A stretch of 54,449 bases of DNA, taken from the IMG/VR virus record IMGVR_UViG_3300046454_001280, positions 1-54,449 of that record. The stretch is one strand, 5' to 3'. Below are positions 1 through 54,449 of the stretch, piece after piece. Numbering within the stretch: position 1 is the first letter of the stretch; each line of letters begins with the position of its first letter. This DNA is from a virus. A model generated the notes under the pieces. That model was not told where the DNA came from and ran no database searches. It saw nothing but the letters and a program-made list of their open reading frames with translations. Both the position numbers and the translations under genes were made by a program.

Positions 1-687
1 GTCGGGCGCATGTATCAGCGCGAACTGGCCGAAGCCCTCGGGCAGATCCGCAGCGCGACCTTGCAGGCCATGGCGTTTGGTTCGGGCATTCACAGCCTGC
101 GCCTGGCGACGCTGCCAACGTTTGGCTCGAAATGGCTACTGCCACGGCTCAAGGATTTCTACACCGCACACCCGGGAATGACCGTGCACTTGCATTCGCG
201 GATCGAAGCGATCGACTTCGACACCAGCGAGATCGACGCGGCGATCTGTGTGGGTGGTGGTGAATGGCCGGGGCTGAGCGCCCTGCCGCTGCACACCGAA
301 GAACTGGTGGTGATCGCCAGTGCGCAGTTGTCGGCAGCCGAACGTCTGGACGCTGAACAGCAGATTGCCGGACAACTGCTGCTCAATGTCAGCAGCAATG
401 CCCAGGCCTGGGCTGAATGGTTCACTCATCACGGCCTGCCGCACCGCAGCATGCGCATCGGGCCGAGCTTTGAAATGACCTCGCACTTGATTCAGGCGGT
501 TCGGGCCAATATCGGCGTGGGGCTGGTACCGCGGATTCTGGTTGAGGATGAATTGCTAAACGGCGAGCTGCTGCAACTGGGGAAACCGATCACCAGTCGG
601 CGCAGCTATTACCTGGTGTATCCGCCGCGTAATGAGGCGTTGCCGTCGCTGAAGGCGTTTCGGGATTGGTTGGTGGACACGCTGTGA
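1..687 (+). CDS. LysR-family transcriptional regulator, 5' truncated by window edge
   Basis: Reading frame is open from base 1, so the N-terminal winged HTH lies outside the window. The 228 visible residues are the effector-binding domain of a LysR-type regulator and are closest in feel to GcvA-like members: a stretch like LRLATLPTFGSKWLLPRL opens the domain, followed by a segment typical of IDFDTSEIDAAICVGGG and WPGL. Family members bind DNA as tetramers and control a nearby, often divergent, gene, which is not visible here. The usual length is about 300 residues, so roughly 70 are missing. Host gene; the exact target is unknown. Confidence 0.85.
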   Translation, partial: VGRMYQRELAEALGQIRSATLQAMAFGSGIHSLRLATLPTFGSKWLLPRLKDFYTAHPGMTVHLHSRIEAIDFDTSEIDAAICVGGGEWPGLSALPLHTEELVVIASAQLSAAERLDAEQQIAGQLLLNVSSNAQAWAEWFTHHGLPHRSMRIGPSFEMTSHLIQAVRANIGVGLVPRILVEDELLNGELLQLGKPITSRRSYYLVYPPRNEALPSLKAFRDWLVDTL

Positions 688-744
688 TCGGTGCCCCCGC
701 ACATGCAAAACATAACGAAACGCCGCTCGATGAGCGGCGTTCAG

Positions 745-882
745 TCAATCCCTGTACTGGCGCTTTAGCGGAGGCGGCGCACTCGGCCCTTTAACGAGGG
801 GCTTGGCTAGCAGTTTGCCGTCCGGGCCATAAAAGAGGCGTCTGACGCTGGGCGGCATGGGAGTAGGCTCTTTTGCGCTCAT
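745..882 (-). CDS. Small conserved hypothetical protein (45 aa)
   Basis: A 45-residue proline- and lysine-rich protein starting at ATG 882, which overlaps the stop of the upstream frame by ATGA, so it is likely translationally coupled to it. The ORF can be extended upstream but the extension has non-coding character. It has no domain that I recognise. It belongs to the host flank and was probably the last gene of an operon whose upstream gene is now truncated. Confidence 0.5.
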   Translation of the reverse strand: MSAKEPTPMPPSVRRLFYGPDGKLLAKPLVKGPSAPPPLKRQYRD

Positions 883-1140
883 GTTGAAACCTCTTCGATA
901 GAACTGAATTCGACCCACTGAACTTTCGAGGAATCTATCACTAATAGTTCGGCGCCAAAAGGCAGCGCCACGCCATCCTCCCCCAGCCAGCCTGGATTGA
1001 GCATGATGAACTGTCCCTCCAGAGGTCCGGAAGGCCACTCGACGGGCCAGCCAAACAATCGCCTTTCATCCGTCAAATGCAGAGTTACCAGCCGATTGTG
1101 GCGGACAAACGTGCTGTACCACTCGCTGGGATAAGAGTTT
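879..1140 (-). pseudogene. Truncated gene, C-terminal part of a DUF6338-like protein
   Basis: The frame from about 1140 down to the stop at 879 reads like the C-terminal domain of DUF6338-type proteins: a pattern of LTDERRLFGWPVEWP followed by LLVIDSSKVQWVEF. Full-length members have N-terminal membrane segments, and none are present. Upstream of about 1140 the same frame (MLPCGGADGGG...) looks non-coding and overlaps a different gene remnant (1190-1240). I infer a deletion that removed the N-terminal part. The family assignment is from memory of the pattern and is moderate. Confidence 0.45.
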
Positions 1141-1189
1141 TTATTCGTTACAGTTCTACTTCGTAACCATTTGTGCGGTACGCCAGCCG

Positions 1190-1240
1190 CTAAACCTGTG
1201 CATCCTGCAAAATCAGATCCGCGCCCTTGTCCGCCACCAT
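1190..1240 (-). pseudogene. Possible 5' remnant of an amidohydrolase-like gene
   Basis: ATG at 1240 opens a short frame ending at TAG 1190 that reads MVADKGADLILQDAQV. The ADLILQDAQV pattern resembles the first beta-strand of amidohydrolases of the YtcJ or dihydropyrimidinase type, and its codons are strongly GC-ending as in real Pseudomonas genes. It stops abruptly just before the truncated DUF6338-like fragment. Sixteen residues are too few to be certain. Confidence 0.25.
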
Positions 1241-1304
1241 CAGCACCGCCGCATGGCAGCATCCAGATGACGGGGGCTACAGACTGAGCCCCCCCGCAAA
1301 ACGC

Positions 1305-1344
1305 AAAAAAAAGCAGAAACCGTTGCTCCGGTTTCTGCTTTTTT
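1305..1344. terminator. Bidirectional intrinsic terminator
   Basis: Perfect stem GCAGAAACCG / CGGTTTCTGC with loop TTGCTC, preceded by eight A and followed by six T, so it can work in both directions. It sits between the lipoprotein gene and the gene remnants. Confidence 0.85.
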
Positions 1345-1374
1345 GTAGCTGGCTTTGGTCACTGAAGCCGTGCG

Positions 1375-1710
1375 TTACAGGCAGTCACGCACCGATTTGC
1401 GCAACGACCCGGACTTGGCCCACGGCGGTCCCTGATACAGGGAGACACGACTGCCGTCCTTGTATTTGATGACGTCGAGAATCTCGTCAGCAGTGACGAT
1501 GCTCGGTGCAGTGATGCGATAGCCGTTGGAAATCGAAGTCTGCGTGGTCTTCGGAATGTCCTGCTGCCACAACGGCAACAAGCACGCGGCATAGTCTTTA
1601 GGCGCCTTGGTGCTGGTCTTGCTGAGATTCGGTTCACCCGGTACCAGCGACGCCGGCAATGAGCAACCTGCCAGCAATGCCAACGCCAAACTCCCGATCC
1701 ATATCCGCAT
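1375..1710 (-). CDS. Small predicted lipoprotein (111 aa)
   Basis: The start at ATG 1710 is preferred over the upstream in-frame start because AGGGA lies 6 bases before it and the protein then begins with a signal sequence, MRIWIGSLALALLAGC, with lipobox LAGC (Cys16). After lipidation the mature part is about 95 residues, with two further cysteines. It is probably exported to the outer membrane or periplasm. The gene is transcribed towards the bidirectional terminator at 1305-1344. Host gene with no recognised family. Confidence 0.7.
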   Translation of the reverse strand: MRIWIGSLALALLAGCSLPASLVPGEPNLSKTSTKAPKDYAACLLPLWQQDIPKTTQTSISNGYRITAPSIVTADEILDVIKYKDGSRVSLYQGPPWAKSGSLRKSVRDCL

Positions 1711-1895
1711 GGTGTTTCCCTGATCTGAAAAAAAGCGAATGTACCGTGTAACTGGGTGCACATCCATCGTGGCACCGCGTCAACGGGGCATTTGGACAAA
1801 TATTTACATCCATTCAGCCCAGTGGCAGACGAGCTGTGCATCATCGACCCAAAATGCGGCTACTCTTTTCTACCGAGAATGTTCCGGAGGTGATC

Positions 1896-2135
1896 ATGCG
1901 GCTCAATGAATACGAACACGAACTTCAGCGCGACCTGCAGGCTGTTGCATCGGATCTGAGATGGTCAGCGGTCGACCTCAAACGCATTGCCGAACAACTG
2001 CGCAAGAGCGGCAATGAAGCGGATGCCCAAGCCGTGCTCAGGTCCTGCGAGGTGCTGCAAAGCGATGAAGAGCGGCTGCAGCTATATGCCAAAGAAGTGA
2101 AGACGCGCTCCATCAGCCGAACCAAAGTTCACTGA
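1896..2135 (+). CDS. Small conserved hypothetical protein (79 aa), helical
   Basis: Start chosen at ATG 1896 because it follows a near-perfect ribosome site, CGGAGGTGATC. The 79-residue protein is almost entirely amphipathic helix (EHELQRDLQAVASDL, LKRIAEQLRKSG), with charged residues throughout and no membrane segment. It may form a helical bundle or dimer. It is monocistronic and is followed by a terminator. Function unknown. Confidence 0.65.
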   Translation: MRLNEYEHELQRDLQAVASDLRWSAVDLKRIAEQLRKSGNEADAQAVLRSCEVLQSDEERLQLYAKEVKTRSISRTKVH

Positions 2136-2156
2136 CAACACCCGCCCCTCAACAAA

Positions 2157-2184
2157 AGCCCCGGTAATCACCGGGGCTCTTTCG
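2157..2184 (+). terminator. Intrinsic terminator
   Basis: Perfect 9-bp stem AGCCCCGGT / ACCGGGGCT with loop AATC and a short CTCTTTCG tail, 22 bases after the stop of the small helical protein. The T tract is weak. Confidence 0.65.
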
Positions 2185-2195
2185 TTACATTGACT

Positions 2196-2393
2196 TCAAC
2201 TTGCGGTGTGACTTCGCGCCCGCGCCGAGCGTTGTTTGTAACCCGGCAACGCGGCGGCGTAAGCCAGCGCCTCTTCTCTGCTACCAAACGACGCAAGCCG
2301 GTCGCCCTGGGTACAAACCCGCCATGGGCCATTGTTTACGCTGAGTACGTCGTAGCCGTTCATGTGCATCTTGTTCAGTACAGGAATGCTCAT
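2196..2393 (-). CDS. Small conserved hypothetical protein (65 aa)
   Basis: Begins at ATG 2393, six bases after AAGGAGG; the GTG two codons upstream lies inside the ribosome site. The protein has a compact alpha/beta pattern: a strand-like segment (YDVLSVNNGPWRVC), then a helix (SREEALAYAAAL), then a basic tail. The layout suggests a small soluble host protein. No named family was recognised. Confidence 0.6.
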   Translation of the reverse strand: MSIPVLNKMHMNGYDVLSVNNGPWRVCTQGDRLASFGSREEALAYAAALPGYKQRSARARSHTAS

Positions 2394-2616
2394 GGGCACC
2401 TCCTTTTCTGCCAGCGATGGATTCAGCCTTACCTTTTTACCTTACACCCTGCTGCCAGCGGTGTGCCGACCGGGTGTCGCGAGAGCGATGCGCCAAGGTG
2501 CTGGCACTTTCTGTTCGATCCGACGCTCAAAACCCCGACGGAACCTTTAATCCGTGGGCCGGCTCGAATATTGCAGTTTTATTTCATTTTTGTGACATGC
2601 CGCAAAAAGGTAACAG

Positions 2617-2979
2617 ATGAAAGTACGCGCCACCGTCATTTGCGAGCAGGATCGACACGTTCTCCTGGTGCGAAAACCCAGATGCCGCTGGACATTGCCC
2701 GGCGGCAAGGTCGAGCCCGGAGAAACCAAAGTCGGGGCGGCAACGCGCGAGCTGCAGGAAGAAACCGCACTGGCTGCCGAGCAGATGTTGTACTTGATGG
2801 AGTTGCAGAGCGGCAGCACCCAGCATCATGTCTACGAGGCCTCGGTGCCGGACCTTGAGCAATTGCGCCCGCAAAACGAGATCACCGAATGCATCTGGCA
2901 TCCGCTGGATGCCGTGCAGAATCTGCCCACCAGCGACGCAACGCTGCGCATCGTGCAGGCATTTCAGCGGCGTTTGTGA
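2617..2979 (+). CDS. Nudix hydrolase (120 aa)
   Basis: Nudix enzymes hydrolyse nucleoside diphosphates linked to another moiety, using a divalent metal held by the Nudix box. The box is at residues 30-52 with G30, E36, R44-E45 and E48-E49 in place; the usual glycine near its end is alanine (A51), a tolerated change. Length (120 residues) matches the minimal single-domain MutT-like fold. A modest AGG ribosome site precedes ATG 2617. The substrate cannot be told from sequence. Host gene, apparently monocistronic. Confidence 0.9.
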   Translation: MKVRATVICEQDRHVLLVRKPRCRWTLPGGKVEPGETKVGAATRELQEETALAAEQMLYLMELQSGSTQHHVYEASVPDLEQLRPQNEITECIWHPLDAVQNLPTSDATLRIVQAFQRRL

Positions 2980-2983
2980 GGTT

Positions 2984-3226
2984 TCAACCGGCGAACGCTC
3001 GGCGTCCGGCGCTCATTTCCGTGCGCAATTCGCCGATGAAGTTGGAAATATCGCGGATCGTCACCAGGTGTTCCGGCGACACACCATTGAGCAACAACTC
3101 GACCCGTCCGGAGTCTGGTTCGTAAACCTTGATCCGCAACAGTCCCTGCTCCACTTGGGTGCATTCGCACTCAAGTGGCGGAAAGCCGGATTCGACTATC
3201 CGGCAAATGTCGGCAATGGCTAGCAT
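2984..3226 (-). CDS. DUF1652 domain protein (80 aa)
   Basis: Starting at ATG 3226 gives MLAIADICRIVESGFPPLEC, which matches the typical opening of DUF1652 proteins of Pseudomonas, followed by the conserved-looking YEPDSGRVELLLNGVS and a C-terminal RDISNFIGELRTEM helix. Function is unknown for the family. It converges on the Nudix gene with a 4-base gap. This is the last clearly host gene before the prophage. Confidence 0.8.
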   Translation of the reverse strand: MLAIADICRIVESGFPPLECECTQVEQGLLRIKVYEPDSGRVELLLNGVSPEHLVTIRDISNFIGELRTEMSAGRRAFAG

Positions 3227-3462
3227 GGGCGCACGCCTCGCAGGCGATGAGTCGGTCGACCCGTTGAGCATAGATGAGCCTGCGCCGACCTGCTGTCCCG
3301 GCAACTGCCAACCCGATCACACTTCTGACGCAGTCTCAGTGCGCGTCATGGTCCCTGAACCAAACTGAGCGCGAAATCCCCAGTAGATACTGGGCTTTGG
3401 AAATGAATGAAGAATCCGATGTGCTATTCAGTGTACTTTTCAGCACGTGCTGACCTTTGCGA
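3227..3462. other. Host-prophage junction region, presumed to contain attL
   Basis: The 236 bases between the last host gene (DUF1652) and the first phage gene (DUF1353). No gene, tRNA or tRNA 3' end is evident. The attachment core cannot be identified because the matching attR lies beyond the right edge of the window. Direct comparison with sequence just right of 54449 would reveal it. Confidence 0.5.
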
Positions 3463-3951
3463 TCAGCTTAAGTGATAGGCGCTCTTGTACAGCGCCACCT
3501 CATCGCCCCCCATCAGCTCCCAGGCGAAGTCTTCATTCTTCGGTCCGCCCTTGCAGGCCGCATAACGTGATGCGCCACCGATCCGAACACCTGCATAAAT
3601 CAGATGGCTCTGGATCAGAGGCGCGCCGGTTACCTGCAGCATTTCGTAGAGCATGCTGTCGCACCACGCCTTGGGCTGTTGATTGAAGCAGTAGCTGGCA
3701 TCGTGGACGATCCCCGGCAGGCGGCTGTCAGTGCTGTTGAACATCGGCTCAGCAAGCCACGGGATCGAAGCAAGGTCAGTGATAAAATACTTCGGTACAT
3801 GCTGGTAGCTTCCGTCCTTGCGCAGGTAGCCGAAGTCTTCCATGACAACCCACTCTCCGACCTTGTACGGGCGCAGCAATGGGATCAGGGAGAACTGCCC
3901 CGGCCCGTTGCCGATATAGGGATAGGCCAAGGCGCCACCTACATCGCTCAT
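3463..3951 (-). CDS. DUF1353 family phage protein (162 aa)
   Basis: The start at ATG 3951 overlaps the stop of the upstream lipoprotein gene as ATGA; the longer upstream extension is out-of-frame sequence of that gene. The motif FITDLASIPW, followed by an HDASYCF helix, is the DUF1353 signature, a small alpha protein found next to lysis genes in tailed phages. It is the most distal gene of the late operon and lies next to the left prophage end. Its role is not established; proximity to the endolysin suggests late expression. Confidence 0.75.
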   Translation of the reverse strand: MSDVGGALAYPYIGNGPGQFSLIPLLRPYKVGEWVVMEDFGYLRKDGSYQHVPKYFITDLASIPWLAEPMFNSTDSRLPGIVHDASYCFNQQPKAWCDSMLYEMLQVTGAPLIQSHLIYAGVRIGGASRYAACKGGPKNEDFAWELMGGDEVALYKSAYHLS

Positions 3952-4160
3952 TTCCCGCTGTCCGCTGCGCAAGTGATCGCCACCGAGTTCGGCAGCAGCA
4001 GGCTGTTGATGACAGCGCGGTTCAATGCGCGATCTGGAACAGGCAGTGCGCAGTAACCAGTCACGATCTGCGGCAGAGGTGTACTGCCCTGCGGAATGGC
4101 GGAGCAAGCGGACAAAATACAGGCAGCAAAAAGCGACCCAGCGAAGAGAGCTGATTTCAT
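3948..4160 (-). CDS. Small phage lipoprotein, possible o-spanin (Rz1-like)
   Basis: Starting at ATG 4160 gives a 70-residue protein with signal peptide and lipobox (LSAC, Cys18), so it is predicted to be anchored in the outer membrane. It lies between the endolysin and the DUF1353 gene, where outer-membrane spanins are often found, and it contains prolines after the lipobox. No inner-membrane spanin partner is visible next to it, so the spanin role is an inference from position. It overlaps the downstream gene by 4 bases. Confidence 0.6.
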   Translation of the reverse strand: MKSALFAGSLFAACILSACSAIPQGSTPLPQIVTGYCALPVPDRALNRAVINSLLLPNSVAITCAADSGK

Positions 4161-4209
4161 GATGATGTACCTGATGGATTTGGGGTGAACAGAGGTTGAT
4201 GCAGCGGGC

Positions 4210-4689
4210 TTATGCGGCAGCCACTCCGATGGCGATCGCTTGGGTTCCGGTCTTCCCGGCGAACAGCGCGGCATCAGCGGCACGACGCCGGGTCAGACCT
4301 CGCATCGGAACACCTGCTGCCCGATTCCAGCGTGCGAACTGTGCAAAGGCGCCGTCCATATCGCCGGCGTTGATCAGTCGGAGCAGCGTGGAATGTTGAA
4401 AATTGCCAATGCCCAGGTTGTAGGCAAAGTCAACCAAAGCGTCGAACTGTCCTTGACTGATACTGGTGGTCACCGCGCAGGAAACTGCCATCTCTCGCGA
4501 TGCGAGGTCATTCAGTAACTGAGCGTCTGCCTTGGCCTGAGTCCAAACGAGGCCGCGCACGACTTCCGGCCCGGTATGTCCCCAGCCAATCGTCCATGGT
4601 GCACCACCGGTGGCTGGATCTGGGTAAGCCGATAGCGAGCAGCTTTCGAAGTGCTTCAGTACAGAGATGCCATTTTGTGAAATGCGCAT
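4210..4689 (-). CDS. Phage endolysin, GH24 lysozyme
   Basis: A 159-residue muramidase of the T4/P22-lysozyme type that cuts the glycan strands of peptidoglycan at lysis. The catalytic triad is visible as E15, D24 and T33 in the segment from KHFESC to WTIGWGHT; the family pattern is Glu, 8 residues, Asp, then Thr. There is no signal peptide or SAR segment, so export needs a holin. The C-terminal half contains GQFDALVDFAYNLG, also typical. The gene immediately follows a 26-codon remnant of a different endolysin (4693-4773). Confidence 0.92.
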   Translation of the reverse strand: MRISQNGISVLKHFESCSLSAYPDPATGGAPWTIGWGHTGPEVVRGLVWTQAKADAQLLNDLASREMAVSCAVTTSISQGQFDALVDFAYNLGIGNFQHSTLLRLINAGDMDGAFAQFARWNRAAGVPMRGLTRRRAADAALFAGKTGTQAIAIGVAAA

Positions 4690-4692
4690 TTG

Positions 4693-4773
4693 TCAAACTC
4701 CGGGCATGAAAACGCCGGCTTGTTTGCCGGCGTTCGGAAGGATCTGCAGCAATTGCTGCGCGGTGATTGGCAT
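4693..4773 (-). pseudogene. N-terminal remnant of a GH19-type endolysin (26 aa)
   Basis: With GGAG ribosome site and ATG at 4773, this short frame reads MPITAQQLLQILPNAGKQAG and ends at TGA 4695-4693, three bases before the GH24 lysozyme start. The opening is the one commonly seen in Pseudomonas phage GH19 (chitinase-like) endolysins, which run to about 180 residues. I infer that the rest of that gene was replaced by the GH24 lysozyme, leaving the original start and ribosome site as a leader. Its translation would end right at the lysozyme start and could couple to it. Confidence 0.6.
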
Positions 4774-4844
4774 GCTTTTCTCCGGATTGGTTGTTGCGCC
4801 ATCTCTGGTCACGTATTCTTTCAGTTTTTTTGAGGGAACAAATA

Positions 4845-5951
4845 ATGCGCGCCAAGCAAATAGACTCTCTTACATCACTAAGATTTATTGCGGCCGCATT
4901 GATTGTTATTTTTCATTCGAAACATAACTTTGGCGGTTTCTCTTTCGCTGATCATTTTTCTTTGACGCAAGCTGTATCCATGTTCTATGTGCTTTCAGGG
5001 TTCATCCTGACTCATACCCACAGAGAAATCTCATCGAAAAATGATCTTGCAAGATTCTATCTGAGTCGAGCAGCCAGAATATGGCCGATTCATCTTTTGA
5101 CAGCAGCAGCGGCCATATACATCATAAGCAGCTATGGCGGGGCGTTACCACCTATTGATATTGCATTAAATTTCGCGCTTGCTCAGTCATGGATTCCAAG
5201 CCCAGAAACTTACTTCTCCTTGAATGGGGTTTCATGGAGCCTATCAAATGAGATATTTTTCTATGCTGCTTTCCCAATCTTGATCATCAACATAGAAAAA
5301 ACATGGGTGATCAAATTACTGGCAACAGTGGCAATTACGGCACTGATGCTATTCGCATTCAAAGATAGCGAGCGCCAGTTAATGCTATGGTCTGCGTATA
5401 TATCGCCACTCACGAGGCTCAGCGAATTCATGCTTGGCATAGCCGCGTACCAGATTTATCTGAAGCTGCAGAGCCACCAGAGAACCGTGAAACCCACTCA
5501 GAGCATTATCGAAGTTATCGCGGTTATATTCGTAGTCTGCGCCATGTGGATAGGAGACCTAAATTTCTTCTCAACACTGCCAATCGCCATCAATAAGCCC
5601 GTGGCAATTTGGTTCGCTAACTGCGGGGGCGCACTGGCCTTTGCAGTCCTTATCGTCGTCCTTGCTCGCCAGAATGGGATCATTTCAAAATCGATGCAAG
5701 CACGGCCACTGGTGTATCTGGGCGAGATAAGTTTTTCCATTTACATGGTTCACCAGATCGTCATCCGCGTGTTTGAGATGTACCCCGCCATAACAGCAGG
5801 GATGAGTCAGGCCGCCACGCTAAGCATTTACTACTCGGCAGTAATCGCGGCCGCAGCAGCGACACACGGCCTTATAGAAAAACCGGCACAGAAGATGATA
5901 CTGCGAATTGCATACGGAAAACCCAGGCAGGGCTTAGTGCGAGATCGATAA
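4845..5951 (+). CDS. Acyltransferase-3 family membrane protein (probable O-antigen acetylase)
   Basis: A 368-residue integral membrane protein with about ten hydrophobic segments. It has the family's R-x10-H motif at R13 and H24, near the end of the first cytoplasmic stretch. Such enzymes move acetyl or other acyl groups onto surface sugars; phage copies alter O-antigen of the lysogen and block receptor binding. The start at ATG 4845 is supported by GAGGG upstream; the in-frame start at 4767 overlaps the endolysin remnant. It is on the opposite strand to all neighbours and clearly more AT-rich, so it is a transferred cargo gene between the lysis and tail-fibre genes. Confidence 0.88.
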   Translation: MRAKQIDSLTSLRFIAAALIVIFHSKHNFGGFSFADHFSLTQAVSMFYVLSGFILTHTHREISSKNDLARFYLSRAARIWPIHLLTAAAAIYIISSYGGALPPIDIALNFALAQSWIPSPETYFSLNGVSWSLSNEIFFYAAFPILIINIEKTWVIKLLATVAITALMLFAFKDSERQLMLWSAYISPLTRLSEFMLGIAAYQIYLKLQSHQRTVKPTQSIIEVIAVIFVVCAMWIGDLNFFSTLPIAINKPVAIWFANCGGALAFAVLIVVLARQNGIISKSMQARPLVYLGEISFSIYMVHQIVIRVFEMYPAITAGMSQAATLSIYYSAVIAAAAATHGLIEKPAQKMILRIAYGKPRQGLVRDR

Positions 5952-5956
5952 CTTAA

Positions 5957-6142
5957 TTATCCGCCTGTTGGGGCTGGTAGATTTCCAGTTATCGTTCCTG
6001 GCAATAAATTATCCCACCAAACCTTGTATCGCGGGTAATCGGCAAAAACCTCTTCCTGAAAAGGAACATATTCCTCAGGCTGGGGAGAGCCAAAAATCGC
6101 CACAATAACCGTCTTATTCGCATCTGAAAATTCAGCGATCAT
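5957..6142 (-). CDS. Small phage protein after tail fibre (61 aa)
   Basis: Begins at ATG 6142 with GAGGTGATCC before it; the ribosome site overlaps the stop of the tail-fibre gene 8 bases upstream. It is an acidic protein rich in aromatic residues (YKVWWDNLLPG). Position after the fibre is where fibre-assembly chaperones are often found, but no chaperone domain is recognised. Function unknown. Confidence 0.65.
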   Translation of the reverse strand: MIAEFSDANKTVIVAIFGSPQPEEYVPFQEEVFADYPRYKVWWDNLLPGTITGNLPAPTGG

Positions 6143-6150
6143 GGATCACC

Positions 6151-7614
6151 TCAGAACTCATATGATTTTACAGAAATTGTAAAACTTGGGGTGCCGGCAC
6201 TGTTGGCGGTAGTTCGGTAAAGAGTCTGTGGCAATGCTATTGCGACTCTGAATGGGATAGCCTGAGATGAGCCGGCAGTTACGTTTGCAGTGTTGAACTG
6301 ACCGCCAACATTGCCTCCCGCTGTTGGGTAGATTGCTTGAGAAATTGCACTAACAGCGGTACTGCCAATCTGGTTAAAACCACTTACGAATGTCGCGCTA
6401 TATGGGATTTGCGAGGACGATATAGCGCCAGCTGTAACGATGGCAGACGACCCCGTGATTACGCTCACGCCAAGATAATCAATATACCGGTCAAACTGAA
6501 TAAAGGCTGCGAATTGCCCAGCGGTACTGCTGATAGGTGCGACAGATATGAGTGCTGAAGCCGTAAACCCTGCCGGCATATTTGCGCCGATGTATACGTT
6601 GGCCAATGGGCCGCCAGACTCCATCGTAGCCAGCAACGCAGACACTTGGGTCGTAGGGTTGTAAATGGCATAGATGCCAACGAAGCCGTTCGCAGTCGCA
6701 GTGCCGGTATCCATGCCACCGGCGCCAGTTGTAGCCAAGTTGATGGTTTTGTTGAATGCCGGAAGACAATAACGCAGGCCGCCGAGGTTAGACTGCACCA
6801 CGATCTCATTGGCAGTAATGTTGGCAGTCGCCGAAGTCGCGGGCACTGAACATCTCAGGTTTCGTACCGAGCCAACAATGCCGGAAACTTGGTCGAACCG
6901 AAGTGCATGCGCGGCGGAAGTCGCGGCCAGCACTGATAGGGGCACCGAGAACACTGGGGTCAAGCCGTGGAGCGTGCTGTTGATCAGCGGAGCATTCGGT
7001 GCAGTGGTGATGTTCCCGGACGTGATGGTGGTCTGTCCGAAAGCTACGGTAACCACGTACAGGCCGATGTAACCGGCATCAGGAGACGGAGTGACTTGAG
7101 TGCCGGTGGCTGCGGAAGCGCCCGCCTTCACTGCTACGACAGCAATCCCTTTGCGCGCGGTATTTTGGGTCTGGCCGTTATTGCCCATGCCGCTGTATGG
7201 CATAGACGGGTTGGCGCTGTTGTAATAAGGCAGCAGTACGGGCGTCGAGTCAGAATCCTGGTACGTGACCTGAACGAGGTAGTTGATCGACTGCCCAGTC
7301 GTGCCTGGGGCCGCACAGCTCAGCGTGACGCCATCCAGCATGATCCCCTGTTTGAGAATCGAGTGGGTGGTATCGGCCGGCAGAGTCGAAAATGCCAAAG
7401 CGTCGATGGCGGTAAGGCTATAGATCTCGCCCGGAGCGCACAGAACCTGTAGGGATGCCGGGCCTGTTGGCGTTACCGCAAAACCGGTCGCCATGGTACT
7501 GGTTCCGAGCAGCGCAGAAGCAAGCTTGGCCGCTCCGATCATGGAGTCCTTCGTCATCTGAAGAAGGCTGGTTTCCGGCAGGATCTGGCCCGGGTAAACA
7601 ATCTGTCTGTCCAT
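6151..7614 (-). CDS. Phage tail fibre / side tail protein (487 aa)
   Basis: Starts at ATG 7614 with MDRQIVYPGQILPETSLLQ, an opening seen in tail fibres of Pseudomonas contractile-tailed phages. The N-terminal part likely attaches to the baseplate, next to the gpI-like protein encoded just upstream. The rest is rich in Ser, Thr, Gly and Ala with many short beta segments, as expected for a trimeric fibre. It is presumably the host-receptor binder. It is preceded by an intrinsic terminator at 7624-7650, so expression may be reduced relative to the baseplate genes. Confidence 0.82.
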   Translation of the reverse strand: MDRQIVYPGQILPETSLLQMTKDSMIGAAKLASALLGTSTMATGFAVTPTGPASLQVLCAPGEIYSLTAIDALAFSTLPADTTHSILKQGIMLDGVTLSCAAPGTTGQSINYLVQVTYQDSDSTPVLLPYYNSANPSMPYSGMGNNGQTQNTARKGIAVVAVKAGASAATGTQVTPSPDAGYIGLYVVTVAFGQTTITSGNITTAPNAPLINSTLHGLTPVFSVPLSVLAATSAAHALRFDQVSGIVGSVRNLRCSVPATSATANITANEIVVQSNLGGLRYCLPAFNKTINLATTGAGGMDTGTATANGFVGIYAIYNPTTQVSALLATMESGGPLANVYIGANMPAGFTASALISVAPISSTAGQFAAFIQFDRYIDYLGVSVITGSSAIVTAGAISSSQIPYSATFVSGFNQIGSTAVSAISQAIYPTAGGNVGGQFNTANVTAGSSQAIPFRVAIALPQTLYRTTANSAGTPSFTISVKSYEF

Positions 7615-7623
7615 GGAATCCCC

Positions 7624-7650
7624 AAAAAAAAGCCCGCACAAGGCGGGCAT
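7624..7650 (-). terminator. Intrinsic terminator within late operon
   Basis: On the minus strand the stem GCCCGC / GCGGGC is followed by eight T. It lies between the gpI-like gene and the tail fibre, so partial termination or antitermination must let the fibre be expressed. Confidence 0.8.
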
Positions 7651-7668
7651 AGAGTTGAATGAGTGGTT

Positions 7669-8325
7669 TCAGTTGGTGATCCGGTACCAGATCGTTGACC
7701 CGTACATCTTTGTGGCTTCGATAGCGGCCACAATGTCGGCGTCGGATACTGCGGGGGAAAGCTGCGTGCTTGGGACCAGTCCGCTAGTGACTGAAAGACC
7801 AAACCAATTCGTATGGATACCCGGCCAATTGGCCGCTCCGCTGCCTGTAGGTCTGTAGGCGGTCACGAATGCCTGATAAGGACAGCTCGTGGAGCCGAGC
7901 GGCCCTGCGATACCAAGGCCAAGCGTCAGCCCAAGGCACCCGCAATCGTCAGGCTTTGCTGGTTCGATGATCAGCGGATAGCGCCCAGTGAGGTCGAACA
8001 GCACTTGACTCATGCCGCGCCGAGTAGCGCGCTCGCGGAAGATGTTGATCAAGATGCGGTTTCGATAGCTCGGATCGAGCTGGGTCGAGAACCGAATCAG
8101 GTTGTTGCCGAAGAAGTCCAGCCCAATCAGGTCAAGCCAGCCATCAGTGGCTGTTTTGATTCGCGTCTGGTCCTTGGCATAGAGGTAAAGAGTGAACCCC
8201 CATGAGAGCGCTTGGGCATATCCCCAGAGAAGCGCGTCCCTGATCGGGTTGTTATCGCCGAACCAGCCAAGCGGCAAGAGGTTCTTGAGCCGGCCGAACA
8301 TGTCTGTCTGATCGCCAACGCTCAT
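7669..8325 (-). CDS. Baseplate protein, tail protein I (DUF2313-like)
   Basis: A 218-residue protein directly after gpJ, the usual place of the P2 gpI / Mu gp48-like baseplate component that links wedge to fibre. The N-terminal region (FGRLKNLLPLGWFGDNNPIRDALLWGYAQALSW) and the middle segment around RNRILINIFRERATR are similar in style to that family. Its start touches the stop of the J gene with no gap, indicating tight coupling. Family assignment relies partly on gene order. Confidence 0.75.
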   Translation of the reverse strand: MSVGDQTDMFGRLKNLLPLGWFGDNNPIRDALLWGYAQALSWGFTLYLYAKDQTRIKTATDGWLDLIGLDFFGNNLIRFSTQLDPSYRNRILINIFRERATRRGMSQVLFDLTGRYPLIIEPAKPDDCGCLGLTLGLGIAGPLGSTSCPYQAFVTAYRPTGSGAANWPGIHTNWFGLSVTSGLVPSTQLSPAVSDADIVAAIEATKMYGSTIWYRITN

Positions 8326-9453
8326 TTAAGCCACCGTCACTGTGCCTGGTCTGATGACCTGTTTATTGGTCGCCGCGAGATCGGCGGTACTGCCATTGAG
8401 CAGTACGCCGGAGACATTGGTGATTGATGGGCTGACTGAGTAAGCTACCGCTGCAAGCTGTGTGTAAGGCAGGATCTGACCCAGAGTCAGCTTGGCGATA
8501 TACGCCTGAATCGCTGCGGTGACCTGAGCCACAACGACGCTGTGGGTGACCGTAGCATCGGTGGTGATGGTCATCCCGACGTTAGCGGTCACCAGAACTG
8601 GGCCGAAAACACCGTATCGGGTTGTGAAGCCGCGAGCCGATTCAATGGCGGCGGCAGCATTCACCAAAAACGATCCTGAAGGCGCCCCACTGCCGTCATC
8701 AACGACCGCATAGAAGTAGCCATACAGAGTGTTGCCGCTGTAGTCCTGATTCTCTGTCAGCGTGTAAGAAACGCCCTGCTGCATCGAGGAAAGCGCATAT
8801 TGAATGGCTGCCTTCGTTGCCTTCGACAAGGACTGAACCCAGAGCACGAACCTTGCCCGGAATGCTTCGTCCGTCTCTGGATCAACACCATTGGTGAATA
8901 CCGCAGAGTTCGTCACGGTATCAATGCCGCTGATGGATCCGACGATGACAGTGACGGTGCCTATCAAAGCGTTCCCAGCAGCACCTGCGGTGCTGGCAAT
9001 CACCGGCACGGTGGCCGATGCGGTGCCACCCGGCACCAAATAGCCACCAAGCGTAGCGTTATAGAGCACGTTCGTAGTGTCGATGGTCACTGAATACTGC
9101 TGCGAGCCATCGGTCGAACCAACCAGCGCGCCGATCTGGATCAATGCAGAGTTGGTCGGCGTGAACCTTGAAAAGGTTACGCTGCCAGTGGCAAAGCTTG
9201 CAGACAGGCGATAAAACCCGAAATCGGCCATCCAAGAATCGAGATCGGCGCCGGATGACGTCGATGCGCGCGTGGTGGCCAGCAGCGTCACAATCAACTG
9301 CTGGAGCCATTGGAGGATACTGGCATTGCTTTCTGTGATTGCCCGCAGCAGAGAGCCTATGGTGAAGTCCACCAGCCCAGCGGCACGCCCCTGAATGGCT
9401 GTCACCTGATCACGCACCAGAGTGGTGAAGTCCTTGACGTTGAGAGATGCCAT
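8326..9453 (-). CDS. Baseplate J-like protein
   Basis: 375 residues matching the gpJ/Mu gp47 family, which forms the wedge ring of contractile-tail baseplates. Typical features are the N-terminal helical part (FTIGSLLRAITESNASILQWL), the DLDSWMADFGFYR segment and a beta-rich core with repeated VPVIAST-like and GSISGIDTVTN segments. It is followed without a gap by the I-like gene and preceded by the gpW/gp25-like gene, the canonical order. Confidence 0.9.
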   Translation of the reverse strand: MASLNVKDFTTLVRDQVTAIQGRAAGLVDFTIGSLLRAITESNASILQWLQQLIVTLLATTRASTSSGADLDSWMADFGFYRLSASFATGSVTFSRFTPTNSALIQIGALVGSTDGSQQYSVTIDTTNVLYNATLGGYLVPGGTASATVPVIASTAGAAGNALIGTVTVIVGSISGIDTVTNSAVFTNGVDPETDEAFRARFVLWVQSLSKATKAAIQYALSSMQQGVSYTLTENQDYSGNTLYGYFYAVVDDGSGAPSGSFLVNAAAAIESARGFTTRYGVFGPVLVTANVGMTITTDATVTHSVVVAQVTAAIQAYIAKLTLGQILPYTQLAAVAYSVSPSITNVSGVLLNGSTADLAATNKQVIRPGTVTVA

Positions 9454-9454
9454 A

Positions 9455-9820
9455 TCAGCGATTTACCTCGAACGAAAGCGTCACCGGCTCTCCGAGCGGG
9501 GAGTCGGTGTAGCTGATATTGACGGAAATGGTGTCGTTTGATGGTGTGACAGAAATCACTGGCGCGGGCTTCTTAGCCACGCAATCCTCAAGCAATATCT
9601 GCCCTCTGATATTCGCGATGATTTCCGGAATATTCATCAGGGCGCCGACGTAGCGGCCAAGCCCTGCCCCATATTCAGGATGAAACAGGTAATCGCCTGG
9701 GTTGGTGATCAATCTGCGCAGAATCCTTTGCTTGCCTCTCTCCATGCCCTCGACCGGCGACAAGCTTCCGGTCGGGGACAGTGAAAGATCGTCTCCCGGA
9801 TAATGGTTGAGGTCTTTCAT
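9455..9820 (-). CDS. Baseplate wedge protein, gpW/gp25-like
   Basis: 121 residues with the gp25/gpW lysozyme-like fold pattern: RILRRLITNPGDYLFHPEYGAGLGRYVG, then IIANIRGQILLEDCV. The family is a structural wedge component that starts sheath polymerisation and is not an active lysozyme. The ATG overlaps the end of the V gene by four bases, so translation is coupled. Confidence 0.9.
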   Translation of the reverse strand: MKDLNHYPGDDLSLSPTGSLSPVEGMERGKQRILRRLITNPGDYLFHPEYGAGLGRYVGALMNIPEIIANIRGQILLEDCVAKKPAPVISVTPSNDTISVNISYTDSPLGEPVTLSFEVNR

Positions 9821-10401
9821 ACGACTGGCACCGAAGAAGTCCCGCCACCTGGGGTGACGCCGCTGGTGCGGTGGGTTTTGAGGCTGATGGTGTCTGCCTT
9901 GACGTCACCGCTAGTGACCACAACGCCTGTGCTGTCCGTAACAGTCAGCGTGTGATCCATCGTCACCGGTCCGCCCGTAAAGTGATGTGCAGGAGCGTCG
10001 TAGTTGATCGCCGTGATCGAGTGCACCGTAACCGTCCCGTCAGTCAGGAACTTGAGGAGGGAGCCGGTCTTATGAACCAGCCAGATTTCTCCAGGCGGCA
10101 CTGGCATTGCAAGGTTCAAGCTGTTCGTATGGCGCGCAGTGACTCGGCCGCTGTTTGGATCGAATGAATCGAATTCGACCGTGACTTCATCGCCGATTTG
10201 CGGGCCGATTTGCACGCCCCATCCATTCCCCACGCCCGGGCAATCCAGCTTTAGCCAGTTTGTTTCTCGGCCTTCAGGCTGGATGGCAACCTTTACCACC
10301 CCATTTGTTTTGTCATAACTGGTGATGGTCCCAGACCGCGATCCGGTTGCGTCCGTCGTCTGGGTTTGATGCAACGCATTCGTCAGTTGTTGTAGGCTCA
10401 C
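9817..10401 (-). CDS. Baseplate spike / assembly protein V (Mu gp45-like)
   Basis: 194 residues with an OB-fold-like N-terminal half (GTITSYDKTNGVVKVAIQPEG) followed by a beta-helical tail ending HRTSGVTPGGGTSSVPV, the pattern of P2 gpV tail spikes. The trimeric spike pierces the outer membrane. It uses a GTG start at 10401, overlapping the TGA of the D gene as GTGA. A histidine near the tip may bind metal, as in related spikes. Confidence 0.87.
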   Translation of the reverse strand: MSLQQLTNALHQTQTTDATGSRSGTITSYDKTNGVVKVAIQPEGRETNWLKLDCPGVGNGWGVQIGPQIGDEVTVEFDSFDPNSGRVTARHTNSLNLAMPVPPGEIWLVHKTGSLLKFLTDGTVTVHSITAINYDAPAHHFTGGPVTMDHTLTVTDSTGVVVTSGDVKADTISLKTHRTSGVTPGGGTSSVPVV

Positions 10402-11504
10402 GGCTGCACCATTGAGTTGGGGTTATGGTTTTTAGCCGTCAGGCTCATGGTGTAACCAGATTCGAAGCTATAAGACCGGCGCACTGAATCGACGTAATAG
10501 AGCTGGTCAAACCCTGAACCGGTTCCTTCTACGCGTACGATGATGTTCGGCATCAACGAGTTATCGCCCGGCAGTGATCCGGACACGCGCATTTCGTGGT
10601 CGGTGATCTGTTTGTGGATCTTCTGCGCCAGTTGCTGCGCCGCGTTCTGGTCGAGGCCGTTGCGCTTGATCTCGTAGACCTGCCGCTTGGCCGTCGCCTG
10701 CCCGGGCGAGATGCCTTTCGCAGAGTTGGTCGGGTACGTGGCTTTGACTGTCTTGCCGTCATTCCACGACAGCACCTGCACTGTCACACCCTTCGCCAAG
10801 GTCAGATCTCGCTCAAAGGCCAGATCATCAGAGGTGTTGCACTGCGGATAGGCCAATGCGCCAGGCTCTACCCACTTGATCAGGTACTGATCAGTGGTGT
10901 CAGGGTTCAGGGCAGGCTCGTAATGCAGTTCGTTGCCGATCACATAGACCTGAAATCCGTCCAGCCCGGCGAAGTACGCCAACAGGTCCCACTCTGTGCG
11001 CTCGTCAGTGACGTGCGCGTGGTCCCATTTGGTGATTCCGCCGACCTGAGTTGTGGTCGCAGTGACAACTGGTTTCAGTCCGCGCCGATTCGCCAGCAGC
11101 GTGGCCACCTGACTGGTGGTCATGTTGGCGAATTTCTCGTTGGTCTTCGTATCGATGAACTTGCTGGTGTAGTCGCGGCCGTCGAGGCTTACCTCGAACT
11201 TGCTCATATGAATATTGAGTCTGTCCACGGTGCCGACGATCAGCTCGCGCCAATCCTCAACACCTTGGCCCAACAAACCGATGGAAATTGAAACCTCGAT
11301 CGATGTTTGCGCGCCCCACCACTGCACAGTGTTGTACGGCGGCGGCATTTCAGTCCGCGCAAACACCACAGAGAACGTGTCCGCCGAGTAAAAGGCGTTG
11401 CTGTCGATCTCGCATGACACAAACGGAACCTCTACCCCGTTGAGCAGCAGACGGCCGACTACCTGCCGGACGATTTGTTCTGTCTCGGCCGTATTCAGGT
11501 CCAT
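10398..11504 (-). CDS. Tail hub protein D (late control D / Mu gp44-like)
   Basis: 368 residues of the gpD hub family, which forms the central ring joining tail tube to spike. Typical features are the FVSCEIDSNAFYSADTFSVVF opening and the DYTSKFIDTKTNEKFANMTTSQVA segment in the middle. It is directly between the LysM-like protein and the spike, as in Mu-like tails, and its start abuts the upstream stop. Confidence 0.85.
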   Translation of the reverse strand: MDLNTAETEQIVRQVVGRLLLNGVEVPFVSCEIDSNAFYSADTFSVVFARTEMPPPYNTVQWWGAQTSIEVSISIGLLGQGVEDWRELIVGTVDRLNIHMSKFEVSLDGRDYTSKFIDTKTNEKFANMTTSQVATLLANRRGLKPVVTATTTQVGGITKWDHAHVTDERTEWDLLAYFAGLDGFQVYVIGNELHYEPALNPDTTDQYLIKWVEPGALAYPQCNTSDDLAFERDLTLAKGVTVQVLSWNDGKTVKATYPTNSAKGISPGQATAKRQVYEIKRNGLDQNAAQQLAQKIHKQITDHEMRVSGSLPGDNSLMPNIIVRVEGTGSGFDQLYYVDSVRRSYSFESGYTMSLTAKNHNPNSMVQP

Positions 11505-12488
11505 CTATTCACCTACTGGGATTTTGATCGTCTGGATGCCGTCAAGCTGAGGATCGACAATGCTGTTTGCCGCAGCGATTTCCGTCCATCGCGACTGGTC
11601 GCCGTAGCTGTCTGCTGCGACTTTCTGAAGGGTTGAGTTGCTGGTCGTGACACTGGAGGTGCCGTTCGCCAGCGGGCCGGCGAGCACGTTCTTCTGCATC
11701 CGCTCCAAGACGCTCTGCATCTGATACAGGGGCGCGAGCTGAGTCAGTGCAGCGCCTTGGCGAAGCACGTTGTTTGCTGCGGTCGATACTGGGTTACCGG
11801 GGATCAGGCCGCCGAGCGTGGTGATGTCGTTCACTGACGCGCCGACCTGGGCAATCGTCGACTGCACGACCGCCTGCGCGGCCACCAGCGGGCGAATCAC
11901 GGTCTGCACCGTGTCGATGGTGGCATTGGCAAAGCCTTGCACCTGCGACACAGCGTCCTTGACGGTGTTGATGCTGCTGGTCACAGCGTCCGAGTTGATG
12001 ATGCTGGCGAGGCCGAGCGATTCGCTCACGTCGCTGTTGATCAGGTTGTCGAGGGTTCCGGCTAGCGCGTTTTCGGTGACCGGCGCATCTAGGCGAGAAA
12101 CGACCAGAAGATCAATGCTGTAGTAGCGCCGATAGACGTGTTCGAACCTCGCCTCGAAGTCCTCAATCATGACGCTGAAGTAGTAGCCGTCCATATTGAA
12201 GCTGAGAGGCAAGCCGGCGTCCCGAAGGGTTTCGAGTTCGATTACCCGATCCCCAGCGGTCGCGCCAGTCATCCAGCCGGACCAGCGGATGTTCTTGTAG
12301 TCCAGACCAAGGACATCAACGATCCGCTTGCCACCGACCAGTTTGTGCACCACCAACTGCTGCTTGGCACCGATCGTCACCGACTCTGGAACCTCCAGTC
12401 CGGAGAACTCAAAGTCGCCAACGATCAAACGGGTGGCAAACGGGTCCCCGCCCGGAGCGAAGTTGTCCAGGAAGCTCGTAAAGCTCAT
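11505..12488 (-). CDS. Baseplate/tail hub-associated protein with C-terminal LysM-like domain
   Basis: 327 residues. The N-terminal half is predicted beta-rich; the middle is a long Ser/Thr/Val/Ala-rich helical stretch; the last 45 residues (LQKVAADSYGDQSRWTEIAAAN through IQTIKIPVG) look like a LysM domain. In contractile tails the protein between tape measure and hub D is the DNA-circularisation or gp53-like component, which also often ends in LysM. No enzyme motif was seen. Confidence 0.7.
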   Translation of the reverse strand: MSFTSFLDNFAPGGDPFATRLIVGDFEFSGLEVPESVTIGAKQQLVVHKLVGGKRIVDVLGLDYKNIRWSGWMTGATAGDRVIELETLRDAGLPLSFNMDGYYFSVMIEDFEARFEHVYRRYYSIDLLVVSRLDAPVTENALAGTLDNLINSDVSESLGLASIINSDAVTSSINTVKDAVSQVQGFANATIDTVQTVIRPLVAAQAVVQSTIAQVGASVNDITTLGGLIPGNPVSTAANNVLRQGAALTQLAPLYQMQSVLERMQKNVLAGPLANGTSSVTTSNSTLQKVAADSYGDQSRWTEIAAANSIVDPQLDGIQTIKIPVGE

Positions 12489-12491
12489 CGT

Positions 12492-14495
12492 TTATCCCCT
12501 TGGATAGGCTGCGCTCGGGGTTCCTGGCATCAGCATGCTGCGGGTAGGGTCAAAGCCCTGCGTTCCTGTCCGTGGTTTTGCGGCTTCCTTCGCCATATGA
12601 CCGATTAGAATCTCCCCGACTTTTTTGCTGTCGAGGTTCATCTGGACGATCATGGGATCTCGGCTGTAATCCTTCGAAGGAACAGGCGCTACAACTGCTG
12701 CGCCGCCAGACTGCATTTCATTTCTCCGCCGATAATCATCAGCAAATGTCATCTTAGACACCTGCAAAGATGCTGGAAGGATAGTGTTAGCGCCCGCGAT
12801 TAGCGTGTTGAAGATTGTCTGCCAGCCAGTCAAGAAGACCTGCGCGAACGACTTAAACGCACCTCCTATATCCCCCCGAAACAACTGCACGAAACCAGTT
12901 TTCATGTCGTTCCACATGAGTTTCAAAGCCCCGCTGATCTCCTTCCAGTTATTCCACAGAAGAAATGCCGCGACTGCTATGGCAGTGATCACCAGACCAA
13001 TCGGGTTCATCAGTAGCGCTCGTCCAAGATTGACCACGAACATGACCAGGTAGGTTCCAAGTCGTGCGATCCAAGGAATCATTGGTGCCAGCGCCTTTCC
13101 TGCAACAAACAGCATTGCCTGCCCAAGTATCCAGAATCCACGCCCTGCTGCGATGATCATGTTGATCAGGCCGCCGCCGATGAGAAATGCGGACAGCCCG
13201 AGCAGCGCATACGACAATCCTTTCACAGTGCCCTGGTTCTTCTCCATCCACCCGGCCAAGTCCTTCAGCATCGGGTTCAGCTTGTCCAGCGCGCGGATCG
13301 CCAGCGGCAGGATCACGTCGCCGAGCTTGAGCTGCAGATCCGTCCATTTCTTGTTCAGCTCTATGAGCTTGCCCGTCATGGTCTTCTTGGCATTTTCTTC
13401 CAGTTCATTGATCCCGGCGGCGCCGGAGTTGAGCTTGATGTTCTTCTCGATGTTCCCCTGCTGCAGGAACATGGTCGAGTAGAGGTTCGAGGCGGTCCGA
13501 TTGGTGAAGATCGCGCCGATTTCGTTGAGGATTGCTTGCTGGCTGGTGATGCCTTTGGCGGCAAATGCCGGAAGCATCACCGTTTTCATCCATTGGAACG
13601 GGTCGGCGACCATCAGGTCGGAACCCTGCAGCGCGCCAGGCTTCACCTGCTTGATTTTGCCGGTTTTGTCGTACTCGACCTTGTCCTGGTCGAGCATGCC
13701 GATACGCATCAGCTCCATAGCAGCGCGCTGCGTAGTTCGACCTTGGACAAGGTTCTGGTAGCCAGACATCAGGCCGGTACCGACCCGGAAGCCGCCCATC
13801 TCCTGTACCAACGGCTCCATGGCGTAGTAGAAGTTCGCGTCTTTCATGCCTTTGGCTGCAACGCCGCCGGTTTTGATCAGGTTGAGGAATTCATTGGCGC
13901 CGACGCGGCCGCCTGTAGCGGTCTGCACCTGCTGGATCATGTTCGCTTGCTTCTCGAAGGCATCCTGGCTCTTCAGGCCGCCGCGAAGCTCAATAACCTT
14001 GAGCATGTCCATGAAGGCGCGGTCTTTCATAGCCCCGCCTTCATCCCCATACAGGGCGGCGTTGGCGAACTTCATCTTGGCCAGCAGTGGCGTGACCATC
14101 TGCGCTTCGTGGAAGTCGCCGAAGACGGTCTGCGCATCTCGCAGTAGGCCCAGGTTCTCGCGGATACTGGTGCCGTAGGTGTTCATGCCGCTGGCAAACT
14201 TCACTGCGTCATTGGTCACCTTGTCGCCCAGGCCGAGAGAGCGGAACCGCTCGATCTCGTTCTGGAACTTGGAGGCCTCTTCAAGCGGGCCTTTGAACAT
14301 CGCGGCAATGCCAAGGCCGCCGGCGACCATGAGGCCCCCAATAGCGCCTTGCTTGCCGATCGACGCAAGCTTAGAGTTCAACTTATCGACATCTTGGCCG
14401 GCTGTTGCCAGGCTTTTGCTGATCATCAGCATGCCTGCGCTGACGTGGTTGATCAGCGACAGCTTGACGGCGACGGAATACGCCTCAAATGCCAT
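12492..14495 (-). CDS. Tail tape measure protein (667 aa)
   Basis: Long alpha-helical protein beginning MAFEAYSVAVKLSLINHVSAG, then glycine-rich AAMFKGPLEEASKFQNEIERF typical of tape measures. Two hydrophobic regions (around residues 385-440 and 455-480, including MNPIGLVITAIAVAAFLLW) are likely inserted in the host membrane during DNA ejection. Tail length scales with this protein, so 667 residues suggest a tail of roughly 100 nm. It is flanked by the gp10-like gene and, on the other strand, a two-gene cargo cassette. Confidence 0.88.
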   Translation of the reverse strand: MAFEAYSVAVKLSLINHVSAGMLMISKSLATAGQDVDKLNSKLASIGKQGAIGGLMVAGGLGIAAMFKGPLEEASKFQNEIERFRSLGLGDKVTNDAVKFASGMNTYGTSIRENLGLLRDAQTVFGDFHEAQMVTPLLAKMKFANAALYGDEGGAMKDRAFMDMLKVIELRGGLKSQDAFEKQANMIQQVQTATGGRVGANEFLNLIKTGGVAAKGMKDANFYYAMEPLVQEMGGFRVGTGLMSGYQNLVQGRTTQRAAMELMRIGMLDQDKVEYDKTGKIKQVKPGALQGSDLMVADPFQWMKTVMLPAFAAKGITSQQAILNEIGAIFTNRTASNLYSTMFLQQGNIEKNIKLNSGAAGINELEENAKKTMTGKLIELNKKWTDLQLKLGDVILPLAIRALDKLNPMLKDLAGWMEKNQGTVKGLSYALLGLSAFLIGGGLINMIIAAGRGFWILGQAMLFVAGKALAPMIPWIARLGTYLVMFVVNLGRALLMNPIGLVITAIAVAAFLLWNNWKEISGALKLMWNDMKTGFVQLFRGDIGGAFKSFAQVFLTGWQTIFNTLIAGANTILPASLQVSKMTFADDYRRRNEMQSGGAAVVAPVPSKDYSRDPMIVQMNLDSKKVGEILIGHMAKEAAKPRTGTQGFDPTRSMLMPGTPSAAYPRG

Positions 14496-14526
14496 AATGA
14501 CAATTCCTATTCTGTGGGTGAATCAC

Positions 14527-14766
14527 ATGGCAAATGGGCGGAAAACTTACGAATGGGTGAACGGCAGAATTCGCGAAGCGGTCCCTCGCCAACTGTGTCT
14601 CGATCCGACCGAGCGCCCGAGGCCGTTCATAACTCTTGAGCAGCGTCCGCACATGGGTATACAGACCGGTCTACTGGTTTTTACAGCTAGCAGTCTGGTT
14701 TTTGTGTTTGCCGGCGGCGCGCTGATCGCCTTCCTTTGCATCCTCTTCGCTGTAATCACGGGGTAG
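14527..14766 (+). CDS. Small membrane protein of a plus-strand cargo cassette (79 aa)
   Basis: ATG 14527 opens a 79-residue protein: a soluble N-terminal half rich in Arg and Pro (EAVPRQLCLDPTERPRPF), then one or two hydrophobic segments (residues 45-77) spanning the inner membrane. Only 3 bases separate it from the secreted-protein gene downstream, so they form an operon. The pair is inserted between the tape measure and the tail genes on the opposite strand. Function unknown; superinfection exclusion is one possibility. Confidence 0.6.
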   Translation: MANGRKTYEWVNGRIREAVPRQLCLDPTERPRPFITLEQRPHMGIQTGLLVFTASSLVFVFAGGALIAFLCILFAVITG

Positions 14767-14769
14767 CCC

Positions 14770-15075
14770 ATGAGATATACTTTCATTGCACTGGCGCTTG
14801 CCATCTCCGGCGCAGCGCAGGCCGCCAGCCTGAAACTCGACGGTGAATATGGCTGCGAGGATCAAGGCACCCAGCAATCAAGACTGGTGCTGATGCAGAA
14901 CATCGTCTCCGACAACCCGCACTACGTTGCCCAGCGCGCCGAGATGCGCGAGTCGCTGATCAACCTCTCGACCTACATGTGCAAGCCGCTGACTGGAGAG
15001 TTCAAGGTGATGAAGCGCCAAGGCGTTTACACCCAGGTCAAGACCGAAGCAGGACCGATGTGGATCACAGAGTAG
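14770..15075 (+). CDS. Secreted/periplasmic protein of the cargo cassette (101 aa)
   Basis: N-terminal signal peptide MRYTFIALALAISGAAQA with a likely cleavage after AQA-A, then an 83-residue mature part with two cysteines (CEDQGTQ and MCKPLTG) that could form a disulphide. No known domain. Its end overlaps the 3' end of the convergent gp10-like gene by 11 bases. Exported products of cargo genes are often made in the lysogen. Expression in the lysogen and a role at the envelope are inferences. Confidence 0.7.
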   Translation: MRYTFIALALAISGAAQAASLKLDGEYGCEDQGTQQSRLVLMQNIVSDNPHYVAQRAEMRESLINLSTYMCKPLTGEFKVMKRQGVYTQVKTEAGPMWITE

Positions 15076-15550
15076 CGTCGTAGCCCAGCGCTTTATGGAT
15101 GCCGATGCCGCCAATCAGGCCGCCGACAGTCGCTGCGCCCAGTACTCGCCGGATGTACTCCTTGTTGCGCAGCACGGCAGGCCCAAGCACCGGGCGCGCC
15201 GGCATCTTCAGCGTCCCGAATTCGTGGTAGAACATTTTCTCATCCGTTGAGCCGATCACGGCCTCAAGCCCATGGGTAACATGGGAGAAGCTGTGCCCCA
15301 TCGCCCCGGATGCCTCAAGCGGCGCATCGGCCGGATAGCCCATCTTCGCCTTCTGCGCCTCCGTCGACTCCGCAAGGTCGGCCCATGCCGGGAACGGGCC
15401 AATACCTGACTGGTAGTGCCCGATCTCAGCCTCGGCGGTCTTCTGGATCTTCACCGCACACGCTTCAATACCGGCCTCCAGGCTTGCCAGCATCGCCACC
15501 TCAGCAGTGGCCATATGCAGCGCCAAGCTGCCGAGGTCTTTGAAGTCCAT
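15065..15550 (-). CDS. HK97 gp10-like morphogenesis protein
   Basis: 161 residues. The C-terminal part (LEAVIGSTDEKMFYHEFGT followed by MPARPVLGPAV) is the signature of HK97-gp10-type head-tail/tail-completion proteins. ATG 15550 is chosen over the upstream TTG because GAGGA precedes it. It starts 2 bases after the end of the frameshifted chaperone ORF. The location between tail chaperone and tape measure is unusual; gp10 homologues normally sit next to the head-tail connectors. Confidence 0.75.
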   Translation of the reverse strand: MDFKDLGSLALHMATAEVAMLASLEAGIEACAVKIQKTAEAEIGHYQSGIGPFPAWADLAESTEAQKAKMGYPADAPLEASGAMGHSFSHVTHGLEAVIGSTDEKMFYHEFGTLKMPARPVLGPAVLRNKEYIRRVLGAATVGGLIGGIGIHKALGYDATL

Positions 15551-15552
15551 GG

Positions 15553-16142
15553 TCAATCCTCTTTATCGAACTTCTGGGTTCGCCAGTTGAAAACACCAGC
15601 GCCCTCGATCTCCGAGAAAATGACGGAAAACGCCATGCGCTCGTAGTCGGATAACAGCCCGCAGTCGAAAACACGGTCAAAAGGAACCCCGTTCTTCACC
15701 AGCCAGCATCGGCTGCGAAAATCGGAGTCCTCTGTTAGTTTTTTGCGGCGGCCTGCTCGGCGCTGAGCGCGTCGGAATTGGCCTGGGCCTCAGCTTTTTC
15801 TTGAGCAGCTTTGTGCTCTGCAAGCATGTGGTTCTCGATGGCTTCCATGCCTTCGGCGCCCAGCTCTGCGAGCATGGAGTCGACCTGTTTGACGGTCTGC
15901 GGCAGGCCGAAGCCTTGATCATCAATGTAGACAACCGACGCTGCAACTAACGCAAAGGCGCCCATGTAGACATTGTTCGAGGCGAGATCAGCGCCTACCG
16001 CGATGACGAGTCGGGACTTCTGCAGCGGATCCAAGGTGCGCAGCTGGATGGTCCGGCCGCGACTGTCCTGAATCGACGTGAATTTTGGTTTTTGATCAAC
16101 ATGAACCGGCGCAGCAGCTTCGGTAACTTTTACAGTAGCCAT
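15553..16142 (-). CDS. Tail assembly chaperone, -1 frameshift product (gpGT-like, 196 aa)
   Basis: The chaperone gene ends GCA AAA AAC TAA. The heptamer A-AAA-AAC (bases 15744-15738 on the minus strand) is a canonical -1 slippery site. Slipping back one base opens a frame of exactly 61 more codons, ending at TGA 15555-15553, with coding character (DYERMAFSVIFSEIEG). The longer form would be 196 residues. Such G/GT pairs load the tape measure during tail assembly, and the gene is in the right place, just before it. The slip itself is predicted, not observed. Confidence 0.85.
15735..16142 (-). CDS. Tail assembly chaperone, zero-frame product (gpG-like, 135 aa)
   Basis: 135 residues, the main product before the frameshift. 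It contains a segment RTIQLRTLDPLQKSRLVIAVG and a helical second half, with an Ala/Glu-rich end. A GAGGAATTACCC ribosome site precedes ATG 16142. The length and place (after tail tube, before tape measure) match tail chaperones of contractile-tail phages. The gene stops at TAA directly after the slippery heptamer. Confidence 0.85.
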   Translation of the reverse strand: MATVKVTEAAAPVHVDQKPKFTSIQDSRGRTIQLRTLDPLQKSRLVIAVGADLASNNVYMGAFALVAASVVYIDDQGFGLPQTVKQVDSMLAELGAEGMEAIENHMLAEHKAAQEKAEAQANSDALSAEQAAAKN

Positions 16143-16232
16143 GGGTAATTCCTCTGGTCAGCGAGTCGTCAAAGGTGCATGGCGTGCGGGTTGACGAGGC
16201 CCGCGCCCTGCCGGGCTGCCATGCATAACGGT

Positions 16233-16664
16233 TTAAACCTTGATGCGACGGCGCGCAGTGAAGGACATCGACTGACGAATCGTCTTATCGCCTTCCTTCT
16301 TGCCGGCGCCTTCGAGCTTCAGAACGACGTGCGTGTACCGGTACCGGGTTTCGCCACCGCCGATCTCCTGAATGGTCTCGGTGATGGTGGCCGGGTTCTG
16401 GTTCACGCCGTTGTAGTAGTCGCTCTCGAACTGCGCCCACCAATCGTCCAGGGTGGAGTCGACGCGCTCAGCCTCGAAGGTGCCGGTCCAGCCTTTCGGG
16501 ATCATCAACTCATCGGTCAGGCCGTTGAGCGGGGTGATTTCCTGGTTGGTTACCTTGGGCTTCGAGTCGAAGTTCATGATCTTCGGGAGCCGGATCGGCC
16601 CCGTCGGGGTGTTGATGTCGATAGCGACATCCTTCCCTGTGTTGTATCCGCCTTGACCGGGCAT
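16233..16664 (-). CDS. Tail tube protein (143 aa)
   Basis: Starts at ATG 16664 with GGAG upstream; an earlier TTG in frame is part of the ribosome site region. Segments such as GWTGTFEAERVDSTLDDWWAQ and TRYRYTHVVLKLEG agree with a beta-rich tube monomer of the Mu gpM type. It directly follows the sheath gene, separated by a terminator, and precedes the chaperones. Confidence 0.85.
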   Translation of the reverse strand: MPGQGGYNTGKDVAIDINTPTGPIRLPKIMNFDSKPKVTNQEITPLNGLTDELMIPKGWTGTFEAERVDSTLDDWWAQFESDYYNGVNQNPATITETIQEIGGGETRYRYTHVVLKLEGAGKKEGDKTIRQSMSFTARRRIKV

Positions 16665-16679
16665 GGCATTCTCCAAATG

Positions 16680-16703
16680 AAAAACCCGGCGCTAGGCCGG
16701 GCT
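16680..16703 (-). terminator. Intrinsic terminator between sheath and tube genes
   Basis: Minus-strand stem CCCGGC / GCCGGG with loop CTAGC and a run of five T. Located between sheath and tube genes; it probably tunes their ratio. Confidence 0.75.
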
Positions 16704-16720
16704 GGGAAGTTGTTCAGCGC

Positions 16721-18277
16721 TTAGGAGCGCGGGGTGGCGGATGTAACGACGGTGACGGACTGGCCGGCTTCCAAATTCACAAGGAAGTAGCGGATCACGG
16801 ACAGGTACTTGACCTGCACGTCGGCCTGCATATAGCCGAGCGCTACGCGGGCATCAGGGTTGTTCGACGCATCGATCTGCACCGAGAACGCCGGCCCACC
16901 GTTGACGTCGCCGATCATCCCTTGCTGAGCCAGGGTCTGCAGGAAGCTCTCCATGGTCGACTTGGTGGTGCGGCGGACATCCGGGGTCTGCAACTGGCCG
17001 ATTACGCCGCCAAACGAGGCCGCGATGGTCAACGAGATGAAGTTCGTCATCCGGGTGTAGTTGTCACCGTTCACCGCCGAGTTACTGGAGCAGTTCAGGC
17101 CGGAACGATGGCCGAAGTAACTGCCGCCAGGGCATGGGTTGGTGATCACGTCCAGGCGCGCTTGGTTGATCGCACCGATCTCGGCAATGCTGTACGGCTG
17201 CTGCGACAGATTGCGCTGGGTCGAAACCGCATTGGTGATCGACTTGTTCAGTGGGCTCTGGTTCGGCGAAAGCGCGGCGATCTTGGCAGCGGCGAAGGTG
17301 GCCGGCGCAATCATGCGCTGCTGGCCGTTAACTTGGTCGTTCCAGTAGACCCAGTCTCCTACCATGACCTTCAGCGCGTAGCCGTCACAGCCGGCAGTGG
17401 TCAGCGCGGTAGCGACAGTGGTGTACGAAGCCCCTGCTGCGCCTTGGGTGACCATGTAGCAACCTTCGGACAAGCCGTAGGTCAGCATGGTCGGCCACTG
17501 GGTGCTGTCGGTCAGGTCTACAAGGTTCGCCACCTGAGCGCCTGTGCCCCGCAGCGCGTACATGCCTTTTCGGGCCGTGCCGATTACACCGTCGACGCCG
17601 ATCAATACCGCGTCGGTGATGGTGGTGTTGCCAGAGGTGCCAGTGGTGAACACGACCGTCTGGGTCAAAGCGACCGGGGCCAGGGTAGTAGCGCCAACTG
17701 TCGCGACGACCAGCTGCGAAGGACCTCGCACTCCCGACTGACCGTTGTTCACGGCGCTGACGATGTTTTGCCAGAGAGCCAGCCCAGAGCCGGTGATGTT
17801 GTCGAACACTTCAGGCGATACGCCTGGGAGCGAAATGGTCAACTTCCAGCTCGAAGCAGCCGAACCTGTAGCCAGCGTGGCGCTTAGCGAGTTGCCGAGC
17901 GTGCCGGTGTAGTACGCGGTCAGCGTGGCGCCCGTGGCGGCCGCAGTGTCCTTCAGCGCGCTGGTAGCAGCGGTATCGGTACCATCAGTGACGCGCACAG
18001 CGCGGATGTTCGAGGCGCCGAGCTGAATCGAGACAGCCAGAGCAGTGCACAGGTCGTACTTGCGCACGGTCTGGGTGCCGAACTTCTGCGATGCATCGCC
18101 GGGCGAGCCGACCAAGGTCGCGCTGTTCACCGGACCCCAATCAGCAACCCCGACGATACCGAGGATGTCGGTCGGGACGCCATTGATGTAGCGCGTTTTT
18201 GGCGGAACGATCTGGATATAGAGATCCGGGGCTTGGAGCGCCGCCGTGTTCAAGCTGCCTGCCGGGTAAATGGGCAT
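16721..18277 (-). CDS. Contractile tail sheath protein (518 aa)
   Basis: 518 residues of the gpFI/Mu gpL-like sheath family: the opening (APDLYIQIVPPKTRYINGVP), the DILGIVGVADWGPVN strand, and a C-terminal domain with FISLTIAASFGGVIGQ and YLSVIRYFLVNLEAGQ. It polymerises around the tube and contracts on infection, so the phage is a myovirus. A strong AGGAGG lies before ATG 18277. Confidence 0.93.
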   Translation of the reverse strand: MPIYPAGSLNTAALQAPDLYIQIVPPKTRYINGVPTDILGIVGVADWGPVNSATLVGSPGDASQKFGTQTVRKYDLCTALAVSIQLGASNIRAVRVTDGTDTAATSALKDTAAATGATLTAYYTGTLGNSLSATLATGSAASSWKLTISLPGVSPEVFDNITGSGLALWQNIVSAVNNGQSGVRGPSQLVVATVGATTLAPVALTQTVVFTTGTSGNTTITDAVLIGVDGVIGTARKGMYALRGTGAQVANLVDLTDSTQWPTMLTYGLSEGCYMVTQGAAGASYTTVATALTTAGCDGYALKVMVGDWVYWNDQVNGQQRMIAPATFAAAKIAALSPNQSPLNKSITNAVSTQRNLSQQPYSIAEIGAINQARLDVITNPCPGGSYFGHRSGLNCSSNSAVNGDNYTRMTNFISLTIAASFGGVIGQLQTPDVRRTTKSTMESFLQTLAQQGMIGDVNGGPAFSVQIDASNNPDARVALGYMQADVQVKYLSVIRYFLVNLEAGQSVTVVTSATPRS

Positions 18278-18292
18278 GGCGTCCTCCTAATG

Positions 18293-18317
18293 AAAAAGCC
18301 GCCTCAGTGGGCGGCTT
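18293..18317 (-). terminator. Intrinsic terminator upstream of sheath gene
   Basis: Minus-strand stem GCCGCC / GGCGGC with loop CACTGA and five T. It stands before the sheath ribosome site and could reduce read-through from the connector genes. Confidence 0.75.
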
Positions 18318-18338
18318 CTTGTGTGTGGGTTTCGCCTG

Positions 18339-18533
18339 TTAGGCGTTGGCGACTTTCAGGACGTTGCCCGCGCACTCGCCGGCCAGAACGGCGGCGACTT
18401 CATCGGCATCGGTGATCACTTGGCCGACTTGGTAGTCAGCAAAGGCGAACTTGACGGTCAGCTTGAAGGGTGATGTAGCTTTAGCCTTCGAGGCCGGCGC
18501 GGTCACGGGGCTATCTGGGGTATCGGAGTCCAT
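18339..18533 (-). CDS. Small phage protein preceding sheath (64 aa)
   Basis: Start at ATG 18533 with GAGG upstream. N-terminal third is Pro/Ala/Lys-rich and probably disordered; the rest (FKLTVKFAFADYQVGQVITDADEV) looks like a small folded domain. Mu-like phages also place a small protein just before the sheath, but no family is recognised here. Confidence 0.6.
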   Translation of the reverse strand: MDSDTPDSPVTAPASKAKATSPFKLTVKFAFADYQVGQVITDADEVAAVLAGECAGNVLKVANA

Positions 18534-18541
18534 GTCGGGCC

Positions 18542-19363
18542 TCAAGGGTTGAGCGTTTCAATGGGTTGCCCGGATTGGGCGTTGACGATGTTCAGCACCG
18601 GGGCGATAACCTCGGTGGCTTGCTGTGTTTGGGTGGTTGCGTAGTCGATCAGATAGAACAAATCGATCCGGTATAAGCCGGCCTTTTGGAGCTGGTCAGT
18701 CATCAGCGAGCCGGCGGATCGGATGATTCCGAATGAACCGTCGGTGAAGTTGATGCTGTTGCCATCGGACAGCGCCGAATCGATCGGACTGGCGACGGCA
18801 TCACGCGCAGCAGGCGTCGGCGCCCATACGATGATCTGCACCGATTGCTCCTGACGCTTTGTCTCCTTGTAGGCCAAGCCGAAACCACCAACCCGCGAAA
18901 AGACGCTGTGAGCGCCCGTGAGCGTGATTACCGGACCGGAGCTGGAAGCGCCAGGGATCATTGAGGACAGCGCAGTGGCAGCACTCGTCAGCGTGTCGGT
19001 GAGCTGCATGGCATAAACGTAGCTGACGCCATTCAGGTTGATCATCAGGTTTTGCAGGCTGACGGTCCCGGATAGCGTTACGACCGATCCAGCCACCGTC
19101 ATGACAACGGTGTGGGTCGGGGTCGTCAGTGGCGTCCATTCTCTGCCGATGTAGCGCGTGGTCTTTCTATCCTTCCCTGCCGCATAGACGCTGATGTGCG
19201 CGGCGCCAGAAGCCAAATCAGTCTCAAGCACGTTCGGCACTGGCCAGCCCGGATACACCCGGAGTGGAATGCCGGCCGCGCTGGGTTGTCCGGTTCCGTT
19301 CGGATAGGCGATCGCTGCTATCTGCGCCGCGACCTGTTTCAGTACGTCGGTCAGACTCGCCAT
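18542..19363 (-). CDS. Putative neck / tail terminator protein (273 aa)
   Basis: 273 residues, between connector and sheath genes. A helical N-terminal segment (LTDVLKQVAAQIAAIAYPNG) is followed by beta-rich sequence, and the C-terminal half contains SVQIIVWAPTPAARDAVASPID, which resembles tail-terminator or completion proteins by layout. Assignment is from order and general pattern. A central region (residues ~80-140) may be an inserted Ig-like or decorative domain. Confidence 0.6.
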   Translation of the reverse strand: MASLTDVLKQVAAQIAAIAYPNGTGQPSAAGIPLRVYPGWPVPNVLETDLASGAAHISVYAAGKDRKTTRYIGREWTPLTTPTHTVVMTVAGSVVTLSGTVSLQNLMINLNGVSYVYAMQLTDTLTSAATALSSMIPGASSSGPVITLTGAHSVFSRVGGFGLAYKETKRQEQSVQIIVWAPTPAARDAVASPIDSALSDGNSINFTDGSFGIIRSAGSLMTDQLQKAGLYRIDLFYLIDYATTQTQQATEVIAPVLNIVNAQSGQPIETLNP

Positions 19364-19364
19364 A

Positions 19365-20003
19365 TCACACCTGTACCTGCATTGCCGTGCATCTCCACCC
19401 CATGTCCGTCAGCTCAGCACTCGAGATCACGTACTTGCGGCCCAATTCGTCGCGGATGATGTCGCTGGTGCGCAGCACGATCCCCGGCCAAGCCGGCATG
19501 AGGATTGCCCACCAAGGGGTCCGGACATCGCCCGGAAGATTCGCCGGGTTCGCCTCGCCTTTCGTGCCCTGCAAGATGCTGGCAGGCCATCCCTGCATCA
19601 GCGGCGCCTCACTGGCTGGTGTGTCGGCTGCCCAGCCACCCAGGCCAACGCCAGGATCCATTCCCACACGCAACACCGAGACAACCCGGTTCGTCTGCAC
19701 GCAGTAGATCGGCAGCGTGTCCTGCATCGCAGCGACAAAGAACGTGCCCTGATGCCCAACCAGAAAGTCGCCCGGCTGGAACGTGCGCGCGTCGAACAGG
19801 CCCAGCCAAGTGGCTTGGCCGTACTTGTTCGGCGCCGAGTAGTTGAAATTCGTGGTGAACGACGCAGGCAGCGTCTGCAATGCGGTTGACATCAGCGGGT
19901 TACTGGCGCTCGTAGCGCGGAATTGCTGGTAGTCAAAACCGATTCGCTTAGCTGCTTTGCCATAACCGATGTAGATCTTGTCGCGGAGCTTGAAACCGTC
20001 CAT
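19365..20003 (-). CDS. Phage head-tail connector region protein (212 aa)
   Basis: 212 residues starting MDGFKLRDKIYIGYGKAAKRIG. Segments such as TFFVAAMQDTLPIYCVQTNRVVSVLR suggest a beta-rich protein. It lies between the adaptor-like gene and the terminator-like gene with single-base gaps, so it probably acts in neck or head-tail joining. No precise family recognised. Confidence 0.6.
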   Translation of the reverse strand: MDGFKLRDKIYIGYGKAAKRIGFDYQQFRATSASNPLMSTALQTLPASFTTNFNYSAPNKYGQATWLGLFDARTFQPGDFLVGHQGTFFVAAMQDTLPIYCVQTNRVVSVLRVGMDPGVGLGGWAADTPASEAPLMQGWPASILQGTKGEANPANLPGDVRTPWWAILMPAWPGIVLRTSDIIRDELGRKYVISSAELTDMGWRCTAMQVQV

Positions 20004-20004
20004 A

Positions 20005-20397
20005 TCAACCCCTTACGAGGCCGATATTGCCGTCGCCGAGTGATGGGCCAGGGGGAACGCCCAAGAATCCGCACAGCTCGCGCCGCCATATGCGGTAAAG
20101 GCTCATGCGGTCGCGCACTTCGTCCTTGTTGTGCACCCAAACAGCCGCCTGCGCGGTGTCAAGGTTGTCCGTTGCCGACAGAACATCTGTCTCCAGGCCG
20201 GCGAGCTTGGTCAGGAATGAAGTCATGGTGACTTCTTCCTCTGGACGCAGGCTGCCAAGGCGATGATTCAGCGTCTGCCAAATCATCGGGGCAACCCAGC
20301 CCCAAGCGGTATCGCGGCGGTCGTCGAGCGTCACGTCGCCCTGCATCGGGTAACCGGCGTAGCGACGGGCGTCCGACTTTTGCTGATCAGTAAGCAT
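20005..20397 (-). CDS. Head-tail adaptor-like protein (130 aa)
   Basis: 130 residues, mainly helical (MLTDQQKSDARRYAGYPM, then MTSFLTKLAGLETDVLSATDNL, then VRDRMSLYRIWRRELCGFLG). Helical proteins of this size directly after the coat gene region are normally connector or adaptor subunits binding the portal. Family placement is by context. Confidence 0.6.
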   Translation of the reverse strand: MLTDQQKSDARRYAGYPMQGDVTLDDRRDTAWGWVAPMIWQTLNHRLGSLRPEEEVTMTSFLTKLAGLETDVLSATDNLDTAQAAVWVHNKDEVRDRMSLYRIWRRELCGFLGVPPGPSLGDGNIGLVRG

Positions 20398-20425
20398 GTT
20401 CGGCCCCTGCTACGCTGATTGATGG

Positions 20426-20767
20426 TTACTGGGCTGCGTCGAGCAGTGCTTGCAACGCGGCTTGGTCGGCGCTTTCTTCAAAAGCAATGCCTTTTTCGGT
20501 CAGCTTGGCCTTGAGTTCTTCTACTGCAGCCGAGGCTACATGCCCGTCAAGCAACTCCTGCAATGAATCACGGGAAGCGTTGCCCTTGAAGTCGATGTTG
20601 AGCTCGGTCAGCTTGGCCTTGAGTTCGGCGGCGGTCAGCTTGGCGTTGCCATCACCACCGGACGATTCGCCCAGCAGCGTGTGGAAATCTGGATTGAAAT
20701 CAGATTCTTCGATCAGCACGAAATCGCCCTGATCTTCACCCCACGGCTTTACTTGAATGGTGCCCAT
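20426..20767 (-). CDS. Phage protein with two HeH/SAP-like repeats (113 aa)
   Basis: ATG 20767 with GGAG before it. The protein has two similar helix-extended-loop-helix units: LTAAELKAKLTELNIDFKGN and, later, VEELKAKLTEKGIAFEESA, each ending in a short LQELL/LQALL helix. HeH/LEM-type units bind nucleic acid in some phage proteins. It directly follows the major coat gene, so a decoration or head-completion role is plausible. Confidence 0.65.
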   Translation of the reverse strand: MGTIQVKPWGEDQGDFVLIEESDFNPDFHTLLGESSGGDGNAKLTAAELKAKLTELNIDFKGNASRDSLQELLDGHVASAAVEELKAKLTEKGIAFEESADQAALQALLDAAQ

Positions 20768-20818
20768 TTGTTTCTCCACGGCTTGTAGTGCCCGGAGCCT
20801 AAGCCCCGGGCTCAGTCA

Positions 20819-21973
20819 TTACGCCAACAGCAGCGCGGTGTGTTCCGACTTGACCATCGCGACACCCCAGGCCAGCGCGATTTCGTACTGGATCTGGCGG
20901 TATTGCTTGTACAGCGAGATCTCGAACGAGAGGCCGCTGACAGGGTCAGTGATGATCATGCGGTCGGACGCGCTGTCGCCGCCTTCTGGCAGAGCCGGTG
21001 CGCGGGTGGCAACAGCCAGAGCCGAGCGAGCGAACGCCATGTTGCGGGTGGTGGCGGCGATAACGGTGATCGCGGTTGCGGCTGCCGGGATGGCCTTGCG
21101 CAGGCCAGGAGCCGCCAAGGTGATGGTGCCGCCGTTGGACACATCCGAGTCACCAGAAGCCACCACGTACTTGTTGGTGTCGCCGGCAAAGGTGATCACG
21201 TCGCCGGCCAGAATGGTGCCAGTGCCAGCCACTGCCAGAGTGATCACGGTTGCGCCAACAGCATAGCCAGCGGCGTTGGTGGTCGATGCAGCACCAGTGC
21301 CAGCCAGAACGGTCTTAACCTGTGCGGATTCGCGGATCGCAAAGCCGTGCACATCGAGCAGCACGCCACGACGCAACATGCTGGTATCGGCAGCCTCGTT
21401 CGCCTTGGTCAGTTGGCCAAGGGTGCGCATGCTTGCGCCGGCAGTGGTGTCCAACACCATCTGCAGATCGCTCATCGGCGCGCCGTTGTCCGACAGGATT
21501 TTGCGCATCTGCGCAGCTTCTGCCAGGTTAGTAGCGAACGGGACAGTGCCAGGGGTGCCATAGGCGCGGGACGACTTCAGGCACAGGTTGGCGATGTCGG
21601 ATTCGACCTCGTTCACCAATGCGCGCATGCCTTGGGCGAGCTGGTCGCGCAGGATGACGTTGTACGAGGCGCCGTTGTTGTCCAGGCCGCGTTTCTCTTC
21701 ACCATTCCAACGCACCGGCACACGGCGGGCTTTGGTGATGGTCATCGACACGGAGCCGATGGTTTGGTCGCCGTCGTTCGGCGGGGTCACTGCCGGAGTG
21801 ATATCGGTCGCGGTTGCGGCCGGCGCCACTGGCGAGGTGACGGTTTGACCAACCGCAGCGCGGTCGTAGGTCATGTCAGACGACACGGCAGGGATAAAGC
21901 CCACCAATTCGCGCGAAACGACGTCCAGCGCGTTGTAGATGGTGGTTGTCAGGCCGGTGAGAGTGTTGCTCAT
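20819..21973 (-). CDS. Major capsid protein, P22 coat-like (384 aa)
   Basis: 384 residues with P22 gp5-like features: N-terminal YNALDVVSRELVGFIPAV, middle MTITKARRVPVRWNGEEK and a beta-rich insert around residues 225-300 rich in Gly/Thr, corresponding to the I-domain region. P22 coat is about 430 residues. It follows the scaffold gene and precedes connector genes. Coat of this type is normally seen in short-tailed phages, so its pairing with a contractile tail points to module exchange. Confidence 0.88.
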   Translation of the reverse strand: MSNTLTGLTTTIYNALDVVSRELVGFIPAVSSDMTYDRAAVGQTVTSPVAPAATATDITPAVTPPNDGDQTIGSVSMTITKARRVPVRWNGEEKRGLDNNGASYNVILRDQLAQGMRALVNEVESDIANLCLKSSRAYGTPGTVPFATNLAEAAQMRKILSDNGAPMSDLQMVLDTTAGASMRTLGQLTKANEAADTSMLRRGVLLDVHGFAIRESAQVKTVLAGTGAASTTNAAGYAVGATVITLAVAGTGTILAGDVITFAGDTNKYVVASGDSDVSNGGTITLAAPGLRKAIPAAATAITVIAATTRNMAFARSALAVATRAPALPEGGDSASDRMIITDPVSGLSFEISLYKQYRQIQYEIALAWGVAMVKSEHTALLLA

Positions 21974-21988
21974 GGATTACTCCTGGGA

Positions 21989-22747
21989 TCAGTCGGTAAC
22001 TTCACCGCCCGCAGACACGTGCGCATGCTTGCCCTGTGGGTCAAGTGCGTCGAACTGAGAGCGTGAGAGGGATTTCTTGCCATTACCGCCATTCCCACCG
22101 TTGTTCGAGGCGCCAGAGCCAGAAGCTCCAGAGCCTTTCAAGATGTGATCGCGGTGCGGGTATTGCTCAACAAGGGTTTCAACTGCTTCGTCGAAGTCAG
22201 CGATTTCGCCCGGACGGGTGCGGCTGTAGATTTTCTGGCCGTGTTGGTCGTAGGCGATGGTCTTGCCGTCCTCGACTTTGAAGGCGGCGCCGAATTTGGA
22301 CTGGACCAGGTCGGCAGGGATTGCCAGCTTTTCTGCGATGTACTTGGAGCGGCTGAATGCCCCGCCGATCTTTTCTTCGTAGAGCTGCTTTTCGAAGGTC
22401 TGCGCTTTGGTGGACAGCTCATCAATCTGGCCTTGGTAGGCCTTGCTGATTTCGTTGCGCACCACGTCGATCTCACCGGCATCCACCAGCTTTTTTTGAT
22501 CGAGCTTCGACACGAGCTCCAGGGCTTTCTTGGCGGCGGCGCCGTCCGTGATCCCGTCGAACGCTTTCAAGGCCGTTTCAGCAGCCTCTTTGCCTTCGCG
22601 ATGGGTCTTGGCTTCAGCGTTCAGCCGGGTAATCGTGTTCACGGTGCCGGGAGCGTCAAAAGCGACCTCTTTGCCATCGTCGTACACGTACACAGGCTTG
22701 CCGTCTTGAAGAACCGCGTGCCCTTGATCATCCAATTTCAGGTTCAT
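21989..22747 (-). CDS. Putative scaffold protein (252 aa)
   Basis: Start ATG 22747 (GGAGATGCATCA ribosome region). N-terminal small domain, then a long charged helical region (about residues 45-130, rich in E, K, A) with coiled-coil character, then a glycine/serine/asparagine linker and a basic C-terminal tail (KKSLSRSQFDAL). This layout and its position before the coat gene suit a capsid scaffold that binds coat through its C-terminus. Confidence 0.75.
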   Translation of the reverse strand: MNLKLDDQGHAVLQDGKPVYVYDDGKEVAFDAPGTVNTITRLNAEAKTHREGKEAAETALKAFDGITDGAAAKKALELVSKLDQKKLVDAGEIDVVRNEISKAYQGQIDELSTKAQTFEKQLYEEKIGGAFSRSKYIAEKLAIPADLVQSKFGAAFKVEDGKTIAYDQHGQKIYSRTRPGEIADFDEAVETLVEQYPHRDHILKGSGASGSGASNNGGNGGNGKKSLSRSQFDALDPQGKHAHVSAGGEVTD

Positions 22748-22825
22748 TGATGCATCTCCGGGCATCCGCCCATTTGTTGAGCCATCCGGCCCGGCGCGGC
22801 GCTATCCATCCGGAATCGCGCCCAT

Positions 22826-22852
22826 AAAAAAGCCCCGGCGGATGCCAGGGCT
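22826..22852 (-). terminator. Intrinsic terminator between portal and scaffold
   Basis: Minus-strand stem GCCCTGGC / GCCGGGGC, one mismatch pair, loop ATCC, followed by six T. It separates portal from scaffold/coat genes. Confidence 0.75.
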
Positions 22853-22867
22853 GTATTCGGTGTTCGT

Positions 22868-24256
22868 TTACTGCTGCGTAGTAGCGGGCGGCGGTGCCTT
22901 AGCAGGTTGCGCGTCCACTTTGGCCTTTTCCTCATCCCAGTCGATCTCATCGCTGAGCAAGCCACGGCGCTGCACCTCCTCAAAAAGGGTTTGGTCGGAA
23001 AGAATCAGAGCCTTGTTGAGGCTGAGCAGGAACGGCATGGTCGTTTCAGGGCTGAAATCGATGTCGAAGTTGCCCTTCACCTTGACGTGTCCGCCATCCG
23101 GCAGCTTCATCCACATGGCGAAGTACTGAAGCACCTGGTCAAGCGCGTCTTCGAGTTGCCCTGCCATTGTCTGGAGGGGACTCATCTCCTGAGCCGCTTC
23201 TTCCTCGGACTGCGAAGCCGTTTTTACGGTCTGCTTCTCCTTCTGGAGCAGCTTGGCACCGGCGAGACGCATGTCCTCAACTAGGTCCAGCAGTGACTGT
23301 CGCCCTGCCTCGATCGCCTTGCCGGTGTGCTCCACCCACTTCATGTCGCAGCCTTTCGGCAGGCGAGTAGCTGAGCCGGCGCCGACAGTGATGTTTTCGC
23401 CCTCATCGAGGCCGATCACCGCAAGCATCGGCACTCGCGCGATGTGCATGATGTTGTCTTGGTCGCTCTGGGACTGCCAGTGCTTGACGTTCATGTTCGC
23501 CAACTCAAGGAGCGGCGGTGTCGCGGTGAGGAAGCCGGTGCGCTTGGTGTAGAAGGTGGCAAGCGGGATAACTTTCAGACTGGTTCGGCCCTCGTCGTGC
23601 TTCTGCCAAGTTTTCTGACCTTTGCCATCGTCGACTTCGCGGAAGGTTGCCCATCCGCCCGGCACCAGAACGCGGATCTGATCCACGGTCTTCATCCCGA
23701 ACGCACCGTCTTCAACCTCAACGCACTCCATGTACCGGAACTGCGTCAGAACCTGTTCGCCAGCATTGTTCGCTGATCGCCAGCCGAGCACTTGGCCGGG
23801 CTTGATGATCACCGCGTATGGACGCACACCGGCTGACTTCTCCTCGGCCTTGGTTTTGATGCCTTCGGCCTTCGGGTGATCAACCAGCACATGGAACAGA
23901 CCGTGTGACAGGCCGCCACTGAACAGCGACTGAGCCCAGACCTGCAGGTTGTTGCCCTGAAGGTCGAAGTCTTCGGCCATCTCCTTGATTTGATCAGGCA
24001 CGTCGTCGGTCAGCGTGATCGGATCGGCAAACACCCGCCCTGTCATGTTCTGGACTGTCTCACTCAGCGCGGGAAGCAGTGTCGAAGTCTTCAGGCGGGC
24101 CTGATAAGCGTCGCCCTCCTCTTTCGGCCACTGCGGCAAGAACTTTGTTCCTGCCTTGCGCATGGCCCTCGTTCCACCCATGAGAGCGTCGATGATGGCC
24201 CAGTCCAGCCGCATCTCGTCAACGACGGGTAGCGTTTTGCTCGGATCATCGGACAT
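22868..24256 (-). CDS. Portal protein, DUF4055 family (462 aa)
   Basis: 462 residues of the DUF4055 type, found in the portal position of many prophages: opening with MRLDWAIIDALMGGTRAMRKAG and FLPQWPKEEGDAYQARL, and containing a LLELANMNVKHWQSQSDQDN helix. The portal is the dodecameric ring through which DNA is packaged. The C-terminal end is proline- and alanine-rich. Adjacent terminase supports the role. Confidence 0.85.
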   Translation of the reverse strand: MSDDPSKTLPVVDEMRLDWAIIDALMGGTRAMRKAGTKFLPQWPKEEGDAYQARLKTSTLLPALSETVQNMTGRVFADPITLTDDVPDQIKEMAEDFDLQGNNLQVWAQSLFSGGLSHGLFHVLVDHPKAEGIKTKAEEKSAGVRPYAVIIKPGQVLGWRSANNAGEQVLTQFRYMECVEVEDGAFGMKTVDQIRVLVPGGWATFREVDDGKGQKTWQKHDEGRTSLKVIPLATFYTKRTGFLTATPPLLELANMNVKHWQSQSDQDNIMHIARVPMLAVIGLDEGENITVGAGSATRLPKGCDMKWVEHTGKAIEAGRQSLLDLVEDMRLAGAKLLQKEKQTVKTASQSEEEAAQEMSPLQTMAGQLEDALDQVLQYFAMWMKLPDGGHVKVKGNFDIDFSPETTMPFLLSLNKALILSDQTLFEEVQRRGLLSDEIDWDEEKAKVDAQPAKAPPPATTQQ

Positions 24257-24260
24257 AGGT

Positions 24261-25535
24261 TTACATTCTCAGGGATTCTTGGGAGGCGGTGCGCTTGATG
24301 ATCGGGAACAGGTGCGCAAGTGGGTAGCCAGCTGCATCGATGACGTGATCTATGCCGCTCGTTTTGTCCGGCATACCGTTCTTGTCGTAGGCCTGCTGTT
24401 CGAGGCCGTCAGTCAGGTGCGGGCAGCGATTAGTGTTGACCTTTAGCCGGCGCTCGCCCTGCCCGTTGAGGATCAGCGCGTTGACGGCGTTCACGCGGTC
24501 GGCAATGGCCGGGTTTGTCGAATTGACGCGAACAGTCAGCCCAGCCTGGCGGATAATGCTCAGGTCTGACTCACTAGCGTTCTTGCTGCTGGCGTTCTGA
24601 CCAGATGCGTCAGGGAACACTTGGACGGCGTGTCCTTTCAGCGAATAGCGATCCTTGAAGATGGAAACCATCTGCGGCGTGTCACGACCGTCGACGATCT
24701 CGTCAACCGCCACTGGCAACCCCTCACGCATCACATAAACTACTGCGCTCATTTTCAGTCTGTTGAAGTCCATGCCGATCAGCACGGGTTCTTCAGGCTG
24801 AAGCGTGTCATTCGTGTGATTCAGCTTGCGGCAGAAGTCTGGGTAGACGCTGCCGGCGGTCAGATTGGTGAACCGACCTTCAATGTATGCGTCGATCAGT
24901 GCGGCCGGGTAACTGTCACGTAGCGTCTGCACATAGTCTTCGGGGAGGAACGGGTTCGTGTACGTAGCTGCCTGGATCATCACGTAGCCAGGCTTTGGAT
25001 TTCTCCCCCAAGTGTCGTAGACGAACTGAAAGCCTTCAGGCGTCGTGTAGGCCGATACCCGATTGAATGGATCCGCAACGCCATCAGGGCGCTGTCTGTT
25101 CCGCGCAATGATCTTGCGCCAGGCCATCTGAGCCAGCAGCTTTTTCAGCGTGTCGATCTCGTCGACGTGCGCACGGTATGACTCGTAGCCAATGATGCGG
25201 GCCGGGTTCTCCAACGTCCGCAGCACGAAGTCGCCGCAGTTTGGCGAGCTCGTGTAAATGATGTTTTCCTGCTTGTTGTACTTGTACCGGATGCCCATGT
25301 CCGAAAGCTTCTCTTCCATGCGCGGCGCAAGGATGAGGCGGACAAGGTCGTAGGTGGGCTCGTACAGCGCGATCAAGGCGCTGGACGATGCCAAGGCGTC
25401 CCTGAGTGCGCAGTTGGCGAGAGTTTCAGTCTTGCCAGTGCCAAACCCACCGACAAACGCCGGGTACTTCTCGGTCAGTTGATAGAAGTCAGCCTGCGGC
25501 TGCGTCATTTGCACCCGCAGCGTCCTTCCTTCCAC
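24261..25535 (-). CDS. Terminase large subunit
   Basis: 424 residues (GTG start at 25535; an ATG nine codons later at 25508 is an alternative). ATPase domain with Walker A GGFGTGKT at 29-36 and Walker B-like AHVDEID at 122-128; nuclease domain with the acidic residues in GMDFN (D256), FPDASG (D309) and DHVIDAAGY (D400). It drives packaging of concatemeric DNA into the prohead via the portal. Its start overlaps the small-subunit gene by 47 bases. Confidence 0.92.
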   Translation of the reverse strand: MEGRTLRVQMTQPQADFYQLTEKYPAFVGGFGTGKTETLANCALRDALASSSALIALYEPTYDLVRLILAPRMEEKLSDMGIRYKYNKQENIIYTSSPNCGDFVLRTLENPARIIGYESYRAHVDEIDTLKKLLAQMAWRKIIARNRQRPDGVADPFNRVSAYTTPEGFQFVYDTWGRNPKPGYVMIQAATYTNPFLPEDYVQTLRDSYPAALIDAYIEGRFTNLTAGSVYPDFCRKLNHTNDTLQPEEPVLIGMDFNRLKMSAVVYVMREGLPVAVDEIVDGRDTPQMVSIFKDRYSLKGHAVQVFPDASGQNASSKNASESDLSIIRQAGLTVRVNSTNPAIADRVNAVNALILNGQGERRLKVNTNRCPHLTDGLEQQAYDKNGMPDKTSGIDHVIDAAGYPLAHLFPIIKRTASQESLRM

Positions 25536-26019
25536 CTACCACCTCAATCTCGATTCTGGTCACCGGCGGCAACTCAAGAGGATTCGTCTTCAGCAGCTCG
25601 GCGCGGGTCCGCTCAAGGCTTTCAATTCGGCCTGTAAGGCGATCAATCAGTCCGGAGTAATCCCGAACCTTGAACTTCTCTTCAGTCTTGGCCTGATATT
25701 CGCCGGCGCCTTCACGCTCAACCCTTGCCTCAAGCTCAGCAGTGTCGCCGCGCTCGTTCTCTTGGTTCAGCGCCCGCATCAATCGAATACGCGTCAGGCG
25801 AAGTTCGTCATCAACACGACCCAGCTCGATGTGAGCAAGCATGTCGTTCTCAGCATCAGTGAGGAACTGGCTATAGATGGAGCCAGGCTTGGCTGCGTGC
25901 TTATTGGCCTTGTTGGCCTTCGATGCAGCACCGCCGTGTAACTTGCACCGCGAGGAACCCGGAACAGCGTGACGCTTGCATGGTTCCCCTGAGCGCGTTT
26001 TAGCGCCACATAGGGCCAT
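25489..26019 (-). CDS. Terminase small subunit (176 aa)
   Basis: N-terminal motif CGAKTRSGEPCKRHAVPG followed by CKLHGG is the HGG-type putative zinc motif seen in phage small terminase and DNA-binding proteins. The central portion is helical and charged (LRLTRIRLMRALNQENERG, LIDRLTGRIESLERTRAEL). It lies directly before the large subunit and overlaps it, the standard arrangement for the DNA-recognition subunit that selects the packaging site. Confidence 0.82.
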   Translation of the reverse strand: MALCGAKTRSGEPCKRHAVPGSSRCKLHGGAASKANKANKHAAKPGSIYSQFLTDAENDMLAHIELGRVDDELRLTRIRLMRALNQENERGDTAELEARVEREGAGEYQAKTEEKFKVRDYSGLIDRLTGRIESLERTRAELLKTNPLELPPVTRIEIEVVGGRKDAAGANDAAAG

Positions 26020-26089
26020 GGGCTTGCCTCATTCATGGGGTGTTATTGCAGAACGATTCATTCAACGTCGTTCGAACGTCATTCAATGC

Positions 26090-26524
26090 TCATTCGATTG
26101 GCTTGGCGATGGTCAGCGTTCTGATCTTTCCGCCAGTGCAGCTGTCACGCTTCATGGCCATCTCTACGGCTTGGTAGGCAGATGCGCCCATGTCGAGCGC
26201 AGTCAGCGCATGGTCCGATCCGCTACCGATTGAATATGGTCGCTCGAGCATGAGCGGAGTTTTTGCCAGCTTGCCTTCGTAATAGCCGACCAACGCAATG
26301 GTGCCATCCTGGACAACAATCACCTCTGCTCCGCACTCCCCGGCTATCTCTTCGCCGAAATAGGCGCCGATCAGTTCGTTGATCTCGCTAGTAGCACCAG
26401 TGCCGAGGAAGAACGCACCTTCGCGCTCTCTCAACTTGTCGAAGTCGTCGTAGACAATAGTCCGACCGGCAGTGACTCTACCGTCATAGGCGATGATCCC
26501 GTCCTTATAGGCGATCGTGGTCAT
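26090..26524 (-). CDS. Proteasome/HslV-like Ntn-hydrolase of phage (144 aa)
   Basis: The N-terminus MTTIAYKDGIIAYDGR matches HslV-type peptidases: removal of Met exposes the nucleophile Thr. Conserved partners look present as D14, K30 and the late GSGSDHALTALDMG helix start, like the GSG segment of HslV. Length is a little short (HslV is about 175). HslV degrades unfolded proteins together with an ATPase; no ATPase gene is nearby. It sits just upstream of the terminase genes, so a maturation or host-protein-processing role is possible but unproven. Confidence 0.75.
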   Translation of the reverse strand: MTTIAYKDGIIAYDGRVTAGRTIVYDDFDKLREREGAFFLGTGATSEINELIGAYFGEEIAGECGAEVIVVQDGTIALVGYYEGKLAKTPLMLERPYSIGSGSDHALTALDMGASAYQAVEMAMKRDSCTGGKIRTLTIAKPIE

Positions 26525-26540
26525 GTGCTACTCCGCCTGC

Positions 26541-26702
26541 TCAGAAAGTGATTCGGATATGCGAAAGCAGCCAGACAATCATGATGGTCATCGGGGCTAT
26601 CACCAGTGCCGTATAAACCCAACCGAAGATCTTCAGCCCAAACATCATGCGGTCAATACATTCGATGAATGTCGGCTCGCGCTTTGGTGCTTTCTTGCCC
26701 AT
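26541..26702 (-). CDS. Small membrane protein (53 aa)
   Basis: From ATG 26702 (GGTGAG upstream). Basic N-terminus (MGKKAPKREP) then one hydrophobic segment (MMFGLKIFGWVYTALVIAPM followed by IMIVWLL). Single or hairpin membrane segment. Unknown function; upstream of the Ntn-hydrolase in the same operon. Confidence 0.55.
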   Translation of the reverse strand: MGKKAPKREPTFIECIDRMMFGLKIFGWVYTALVIAPMTIMIVWLLSHIRITF

Positions 26703-26706
26703 TTGC

Positions 26707-26877
26707 TCACCGTTGACTGTCAAATATGTTGAGTTTTATGCCTCGGCGGATCCACTTCTCGACCCGATCCATATCAGGCTCCATGCCTGTTAGTTCAGCC
26801 ATGAAACGAACCCCGGCGATGTATGCCGGAAGCCACCATGCAAGCTTGATGCTGACAGTGCTGGTCATGGCGCTCAT
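26707..26877 (-). CDS. Small phage protein (56 aa)
   Basis: ATG 26877 overlaps the stop of the upstream gene as ATGA and has GAGG upstream. Contains WWLPAYIAGVRFMAELTG and EPDMDRVEKWIRRGIKL, a pattern I associate with small proteins recurrent in Pseudomonas prophages near the terminase. Function unknown. Confidence 0.6.
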   Translation of the reverse strand: MSAMTSTVSIKLAWWLPAYIAGVRFMAELTGMEPDMDRVEKWIRRGIKLNIFDSQR

Positions 26878-27089
26878 TCGATAGGCCTCACAATGATCTT
26901 CCCCCATACAGGGTGTATATCCACTGTTTCGCCATCAGAAGAGTGCAAAGGCTGGTCGGCTACTACTGCAACGCCGGCCAATGTGTCGCACCAGATAACA
27001 TGGCTCAATTCCGAGCCATCCAGAATTACAAGTCGTCGGCCTCTCCCGTCACCTACGTGGTGCACATGATCACCTATCGGCTCGCTCAT
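26874..27089 (-). CDS. Small phage protein (71 aa)
   Basis: A 71-residue beta-rich protein (VILDGSELSHVIWCD, VWGKIIVRPIE). GAGG lies before ATG 27089, which overlaps the stop of the upstream 58-residue gene. Overlaps at both ends indicate a coupled operon. No recognised domain. Confidence 0.6.
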   Translation of the reverse strand: MSEPIGDHVHHVGDGRGRRLVILDGSELSHVIWCDTLAGVAVVADQPLHSSDGETVDIHPVWGKIIVRPIE

Positions 27090-27262
27090 GATTGCGCCTC
27101 GTCAGTCGGGATGATCTCGCGGTAACGCTTGGCTGCCCGTGCATGTCGCTGCAGCACTTCCTCATCTGCTTCAAGGCCAGCGAGAAAAGCGAAGGTGTGC
27201 ACGGCCACAACGTAGAACCTGAACCACCAGGGGTAGTAGGCCTTGAGGTTGATAGTTGCCAT
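27086..27262 (-). CDS. Small membrane-associated phage protein (58 aa)
   Basis: A short frame from ATG 27262: MATINLKAYYPWWFRFYVVA, a hydrophobic stretch to FAFLAGLEA, then a charged helix (EEVLQRHARAAKRYREII). Its TGA overlaps the next ATG. Alternate frames here are less plausible by codon usage. It resembles small one-segment membrane proteins common in Pseudomonas prophages. Confidence 0.6.
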   Translation of the reverse strand: MATINLKAYYPWWFRFYVVAVHTFAFLAGLEADEEVLQRHARAAKRYREIIPTDEAQS

Positions 27263-27273
27263 GGCGTCACCGG

Positions 27274-27429
27274 TCAGCCTTTGGTTTGACTCTTAACTTC
27301 GGCAACCACTTCGCGGGCGGCGTCAGCAATTGGCTTTGTTGCTGCGCGCGTGAGGTCGACTGCGATCTCAACAGGCGCAGCAGCGATCTTTACTACGTCA
27401 GTGGCGAGGCAGATTAGAGACTTGAACAT
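27274..27429 (-). CDS. Small helical phage protein (51 aa)
   Basis: ATG 27429 to TGA 27274. The product begins MFKSLICLATDVVKIAAAPV and continues as an amphipathic helix with alternating Ala, Val, Glu and Lys. No strong ribosome site is visible, but codon usage is typical for the phage. Unknown function. Confidence 0.5.
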   Translation of the reverse strand: MFKSLICLATDVVKIAAAPVEIAVDLTRAATKPIADAAREVVAEVKSQTKG

Positions 27430-27544
27430 TTAATCACCACGGGATCTGCAACCTACTGCAAGTATTCCAGCCGTTTCAGCCGGATATGCGCAGTCTATTG
27501 CGTGTAGAGAGTGGCGCCGGCATGAGCCGTTCGCGCCCTTTGAT

Positions 27545-27748
27545 TTAATCGTCGCCTTGTACTTTCACATCACGCTCGTTGAGGTAGAACGTCACGGTCA
27601 CAGTTGGTCCGGAGTGATCATTGTGGATAACCGCTTCTTTCTGTCCCGGCAGGCACTCACCGTCTTCAGTATGCAGGGCGAAGGGGTTGGTATTTTGGTC
27701 GGCCTTCTCCACATGGTGCAGGCCAACTCGCTTCAGGATCAGTTTCAT
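27545..27748 (-). CDS. Small phage protein (67 aa)
   Basis: A 67-residue beta-rich protein (MKLILKRVGLHHVEKADQN, then TVTVTFYLNERDVKV). ATG at 27748 overlaps the stop of the upstream gene by 4 bases. Likely structural or regulatory accessory; no family recognised. Confidence 0.6.
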   Translation of the reverse strand: MKLILKRVGLHHVEKADQNTNPFALHTEDGECLPGQKEAVIHNDHSGPTVTVTFYLNERDVKVQGDD

Positions 27749-27963
27749 CGGCTGTATGCCCCGGCTGGGAAATTGTTATCGCAGATACTGATCACGGGCT
27801 TGATCATCTCGGCGATGTTCTTCGCAATCTGCGCGCGCAGCTCAGGGGTATTTGGCTCCCCGACGTGCAACTCGATTTCATCCTTGACGACCTGATCGAT
27901 ATCAATGCGGCTGTAATCGATCGACACAGTCACATTGAGCTCGCGAACTTTGTAATTGTTCAT
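27745..27963 (-). CDS. Small phage protein (72 aa)
   Basis: 72 residues with an N-terminal beta strand (KVRELNVTVSIDYSRID) and a helix (ELRAQIAKNIAEMIKPV). Coupled to the downstream gene by overlap. Function unknown. Confidence 0.6.
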   Translation of the reverse strand: MNNYKVRELNVTVSIDYSRIDIDQVVKDEIELHVGEPNTPELRAQIAKNIAEMIKPVISICDNNFPAGAYSR

Positions 27964-27983
27964 CGGGAGTCACCCTTGAGTGG

Positions 27984-28346
27984 TTACGCTTTCTTGGCGA
28001 GCGCTACAGCCTCAGCCCAGAATGAAGGCAGGTCGTGACCTAGTGCAGCGAGGATCGTTTCCAGCTTGGAGATGGTGCCGGCCGGGATCATGGCATCCAG
28101 CGCGATCACTGCATCGGCGATTGGCGCGGCAGCAGGATCGACGGCCTTCACGATGGTCGCGGCAACGTTGACGATATCGGGCACAGACTGAGCTGCGGCC
28201 GCTTCCATAGCTGGCTGGGCTGGAGCAGGTGTCAGCGCGCTTTGGACTGCTTCGTGCAATTCGGACATGGTTGGAACCTCTACGACGAGTTTTGCAATCC
28301 ATGCGGGAAAAATGCTGTGGATGATCCAAGCAATGGCGGCTTTCAT
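27984..28346 (-). CDS. Hydrophobic Ala-rich phage protein (120 aa; internal start possible)
   Basis: The first start, ATG 28346, overlaps the upstream stop and gives an N-terminal membrane-like segment (MKAAIAWIIHSIFPAWIAKL). A second ATG at 28268 has GAGG eight bases upstream and would give a soluble 94-residue form (MSELHEAVQSALTPAPAQP...). The body is Ala-rich with helical segments. Two start sites could make membrane-bound and soluble forms, as in dual-start lysis proteins. Role unknown; next to holin genes. Confidence 0.6.
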   Translation of the reverse strand: MKAAIAWIIHSIFPAWIAKLVVEVPTMSELHEAVQSALTPAPAQPAMEAAAAQSVPDIVNVAATIVKAVDPAAAPIADAVIALDAMIPAGTISKLETILAALGHDLPSFWAEAVALAKKA

Positions 28347-28603
28347 TTTGGCGCCTCGCAGATGTGTCCGCGTCTGGCGATCGCGTAAAGGATCACCGCC
28401 GCGTGCATCGTCATCGCGAATGGACTGATTGGATGGCCCTTGATGTTGAAGATGAAGCTGCCGAACGCAGAAATTGCCACCAGATAGAACGAAGCGCTCA
28501 GCAGAGGTTCATCCATCGGGCGCACACGGCGCAGACATTCAGCGGCGGCGATCACCACCAGCACGCACAGGAAAGCGTCCAGGACTTGCAGGATGGTTTG
28601 CAT
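28343..28603 (-). CDS. Small membrane protein, possible holin partner (86 aa)
   Basis: Three hydrophobic segments: LQVLDAFLCVLVVIAAAECL, LLSASFYLVAISAFGSFIF and FAMTMHAAVILYAIA. The start at 28603 touches the holin stop by one base and its stop overlaps the next gene. Position in the holin cluster suggests a holin, antiholin or pinholin-type role, but no sequence motif proves it. Confidence 0.6.
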   Translation of the reverse strand: MQTILQVLDAFLCVLVVIAAAECLRRVRPMDEPLLSASFYLVAISAFGSFIFNIKGHPISPFAMTMHAAVILYAIARRGHICEAPK

Positions 28604-28920
28604 TACGCACCTCCCGAGACGCCAAACACTCCGGGCATTGCCTTCTTCAACAGGGGAATGATGTTCATGGCCAAGAGACCAATCAGGAATGCGACGCCGT
28701 ATTGAGTTTCACCGCCAGGCTCCAGCTTGAAGAAGCTGATCGCCAAAGGGGTGCAGAAGATCGCCGACAGAAAACCAGTGAAGAAGGCCCAAAACGCTTG
28801 CTTGCGCGTCAGGCCCTGTAGAAACGTCAGCGAAAGGATTGCTCCAGCGAAGCCAGCGATGATGATGCCGTACTTCGCGAGCAGGACGCCGGCGGCAGTG
28901 GTGCTCGCGGGTTCGGCCAT
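28603..28920 (-). CDS. Putative holin (105 aa)
   Basis: ATG 28920 with GGAG nearby. Begins MAEPASTTAAGVLLAKYG and has three hydrophobic helices (IIIAGFAGAILSLTFLQGL, FWAFFTGFLSAIFCTPLAI, YGVAFLIGLLAMNIIPLL), matching the small three-segment holins of Pseudomonas phages. Holins make the lesions that let the GH24 endolysin reach the wall. It is the first gene of the late block; endolysin is over 20 kb away at the other end. Confidence 0.72.
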   Translation of the reverse strand: MAEPASTTAAGVLLAKYGIIIAGFAGAILSLTFLQGLTRKQAFWAFFTGFLSAIFCTPLAISFFKLEPGGETQYGVAFLIGLLAMNIIPLLKKAMPGVFGVSGGA

Positions 28921-28937
28921 GGCGTGACTCCAGAGAT

Positions 28938-28962
28938 AAAAAAGGCGCCAGTGTGGGGCGCC
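28938..28962 (-). terminator. Intrinsic terminator upstream of holin gene
   Basis: Minus-strand stem GGCGCC / GGCGCC, loop CCACACT, six T. First (holin-proximal) of a tandem pair that lies between the early and late leftward genes. Confidence 0.75.
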
Positions 28963-28993
28963 AAACTGCTGGGGAGCAGCGGAAGAAGGAAAT

Positions 28994-29025
28994 AAAAAGG
29001 CCCAGCTTGGTGAGAGCTGGGCCTT
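28994..29025 (-). terminator. Intrinsic terminator, second of tandem pair
   Basis: Minus-strand stem GGCCCAGCT / AGCTGGGCC (9 bp perfect), loop CTCACCA, five T. Strong. With the neighbour 31 bases away it would stop early leftward transcription before the late genes, as expected of a late-gene antitermination target. Confidence 0.85.
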
Positions 29026-29548
29026 GCCGGGCGATTTGTGCATCGTTGAGAGGCTGTCCGGACTTGAAGAAAGCCCCGCACTTTGGCGGAGCGATATCCG
29101 CTTACCTTTATCCGGAGTCAGGCGTTTCCACCCGGCGGTGCGTTCCGGTCTGATCCACAGCGATGCGCTGATTCACTGCCGGTGTAGCTTGGAATTGGTG
29201 CCTGACCGCACTCGTTCACTTTCGCGCCGGTCGTCGTCAGGGCTTGCAGCAGATGTCCGGCGCTGATCTCCGGCTTTCTCGACTCTAGCCGCCCGGTCGT
29301 TTCGATTTCTCGATTGCCGGTCACTTCGAGCTATGGCGTTACGCATCAGCCTGCGCATTCATCTGCATCCGTAACCGTTGTGCGCACCTATTCGGGCGTG
29401 GATATGACCGACATGCGATGGAGAACAACGGTTACGCGATAAAGACGATTTCCGCATCTGCGGTCACTTGGCGTTGGTTGATAAGGCCGGAGTTACGAAG
29501 GAGCCCAGAGCATCCGGCATGACGGCTCAGTCAAAAGTGTTCATGCAC
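29026..29548. other. Intergenic region between early and late leftward genes
   Basis: About 520 bases with no gene I can support. Two overlapping minus-strand frames (29118-29324 and 29173-29358) exist but are Arg/Ser-rich and lack good starts. The region contains a perfect 12-bp inverted repeat (29370-29381 and 29425-29436) with a 43-base spacer. It is the likely place of the late promoter or of a late regulator site. No convincing -35/-10 pair was identified. Confidence 0.4.
29370..29436. repeat. Perfect 12-bp inverted repeat with 43-base spacer
   Basis: CGTAACCGTTGT at 29370-29381 and its exact reverse complement ACAACGGTTACG at 29425-29436. Located upstream of the late gene block. May be a binding site for a dimeric regulator able to loop DNA, or the base of an RNA hairpin. 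Confidence 0.7.
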
Positions 29549-29577
29549 AAAAAAGCCCGACTCGGTGGCCGGGCTTG
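29549..29577 (-). terminator. Intrinsic terminator after HNH gene
   Basis: Minus-strand stem AGCCCG / CGGGCT with a ten-base loop, followed by six T. Ends the early leftward operon after the HNH/AP2 endonuclease gene. Confidence 0.75.
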
Positions 29578-29639
29578 ATCTTGTCTGCGTCACATACAAA
29601 CGTACATAACCCAAGATGACGTGGATATTGATCGTTTGA

Positions 29640-30173
29640 TCACCCGGCGTCAAGCTCTTCTTGCTCGAATTTATGAATTCCGTGATTTGCGAACTCACCG
29701 TGCAATCTTTCCCTTGCTGCGCGAACACCAGCGGTCGCCGCATCAAGAGTCTCGAACTCTTCTCGATAGGCAATCTTTTTGTGGCTGAATATGCGCGCAA
29801 CCCAGTTTTTCGTGGCCTTGCAGTAATAGACGCCCTTCACTCCGCTGGTGTTCGAACTGCTGATTTTCTGGTTAGCTTGGTTCTTCTCTTGGTCCGCCTC
29901 GCGAAGGTTGGTGAACGCATTGTTCGAGCGATCACCATCTTTATGATCAATGCCATCTTCTGGCCACGCTCCGGTCATATAGAACCATGCGAGCTGATGC
30001 CCCTTGTAGCGCACGCCATCAACCATCAGGGTGATGTACCCATGACTGTCTATGCAGCCTGCAAGATACCCAGGGCGGATCTTTCTTCCGGTGACTCTCC
30101 ATTCAAATACCCCAACTATAGGGCTGTAAAGCAAAACCTGCTTAAGCCTCTCATGCGAGATCCGCTTCTTCAT
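29640..30173 (-). CDS. HNH endonuclease with AP2-like domain (177 aa)
   Basis: N-terminal DNA-binding part with TGRKIRPGYLAGCIDSHGY and MVDGVRYKGHQLAWFYMTG, an HNH core (DHKDGDRSNNAFTNLREAD, residues ~85-105) and a C-terminal AP2-like module (SGVKGVYYCKATKNWVARI). This HNH-AP2 build is typical of mobile (homing-type) endonucleases found in phage genomes. It overlaps the upstream gene by four bases and lies at the end of the early operon. It could cut rival phage DNA or spread itself. Confidence 0.88.
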   Translation of the reverse strand: MKKRISHERLKQVLLYSPIVGVFEWRVTGRKIRPGYLAGCIDSHGYITLMVDGVRYKGHQLAWFYMTGAWPEDGIDHKDGDRSNNAFTNLREADQEKNQANQKISSSNTSGVKGVYYCKATKNWVARIFSHKKIAYREEFETLDAATAGVRAARERLHGEFANHGIHKFEQEELDAG

Positions 30174-30715
30174 GCAACATCCCCCATCAGAAGACCTTCG
30201 CGATCAAGAATGTCTTGCGCCGCACAAAGCGCTTCATTTACTTGGTCGTCAAGAGCCTTGCGAATCGAAGTGCGCCACCGCCGCAAGGTCGGCTCGGGCC
30301 GGCCATCCTCATCCCAGTTCGACATTTCATACCATGCGGCCGGCAGGACGCTCGTCGATCGCTTACCCTCCACACCCGGCAGCTTCGGCAACGCCCAAGT
30401 AACAACGGCGCAATGACGGAACCGCTCAGGTGCTGGTGATTGGATAGCTCGCGTTAGCTCGGTAATAGCAGCGTGCTTGCGATCGGTGTGCGTGGAGAAC
30501 TTCGCCACCAGAGCGCGCCATTGGGCAGGCTCAAGCCCCTTGTGTAAGCGGCCGAAGACCCAGCAGTCTTGGAGAAATGCAGCCTCCTTGCCGACGATTT
30601 CCCCCTTCTGCTTGGCGCACTGGACCTTCGGTTCGAAGTCATTACCACCGGCAGAGTTGATCGTTTCGGCTGCGAGAGCGCGGACAACTGCGGATACGAC
30701 GTTGCGGTAGGTCAT
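30170..30715 (-). CDS. Phage protein in late-regulator position (181 aa)
   Basis: ATG 30715 overlaps the upstream HNH gene stop. The 181-residue protein is basic, with helical segments (MTYRNVVSAVVRALAAETIN; WRALVAKFSTHTDRKHAAI; LRRWRTSIRKALDDQVNEAL) and no metal-binding cysteine set. It is the second-last gene of the early operon, where lambdoid phages encode the Q antiterminator; tandem terminators stand between it and the late genes. Antiterminator function is suggested by position only. Confidence 0.45.
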   Translation of the reverse strand: MTYRNVVSAVVRALAAETINSAGGNDFEPKVQCAKQKGEIVGKEAAFLQDCWVFGRLHKGLEPAQWRALVAKFSTHTDRKHAAITELTRAIQSPAPERFRHCAVVTWALPKLPGVEGKRSTSVLPAAWYEMSNWDEDGRPEPTLRRWRTSIRKALDDQVNEALCAAQDILDREGLLMGDVA

Positions 30716-31416
30716 CAGAACAATCTCCCCAAGGATGCGGCAAAGGCGTACGGGTCTTTCGCGTTCTTTTTCAGGTTGCAACTCGGGCAGGAAATCACCA
30801 AATTGGCGATGACGTGCTTGCCGCCCCGGGCAAGCGGCTCGTAATGATCGAGGTGGTATTTTTCGGCGCATGGCTTCGTGCACCAGTAGCAGACCTTTAC
30901 GGCTGCCATTTCCCAGGCATGGATCGCCGCAGTGCTGTCTCCGCCGGCCTCTTGGCAGCGGCGCCGAGCCTTGTAAGCCTTGGCGATGGTCTTGCGCTTA
31001 TCCGGGTTGCGCATCACCCAAGCGATTGCGTTCCGAGCGTTCTGCTCGGGCCGGGCTGCTCGATAAGCCTTGTCGTATGCACTCTTCTCGGCTTTGGTAT
31101 TCCCGCGCATCGCCCTTTGCTTGGCCTGCCACTCAGGATCAAGCTTCACGCGCTCGTAATGCGCCTTCTTGCATAGACGAACAGACTCTGCGTGCCGCGC
31201 CTTGCTGGCCGCATTGGCTGCCAGCGTCCGCTCGCGATTCTTCTCGTAGTCCGCCCGACGTTTCGCCTGTGCCTCCGCCGGGTTGCTCGCATACTTCGCC
31301 CTTTTCTGCTCCGAGCAGCACTGCCGACAGCGCGGATACAGACCGTCAGCCCTTTCTTTGGCCTTGTGATATTCGGTGAGGGCCTTATCAGTCCCACATG
31401 TAGAACACGTCTTCAT
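30715..31416 (-). CDS. HNH endonuclease with N-terminal zinc ribbon (233 aa)
   Basis: Start ATG 31416. N-terminal CSTCGTDKALTEYHKAKERA ... CRQCCSEQKRAKYA is a C-x2-C ... C-x2-C ribbon; the centre is a long basic helical region; the C-terminal HNH/treble-clef nuclease core is CYWCTKPC ... YHLDHYEPLARGGKHVIANL ... SCPSCNLKKNAKDP. Stop overlaps the next gene. Standalone HNH nucleases in this region may assist DNA processing; here two lie in series. Confidence 0.85.
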   Translation of the reverse strand: MKTCSTCGTDKALTEYHKAKERADGLYPRCRQCCSEQKRAKYASNPAEAQAKRRADYEKNRERTLAANAASKARHAESVRLCKKAHYERVKLDPEWQAKQRAMRGNTKAEKSAYDKAYRAARPEQNARNAIAWVMRNPDKRKTIAKAYKARRRCQEAGGDSTAAIHAWEMAAVKVCYWCTKPCAEKYHLDHYEPLARGGKHVIANLVISCPSCNLKKNAKDPYAFAASLGRLF

Positions 31417-32552
31417 GCTACCCCCGCTTTCAACATGTCGGAGTTGATCGTCAGGCGCCCCACCTCGCCGTACTGCTTGTGGTAGGTGATGACCTTGGCG
31501 TCTCGGCCACTGATCCAACCGCCACGGCTTGCGTAGGCGTCAGGCGCGGCCAGGGTGCGGTGCTGCTCGACGATCATCAGGTTATTTTCCTTGACGTCGA
31601 CGTGGTGCAGGTGGCCGAGGTGTGCGTAGCTGTGCTGAGTGCGGCCGAAGACGTCGCGGAACTTGGCAACGAACACGTCAGATACGCTCGCCGGCTTTTT
31701 CTTGTGCCCATGGTGGAAGAACAGGCTGGTCTGCCCATGCTCGACGCAGTAGTACGGGTCAGGGCTACGATCAACAGTGATGCGCGGCTCGTTCTCGTAG
31801 ATTGCCGAGAACCATTCGCGCAGCCAGATGGAGCTAGCGGTGTCGTGGTTACCCTCGGCCATGAGGACGTGAACGCGCTGATGCTTGGTCAGCAGCATGT
31901 CGACGACGCGGCGAGTTACCCGGATCGCCACGCGCACCAGCTTCTGGAACCGGGTGTCAGCGTCGAGCAGATGCTTGCTGGCTGGCGTCACGGCGTCGAG
32001 GCCGTCCCAGTGTAGGTAGTCGCCGAGCTGTGCAAACACGCCAATCTCAGCATCCGGTGCCATGTGAATGGCCGTGGCGAACCATGCGACAAGCTGCTGC
32101 TCGGCAATATTCAGGTCGTAGTCGGCACCCGTTTCCTCGTGCCAGGACAAAAGTCCGAGGTGGTAGTCCGTGACTACGTAGCAGTTCAGCAGGTCGGTAT
32201 TGCAGGCTGCTGGCGCTGGGGAGAACACCATGCGCGGCAGGTCTTCACCCATCGCAGCAATGGCGGCCTCCATCAGTTCGCGCTGACGCTGCTCGTCCGA
32301 AGAGGTCTTCACCCATTGAAGTACCGGCGCCTTGACGCCCTCCTTGTACAGGCTCGACGTGCCCTTCAGCTTGAACCCGTCCGGGACGATGTGGGTCATG
32401 TCGTGCTCGGGGCTCCATCCTTTGCGGATCAGGTTCGCCTTGCGCTTCTCGATACTGCGCTGGCCCATGTCGAAGTGCTTGGCAGCTTGAGAGAGGCTCA
32501 TGGTCTTGAAGGCCTCGACAAGCTGCTCGTCGGTGACTTTGCGCTCGGCCAT
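31413..32552 (-). CDS. Metallophosphoesterase with N-terminal HTH (379 aa)
   Basis: Residues 1-45 look like a helix-turn-helix (LSQAAKHFDMGQRSIEKRKA). The catalytic part has the calcineurin-like signatures in order: DYHLG (129-133), GDYLHWD (177-183), GNHD (234-237), HHGH (280-283) and GHLHH (313-317), so two metal ions can be held. These enzymes cut phosphodiesters; phage members may process DNA or nucleotides. It overlaps the upstream and downstream genes by one to four bases and sits in the Nin-like region. Confidence 0.85.
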   Translation of the reverse strand: MAERKVTDEQLVEAFKTMSLSQAAKHFDMGQRSIEKRKANLIRKGWSPEHDMTHIVPDGFKLKGTSSLYKEGVKAPVLQWVKTSSDEQRQRELMEAAIAAMGEDLPRMVFSPAPAACNTDLLNCYVVTDYHLGLLSWHEETGADYDLNIAEQQLVAWFATAIHMAPDAEIGVFAQLGDYLHWDGLDAVTPASKHLLDADTRFQKLVRVAIRVTRRVVDMLLTKHQRVHVLMAEGNHDTASSIWLREWFSAIYENEPRITVDRSPDPYYCVEHGQTSLFFHHGHKKKPASVSDVFVAKFRDVFGRTQHSYAHLGHLHHVDVKENNLMIVEQHRTLAAPDAYASRGGWISGRDAKVITYHKQYGEVGRLTINSDMLKAGVA

Positions 32553-32884
32553 TATTGAGCACTCCGGAAAGTCCAGATGTTGCTGCCGAACTGCGTAACC
32601 TTGAGTCCTGTAAGTTCAACAAGGCGGTGACGGTCAGGCCAGCCGAGTGCGACAAGAGACCCAGGCTGTAGGTCATCTTTGAACTGCGGATACACAAAAT
32701 TGATTTCGTTTGTTGTGCGATTCACCCATCCATCATCGGGGTGGGCGGCACTTACACCTTGTTCTCTCAAGGCAGCAACCCATGCGTCCTGCTTGGCCTG
32801 ACCTTCTCGGCAGATGTCACCCCACGACTTGCCCGTCGCCGGTACATTGGTGGTCATCAACGGAATCATGTCGATCGGATTCAT
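32552..32884 (-). CDS. Phage protein of unknown function (110 aa)
   Basis: 110 residues, mixed helix and strand (SWGDICREGQAKQDAWVAAL; PGSLVALGWPDRHRLVELTG). Translationally coupled to neighbours (overlapping stops and starts). No domain recognised. Confidence 0.6.
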   Translation of the reverse strand: MNPIDMIPLMTTNVPATGKSWGDICREGQAKQDAWVAALREQGVSAAHPDDGWVNRTTNEINFVYPQFKDDLQPGSLVALGWPDRHRLVELTGLKVTQFGSNIWTFRSAQ

Positions 32885-33090
32885 GCGGCCTTCCCTTTTG
32901 TCGATTCAAGATGTGTGACGCATGCAGCCTTGGCACTGTCCAGATCGGTGCCTACGGTCAAAAGCTTCGAGGCTGGAGACGGAGTGCGCGCGATATAGGC
33001 AAAACCCTCCTCCAGCGAATACTTGCTGATCAGATAGCCCTCATCAGACGAAATGCAGCGCTTGCTTTCGCCTACTGGTGTCCAGTTCAT
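32881..33090 (-). CDS. Small phage protein (69 aa)
   Basis: 69 residues (MNWTPVGESKRCISSDEGYL, then LDSAKAACVTHLES). Overlaps both neighbours by 4 bases. The start with a Trp-Pro and GYLI strand resembles small proteins that recur in Pseudomonas phage early regions. Function unknown. Confidence 0.6.
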   Translation of the reverse strand: MNWTPVGESKRCISSDEGYLISKYSLEEGFAYIARTPSPASKLLTVGTDLDSAKAACVTHLESTKGKAA

Positions 33091-33197
33091 GGCCGAATCC
33101 CCCGCCGAGCCTTGTCCTTAATCCACAGCCGGCGGCAGCATTCGAGCAGCCCTCCACCGAGTAACAACATGAAGCAGAAGTAGAGGTGAAGGATCAT
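33087..33197 (-). CDS. Tiny membrane protein (36 aa)
   Basis: ATG 33197 overlaps the NinG gene stop as ATGA, and its own TGA overlaps the next ATG. The product begins MILHLYFCFMLLLGGGLLEC and ends in a basic tail (RRLWIKDKARRGIR), a single membrane segment with the basic end inside. Coupling at both ends supports it as real despite its size. Confidence 0.55.
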   Translation of the reverse strand: MILHLYFCFMLLLGGGLLECCRRLWIKDKARRGIRP

Positions 33198-33775
33198 GCG
33201 GCTGCTCTCCTGAGTTCACGGGTCTTGGCGCGGTATTCGGCGGTGATGGCTTTGAGGTCTTCGATGGTGTATTTCTTCGGCGCGTGCGGGCCTTCAAGCC
33301 ATTCAACAAGCTCGGCGCCGATCCGCTTCACCAGCTCGATGCGGTAGTTCACGATGTCGCCGGACTTGTGCGTATTGCATGGCGAACACTGGCGATGGCA
33401 ATTGAGCGGCTCGAATCTCAGCGCGGGGTTGCTGCCGACGGTGCGGTAGTGCCCGGCGTCATACTTGCCCTCGTGGTGCCGACCGCAACTGATGCACGGC
33501 AGCTTGGCGTCACGCTCGCGCACCCAGGCGTTGAAAGCGGTCTGCGCCTCACGCATGTACTGCCCTTTCGGCTTAACGCGCTCCTTGGCCGCTCTCAGCT
33601 CCTTCCTGCCTACATCGGCAAGGGCCTTGCGAGCCTTCTCCTGATTCTTCGGAGCATCCAGAATTGCGCAGGCCGGGCTGCACACTGCCTGACCGAGACG
33701 CGACGGGACGAATGATGCCCCGCAGATTTCGACACGGCACTTTTTGGCGCGAGGAGGCTTGGCTTGGAGGCTCAT
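33194..33775 (-). CDS. ninG: NinG-like recombination protein (193 aa)
   Basis: Similar to lambda NinG (Rap), a Holliday-junction-resolving nuclease acting with Red recombination. Visible are N-terminal cysteines (CRVEICGASF, CSPACA), the HNH-like core CISCGRHHEGKYDAGHYRTV ... NCHRQCSPCNTHKSGD, and the helical C-terminus ending TAEYRAKTRELRRAA. Length 193 compares with about 200 for the family. It fits with the RecT/Exo pair on the other strand. Confidence 0.88.
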   Translation of the reverse strand: MSLQAKPPRAKKCRVEICGASFVPSRLGQAVCSPACAILDAPKNQEKARKALADVGRKELRAAKERVKPKGQYMREAQTAFNAWVRERDAKLPCISCGRHHEGKYDAGHYRTVGSNPALRFEPLNCHRQCSPCNTHKSGDIVNYRIELVKRIGAELVEWLEGPHAPKKYTIEDLKAITAEYRAKTRELRRAAA

Positions 33776-34080
33776 CAGTAGAGGTCCTCGCTGAACAGTG
33801 TGTCTGCCGGCGATGACTTCTCGCGGCGCACGCTGATCTGGCCCGCAGCCTTGGCCACCAGAAAGGCTTCTTTACGATCCATGAACACGCCGCGCTGATC
33901 GATAAACCCCTGTTCGCACCGACCGTAAGGCTTGTCCCCAAATACCCGTTGGCATATGGCGTGCATTCCTGGGTCGAAGTGACGGGCCGATGTGATAACC
34001 AGCCCGTCGGGCCAACGATTAGCCGCGCAGACAACAAACCGCTCGAGGATGTGAATGGTTGACCCGTTCGGGATAATCAC
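33775..34080 (-). CDS. Conserved phage hypothetical protein (101 aa)
   Basis: GTG start at 34080 overlapping the TGA of the upstream gene as GTGA, with GGAGG before it. Contains HILERFVVCAANRWPDGLV, AICQRVFGDKPYGRCEQGFI and DRKEAFLVAKAAGQI. This pattern recurs in phages of several genera, but its role is not known. A longer frame upstream is out of phase with the real upstream gene. Confidence 0.65.
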   Translation of the reverse strand: MIIPNGSTIHILERFVVCAANRWPDGLVITSARHFDPGMHAICQRVFGDKPYGRCEQGFIDQRGVFMDRKEAFLVAKAAGQISVRREKSSPADTLFSEDLY

Positions 34081-34346
34081 ACGACCACCTCCAGCGACTT
34101 CTGCTGTTCGGGCTGGAAATTGCCTTTCAACGGCATCAACTCCCTTTCGGCATATAAGCGCTCGTCGGCGGCGTTCGTATGGATGACAAACCAGCCATCC
34201 TCCTTTGCCACTGAAGGCTTGTCGTCCCATGTAAGGCAGTCCTCGCCCTTCTTGATCGCGGAATCGAGCGTCACAACGCTGTAGGCTGGAATTTCCGGGT
34301 CGTCGACGATGGTCAGGGCAAGATCGCCCGGCTTGAACTGGCTCAT
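34077..34346 (-). CDS. Phage hypothetical protein (89 aa)
   Basis: Starts at ATG 34346, overlapping the NinB gene stop. Beginning MSQFKPGDLALTIVDDPEIP it looks like a small SH3-like beta-barrel protein. No specific family. Confidence 0.6.
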   Translation of the reverse strand: MSQFKPGDLALTIVDDPEIPAYSVVTLDSAIKKGEDCLTWDDKPSVAKEDGWFVIHTNAADERLYAERELMPLKGNFQPEQQKSLEVVV

Positions 34347-34810
34347 GCTGCCGCCTCCCAAGTCTCTGGCATCTGCCCTTTTGGCTCGCTCCAGGTGACG
34401 CCCTTCTCGGCGCCGAAGACGTACATGCACTCGATGACGTCGCCCAGCTCGGCCACTGTCATGCGTCGGGTGCTTTCCCCCAGCATGACCACACCGCCAT
34501 TGATGCCTTGGGCCATACGGATCTCTTGGCGAGCTGCAGCGGTCATTAGGGCCTTCCAGTCTTCACTGTCGAGCTTCTGCATGACGCCATTGACCGGCCA
34601 TTCAACCTGGCGGGAGATGTCGCCCAGCATCGCCCATAACTTCGCATTTTGTTCCAGCGTACGGCGGGACTTCACCGGGCGGACGATGATCTCGACTGCA
34701 CCAGATGCCGACAGGTCAAAGGCGAACTGGTAGGCCAGTTTGAACACGTCGCGGATTCGACTTGCGCCGGCAGACCAGAAGTGGCGAGGTTTTATGATTA
34801 CGTTGCTCAT
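34343..34810 (-). CDS. ninB: NinB recombination protein (155 aa)
   Basis: Similar to lambda NinB (Orf), which loads recombinase on single-stranded DNA. Signature RPVKSRRTLEQNAKLWAMLG lies at about residues 43-62, followed by VNGVMQKLDSEDWKALMTA and STRRMTVAELGDVIECMY. ATG 34810 is favoured over the ORF's first start, as GGGGG lies upstream and it overlaps the previous stop as ATGA. Confidence 0.92.
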   Translation of the reverse strand: MSNVIIKPRHFWSAGASRIRDVFKLAYQFAFDLSASGAVEIIVRPVKSRRTLEQNAKLWAMLGDISRQVEWPVNGVMQKLDSEDWKALMTAAARQEIRMAQGINGGVVMLGESTRRMTVAELGDVIECMYVFGAEKGVTWSEPKGQMPETWEAAA

Positions 34811-35034
34811 TCGAACCCCCTGCATTCATCAGCCCATGCCTTGTGCGACGCCATCTGCGCTGAAATTCGCTTGGCTCTGCGTTTCTGATCGGTAGCGAGA
34901 ACGCGCCGGCAGTTCTTGCAGGTCACATCTGCCTCAACGCTGGTTTGCTTGATTTCGCCCCATTGGTGGCAGTGGGGCGAGCAATCGCATTCTTGAAGCG
35001 CGCAGCTATGCGAAACGTAGTGGATGGTCTTCAT
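34807..35034 (-). CDS. Small cysteine/histidine-rich protein (75 aa)
   Basis: Cys/His residues (CALQECDCSPHCHQWGE, then CKNCRRVLA) could bind zinc. C-terminal half is a basic helix. Coupled to neighbours by overlap. Unknown function. Confidence 0.6.
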   Translation of the reverse strand: MKTIHYVSHSCALQECDCSPHCHQWGEIKQTSVEADVTCKNCRRVLATDQKRRAKRISAQMASHKAWADECRGFE

Positions 35035-35246
35035 GCTCTGCGCACTCCCTGCTTCACCAGCGCTTCACGCTCGGCACACGGGGTGCACAGCTTCACGCCC
35101 GGAATCGCCAAGCGGCGGCCCTCCGGAATCTCATCGCCGCACTCGCACTCAGTGGCGCTGATGCCGGTGTAACGGGGGATCTTGGCAAGCGCGTGCTCGC
35201 GGCGTTGCTCGATTAGGATGTCGGCGTCATCGCAGATGTCGCTCAT
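35031..35246 (-). CDS. TraR/DksA-type C4 zinc finger protein (71 aa)
   Basis: Layout CECGDEIPEGRRLAIPGVKL-CTPC, with an N-terminal helix (ADILIEQRREHALAKI), matches small TraR/DksA-like proteins that many phages carry. These bind the secondary channel of RNA polymerase and alter transcription of host promoters. Length 71 fits TraR (73). Confidence 0.85.
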   Translation of the reverse strand: MSDICDDADILIEQRREHALAKIPRYTGISATECECGDEIPEGRRLAIPGVKLCTPCAEREALVKQGVRRA

Positions 35247-35482
35247 GACTGCACCGCCTTCAGCTCAAGGCGCGCAAGACGCTCACGCAGGCTATTGATC
35301 TCGTCTTGGTACTGGTCAGCCAAGGTCGTCAGGTCATTGAAGTTGACCCAGTGGCCGTACTTTTCCGGAACCCGGATAACGCTGCCTTTTTCATCCTCGC
35401 CGCCGCGCCAAAAGTTGAAACGGGGCAATTGGTGAATCTTGTCCCACAGGTCATAGCCTTCACGCGTTTGGATATTTCTCAT
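35243..35482 (-). CDS. Phage hypothetical protein with C-terminal coiled coil (79 aa)
   Basis: Starts at ATG 35482 and overlaps the upstream stop. Contains IQTREGYDLWDKIHQLPRF, then a helix with heptad-like pattern (YQDEINSLRERLARLELKAV). Probably an oligomeric small protein. Unknown. Confidence 0.6.
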   Translation of the reverse strand: MRNIQTREGYDLWDKIHQLPRFNFWRGGEDEKGSVIRVPEKYGHWVNFNDLTTLADQYQDEINSLRERLARLELKAVQS

Positions 35483-35979
35483 TTGGAAGCCTCCTTGCTC
35501 ACACCCAGTTCGCCCAACACCAGCGCAGCAATGCCGAATGCTTCGACGCCCATAGGGGTTACCCGCAAGATCTCGTTCATTGCGGAAACCAGCACCTCGT
35601 TTTCGGCCTTGAGTTGGTCGGCCAAGTGCCACGGCGTCCAGTAGCCATCATCCATCGACACAGCCAGCGGATTGCCCGGACCATTCCAGCGCAGACCAAA
35701 ACGCGGCAAGCCATCACCTTCAGGTGGCCTCGGAGGTAACGAGGGGCTGAGCCCCTTCAGTTTCTCAATCTCGGCGATCAAGGCAAGTACGGTGGCCGGG
35801 TTTGCAGCGGCCACGTAGCGCAGGCATGCGTCCTTTTCAGAATCGATGCTCTCGTATGCCAGCAGGGTTCCGAGATCAACATCGAACACGTAGCTGGTGC
35901 CAGGCGCATATTCAGGACCAAACCACGGCCCCTCTGGCGCAGCCTCGGCCAGTCTCTTCAGTTCGCTGTGGTCGGTCAT
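35479..35979 (-). CDS. Ead/Ea22-like protein (166 aa)
   Basis: Opens MTDHSELKRLAEAAPEGPWF, the typical Ead/Ea22-like N-terminus (L-x-x-LAEAATPGPW), followed by DACLRYVAAANPATVLALIAEIEKL. Such accessory proteins are common in lambdoid phages; their function is not established. Located between replication and Nin genes. Confidence 0.85.
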   Translation of the reverse strand: MTDHSELKRLAEAAPEGPWFGPEYAPGTSYVFDVDLGTLLAYESIDSEKDACLRYVAAANPATVLALIAEIEKLKGLSPSLPPRPPEGDGLPRFGLRWNGPGNPLAVSMDDGYWTPWHLADQLKAENEVLVSAMNEILRVTPMGVEAFGIAALVLGELGVSKEASK

Positions 35980-36692
35980 TGGGAAAGCTCCTGATTCTTG
36001 GTCTTGCCGAATTTCGCGAGCAGCAGTGCGCGGGCGGACTTACCGTCGGCCGGGATGCCTTGCTGGAGGATTCGTGCTTGGGTTTGTTGGTCGGCCAGTT
36101 CATTGGCCAGTTCGAAGGCAGTCTTCTGGCTGTCGTGGCCGATGCCGGTGAGGATCTTGCCGTCTAGCGGCTGACCTTCCTGAGCGCGGCGGATGACGAT
36201 CGCGTAAGCCCTGTCGAAGCGAGCACGCAGCGATTTGTCTTCCTGCTTGGCGCTGCGCAGGTCGAAGATCCCGGTTTCGTTGGCAGCGATGCGCACACCG
36301 TCATGGCTGTAAGTGCCGATCAAGGCTTCCATCCACGCATCGGCCGCAGTCGGCATTCCGAAGTCTTCGGTGCTCGGCGTGCACATCGCAATGAACTCAC
36401 CAACGCTTGGCGCGAATGGCTTGCTCATCTTCCGGCACTTCTGAACGCCGAATTCGATCTGCTCCAAGGTGCGGATGCCGACAGCGGCAAACTCCTTGAT
36501 CCACTCGGCCTTGGCAGCGTCCAGCGCTTCTGTCGAAGGCCAGGCTTGGCGCCACGCAGGAAAGATCCCGCGCAGACGGCGGAACAGTTCGTTCACCACC
36601 TCTGCCGTCTGGGGCGTAACAGGAAGCGGCTCGGGACGTTCTACGGCCGGCAGGTTGCCAGCGGTGGCCATGAGCTGGTTGGCAGTCTTCAT
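35976..36692 (-). CDS. Replication protein P-like helicase loader (238 aa)
   Basis: Start ATG 36692, overlapping the O-gene stop. Contains ELFRRLRGIFPAWRQAWPS and EWIKEFAAVGIRTLEQIEFG, the pattern of lambda P family proteins, which take DnaB from host DnaC and place it at the phage origin bound by O. Length matches P (233). It directly follows the O-like gene as in lambda. Confidence 0.88.
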   Translation of the reverse strand: MKTANQLMATAGNLPAVERPEPLPVTPQTAEVVNELFRRLRGIFPAWRQAWPSTEALDAAKAEWIKEFAAVGIRTLEQIEFGVQKCRKMSKPFAPSVGEFIAMCTPSTEDFGMPTAADAWMEALIGTYSHDGVRIAANETGIFDLRSAKQEDKSLRARFDRAYAIVIRRAQEGQPLDGKILTGIGHDSQKTAFELANELADQQTQARILQQGIPADGKSARALLLAKFGKTKNQELSQ

Positions 36693-37450
36693 GGCGACAC
36701 CACAAGGCCTTCGGCCCATGCCGTGCTTTCGAAATCAGGCTCGGTGGTTTGGCGGCGAACAGGAAGACGATGCACGTTGTTGGCGGTGGCCGTGTCGCGC
36801 TTCACCCACTTCACCAGCAGGCTCACCCAGGCCGCTTGGGTCTCGAAGCGACCAGATGCCGAGTAATGGCAAACGAAAGCGGCTGTGGCTTCGCTCGTAA
36901 AAGCGTTAACAGGAAGCGATGTGCGTAGGGCATATGCCTTCAGCAGTTTCGCGTCTGGTTGCCAATCAAGAGACATCTCGCACGGGGTCTTCGGGTCTAC
37001 GGCCTGATCAGGGGCCGCAAAAGTTTCACCCGCCTGAGTGTTGTGTGGATCTTCTCTTCTCTTCTCTTCTTTAGGTAACGCAGAAGTAACGCTCGCAGCG
37101 TTACCTTTTGTTTTGTGAGAGGCGACACGTTTTGCGGTTAATGCCCTGTTTTTACCGGTCTTTCCGTTGTGTCGTTCGAAGTGAGGCAGACTGATCGTGC
37201 CTTCGCTTTCTGCCATCCAGCCAACCGACTTCATGTATTCGCAGAAACCGGTAACGCCAACGGAACGGTCGAGTAACTTTTTGCTAACGCTCGGAGCGTT
37301 ACCTTTTTCAGTCTGCTGATCGAACCACGCCCAAACGCGCATCAGCTTTCCAACTACTGCGTCCTGATCGATATCTGCAAGGTCGGCAATCTGACAAACC
37401 TCTGGCTTGTCCATCGTCGCAAGTTCGAATTTGATCCAGTCTCCGGCCAT
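36689..37450 (-). CDS. Replication protein O-like with C-terminal DnaT domain (253 aa)
   Basis: ATG 37450, with GAGGG eight bases before it. N-terminal winged-HTH part (DWIKFELATMDKPEVCQIAD ... VVGKLMRVWAWFDQQ) and a basic linker (residues ~100-130), then a DnaT-like region (MSLDWQPDAKLLKAYALRTS ... SASGRFETQAAWVSLLVKWV). Such proteins bind the origin and act with the P protein. In lambda the origin is inside the O gene; the linker region here (37040-37150) is the equivalent place, and it holds several repeats of CGTTACC/GGTAACG-like bases. Confidence 0.85.
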   Translation of the reverse strand: MAGDWIKFELATMDKPEVCQIADLADIDQDAVVGKLMRVWAWFDQQTEKGNAPSVSKKLLDRSVGVTGFCEYMKSVGWMAESEGTISLPHFERHNGKTGKNRALTAKRVASHKTKGNAASVTSALPKEEKRREDPHNTQAGETFAAPDQAVDPKTPCEMSLDWQPDAKLLKAYALRTSLPVNAFTSEATAAFVCHYSASGRFETQAAWVSLLVKWVKRDTATANNVHRLPVRRQTTEPDFESTAWAEGLVVSP

Positions 37451-37451
37451 T

Positions 37452-37511
37452 TCAATTACCCTCATCGGTGAGGAAGAAAAGCCGCTTGTGCATCCAGATT
37501 TGAGTGGGCAT
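37452..37511 (-). CDS. Possible 19-aa leader peptide before the O gene
   Basis: ATG 37511 with GGAG six bases upstream reads MPTQIWMHKRLFFLTDEGN and stops 1 base before the O start. Short upstream frames of this kind can couple translation. Evidence is the ribosome site and placement only. Confidence 0.3.
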   Translation of the reverse strand: MPTQIWMHKRLFFLTDEGN

Positions 37512-37549
37512 AATCAGCTCCAGAACGTTGTAGAAAGCGCAACTGAAGA

Positions 37550-37575
37550 AACCACCTGGCCGGGTGGTTTTTTTT
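37550..37575 (+). terminator. Hairpin with T run on plus strand
   Basis: Stem AACCACC / GGTGGTT, loop TGGCCG, then eight T on the plus strand. In the minus direction the tail is TTTCTTC, so it may also act weakly on the cro operon, like lambda tR1. It stands in the gap between the RHH-like gene and the replication genes. Confidence 0.65.
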
Positions 37576-37595
37576 CGCCTGCTGTTTGAGTTTTG

Positions 37596-37838
37596 CTACT
37601 TGGGGTCTTCATCAGTCCCTCCTTCTTCAGGCCCTTTTAAGTCCGGCGGATGATTGCGCCGGGGTGTTGGCAGGTTCCGAAGCTTTCCGGCACCTTTTGG
37701 CCTGGTCTTCTCGAAAAAGCGTTCTGCTCCAAGCTTTGCGGCGTACTCGTCGGGGGTCATCCCCGCCTTCTTCGCCAACCGTTCAAGCTTTTCGTAGAGG
37801 CGCCCCTCGATCCCATGGCAGATCGTGGTTTCAGGCAC
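37596..37838 (-). CDS. Small ribbon-helix-helix-like phage protein (80 aa)
   Basis: GTG 37838 is chosen because AGGAGG lies just before it. Residues 8-35 (GIEGRLYEKLERLAKKAGMT) have the spacing of RHH helices; the C-terminal part is basic and proline-rich (RPKGAGKLRNLPTPRRNHPP). Follows a second RHH-like gene, both downstream of cro. Might be a regulator of early genes. Confidence 0.5.
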   Translation of the reverse strand: MPETTICHGIEGRLYEKLERLAKKAGMTPDEYAAKLGAERFFEKTRPKGAGKLRNLPTPRRNHPPDLKGPEEGGTDEDPK

Positions 37839-37857
37839 ATAGCCTCCTTCAGGCCCT

Positions 37858-38049
37858 TCAGGCCGACATGTGTTTACCGGTAGCATCTGTCTCGACGATG
37901 CTTTCCAGTTTTTCCTCAACGCACATGCGAACGAACACGGCGAGCTGAAGCTTGTGTAGACGTGCTACTGCTTTCAGCGCTTCGTAGGTCTCGTCGTCAT
38001 AGCGAGACTTGATTTCCCGATCCTTCAGGTGACGGTTGTTGTCGTACAT
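37858..38049 (-). CDS. Ribbon-helix-helix (Arc-like) protein (63 aa)
   Basis: REIKSRYDDETYEALKAVARLH followed by a second helix (AVFVRMCVEEKLESI) fits the Arc/MetJ fold: beta-strand that enters the major groove, then two helices. Arc-type proteins repress phage promoters. It is the first gene after cro. Confidence 0.7.
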   Translation of the reverse strand: MYDNNRHLKDREIKSRYDDETYEALKAVARLHKLQLAVFVRMCVEEKLESIVETDATGKHMSA

Positions 38050-38078
38050 ATTGGTGGTGCTCCTGGCTATCGAATGGG

Positions 38079-38273
38079 TTAGGCAGCAGGGGTAAGGAAG
38101 CGCATGGCATCTTCTGATGCCTTTAGTGCGCCGCCAGTAATCGCCTGCAACTGAAGTTGGCGAAGGGGAGGCACCGATTCAGGCCACTGAGAAACCGCTC
38201 CAGGGCTAATGCCCAGAGCCTCAGCAACCCTACTGACGCCTTTGAAGTGGTTGAGAACCTCAGTCTTTTTCAT
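38079..38273 (-). CDS. cro: Cro-like repressor (64 aa)
   Basis: 64 residues with helix-turn-helix (VSRVAEALGISPGAVSQWP, residues ~14-31), the layout of Cro proteins. Divergent from the CI-like gene and separated from it by three TTAAGCNNGCTTAA operators. A leftward promoter TTGCGC-17-TTAAAT begins about 25 bases before its ATG. It opens the replication operon and favours lytic growth. Confidence 0.87.
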   Translation of the reverse strand: MKKTEVLNHFKGVSRVAEALGISPGAVSQWPESVPPLRQLQLQAITGGALKASEDAMRFLTPAA

Positions 38274-38297
38274 AAGTGCTCCACTTAGTTTGGTTGA

Positions 38298-38326
38298 ATT
38301 TAAGCATGCTTAATGCGCAAGCGCAA
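38298..38326 (-). promoter_or_regulatory. Leftward early promoter (cro)
   Basis: Minus strand -35 TTGCGC (38326-38321), 17-base spacer, -10 TTAAAT (38303-38298). The spacer and -10 contain operator 38300-38313, so CI binding would block it. Confidence 0.75.
38300..38313. promoter_or_regulatory. Operator, cro side, site 1
   Basis: Perfect palindrome TTAAGCATGCTTAA overlapping the -10 of the leftward promoter. Predicted CI/Cro binding site. Confidence 0.8.
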
Positions 38327-38331
38327 GACGG

Positions 38332-38345
38332 CACTGCATGCTTAA
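38332..38345. promoter_or_regulatory. Operator, cro side, site 2 (half-degenerate)
   Basis: CACTGCATGCTTAA: right half matches consensus, left half is degenerate. Central of the three sites, likely lower affinity. Confidence 0.6.
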
Positions 38346-38356
38346 CCTCGACGGAA

Positions 38357-38370
38357 TTAAGCTCGCTTAA
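38357..38370. promoter_or_regulatory. Operator, cro side, site 3
   Basis: TTAAGCTCGCTTAA, perfect outside the central two bases, 21 bases before the CI start. Occupancy here would repress CI's own promoter. Confidence 0.78.
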
Positions 38371-38390
38371 CTTTTTTCTAGGGCTTGCAA

Positions 38391-39119
38391 ATGAATTTTT
38401 TCGGACGAGATGTTTCAGAGCCTGCCGGTCGGCATGAGCGGGTGGCATTGGCGATCGAGCACAGCAAGCTCTCTAAAAGCGAGATGGCGAAGCGCTGCGG
38501 CGTGTCCCCATCCGCCGTTACTCAGTGGACGACTGGCGAAACCGCATCTATAAAACCAGAGAACCTTTTCGCACTGGCTTCAGAGTCAGGAGTTAGCGCA
38601 AGGTGGATCGCGACTGGTGAGGGAGTCCCGGAACCATTCACTCCGGGGCAAAATGTTATTGCGTGGGAAGCGCCTGAGGATCTTCCAAATGACCAGTTCA
38701 TTATCGTGCCTCGCATTGAGGTGAGATTTGCAGCAGGGACGGGAGAAATGGTGATAGAGGAAGTGCACCAGGATCAGGGAAACGCATATCGGATGGATTG
38801 GATTAGGCGAAAGCGGCTGAACCCCAAGAATCTTTCAGACTTCATAATCACTGGCGAATCGATGGAGCCAACACTCCCGGAGGGATCCAAGGTCACACTT
38901 GACTTAAGCAACACCGCAATTCAGGACGGTAAGGTTTATGGGATCCGGTACGGCAACGAATTGCGTATCAAGCGGCTATATAAGAGATTCGACGGAGGCC
39001 TTATCATTCGCTCCGACAATTCCTCGAAGAATCCAGATGAAAGTCTGAACCCTGACCAGCTTGAGCATGTATCCGTCATCGGGAGATACGTAGCCCACAG
39101 TTTCGACGGAGACATCTAA
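38391..39119 (+). CDS. cI: CI-like repressor, S24 peptidase type (242 aa)
   Basis: N-terminal HTH_3 domain (LSKSEMAKRCGVSPSAVTQW, residues 27-46), linker, then a LexA-like S24 peptidase: cleavage site A115-G116 in FAAGTG, Ser157 in GESMEP and Lys194 in LRIKRL. RecA-stimulated self-cleavage would induce the prophage after DNA damage. The start at ATG 38391 is preferred to the upstream TTG. It sits between two three-site operator regions and ends before a strong terminator. Confidence 0.93.
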   Translation: MNFFGRDVSEPAGRHERVALAIEHSKLSKSEMAKRCGVSPSAVTQWTTGETASIKPENLFALASESGVSARWIATGEGVPEPFTPGQNVIAWEAPEDLPNDQFIIVPRIEVRFAAGTGEMVIEEVHQDQGNAYRMDWIRRKRLNPKNLSDFIITGESMEPTLPEGSKVTLDLSNTAIQDGKVYGIRYGNELRIKRLYKRFDGGLIIRSDNSSKNPDESLNPDQLEHVSVIGRYVAHSFDGDI

Positions 39120-39147
39120 ACCGAACGTCTAATAGATTTGTCACTGA

Positions 39148-39171
39148 AGCCCGCCTAGCGCGGGCTTTTTG
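39148..39171 (+). terminator. Intrinsic terminator after cI
   Basis: Perfect 7-bp stem AGCCCGC / GCGGGCT, loop CTAGC, five T. Separates cI from the rightward early promoter. Confidence 0.85.
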
Positions 39172-39182
39172 TCGCATCATGA

Positions 39183-39196
39183 TTAAGCATGCTAAA
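39183..39196. promoter_or_regulatory. Operator, rightward side, site 1
   Basis: TTAAGCATGCTAAA, one base from the perfect palindrome. First of three sites, 22-23 bases apart centre to centre. Confidence 0.75.
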
Positions 39197-39204
39197 TTTT
39201 TTTA

Positions 39205-39218
39205 GTAAGCATGCTTGA
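39205..39218. promoter_or_regulatory. Operator, rightward side, site 2
   Basis: GTAAGCATGCTTGA, overlaps the -35 of the rightward promoter (39215-39220). Confidence 0.75.
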
Positions 39219-39243
39219 CGCAGCCTTTTAAGCAAGCTTAAAT
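39215..39243 (+). promoter_or_regulatory. Rightward early promoter
   Basis: -35 TTGACG (39215-39220), 17-base spacer, -10 TTAAAT (39238-39243). It has the same -10 as the cro promoter. Operators 2 and 3 of this region overlap -35 and -10, so CI would shut it off. It drives the recombination operon to the right. Confidence 0.85.
39228..39241. promoter_or_regulatory. Operator, rightward side, site 3
   Basis: Perfect TTAAGCAAGCTTAA overlapping the spacer and -10 of the rightward promoter. Confidence 0.8.
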
Positions 39244-39249
39244 GACCTC

Positions 39250-39455
39250 AAGCCGAACGAAACACCGGCCAGGGCCTGACAAGACCCGCCACACGACTGG
39301 TGAAGCCGCCAGATAGCCCGGGATCAGCGAAGTGATCTCCAAGCCTCCGGAAGGAGACCGACTTGAACAAAGCTCTTTAAGCAGAACGGAATGACAGATT
39401 TCCTCGATGCGCTTGGCAACAGGCGCATCCGGAAAATCAACCGGAGGAACACAGC
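39250..39455 (+). ncRNA. Structured leader of the rightward early transcript with boxA-like element
   Basis: About 200 bases without a gene. It holds hairpins 39322-39337 (GATCA / TGATC, loop GCGAAG) and 39345-39356 (CTCC / GGAG with GGAA tetraloop), then GCTCTTTAA at 39372-39380, the boxA consensus of nut and rrn antitermination sites, and hairpin 39406-39429 (GATGCGC / GCGCATC). This is the expected place for a nut- or put-like antitermination site. A terminator at 40958-40984 must be passed to reach the recombination genes. Confidence 0.55.
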
Positions 39456-39728
39456 ATGCAAATCAATCAGCAGAAAACAGTGCAGGTCGACGTGACCGAG
39501 CTGCACCTGCACATCAAGGTGCGTGACGGCTTCGCTGCCGACCTCAAGGATGCGCAGGGCGAGGAAGTCGGAAGCTATGAAGGCTACGTGCCGGACTTCT
39601 TCCCGGGTGACCACTACGGCGACTACCTGATCCTGAACATCGATCTGGAAACCGGCCAGATCAAGAACTGGAAGAAGCCCACCGCCGGCGACATCGAAAA
39701 GATGCTCGCTCAAGGTGAGGTCGACTGA
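39456..39728 (+). CDS. First early rightward protein (90 aa)
   Basis: ATG 39456 with CGGAGGAACACAGC before it. 90 residues: beta-rich N-terminus (VDVTELHLHIKVRDG), acidic middle (SYEGYVPDFFPGDHYGDYLI) and a helical C-terminus. Its pattern recurs in early regions of Pseudomonas prophages; function unknown. As the first product of the rightward operon it may act on host or on antitermination. Confidence 0.65.
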   Translation: MQINQQKTVQVDVTELHLHIKVRDGFAADLKDAQGEEVGSYEGYVPDFFPGDHYGDYLILNIDLETGQIKNWKKPTAGDIEKMLAQGEVD

Positions 39729-40056
39729 ACAACCAGCGCCACGACAGCCTGTCGTTAACTGCCCGATCCTCTCTATGAGAGCGCATCGGGGTGTGATCTG
39801 AGTACCGTCTGGCTGCGTGAGAGCAATGCCAGGCAAACGTCATGCAGATCACACCCCGATGCGGAAGAGTACACACCGCGCAACGCGGCCACCTGCATCA
39901 CCTCACCGCTAACGCAACACCCAGTCGCGCCTCCAGTAGAGAGCGACCGGATATCAGGTGGCATCTGGCTGTTTCCGGATCGCCATCTGGCTTTACAAAT
40001 GCCTCTCAAACCCCGGGAGGCATTCGAAAGCCACAACAACCCGACAGGAAATCAAC
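39729..40056 (+). other. Non-coding stretch between two early genes, holds inverted-repeat element A
   Basis: About 330 bases with no gene supported. It contains element A (39783-39862). A further hairpin TGCCTC / GAGGCA lies before the DUF1566-like gene. Confidence 0.5.
39783..39862 (+). ncRNA. Element A: 80-base hairpin closed by perfect 18-bp inverted repeat
   Basis: Arms GCATCGGGGTGTGATCTG (39783-39800) and CAGATCACACCCCGATGC (39845-39862) are exact complements. The 44-base interior contains a smaller stem CTGGC / GCCAG (39809-39813 and 39828-39832). A short CTCT...AGAG hairpin precedes it. The arms recur in element B. Likely a stable RNA structure; role unknown. Confidence 0.6.
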
Positions 40057-40536
40057 ATGAACACAGCGCAGAGTATTCAGCCACCAGCCATTGGTGAGGT
40101 TTGGCCAGGCCAAGGCGGAATTTACGCAGGCGTAATGCCTGCACGCGGTACAGAGTCGAGTTACCACCTGATCCTTGGTGATGAGTTGGGCAGTTTCGAG
40201 TGGGGTCCGTACGGCGACCTGTCGCCAGCCAGCAGCCTGATCGATGGGATGGCCAACACCGCCGCATTGGTTGATTCCGATGGTGAATACCCAGCAGCAG
40301 TTGCCGCCTACGAGCACAAGGCAGAAGGTCATGCCGACTTCTACCTTCCCGCCGCTGCCGAGCTTTATGAGATATGGCTGAACCTCAACGGTAGGCTGAC
40401 TGGCTGGGTTTGGTCGAGTTCGCAGTATTCCGCCTACTTCGCCTTCCACATGGACTTCGTAGATGGCTGGCTCACCACCACCGACAAGGACTACGAGCGG
40501 CTCGTCCGCCCCGTCCGCAGATTGCCTATTCAGTAA
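40057..40536 (+). CDS. DUF1566-like (C-type-lectin-fold) protein (159 aa)
   Basis: Starts at ATG 40057 after AGGAA. The C-terminal part FYLPAAAELYEIWLNLNGR, then WVWSSSQYSAYFAFHMDF and RLVRPVRRL, matches the Lcl/DUF1566 pattern, a formylglycine-enzyme/C-type lectin-like fold. There is no signal peptide, so it stays in the cytoplasm or virion. The fold is a common carrier of variable binding surfaces, but no reverse transcriptase is present here. Lies between inverted-repeat elements A and B. Confidence 0.75.
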   Translation: MNTAQSIQPPAIGEVWPGQGGIYAGVMPARGTESSYHLILGDELGSFEWGPYGDLSPASSLIDGMANTAALVDSDGEYPAAVAAYEHKAEGHADFYLPAAAELYEIWLNLNGRLTGWVWSSSQYSAYFAFHMDFVDGWLTTTDKDYERLVRPVRRLPIQ

Positions 40537-40623
40537 TTCATTTATTGCTTTTGATCTTCGTCGCGCGTCCGCCTGACGTAAATCGGCCCGATATCTCTCT
40601 AGGAAAACTCGTTTAGAGAGGGT

Positions 40624-40815
40624 GCATCGGAGTGTGATCTGAACCGCCAGCAGACATTAAGGCGCTGGCAGCTAGCCGAAAAGCGAGGGTTCGCAACCTC
40701 GGGAGGAACGCGAGACCACGACCAGGCAGTGAGAAATCACCGGAGCGTGGCTTGAGGGGGCGCACTCAGAGGCGCAAAGCGGGGCTTGCCTTCCGCGCAG
40801 ATCACACCCCCATGC
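40624..40815 (+). ncRNA. Element B: 192-base structured element sharing arms with element A
   Basis: Arms GCATCGGAGTGTGATCTG (40624-40641) and CAGATCACACCCCCATGC (40798-40815) pair at 16 of 18 positions and are near copies of element A's arms. The 156-base interior has its own hairpins, e.g. GCCAGC / GCTGGC (40646-40651 and 40664-40669) and CGAGG / CCTCG nearby. A GCCCGAT-N-CTCTCTA stretch precedes both elements. A structured transcript is likely. Confidence 0.55.
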
Positions 40816-40957
40816 AGGTACAGCTGCAAGCGCCCGATTGGACGGCGCACGAACCTGTACGGCCACGCGGAGGATTTGCAGCCATGTAACAGACAGCCAA
40901 GCCCTCCAGCAGGAGGCAAATATCCCCTGACGTAGGGAGGTCTGCGTTAGGAAGTAA

Positions 40958-40984
40958 AGCCCGGCATACGTGCCGGGCTTTTTA
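40958..40984 (+). terminator. Strong intrinsic terminator in early operon
   Basis: Perfect 9-bp stem AGCCCGGCA / TGCCGGGCT, loop TACG, five T. It would end unmodified rightward early transcripts before the recombination genes. Confidence 0.88.
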
Positions 40985-41103
40985 TTGGATTCGCTCCCAC
41001 AGCGAGCACCACCATTTGAAGGCTCTATTCCGGTGTTTTCAGGCGGAATTATGCCGAAATTCAGCTATTTCAGCACCACCCCACTCCTACAGGAATAGCA
41101 GCC

Positions 41104-41232
41104 ATGAAACGCACAACCCCACCCCTCCCCCGCAAGCCCCGCCCCGACGTCCACGACTGCGCCAAGGGTCGGATGCACGACCCGGTTGCCAAGCGTGTCG
41201 TTGTCACTATGCCAGGCGGGTATATCGCATGA
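41104..41232 (+). CDS. Small basic phage protein (42 aa)
   Basis: Reads MKRTTPPLPRKPRPDVHDCA followed by KGRMHDPVAKRVV. Its TGA overlaps the next ATG as ATGA. Proline- and arginine-rich; coupling to the next gene supports it. Unknown function. Confidence 0.5.
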   Translation: MKRTTPPLPRKPRPDVHDCAKGRMHDPVAKRVVVTMPGGYIA

Positions 41233-41378
41233 GAAACAAGCATCCCGGCACCTGCTACCGCTGCAATCAGCGTGTAGAGGTCGGCCAAGGCCACTTTGAG
41301 CGGTATTCAGGCGGCTGGCGAACTCAACACGCCGACTGCGCCGTCAAGGCCAAGCAAGAAAAGCGCACACCTGAATAA
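41229..41378 (+). CDS. Small zinc-ribbon-like protein (49 aa)
   Basis: ATG 41229 overlaps the previous stop. C-x2-C (TCYRCNQ) and a later H-x2-C (HADCAVK) suggest a single zinc finger. C-terminal tail is basic. Similar mini-fingers appear in phage early operons. Confidence 0.6.
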   Translation: MRNKHPGTCYRCNQRVEVGQGHFERYSGGWRTQHADCAVKAKQEKRTPE

Positions 41379-41401
41379 CCCCGCCACTACTGGAGGCGAT
41401 C

Positions 41402-41842
41402 ATGAACGCAAGATTCAACGCAATGCTCGAAGGCGCCCAGCGCGACTACGACAATCGCCTCGCGCCTCCAGTCAGTGAGACGCCGGAAGAGTTGGCGCGG
41501 GATGAGTGGCTGTACAACGCCGCCGAGCAACTGGTTCGGTTCGGCTGCGACGTGAAGGTGCAGCGCCGGATGTGCAAGCCGCAGGTCGTCACCACCGCCG
41601 ACTTAGATCTGGCCGTAGACGAGCATGTGAATCGCCGCTTGGCTGATTGCGAAGTCGGCTCGCCGGCACTTGGCCGACTGCTGAACTCACTGGCCGGCTC
41701 AGAGCCCGACAAGAACGCTCAGGTTGAACTGCTCGGTCACAGCGACCATCCGCTCGGCATGCTCGGCGAAATCGCTGAGAAGCTGCTACAGCCACTCGTA
41801 GACGATGCGCTGATTGCTCAGTCAGAGGACGGTGAATTGTGA
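41402..41842 (+). CDS. Phage hypothetical protein (146 aa)
   Basis: 146 residues, mostly helical and acidic (ELARDEWLYNAAEQLVRFG, then LADCEVGSPALGRLLNSLAG). Its TGA overlaps the next GTG. No recognised domain. First sizable gene after the early terminator. Confidence 0.65.
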   Translation: MNARFNAMLEGAQRDYDNRLAPPVSETPEELARDEWLYNAAEQLVRFGCDVKVQRRMCKPQVVTTADLDLAVDEHVNRRLADCEVGSPALGRLLNSLAGSEPDKNAQVELLGHSDHPLGMLGEIAEKLLQPLVDDALIAQSEDGEL

Positions 41843-42075
41843 ACAACCACGCCATCGCCATTCAGGCTATCGAGTCGGCCATCCGAACGATGCTACTTCC
41901 AGGGCAAGGCGACATCGCCGAAGCCAAGGCCGAGACGATGATCGTCAGTTATTTCTCGGTTCACGTCATCAACTCAGACGAATTCGAACACTACTGCGAG
42001 CGCGTCCGGCGGATTGCTGTGCGTAATCGCGAGGGTAATCGCCATGAACAGCATGACTCTTGCTTTCACGCATAA
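41839..42075 (+). CDS. Phage hypothetical protein (78 aa)
   Basis: GTG start 41839 overlapping the TGA of the previous gene. Helical (IAIQAIESAIRTMLLPGQG), with VSYFSVHVINSDEFEHYC and a His/Cys-rich end (RHEQHDSCFHA). Overlaps the next ORF in another frame by about 32 bases. Unknown. Confidence 0.55.
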   Translation: MNNHAIAIQAIESAIRTMLLPGQGDIAEAKAETMIVSYFSVHVINSDEFEHYCERVRRIAVRNREGNRHEQHDSCFHA

Positions 42076-42193
42076 ATCTTGGCTTGGCGCGCTGTCACTG
42101 GCCTACGACGCCGGCATTGAAAACGTTCACGCATGGTCGCGACGGGCTTGCCTGTGCGGTGAGTGGACTGTGGCGTACGAGGTGAAGACATGA
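42044..42193 (+). CDS. Small phage protein (49 aa)
   Basis: Reads MNSMTLAFTHKSWLGALSLA then YDAGIENVHAWSRRACLCGE. A second start lies at 42053. Overlaps the upstream ORF and its TGA overlaps the next ATG. Small protein with two close cysteines. Confidence 0.5.
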   Translation: MNSMTLAFTHKSWLGALSLAYDAGIENVHAWSRRACLCGEWTVAYEVKT

Positions 42194-42327
42194 AAATCCA
42201 CGCCACCCGCCACTACACATTCCAAGAACTGCTCAACCGTATCGACCTCGAATACTGGCGCGTCGTTGAGCATGACGAGATGAACTACACCTTCATCCCG
42301 ATCAAATACTGGGGAGGCAACCCATGA
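42190..42327 (+). CDS. Small phage protein (45 aa)
   Basis: Reads MKIHATRHYTFQELLNRIDL and continues to KYWGGNP. ATGA overlaps at both ends. Helix-strand mini-protein; unknown. Confidence 0.5.
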   Translation: MKIHATRHYTFQELLNRIDLEYWRVVEHDEMNYTFIPIKYWGGNP

Positions 42328-42446
42328 AGCCATTCTGGTGGTTTTGCGTAGTCATCACGGTGTTCTGGTGGGGCATCTACGCCGAGATGCGCGAGATCCA
42401 GGCCGAGCAGCACAACCTTCCTGATGATCCTCAGCGCTCTAGCTGA
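42324..42446 (+). CDS. Small single-membrane-segment protein (40 aa)
   Basis: MKPFWWFCVVITVFWWGIYA, a Trp-rich membrane segment, followed by an acidic tail (EMREIQAEQHN). Coupled to the upstream gene by overlap. Confidence 0.55.
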   Translation: MKPFWWFCVVITVFWWGIYAEMREIQAEQHNLPDDPQRSS

Positions 42447-42503
42447 TCGAATCACTCAATAAACCGAACTCACACGCCGCCTGCATGGCGGAAGGATCTC
42501 CCC

Positions 42504-43661
42504 ATGTCTGCGAATCAAATTGCCGTCACCATCGACGACATCAGCGAAGCCAATGCGCCAATCATCTACGTCAAAGGCGGCCTGAGCCAGTTTTTCGACG
42601 CAGTGAAGGAGGAAGTCAGCACTCAGGTTCCAGATCTAAAGACTGCGAAGGGCCGCGAGCGCATCGCCTCACTTGCCGCCAAGGTCAGCAAGTCCAAGGT
42701 CGCCGTCGAGAAGCCGGGGCGCGAATACCTGAAACGCCTGAAAGAAATGCCAAAGGTTGTGGAGGAAGAGCTTCGCACATTCGTGAGCGCCATGGATGCT
42801 CTGCGGGACGAGACGCGCAAGCCGCTGACCGACTGGGAGGCCGCAGAGACTGCACGCAAGGATGCTCATGTAGATGCGGTACAGGCCATTCACGATTACT
42901 GCGACGTCGCTGAAGGCACCACTGCTGCCGCTCTTCTGGAGTCAATCACCGCTGTCGAAGCAATCCAGATCGACGACAAGTGGGAAGAGTTTGAGATCGA
43001 AGCGTCTCGCGCTAAGGAGTCGACACTAACCAAGCTTCGTCGTGAGTTTGTGGCTCGCCAACAGTACGAAGCTGAGCAGGCTGAACTGCTGCGCTTGCGG
43101 GCGGAAGCCGAAGCACAGGCCCAGCGCGACCACGACGCCGAGATTGCCCGCGCTGCCGCTGAGCAGGCCCGCATCGAAGCGGAACAACGCGCTCAGGCTG
43201 AGCGTGAATCCGCCGCACGGCGTGAGCAGGAACTGCTGGAACAGGCAGCCGCCACACAGCGCGCAACAGAGCAAGCCGCGCGGGACGCAGAGGCAGCAGC
43301 AGAGCGGCAGCGCCTTCAACTGCAGCTTCAGGCTGAGCAGGCCGAACGCCAAGCAGCACAGGCCGAAGCCAACCGCATTGCAGCGGAGCAGCGCGCAGAG
43401 CAGGAACGCATTGCCGCCGAACAGCGCCAAGCGCAGGCCGTCGAGCAAGCTCGCCAGAAGGAACTGGATCGTCAGGCCGCAGCTGCTGCTTACGAACTGG
43501 AACAAGCTCAGGCCCGCGAAGCCGACCTTGAGCACAAGAAGTCGATCAATCGCGCTGCGCTGGAAGCCTTCGTTGCTGGCGGCATGACCGACGAATGCGC
43601 CAAGCAGGCAGTCACCTTGATCGCTCAGCGCAAGATTCCAGCCGTTTCCATCACTTACTGA
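42504..43661 (+). CDS. Coiled-coil phage protein upstream of RecT (385 aa)
   Basis: N-terminal 180 residues look folded (IIYVKGGLSQFFDAVKEEVS, KVSKSKVAVEKPGREYLKRL). Residues ~185-350 form a very long Ala/Glu/Gln/Arg coiled coil (repeats like AEQARIEAEQRAQAERE). A short folded end follows (SINRAALEAFVAGGMTDECA). Proteins with this layout occur just before recT or exonuclease genes in many prophages and may help recombination. TolA-like similarity is only compositional. Confidence 0.72.
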   Translation: MSANQIAVTIDDISEANAPIIYVKGGLSQFFDAVKEEVSTQVPDLKTAKGRERIASLAAKVSKSKVAVEKPGREYLKRLKEMPKVVEEELRTFVSAMDALRDETRKPLTDWEAAETARKDAHVDAVQAIHDYCDVAEGTTAAALLESITAVEAIQIDDKWEEFEIEASRAKESTLTKLRREFVARQQYEAEQAELLRLRAEAEAQAQRDHDAEIARAAAEQARIEAEQRAQAERESAARREQELLEQAAATQRATEQAARDAEAAAERQRLQLQLQAEQAERQAAQAEANRIAAEQRAEQERIAAEQRQAQAVEQARQKELDRQAAAAAYELEQAQAREADLEHKKSINRAALEAFVAGGMTDECAKQAVTLIAQRKIPAVSITY

Positions 43662-43668
43662 GGTCGTT

Positions 43669-44613
43669 ATGAGCACAGCCATCGCAACCATCACTCAGGA
43701 CATCTACGGCGCGCGCAATCAGTTCGCCAATGTCCTGACCGATCGCTCGCTCAACTTCGAGCGAGAAGCAGAGTTCGCCATTCAGGTGATTACCTCTGGC
43801 GAATACGCTACCAAGATTGCCTTACAAAACCGGCAATCGGTAGTAAACGCGATCACCAATATCGCAGCGATCGGGATCAGCCTGAACCCAGCCAAAAAAC
43901 AGGCTTATCTGGTGCCGCGCGACGGAAAGATCTGCCTTGATATCAGCTACATCGGCCTGATGGATTTGGCCATGGCAACCGGCGCTATCTGCTGGGCTCA
44001 AGCGGAGCTGGTTTACTCCACCGACTCGTTCGTCCTCAATGGCTTCGACAAGCCACCTACCCATCAGTACAACCCATTTGCCAAAGATCGCGGCGAGGTG
44101 ATCGGCGTTTACGTCGTGGTCAAGACAGCTGGTGGCGACTACCTCACAGAGACGATGAGCATCGACGATGTGAACGCCATCCGAGACCGTTCCAGCGCTT
44201 GGAAGGCATGGATCAGCAAGCAGAAATCCTGCCCTTGGGTAACAGATCCCGGCGAGATGGCGAAAAAAACCGTCGTCAAGCGCGGCTACAAGTTCTGGCC
44301 GAAGACTGACCGACTTGAGCAGGCTATCCATCACCTCAACACGGATGGCGGCGAAGGCTTGGCAGGCATGCCCGGCGCAGCGCCTACCGATCCTGAGCTG
44401 GTAAACGGCTGGATCGATTTGGCAATGAATGCCGGTAGCCTGGAAGCGTTGGCCGATGTTTACCGCCAAGGAACAGCCGCCATGAAGCAAGCGAAAGACG
44501 CTGTAGGTCATGCTCGTTTCAAGACGGAAGTAACCAAACGCGGTGAGACGCTGAAGGCTACCGACGCGCCAATCGAAGGCGAAGCTGAGGAGGTGTTAGA
44601 TGGAGCAGCGTAG
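43669..44613 (+). CDS. recT: RecT single-strand annealing recombinase (314 aa)
   Basis: RecT family: segment NPAKKQAYLVPRDGKICLDISY and the following ISYIGLMDLAMATGAI are the core motifs, with RDRSSAWKAW and MAKKTVVKRGYKFWP later. It anneals complementary single strands produced by the exonuclease. It overlaps the exonuclease gene by 14 bases. The acidic C-terminal tail fits the family. Together with NinB and NinG it makes a lambda-Red-like system. Confidence 0.93.
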   Translation: MSTAIATITQDIYGARNQFANVLTDRSLNFEREAEFAIQVITSGEYATKIALQNRQSVVNAITNIAAIGISLNPAKKQAYLVPRDGKICLDISYIGLMDLAMATGAICWAQAELVYSTDSFVLNGFDKPPTHQYNPFAKDRGEVIGVYVVVKTAGGDYLTETMSIDDVNAIRDRSSAWKAWISKQKSCPWVTDPGEMAKKTVVKRGYKFWPKTDRLEQAIHHLNTDGGEGLAGMPGAAPTDPELVNGWIDLAMNAGSLEALADVYRQGTAAMKQAKDAVGHARFKTEVTKRGETLKATDAPIEGEAEEVLDGAA

Positions 44614-45229
44614 CGAGGAATGGTTTGCAGCGCGCCTCGGGAACGTAACGGCCAGTCGCGTCAAGGATGTGATGGCCAGCGGGCGCGGCGGCGCGCCTTC
44701 TGCATCTCGGAAAAATTACATGATGGAGTTGCTGTGCGAGCGCCTGACCGGCCAGCAGGGCGGCATGGATTTGTCACGCAACGCCGCCGTGCAGCGCGGC
44801 GTCGAACTGGAGCCATTCGCCTGCATGGCCTACGAGGCCGACAAGGGGCTGATGGTCGTCGAGACAGGCCTTGTAATGCATCCGAAGATCAAAGGCTTCG
44901 GCGCATCGCCTGACGGGCTGGCGGGCGATGATGGGGTGCTTGAAATCAAGTGCCCGAACACAGCGACTCACATCGCGACCATGCAATCTGGCCGGCACGA
45001 CCCGCAGTACGAATGGCAGATGCTGGCCCAGATGGCATGCACTGGGCGGCATTGGGCTGACTTCGTGAGCTACGACGACCGCCTGCCGGAAGAATTGCAA
45101 TACATCTGCTTCCGCTACGAGTTCGACTATAAGCGCGGGCGCGAGATGGAATCCGAGATCAAGGCCTTTCTGGAAGAGCTGGCCGAACTGGAACAGGAAA
45201 TGCGGGGCCGAATGAGAGGTGCAGCATGA
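44600..45229 (+). CDS. YqaJ / lambda-Exo-type exonuclease (209 aa)
   Basis: Motifs of the YqaJ/lambda exonuclease family are in order: N-terminal RSEEWFAARLGNVTAS (4-19), RGVELEP (67-73), GASPDGL (101-107) and VLEIKCPN (113-120), giving the metal-binding D-ExK centre. It digests duplex DNA 5' to 3' to give the strand RecT uses. Length fits lambda Exo (226). Directly follows RecT and overlaps it. Confidence 0.92.
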   Translation: MEQRSEEWFAARLGNVTASRVKDVMASGRGGAPSASRKNYMMELLCERLTGQQGGMDLSRNAAVQRGVELEPFACMAYEADKGLMVVETGLVMHPKIKGFGASPDGLAGDDGVLEIKCPNTATHIATMQSGRHDPQYEWQMLAQMACTGRHWADFVSYDDRLPEELQYICFRYEFDYKRGREMESEIKAFLEELAELEQEMRGRMRGAA

Positions 45230-45891
45230 ACGCCTACATCAGCAGCGACATCAACATGGTCAAGGAGCTAGACCCGAAACGTCATGAACTGGCCCTACTG
45301 CAAGCGGACTGGCTTGAAAAAGGAGGGACTATTGAGGTTCTGTCCGGGCCGAGCTTCAAGCCTGCGCCTGAACGGCATGAGCCGCCACCGAAACCAGTTG
45401 CCCACGCAAAGACCGAACCGCCAAAACCGCCGAAGCCACTGACGGCAGCCGCCACCCGGCAGAAGACCAATCGCCAGATAGAACGAGACGAACGCACCGC
45501 TGAGCGCTTGAAGGAACGCAACAAGCTGACAGAGCAGGCACGCGAACTCGCGCTGACCATGAACTACACGCAGGCGATGAGGGCCACAGGCAAATCAAGA
45601 AAGCTGCTCATGACTATCGCCAAAGAAGGCGGATTTAGCTTTCAGGTTGCCACGTATATTGGCCACCAAAATCTAAGGCCGCACGAAGTAGACGAAGCCA
45701 AGGACGCCAAGGACGCAGAGCGCATCAAGGCATTCAAAGAACTTGGCCTGACACGCAACCAGGCACGAGAAAAGGCAGGCATCACTTTCCCAGCATTCAT
45801 TCGCATCCTCGAAAAGTTCCAAATCGACTATCCCAAGGCAAAACGCGGCGCCCCTCGCCCTGCTTTCTTCCAGAAAGTACCGAAGCAATAA
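45226..45891 (+). CDS. Phage protein with HTH-like segments (221 aa)
   Basis: Overlaps the exonuclease stop by four bases. N-terminal helical part, proline-rich linker (KPVAHAKTEPPKPPKPL), highly charged helix (QIERDERTAERLKERNKL), then two helix-turn-helix-like segments (ALTMNYTQAMRATGKSRKLL and ELGLTRNQAREKAGITFPAF). Likely DNA-binding; role unknown. Confidence 0.6.
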   Translation: MNAYISSDINMVKELDPKRHELALLQADWLEKGGTIEVLSGPSFKPAPERHEPPPKPVAHAKTEPPKPPKPLTAAATRQKTNRQIERDERTAERLKERNKLTEQARELALTMNYTQAMRATGKSRKLLMTIAKEGGFSFQVATYIGHQNLRPHEVDEAKDAKDAERIKAFKELGLTRNQAREKAGITFPAFIRILEKFQIDYPKAKRGAPRPAFFQKVPKQ

Positions 45892-45948
45892 CCCAACCTT
45901 TCATGCTGCATCCGGTTTCGGAGGGCGGCGCCTGAACGGATAACCTCT

Positions 45949-47751
45949 ATGACCGCATTCAAAAAGCACGCAGACAGACTTCAGCCATTGAGCATGGGCC
46001 TGCCTTTCCAGAAGGAGCTGGTGGTTGATCTGTTCGCCGGCGGGGGCGGAGCTAGTACCGGCATCGCCCGGGCTTACCGAGAACCGGATGTGGCCGTAAA
46101 CCATAATCAGATCGCCCTGGCTGTGCACCGAGCCAATCATCCGGAGACAGCCCATTACGTGGCCGACGTGTTCGAGGTTGATCCAGTGCTGGCAACTGGC
46201 GGCCAGCCTGTCGGGATTCTCTGGGCCTCGCCGGATTGCCGCCACCACAGCAAGGCAAAGGGTGGCGCGCCGCGCGATCGCAAAGTTCGCGGGCTGGCGT
46301 GGGTGGTTGTTCGATGGGCCTACGCGACTCGCCCTCGCCTCCTCTTTTTGGAAAATGTTGAGGAATTCTGCGATTGGGGCCCTATTGATGAAGAAGGGCA
46401 GCCAATCAAGGCTGAGAAGGGGCGAACCTTCCGGTCATTCATCGCGGCGCTCAGCACTGGGCTTCCTGCCGATCATCCAGACATGCAGGAGATTATCGAA
46501 TCCATCGGTGATTTCGTGCCGGTTGCGGACCTGGTGCGAGGTCTTGGTTACAACGTGGAGTGGCGCGAACGGATTGCCGCAAACGCCGACGCCCCGACAA
46601 TCCGCAAGCGCCTTTACCTGGTCGCACGCAGCGACGGACAGCCGATCGTTTGGCCGGAAGCGGTTCGGCACAAGAAGCCTATCGGAAAGCAGCTTCCATG
46701 GCGCAGCGCGGCGGAATGCATCGACTGGAGCAATCTCGGCCGCACGATATTTCGTGAAAAAGAGATGGCGAAGAACACAATGCGCCGAGTGGCCAAGGGC
46801 TGCTGGCGACATGTGCTTACCAGCACGAAGCCGTTCATTGTCCCAATGCGCGGCACCTCGGAATCACACACCAGTACCCACGGCGTGGATGAAGTACTCT
46901 CTACCATCAGCGCCGGCGGCACGCACCACGCGTTAGTGCAGCCGGTAGCGGCACCGTTTCTCACCGAGTGCGCCAACGGCTCATCTCAACGCAACTTCGA
47001 CGCGCAAGAACCACTGCGCACGCAGGTCGCCCAGGTCAAAGGCGGCCACTTCGCGATGGTTGCCGCACACATGACGGCCTTCGGGCAGAACGCCGTTGGC
47101 AGCTCGCCGGACGAGCCAACACAGACCGTACTGGCCGGTGCCGCGCGACACGGTGTCGTCGCTGCGTTCTTCGAACAGGCGAATGGCGGGTATTACAAAG
47201 GAGACGGCCGTTCGGCCTACGACCCGATCTCGACTATCTGCCAATCAGGCGCCAACCAGCGATTGGTCAACGCCTACCTGGTGAAGTACTACGGCAACGA
47301 GAAGGACGGCATTTCGCTCACCGATCCGATGCATACCCTGCCGACGAAGGATCGGGTCGCGCTGGTCGAAGTGGTGCAGGTGCCTGACACGCTGACGCCG
47401 GAGCAGATGAAAGGCGCCCGCCGTTGCGCAGCCTTCATGCACGAATACCTGCCGGAGCACTTCAAAGACCCCGCCGAAATGGTGATGGTTGGCGGCTACG
47501 TGCTGGTGGACATCACTCTGCGGATGCTGCAACCGCCAGAGCTGAAGAAGGCGCAAGGCTTTCCGGACAGCTACATCATCGACCGCGGCCTGTTCGTTGA
47601 CCCGGAAACCTGCGCCGAGGAATGGCGCGGCATCAACAAGACGGACCAGGTGCGGCTTATCGGGAACAGCGTCTGTCCTGACGAGGCTGCCGCTCTAGTC
47701 GCTGCCAACGCCGCCGAGCTGATCGAGCTGTACCGAAAGCTCGCCGCGTAA
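45949..47751 (+). CDS. C5 cytosine DNA methyltransferase, orphan (600 aa)
   Basis: Motif I DLFAGGGG (27-34); motif IV WASPDCRHHSKAKGG with Cys97 as likely nucleophile (the common form is P-C, here P-D-C); motif VI LENVEE (134-139); motif VIII-like TIRKRLYLVAR (217-227); motif X RLIGNSVCPDEAAA (569-582). Residues ~230-480 form the variable target-recognition region. No neighbouring restriction enzyme of matching type is obvious. It probably protects phage DNA from host restriction. A sequence upstream (45892-45948) is a short leader. Confidence 0.9.
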   Translation: MTAFKKHADRLQPLSMGLPFQKELVVDLFAGGGGASTGIARAYREPDVAVNHNQIALAVHRANHPETAHYVADVFEVDPVLATGGQPVGILWASPDCRHHSKAKGGAPRDRKVRGLAWVVVRWAYATRPRLLFLENVEEFCDWGPIDEEGQPIKAEKGRTFRSFIAALSTGLPADHPDMQEIIESIGDFVPVADLVRGLGYNVEWRERIAANADAPTIRKRLYLVARSDGQPIVWPEAVRHKKPIGKQLPWRSAAECIDWSNLGRTIFREKEMAKNTMRRVAKGCWRHVLTSTKPFIVPMRGTSESHTSTHGVDEVLSTISAGGTHHALVQPVAAPFLTECANGSSQRNFDAQEPLRTQVAQVKGGHFAMVAAHMTAFGQNAVGSSPDEPTQTVLAGAARHGVVAAFFEQANGGYYKGDGRSAYDPISTICQSGANQRLVNAYLVKYYGNEKDGISLTDPMHTLPTKDRVALVEVVQVPDTLTPEQMKGARRCAAFMHEYLPEHFKDPAEMVMVGGYVLVDITLRMLQPPELKKAQGFPDSYIIDRGLFVDPETCAEEWRGINKTDQVRLIGNSVCPDEAAALVAANAAELIELYRKLAA

Positions 47752-47789
47752 CCCCTCCAACACTACTTAACCCAATCCCGGGAGGCCCT

Positions 47790-47951
47790 ATGCCATCCAC
47801 AGGAAAGCTCGCTGCTGGCTACATGGAGCTCCACGTCTTCTGCTCCTACTGCCAACGGCCCCGCAGCACCGGAAACCACGACAAATGCAGCAAGGCCCGG
47901 CAGCAGGAACATGCTCGGAGGAATCATGAAAACGAAACTGTCTCGAGCTGA
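47790..47951 (+). CDS. Small zinc-finger-like protein (53 aa)
   Basis: GGGAGG before ATG 47790. Contains VFCSYCQRPRSTGNHDKC, a C-x2-C ... H-x2-C finger, then a basic His-rich tail. Overlaps the next gene by 26 bases. Unknown. Confidence 0.55.
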   Translation: MPSTGKLAAGYMELHVFCSYCQRPRSTGNHDKCSKARQQEHARRNHENETVSS

Positions 47952-48228
47952 GGTAGGGCAAATTTTCAGCCTGCATGCGCTCGGCAACAAGGCCTCCGTC
48001 ATCGCAGAGGCTATCGGAAGACCCTATGCGACGGTCGTGTACTACCTGAATGCGGCCGGGATCGTTCTCGGGAACAAGGGCAAGCCACGGCAATGTACTG
48101 AGCATTACCTATCCATGGCGCTGGATATGCGCGCTCACGGCTCTACTTGGTACGACGTGGAGCAGCACATCGGCTTCCACCGCTCAACGTTCCAGGCCCG
48201 GCTCAGGGCTGAGAGGGCTTCAACATGA
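47926..48228 (+). CDS. HTH protein (100 aa)
   Basis: ATG 47926 with GGAGGA upstream. Two helix-turn-helix-like units: KLSRAEVGQIFSLHALGNKA-SVIAEAIGRP and ALDMRAHGSTWYDVEQHIGF-HRSTF. Resembles resolvase-type or Hin-like HTH repeats. Possibly a transcriptional regulator in the rightward operon. Confidence 0.65.
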   Translation: MKTKLSRAEVGQIFSLHALGNKASVIAEAIGRPYATVVYYLNAAGIVLGNKGKPRQCTEHYLSMALDMRAHGSTWYDVEQHIGFHRSTFQARLRAERAST

Positions 48229-48296
48229 TTATCAAGTACGGACTGCTCTGCATCGTCACCTTCTGGCTGCCGTTTGGGTATTGGTGGTTGTCATGA
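48225..48296 (+). CDS. Tiny membrane peptide (23 aa)
   Basis: MIIKYGLLCIVTFWLPFGYW followed by WLS, hydrophobic throughout. Its ATG overlaps the stop of the HTH gene and its TGA overlaps the next ATG. Very short, so certainty is limited. Confidence 0.4.
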   Translation: MIIKYGLLCIVTFWLPFGYWWLS

Positions 48297-48373
48297 TCCC
48301 CCAAACCCTCTTCGCAATCCTCGGCCTAGCCATGACCGGCTGGCCGCAACTTATTCAATGGTGCATGTCATGA
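48293..48373 (+). CDS. Tiny hydrophobic peptide (26 aa)
   Basis: MIPQTLFAILGLAMTGWPQL and a short tail. Same chain of ATGA overlaps. Could be a real membrane peptide or only a coupling frame. Confidence 0.4.
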   Translation: MIPQTLFAILGLAMTGWPQLIQWCMS

Positions 48374-48804
48374 GTGAAGTTAAAAAGTACAACGCATACG
48401 CGGAAGGCTTGACGGTTCATTTTGAGCTGGATTCGGAAGGTGCATGGGTGGCGGCTTCCGACTTCGACGCCCAACGCCTGCGCGCCGATACGGCTGAGGC
48501 TGAGCGGGATGCACTGAAAGATGACGTCATGTCGCTGTCTAGCATCGTCGAAGAATGCTGGAGAGAACGTGCCGCCGCCGAGCAGCGCATTGCGGATCGT
48601 GATGCGCTGCTGCGCTCTACATCGGCCCAGCTATGGAAAGCACACATTGCTCTGAACCGCCTGATCGAGCTTGAGCCTGCGCATAAGGTCAAGCTCCTGA
48701 CAGACACGATTAACACCCTCGCATACGCGCACAAGTGCATTGACCTTCCGCACTGGGACGCCGCCCTTAACCCCAACCCCGAGGCAGAAAGTCATGAGCT
48801 GTGA
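48370..48804 (+). CDS. Coiled-coil Ea22-like phage protein (144 aa)
   Basis: Start ATG 48370 overlaps the preceding stop. Long helix (DAQRLRADTAEAERDALKDD ... RERAAAEQRIADRDALLRST) and C-terminal segment. This style is common for variable Ea22-like early proteins of Pseudomonas phages. No specific function. Confidence 0.6.
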   Translation: MSEVKKYNAYAEGLTVHFELDSEGAWVAASDFDAQRLRADTAEAERDALKDDVMSLSSIVEECWRERAAAEQRIADRDALLRSTSAQLWKAHIALNRLIELEPAHKVKLLTDTINTLAYAHKCIDLPHWDAALNPNPEAESHEL

Positions 48805-48988
48805 AAAGTGTACTGACCCAGATGGAGATCCGTGTCTCCCGCTTTACGGACTCGGCCCACACCATCACCCGACTGAAGGCGGGACGGTTTTTGAAGAATC
48901 ACAAGAGGCTGAAGGCTTTACACCCAGCAAAGAAGAACCTGGCATGGGCATCTGGTGGTGTCCGCATTGCGGGGATGGAAGACCATGA
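48794..48988 (+). CDS. Small zinc-ribbon protein (64 aa)
   Basis: C-x2-C (CEKCTD) and C-x2-C (WWCPHCGDG) flank an acidic, His-rich middle (GLGPHHHPTEGG). It starts inside the end of the previous gene and its stop overlaps the next start. Probable zinc ribbon. Confidence 0.6.
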   Translation: MSCEKCTDPDGDPCLPLYGLGPHHHPTEGGTVFEESQEAEGFTPSKEEPGMGIWWCPHCGDGRP

Positions 48989-49566
48989 CCAATAACCCAA
49001 CGATTGACGGCGTGTCACAGTGTAAAACTTGCCGAGGCTCAGGATGGATCGACAGCTTGAGATCTGTCGGCGCACCCGCCGGGAAATGCCCAAATTGTGC
49101 GCCAGCGGTCGAGCGGCAAGAGCCTGTTACAATGAAACGTCGGTACATCAGTGTGCCAGACTTGTGGATCGAGTGCGCTGCTGACGACCAGCAGGCAATG
49201 ACCTTTTACAAGCAGACACCCGAAGTCGCCGCCCTGCAATCCACCATCACCCAGCTGCAGGCGCGCGTGCAGGAGCTGGAGAGTGGTAGGGGTGAGCCTG
49301 TGGCGTGGGCTGGCCTCAACTCACTGGGCGGACTTATGCACTGCATGAACAAAGAAGGCTACCTTTCAGTTTCGCAGAAACCTAGGCGCTATCACGATAT
49401 TGCGCTGTTCACCGCCCCGCCAGCGCCTGTCGCGGTTGTGCTGCCTGAGCGCAGAACACCAGAGCATTACCACGCACGAATCGGGAAGTGCGGCGCCGCT
49501 GATATGCTGGCTGAAGAGTGGAACGCCTGCCTCGACGCCACCGCTGCGCTGAATAACTCGAAGTAA
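48985..49566 (+). CDS. Zinc-ribbon Ea22-like protein (193 aa)
   Basis: N-terminal CKTCRGSGWIDS ... KCPNCAP is a DnaJ-like four-Cys ribbon; then a helix (VAALQSTITQLQARVQELES) and a C-terminal region around EPVAWAGLNSLGGLMHCMN, seen in many Pseudomonas phage accessory proteins. Overlaps the upstream gene as ATGA. Function unknown. Confidence 0.65.
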   Translation: MTNNPTIDGVSQCKTCRGSGWIDSLRSVGAPAGKCPNCAPAVERQEPVTMKRRYISVPDLWIECAADDQQAMTFYKQTPEVAALQSTITQLQARVQELESGRGEPVAWAGLNSLGGLMHCMNKEGYLSVSQKPRRYHDIALFTAPPAPVAVVLPERRTPEHYHARIGKCGAADMLAEEWNACLDATAALNNSK

Positions 49567-49616
49567 CCGTAACTCCCCCCCTTCAAAGTCAGCCGCTATA
49601 GCGGCAAGGACGAGAC

Positions 49617-50399
49617 ATGCCTATCGAGAAAATCGAAAAGGAGGCCGACCTCTGCGCGCTGTTCATCCAGGAGTTCAACGAAGTACCCGGATGGAGGTGC
49701 TACCCCGAGGCCGCCGGCTTCGACGTGCTGGTCGTGCATGAGGACGGTCGGCAGATCGGCGTCGAAGCGAAGCTGCAGTTGAACGCCAAGGTAGCCGACC
49801 AGATTCTGCCCTGCCGCGGCGACGAACTTTACGGGCGCGCCGGGCCGGATTATCGGCTGGTGATCGTGAGCAAAATCACCGACGCCAGCAAAGGCATCGT
49901 GAAGATGCTGGAACATCTTGGCGTCAGAGTGCTGGTGCCGAGACAGAGCTGGACCCGGCAAGGCAACTGCATGACCTTCAGCCTTGACCATTCTCTGTTG
50001 GAGGTTAGCGGCCACAAGCCTTTCTACGACTGGTACATGTTCGACTGGAATCCGCCTGAGCGCTGCCAGGTGCCGGTGCTAGTCACGAACCTGCCGGCCG
50101 GCGTCCCCTCGCCTGTTCGCCTTACGCCGTGGAAAGAGTCAGCGTTGAAGGTGCTGGCCCAGCTCAGGCGCCAAGGCTTCATCACCGCCAAACAGATCGC
50201 CAGCCACGGCATCGGCGTCACCGCGTGGACGCAGGCGCCGGGAAGCAAATCGGCATGGCTGGCCAAGGGCACCGTTCGCGGTACCTGGATCGAAACTGAA
50301 CACATGCCGGCCTTCGACAAACAGCACCCGGACGTCTACGCCTTGGCCGTCGAAACCCTGGCCGCAACAGCGCCAGCAGAACTGGAGATATCACAATGA
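49617..50399 (+). CDS. Putative PD-(D/E)XK nuclease (260 aa)
   Basis: N-terminal domain carries GFDVLVV (D36) followed after 13 residues by VEAKLQ (E50-A51-K52), the D ... E-x-K nuclease motif; upstream E13-like helix residues could complete the site. It resembles restriction-type or Vsr-like folds in its order. The C-terminal half (LRRQGFITAKQIASHGIGVT) looks like a winged HTH. It lies 1.9 kb after the orphan methyltransferase. Restriction, host-DNA attack and repair are all possible. Confidence 0.55.
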   Translation: MPIEKIEKEADLCALFIQEFNEVPGWRCYPEAAGFDVLVVHEDGRQIGVEAKLQLNAKVADQILPCRGDELYGRAGPDYRLVIVSKITDASKGIVKMLEHLGVRVLVPRQSWTRQGNCMTFSLDHSLLEVSGHKPFYDWYMFDWNPPERCQVPVLVTNLPAGVPSPVRLTPWKESALKVLAQLRRQGFITAKQIASHGIGVTAWTQAPGSKSAWLAKGTVRGTWIETEHMPAFDKQHPDVYALAVETLAATAPAELEISQ

Positions 50400-50452
50400 T
50401 CTTCGCCCCGCTCTACATGGCCTACCTCATCTACAAGGGGCCGTGGCGATGA
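50396..50452 (+). CDS. Tiny peptide (18 aa)
   Basis: MIFAPLYMAYLIYKGPWR. Overlaps both the preceding stop and the following ATG. Could be only a translational coupler. Confidence 0.35.
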   Translation: MIFAPLYMAYLIYKGPWR

Positions 50453-50784
50453 CCGAACAAAACACCAAAGAGTTTTACTCAACTGAGCAAGCTGCTCAGC
50501 ACGCCGCCGACTGGTGCAAGCGCAATCCCGCATGGCGCCGGATCTGTGATATCCCGGATACCTCCGTGTTCGAAAAAACCTACGATGAGATTCCAAAACG
50601 CGAGCGCGCCTACTGGGACAAGAACGGCGGCGAAGAATGCTGGCGAGAATTCGGCGCCGGAGGAACCAAGGTGCCAACTGGTTTCATCTCCGGCAAGGGT
50701 GATTTTTTCGACCATGTGCTCAAGGTGCCGCTCCATCACAACCTGATGACGGTTTATCGCGTCGGCAGGCGCTGGAAGCCATGA
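50449..50784 (+). CDS. Phage hypothetical protein (111 aa)
   Basis: ATG 50449. Helical N-terminus (TEQAAQHAADWCKRNPAWRR), centre with many charged residues, C-terminal LKVPLHHNLMTVYRVGRRW. Overlaps the next gene by four bases. No domain recognised. Confidence 0.6.
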   Translation: MTEQNTKEFYSTEQAAQHAADWCKRNPAWRRICDIPDTSVFEKTYDEIPKRERAYWDKNGGEECWREFGAGGTKVPTGFISGKGDFFDHVLKVPLHHNLMTVYRVGRRWKP

Positions 50785-51098
50785 ACCGAATGGTCAGCGT
50801 CCGCACCGAGGAACTGACCGGCCCGGCGCTGGACTGGGCAATCAACGTGATCGAGGGTGATCAGCAGCCCGTGGCGGGCCAGCTGGATCTCTTCGCCCTG
50901 CCCGACACCGAGCAACTGATCACGAAGTACGGCGTCTGGGTCGACGCTGGCCACCGGTACCCGTGGCTGGCCGACGCCACCAACGATCCATTCAACCGCC
51001 AGCCCGGCGAAACCCGAGCCATCGCAGTGTTCCGCGCCGAGGTCTTTGCCAAGCACGGCGGCACCGTGAAAGTCCCCGCCGAACTGTTCCAGCAATAA
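50781..51098 (+). CDS. NinX-like (DUF2591) protein (105 aa)
   Basis: VRTEELTGPALDWAINVIEG is the opening found in NinX/DUF2591 proteins; PFNRQPGETRAIAVFRAEVF then matches the family's second half. Function unknown; usually encoded in Nin-like regions, here on the rightward operon. Confidence 0.82.
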   Translation: MNRMVSVRTEELTGPALDWAINVIEGDQQPVAGQLDLFALPDTEQLITKYGVWVDAGHRYPWLADATNDPFNRQPGETRAIAVFRAEVFAKHGGTVKVPAELFQQ

Positions 51099-51146
51099 CC
51101 CCAACCACTCAACAGCCTGCCGGTGTACGGCGGGCGGAGCTATGTC

Positions 51147-51620
51147 ATGACCGCGTTGATTCGATTCCACGAAGCAGCAAGCGAAGCGCTCGAGAAGATC
51201 GCCGCGCGCCTCCCGGCCGATGCAAAAATCTGCTTGGCCATCTACACCCCAGAAAAGCCCGAGTCGGACATCGTGCTCAAGGATCCTTCTGCCTCTCTCG
51301 ACGAGGTGGTCAGCACATTGCGCCGCCGCGGCCTGAGCATCGACGGCGACAACGCCTACAAGCGCGACATATGCGATGCGATTGTCGGGACCTTGGCGTT
51401 CGGTGCGCAGGATCGTTGCCCACCGCCAGAAGGGCATTGGGCGCAGCGATTCTGGGACATGGGGCGAGAGTCATCAGCCAACACCGAAGACCTCATATCT
51501 GCGCTTGAACTGGTCACCGACTGCCTGAGCAAAGCGCTCACCGGCGGCGAGGTATCAGCTGCGAAAGCAGGAAGTGCCCTGACCACATCCGCCGAACTGC
51601 TCGCCAAACAATCGCGATAA
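51147..51620 (+). CDS. Phage hypothetical protein (157 aa)
   Basis: Starts at ATG 51147; upstream extension lacks a good site. Helical (HEAASEALEKIAARLPADAK), contains LDEVVSTLRRRGLSIDGDNA and a C-terminal helix. Similar layout to phage accessory proteins; function unknown. Confidence 0.6.
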   Translation: MTALIRFHEAASEALEKIAARLPADAKICLAIYTPEKPESDIVLKDPSASLDEVVSTLRRRGLSIDGDNAYKRDICDAIVGTLAFGAQDRCPPPEGHWAQRFWDMGRESSANTEDLISALELVTDCLSKALTGGEVSAAKAGSALTTSAELLAKQSR

Positions 51621-51663
51621 CAATCACCACCTTCTGCCGCCACGCGCGGCATGGAGCATCGTC

Positions 51664-51858
51664 ATGTCTCGCATCGAAGAAAGAGAAGGCTGGAACCTCG
51701 CCGATCAACTGCTCAAGGACGGGCGCCAGGTAGACCCGATCTTCGGCGGCGTCGAGCGGGTCATCGCCAATATCGAAAAGACCGCCGCGCTCCGACCTGA
51801 AGGGTATCGGGTGGGCATTCAGAAACGCATCGAGGTGGAACGCCATGGCAGCGTATGA
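51664..51858 (+). CDS. Small phage protein (64 aa)
   Basis: 64 residues (EEREGWNLADQLLKDGRQVD, VIANIEKTAALRPEG). Overlaps the next gene by 14 bases. Unknown. Confidence 0.55.
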   Translation: MSRIEEREGWNLADQLLKDGRQVDPIFGGVERVIANIEKTAALRPEGYRVGIQKRIEVERHGSV

Positions 51859-52057
51859 CATTCACGCCCAGAACTCCGACGGCACCCCGGGCAAGTTGCT
51901 CGACGTCATCGACCGTGTGCCAGAGCACCGCAAGGCCGGCCAGTTCGTCGAGTTCGACGGCGAGATGCACAAGGTCATGACGGGTATTCGCAATTTCATC
52001 ATCGTCACTCAGGAGCGCTGGGCGCGGGTGGCTGCTGCATCGTGGAGGAAAGCATGA
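51845..52057 (+). CDS. Small phage protein (70 aa)
   Basis: Beta-rich (KLLDVIDRVPEHRKAGQFVE, then MTGIRNFIIVTQERW). Its stop overlaps the next start. Unknown. Confidence 0.55.
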   Translation: MAAYDIHAQNSDGTPGKLLDVIDRVPEHRKAGQFVEFDGEMHKVMTGIRNFIIVTQERWARVAAASWRKA

Positions 52058-52512
52058 GCGACTTGATTTGCAGGAAAACGATGCGCCGCTGCGATACGTC
52101 CGGGATGTGTTCGCCATTTGGTGGTTGCCAAGCACCACAGACTGACCAAGACCGCAAGATCATCATTCTAGAAGCCACAGTAGCCAAGCAGGCCAAGATG
52201 ATCGAGCACCTGCGCGGCGGCCCGACTCCGCTATACACCGCCGTAGACATGGCCAATGCGGCGCGGGATGGGTTCATGGATGGGGCAGCGAGTGTTGTGG
52301 TCACCCTTTCTAAAGGCGATTCACTGGCGCGGCGGATGTCTGGGCCGCAGGAAGATGGTAGCAATCCGCTGATATCGCGGGCAGATGCCGTTGCAGCAAT
52401 CGAAGCAGCCGGCGGGACCGTGCAGGGCGGAACCAAATGTAAAGACTACGGCCATGGCGGATTTTCATGTGGCGCAGACGATTGCTGGTTGCGCTCGGAG
52501 CCAAGACCATGA
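52054..52512 (+). CDS. Phage hypothetical protein with cysteine-rich ends (152 aa)
   Basis: ATG 52054 overlaps the upstream stop. Four N-terminal cysteines (ICRKTMRRCDTSGMCSPFGG then C), a helix (DRKIIILEATVAKQAKMIEH) and further C-terminal Cys/His residues (KCKDYGHGGFSCGADDCW). Ea22-like in style. Role unknown. Confidence 0.6.
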   Translation: MSDLICRKTMRRCDTSGMCSPFGGCQAPQTDQDRKIIILEATVAKQAKMIEHLRGGPTPLYTAVDMANAARDGFMDGAASVVVTLSKGDSLARRMSGPQEDGSNPLISRADAVAAIEAAGGTVQGGTKCKDYGHGGFSCGADDCWLRSEPRP

Positions 52513-53012
52513 CTGACTACGAAGACCTGCAGAAACGCTGCCAGCGCGGCGCCACGAACCTCAACGATGCCAACAACATGCTGGCTGATTGCTATGGAAT
52601 GCTGGGGAGATTGGTGGCGGAGAACGAAGCGCTGCGCGCTGGCCAGCCACAAAACTGCAGGTCGTGCGGAAAACTGCAGGTCGACAATGAAGCGCTGCGC
52701 ACTCAGGTCCAGTCGATGATCGACCAGACGGAACCGCTCGTACCAGTTCCGGGCGATCCGGGATGGAGCCGACGCATCACGATTGATGAACTGCAGGCGG
52801 AAGTGGCGGATCTGCGCAAGGACGCCGAGCGTTATCGGTGGCTAAAGGAAAAAGGGTTGCATCGCTCGATTGAAGCAGACACAGCCGCGATTTCTCCCGG
52901 CGTTGGGCCATTCATCTGCGTGCAGCTCCCAAGTTCCGGCGCCCCCAATAGCATCCGCCTGGCGGCGAGCGCGGATGAGTACATTGACCTATCCATGAGC
53001 AAGGAGAGTTGA
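52509..53012 (+). CDS. Coiled-coil Ea22-like protein (167 aa)
   Basis: ATG 52509 overlaps the previous stop. C-x2-C (CRSCGK) between two helical stretches, then KDAERYRWLKEKGLHRSIEA, a segment found at the end of many Pseudomonas phage Ea22-like proteins. Unknown role. Confidence 0.62.
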   Translation: MTDYEDLQKRCQRGATNLNDANNMLADCYGMLGRLVAENEALRAGQPQNCRSCGKLQVDNEALRTQVQSMIDQTEPLVPVPGDPGWSRRITIDELQAEVADLRKDAERYRWLKEKGLHRSIEADTAAISPGVGPFICVQLPSSGAPNSIRLAASADEYIDLSMSKES

Positions 53013-53013
53013 G

Positions 53014-53247
53014 ATGAACACAGCAACCGAAGAAATCGAATTCATCCGGCTGCCAAGAGTGATCGCGCTTGTCGGCCTGAGCCAAACGACGATTTACGAC
53101 ATGGCAAACGCTGGACGATTCCCAAAACAGGTCAAAGTTGGCGGCCGGGCGGTGGCCTGGATCAAGTCCGAGGTTCTGCAATGGAGCCAAGAAAGGGTTG
53201 CGGCCGCGCGCGGTGATCAGCCCTCTGCCTCCAGCGAATCAAGATAG
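53014..53247 (+). CDS. AlpA-family excisionase/regulator (77 aa)
   Basis: FIRLPRVIALVGLSQTTIYD-MANAGRFPKQVKVGG is the AlpA winged-HTH pattern. Such proteins act as recombination directionality factors or activators for a P4-type integrase. Its 3' end overlaps the 3' end of the convergent integrase gene by 31 bases, so expression of one may interfere with the other. Best candidate excisionase. Confidence 0.85.
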   Translation: MNTATEEIEFIRLPRVIALVGLSQTTIYDMANAGRFPKQVKVGGRAVAWIKSEVLQWSQERVAAARGDQPSASSESR

Positions 53248-54449
53248 TCCGCCCACGCCTGCATCATCTCCCGTCGCTGCTCTACATACTCGGCATGGTT
53301 GTAGGTCTTCCTGACCTTGCTAGAGCTTGCATGTGAAAGCTGCGCCTCGATCCAATCCTCGTTGTACCCCATCTCATTTAGAGCTGTAGAAATCGTCGCA
53401 CGAATCCCGTGCCCGGTTAGCTGGTCTCTATATCCCATACGCCTCATAGCGGCATTTAACGAGTTATCACTGATTGGCCGGGTAGGCTCGCTCCGCCCGG
53501 CGATCAGCAACTTGTAGCGCCCGGTCAAGGCATGCACTTTTCTCACCTCCTCAACCGCCTGCCGCGAAAGTGGCACCAAATACGGCGGAACCGAATCACC
53601 TCCCTTGCTACGAATCACCTTCCTCAGTTGCTTCACCGAATCCGGCGGGATTGTCCATAGTCCTGCATCAAGGTCGAACTGCTCAAATTTCGCGTGCCGC
53701 AATTCACCTGTGCGAACTCCTGTAAGCAGCAGAATACGAATGGCGCCGATGATGTAGCCTGTTGCGCGCTTAAATTCCCGCAAATTGCGTAAAAAATCTT
53801 TCAGTTCGTGCCGGCGCAACATTGGGTTGTGCTTCACTGGCGGCGGCTTGGCCGCAACGATGTCTAAGTCCGATGCAGGGTTCATCTCCAGATAGCCCGA
53901 TGCAATGGCGAACCGGAAAATCTCATTGAGCCATGACCTGCATTTTTCGGCAGCACTCAAGGCTCCGCGACCTTCAATCCGGCGCAGAGTAGCAAGCACA
54001 TCCTGCCGCTTTATTTCAACCACAGGGATTTTACCAAGGACTGGGATTAGGTCGTTTTCGAGATAGGCTCTTGACTGATTAGCCGCACCTCTCTTTGAAT
54101 CAACCCAGCGCGGAGTTTTAAAGGCGTGCCATTCGTTGGCGACGACTTCAAAGGTCTTGATCGCCTCGGATGCCGAAATGCGCTTTTCCTCGCGCCGCTT
54201 CGATCGAGGATCTATGCCTTTAGACACAAGCGAACGAGACTGATCGCGCAGATCTCGAGCTTCTTTCAGGGATATTTCTGGATAGGTGCCCAGCGACATG
54301 CGCGGCTGCTTGCCGTGCCAGGAAAACCTGAAGTGCCAGGATTTTGTGCCATTCGGGGCGACAAATAATGACAAGCCGCCGGCATCGGTGATGGAGTAAC
54401 CTTTGTCAGCTGGCTTAGCCAGCCGGACAGCGGTATCAGTGAGGGGCAT
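53217..54449 (-). CDS. int: P4-type tyrosine integrase (410 aa)
   Basis: N-terminal Arm-binding DUF4102-like domain (residues ~1-90, incl. LSLFVAPNGTKSWHFRFS), core-binding domain (~95-200) and catalytic domain with R246 (LLLTGVRTGEL), H347-x-x-R350 (HGIRAT), H373 (LSHAS) and Y383 (KTYNH). The start codon is the last three bases of the window, so the gene is complete but its promoter and attR lie outside. It is convergent with the AlpA gene. P4-type integrases often use tRNA genes as targets. Confidence 0.93.
   Translation of the reverse strand: MPLTDTAVRLAKPADKGYSITDAGGLSLFVAPNGTKSWHFRFSWHGKQPRMSLGTYPEISLKEARDLRDQSRSLVSKGIDPRSKRREEKRISASEAIKTFEVVANEWHAFKTPRWVDSKRGAANQSRAYLENDLIPVLGKIPVVEIKRQDVLATLRRIEGRGALSAAEKCRSWLNEIFRFAIASGYLEMNPASDLDIVAAKPPPVKHNPMLRRHELKDFLRNLREFKRATGYIIGAIRILLLTGVRTGELRHAKFEQFDLDAGLWTIPPDSVKQLRKVIRSKGGDSVPPYLVPLSRQAVEEVRKVHALTGRYKLLIAGRSEPTRPISDNSLNAAMRRMGYRDQLTGHGIRATISTALNEMGYNEDWIEAQLSHASSSKVRKTYNHAEYVEQRREMMQAWADYLDSLEAEG

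Follow-up and report, generated by a model that had tools for sequence, protein, structure and literature searches.

What does an AT-rich gene do for a phage when it lies between the lysis and tail-fibre genes and is read against them? The gene considered here belongs to a 54,449-base virus record, the whole of which is referred to below as the window, and the coordinates, composition and neighbours ascribed to it in the first-pass annotation agree with our own analysis: its GC content is 46.6% versus 57.6% for the whole window, and the lysozyme gene, a small 61-aa gene and the entire tail fibre gene (6151–7650) are all encoded on the strand opposite to it (Table 1). The open reading frame starts with ATG at 4845 and encodes 368 aa, with the stop codon ending at 5951; the frame remains open upstream as far as a TTG at 4767, but a GAGGG is located 8 nt ahead of the ATG. 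The predicted product, termed allele W, passed the curated threshold for Pfam family PF01757 (Acyl_transf_3, hereafter AT3; E = 2.7e-32, 112.6 bits, cut-off 31) and matched phrog_3333 (O-acetyltransferase) with E = 1.5e-51. An NCBIfam search with W returned zero matches, and a sequence-profile search against PDB gave nothing at 0.01. No SGNH domain was found by Pfam in the 368 aa, and W is therefore of the single-domain type, like Oac of phage Sf6. A sigma-70 scan upstream of the gene gave no convincing site (one match, within the gene, against 3.0 in shuffled sequences), and a scan for promoters and terminators around it found none exceeding chance; its orientation opposite to the neighbouring genes suggests independent transcription. 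Judged from its sequence, W is an intact-looking gene for a predicted integral-membrane acyltransferase of the lysogenic-conversion kind. W was matched in 20 of 50,697 phage records, with identity below 60% in every one, and by two weak matches (31% and 29%) in the genome contigs; a peptide-pattern search of the viral contigs, from which records very near the window may be omitted, found none.

Table 1. Features of the window at the AT3 locus, together with genes indicative of phage lifestyle
Feature	Coordinates	Strand	Observation
Phage lysozyme (PF00959)	4210..4689	-	protein 98-100% identical in six nearest relatives
26-codon remnant ORF (MPITAQQLLQILPNAGKQAGVFMPGV, then stop)	4693..4773	-	first 22 codons like GH19 endolysin N-terminus
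Strong hairpin, 9-bp stem, then TTTTC, inside remnant; possible terminator	4711..4734	-	sequence scan
Endolysin-type ribosome-binding site and start, GGAGAAAAGCATG	4771..4783	-	DNA matches other haplotypes again within 3 bp of it
AT3 (PF01757) membrane O-acyltransferase gene, allele W (predicted)	4845..5951	+	R13-X10-H24, R75-A-A-R78
61-aa small gene (phrog_20339, function unknown), fibre/AT3 interval	5957..6142	-	66-74% DNA, varies with cassette
Tail-fibre tip, residues 236-499	6151..6945	-	65-67% DNA versus L004, L009, L006, L008
Tail-fibre N-terminal part (residues 1-230: 95-100% DNA)	6946..7650	-	conserved
HTH/S24-type repressor	38385..39119	+	gene scan
Tyrosine integrase	53217..54449	-	temperate phage

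The R-x10-H motif proposed at first sight is indeed present: all 20 AT3 proteins aligned, W and 19 others that are 12–31% identical to it, have R13 and H24 without exception. Residues R75 and R78, forming an RXXR motif, were invariant in 15 of 15 AT3 proteins in a set that excludes the B-type proteins described below; allele B is without RXXR at the corresponding place and reads K-N-I-R. Both motifs, R/K-X10-H in TM1 and RXXR, are given as essential, with predicted acyl-CoA binding, in PMC9558356. An AlphaFold (AF2) model of W was all-helical (pLDDT 77.7, pTM 0.81). Among the 50 structure matches listed for it, chains titled HGSNAT (Z 14.5–16.4, 277–299 residues aligned, rmsd 4.3–5.2), two entries titled ‘membrane proteins’ (Z 16.2–16.3) and GWT1 (Z 10.2–11.7) were followed by matches with Z of 4.5 or less. 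Direct Foldseek comparison of the model to PDB was weak (best E 0.27), and one match, A0A345N001 (E = 1.4e-7), was obtained among predicted viral structures. As modelled, the predicted fold matches that of a multi-helix membrane acyl-CoA transferase resembling acetyl-CoA:sugar acetyltransferases. Human HGSNAT, which is an acetyl-CoA:glucosaminide acetyltransferase, shares this transmembrane acetyl-CoA:sugar acetyltransferase fold; it is however a human enzyme with 13–14% identity to W in the structural alignment, and the comparison concerns how W may work, with no membership implied.

The tyrosine integrase and the S24-type repressor point to a temperate lifestyle and support the label ‘lysogenic’. 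The window also encodes a terminase, and a match to tail sheath was weak and below the cut-off. Two further plus-strand genes, at 2617–2979 close to the left end and at 45949–47751 in the direction of the right end, encode a NUDIX hydrolase and a C5-cytosine methylase-like protein, respectively.

With the gene lying just upstream of the fibre gene (7669–8325) as query, 47 loci were obtained from the viral contigs. The six nearest relatives have almost the same lysozyme as the window, yet carry another AT3 between the small gene and lysozyme: a protein of 372 aa in L004, L005, L007 and L009 (allele A) and one of 377 aa in L006 and L008 (allele B), the Pfam check of these alleles being made on L004 and L006. 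Comparison of W, A and B by blastp produced partial alignments at most (~ 23–27% identity); W with B gave no alignment. DNA was compared gene by gene in four of the six close relatives (L004, L009, L006 and L008). Outside the cassette, the window and L004 were 98% identical in baseplate J, 100% in gene 7669, 100% in fibre residues 1–230 and 99% in lysozyme, versus 65% in the fibre tip, 66% in the small gene and 47% in AT3, the last with so many gaps as to be unalignable; corresponding values against L006 and L008 were 95–96% for the fibre base and 67% for the tip. The cassettes of L006 and L008 are 99% identical to each other, though gene 11505 differs between them by 11%.

Of 50 related virus records scanned with PF01757, 18 had AT3, with 21 genes in total (17 of 49 records and 20 genes if the short record L035, retained though its AT3 was already known, is left out). 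These 50 came from 66 records first listed, of which 16 short ones, with no AT3 by a local profile, were set aside; some of the 32 records without AT3 are fragments. All 21 AT3 genes start 259–5316 bp downstream of the fibre stop codon, the 7-kb stretch that follows the fibre representing 11.6% of sequence in the 18 AT3 records, and in the 13 records longer than 45 kb, 15 of 15 AT3 genes were near-downstream of the fibre. Since several of the AT3 records are close kin, naive clustering probabilities would be too small. Distinct AT3 lineages of the slot share about 36% identity or less; the arrangement of the window, with AT3 and fibre on different strands, recurs in several of them, and several others lie on the strand of the fibre. 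All 12 further AT3 genes compared in composition were lower in GC than their respective loci, and dN/dS values of 0.10–0.36 in five pairs (four of alleles A and B, plus L043/L046) indicate purifying selection.

The number and kind of genes following the fibre varied. Three AT3 genes follow one fibre gene in L046 (G725), one of them being part of a 665-aa ORF with a long extension, and two do so in L043 (G722). Downstream of the fibre in AT3-less records we observed a formyltransferase-like gene (L025, 11925–12821, minus strand) and a GT92/GT2-like glycosyltransferase gene (L050, 14265–16196, minus strand), both of which may be alternative glycan modifiers, and GDSL-lipase-like proteins were seen downstream of the fibre in L017 and L156.

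Relatives of the same alleles were present on another backbone. A relative of allele A (83%) in L113 and L114 and a relative of allele B (62%) in L120 are alternatives between a tail fibre and an Rz spanin, on a backbone that is unrelated to that of the window and that is termed siphovirus-like here because of its lambda-J-like tail protein. Scanning of this siphovirus-like group covered 43 loci, 10 of them with AT3, some located beyond the spanin and some identical with records already counted. Fibre bases 40–65% identical to that of the window were also observed on plasmids of Pantoea, Aquitalea, Rhodovastum and Paraburkholderia, which suggests that some related phages may be phage-plasmids or prophages residing on plasmids. 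On the Rhodovastum plasmid RHOApg (L106), a 372-base gene right after a fibre-like gene (8279–8650) bears the plasmid database label beta-lactamase OCH-5 at 100% identity; its position and length suggest that this label is probably wrong.

The limits of the exchanged segment were sharp on the lysis side, where, in each of six comparisons, identity of the window to other haplotypes returns no more than 3 bp away from GGAGAAAAG.ATG. The window retains at this place the start of a GH19 gene as a remnant, followed by the lysozyme now standing in its place, and L043, L044 and L046 have a complete GH19 endolysin gene with the same kind of start. No direct repeats of at least 24 nt flanking the window cassette were found in 3400–8400. 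Imperfect direct repeats of 125–127 nt (81% and 86% identity), containing the start of another endolysin, flank AT3 in the siphovirus-like loci L203 (10427–10551 and 11843–11967) and L207 (10493–10619 and 11935–12061); L205 has one repeat copy at the same site and no AT3. The junction is an endolysin start in both backbones, which suggests recombination at conserved starts. On the other side, the conserved fibre base is the probable left anchor of recombination, to judge from the alignments. Fibre tip, small gene and AT3 thus appear to make up a block replaced by recombination between the fibre base and the endolysin start, with boundaries drawn from sequence comparison and an exchange event that we infer.

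A second variable tail gene was observed at 9817–10397 (minus strand), with 66–82% DNA identity between phages that are 91–98% identical in the genes on either side; by analogy with the annotation of L104, it occupies the place of baseplate assembly protein V.

Bacterial genomes provided information on the host. The LysR substrate domain at the left end of the window (10–687), probably of host origin, is 67% identical to a gene of genome G247, and 2 of 299 sampled genomes matched it at E 1e-60. Prophages related to the window were present in 5 of 398 genomes of the genus of G247; AT3 was found within the examined 14 kb in two of these five (L152 and L155), and none in the other three. The best chromosomal relatives of W (34–38% identical) occupied eight places in five genomes, out of 298 of the likely host genus. 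One (L165) has genes for a J-like tail protein and for a tail fibre ahead of it, another (L200) is located among glycosyltransferase and epimerase genes, and that of L199 is also near glycosyltransferase genes. In L166 (genome G406), an AT3 gene at 6420–7544 on the minus strand (42% GC, 37% identical to W) comes after fibre, assembly and endolysin genes and is followed by a gene which we take to be cinA. This combination of genes, with the presumed cinA nearby, marks L166 as a tailocin-like cluster and makes its AT3 a candidate tailocin immunity gene. A search for the endolysin gave a match in 126 of 199 genomes, and the best 30 loci were inspected over 1.5 kb per side: a gene that is presumably cinA lies beside the endolysin in 28 of these 30, and AT3 was present in one (L168, in the same place as in L166), leaving AT3 unsupported as a general tailocin immunity gene. 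The size of the genus (more than 398 species), together with endolysins beside the presumed cinA, suggests Pseudomonas as the host genus, and the host of the window phage and its relatives is probably Pseudomonas. According to PMC8319346, mutS-cinA is a tailocin site and no tailocin immunity gene is known.

From the closeness of the two genes, the first-pass annotation had proposed paired evolution of fibre and modifying enzyme, a claim that stands as far as linkage is concerned and fails as a rule of matching. Tip and AT3 haplotypes co-occur in 7 of 7 close phages (the window and six relatives), which comprise three haplotypes only. Among the AT3-bearing loci compared, tips at least 98% alike were accompanied by AT3 proteins at least 94% alike in 8 of 8 pairs, drawn from three lineages. 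B-type AT3 genes (63% and 47%) are also located beside a homologous fibre tip of the same class in L121 and L122, with the small gene (66%) in L121. However, the tips of L121 and L122 are equally near to those of A (63–64% and 52–53%) and B (64–65% and 51–52%), which indicates a shared tip class and no B-specific match. The tips of A and B are themselves 86% identical with enzymes that can hardly be aligned; likewise L113 and L120, of A and B type on the siphovirus-like backbone, have tips 83% alike and AT3 proteins with no match. The fibres of the siphovirus-like loci L202 and L205 are 99.3–99.7% identical to that of L113, with no AT3 in the stretch examined, and in 14 pairs AT3 identity was at least 33% yet tip identity was below 33%, i.e. 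one AT3 lineage occurred with differing fibres. A strict fibre–enzyme matching rule is refuted by these cases. By the comparisons made, fibre tip and AT3 form a linked pair and move as one in exchange, without an obligate match between them; part of this linkage is accounted for by common descent. A more far-reaching idea, which we put forward tentatively and regard as rather doubtful, is that recognition and modification form one exchangeable haplotype whose alleles come from a pool common to the unrelated phages of a single host population and sometimes also to tailocins, the enzyme serving as the immunity partner of the adjoining fibre, in the tailocin cluster as well.

The presence of AT3 beside the receptor-binding gene of a temperate phage is an arrangement already known from Sf6 and D3. 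In the temperate Pseudomonas phage D3, the AT3 gene orf28 is located between a tail protein (orf27) and endolysin (orf31), in the order tail protein, iap, O-antigen acetylase, wzy-beta, HNH and endolysin, and its Oac, according to PMC11436027, adds acetyl groups to the fucosamine of LPS and keeps phages from binding. The D3 protein differs in its length of 687 aa and in its near full-length alignment to the AT3 proteins of L011 and L042, which possess an SGNH domain; W, in contrast, is AT3 only and not of the AT3-SGNH type represented by OafB, OatA and D3, is 25% identical to the D3 protein over 335 aa and lies on the other strand, with no iap or wzy seen adjoining it. Closer in layout is the Oac (gp15) of Shigella phage Sf6, a single-domain AT3 with both R/K-X10-H and RXXR, encoded directly after the tailspike on the opposite strand, for which a separate putative promoter and terminator are annotated. 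It differs in that blastp at E 0.01 does not align it with W and in having the integrase as the next gene, not lysis genes; O-acetylation by this enzyme confers immunity to Sf6 (PMC9558356). The O-acetyltransferase gp49 of Escherichia phage TL-2011b, an AT3 encoded upstream of holin, endolysin and spanin, is 30.5% identical to W over 370 aa, but it is on the same strand as the lysis genes and its function comes from annotation only. Phage acetyltransferases are common as a kind, given that 5–30% of Klebsiella prophages per K-locus encode proteins of predicted acetyltransferase function (PMC13123978). The titles and abstract openings covered in the literature included none describing a fibre-tip/acyltransferase allele slot, which is no proof of absence.

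We estimate a probability of about 0.68 that W O-acylates a surface glycan in lysogeny, alters the receptor and protects the lysogen, as one allele of an exchangeable slot between fibre and lysis genes. The original suggestion of a membrane acyltransferase carried as cargo, probably for lysogenic conversion of surface sugars, is supported by family, motifs, modelled fold, the slot content of relatives and, by analogy, the position of oac in D3 and Sf6. W is an AT3 protein by the sequence tests made and, by position and family, a probable O-antigen acetylase. The enzyme would take an acyl group, most likely acetyl, from cytoplasmic acyl-CoA by means of its R-X10-H and RXXR residues and, in the lysogenic state, would transfer it through the membrane onto a surface-glycan sugar, with O-antigen as the most likely target. 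The lysogen, its phage receptor so changed, would be shielded against phages; relatives that share the tip class are probably among these.

Acylation could instead be directed at another envelope or secreted glycan, such as capsule, exopolysaccharide or core, for the benefit of host lifestyle and with no phage exclusion. Many glycans are AT3 substrates (PMC9558356), the sequence does not reveal the substrate, and two of the chromosomal relatives of W (L199 and L200) are near glycosyltransferase genes; we nevertheless find this unlikely, given that AT3 keeps its place after the fibre gene in phages of two types and is exchanged along with the fibre tip. Peptidoglycan is a still less probable target. 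The adjoining lysozyme gene invites the thought that W O-acetylates peptidoglycan in the manner of OatA and so tunes sensitivity to this or other lysins, leaving surface sugars alone, and AT3 proteins such as OatA do act on peptidoglycan; but OatA needs its SGNH domain (both from PMC9558356), to which W, with 368 aa, has no match. The fibre-downstream genes of relatives, moreover, belong to varied families, including formyltransferase-like and glycosyltransferase genes, and the D3 and Sf6 enzymes in similar position target O-antigen. That the AT3 genes are functionless passengers in transit, in a slot near the prophage end that tolerates insertions, would fit the 32 of 50 records without AT3 and the gain and loss of AT3 without change of fibre, but is very improbable in view of the confinement of 21 of 21 AT3 genes to one region, the purifying selection seen for A and B (dN/dS 0.10–0.36) and a slot common to many highly diverged AT3 lineages.

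Under the preferred reading of W as a surface-glycan acylase of the lysogen, the locus is ordinary in kind and useful in comparative detail. Model phages, Sf6 and D3 among them, already provide examples of O-acetylases that convert the serotype; what the comparison adds is an allelic slot in environmental prophages, probably of Pseudomonas, with many strongly diverged enzymes and clear swap boundaries. Natural pairs having the same fibre with and without AT3 make it directly testable whether the modifier protects against its own fibre class. The link between modifier and fibre bears on phage host range, superinfection exclusion and tailocin self-resistance.
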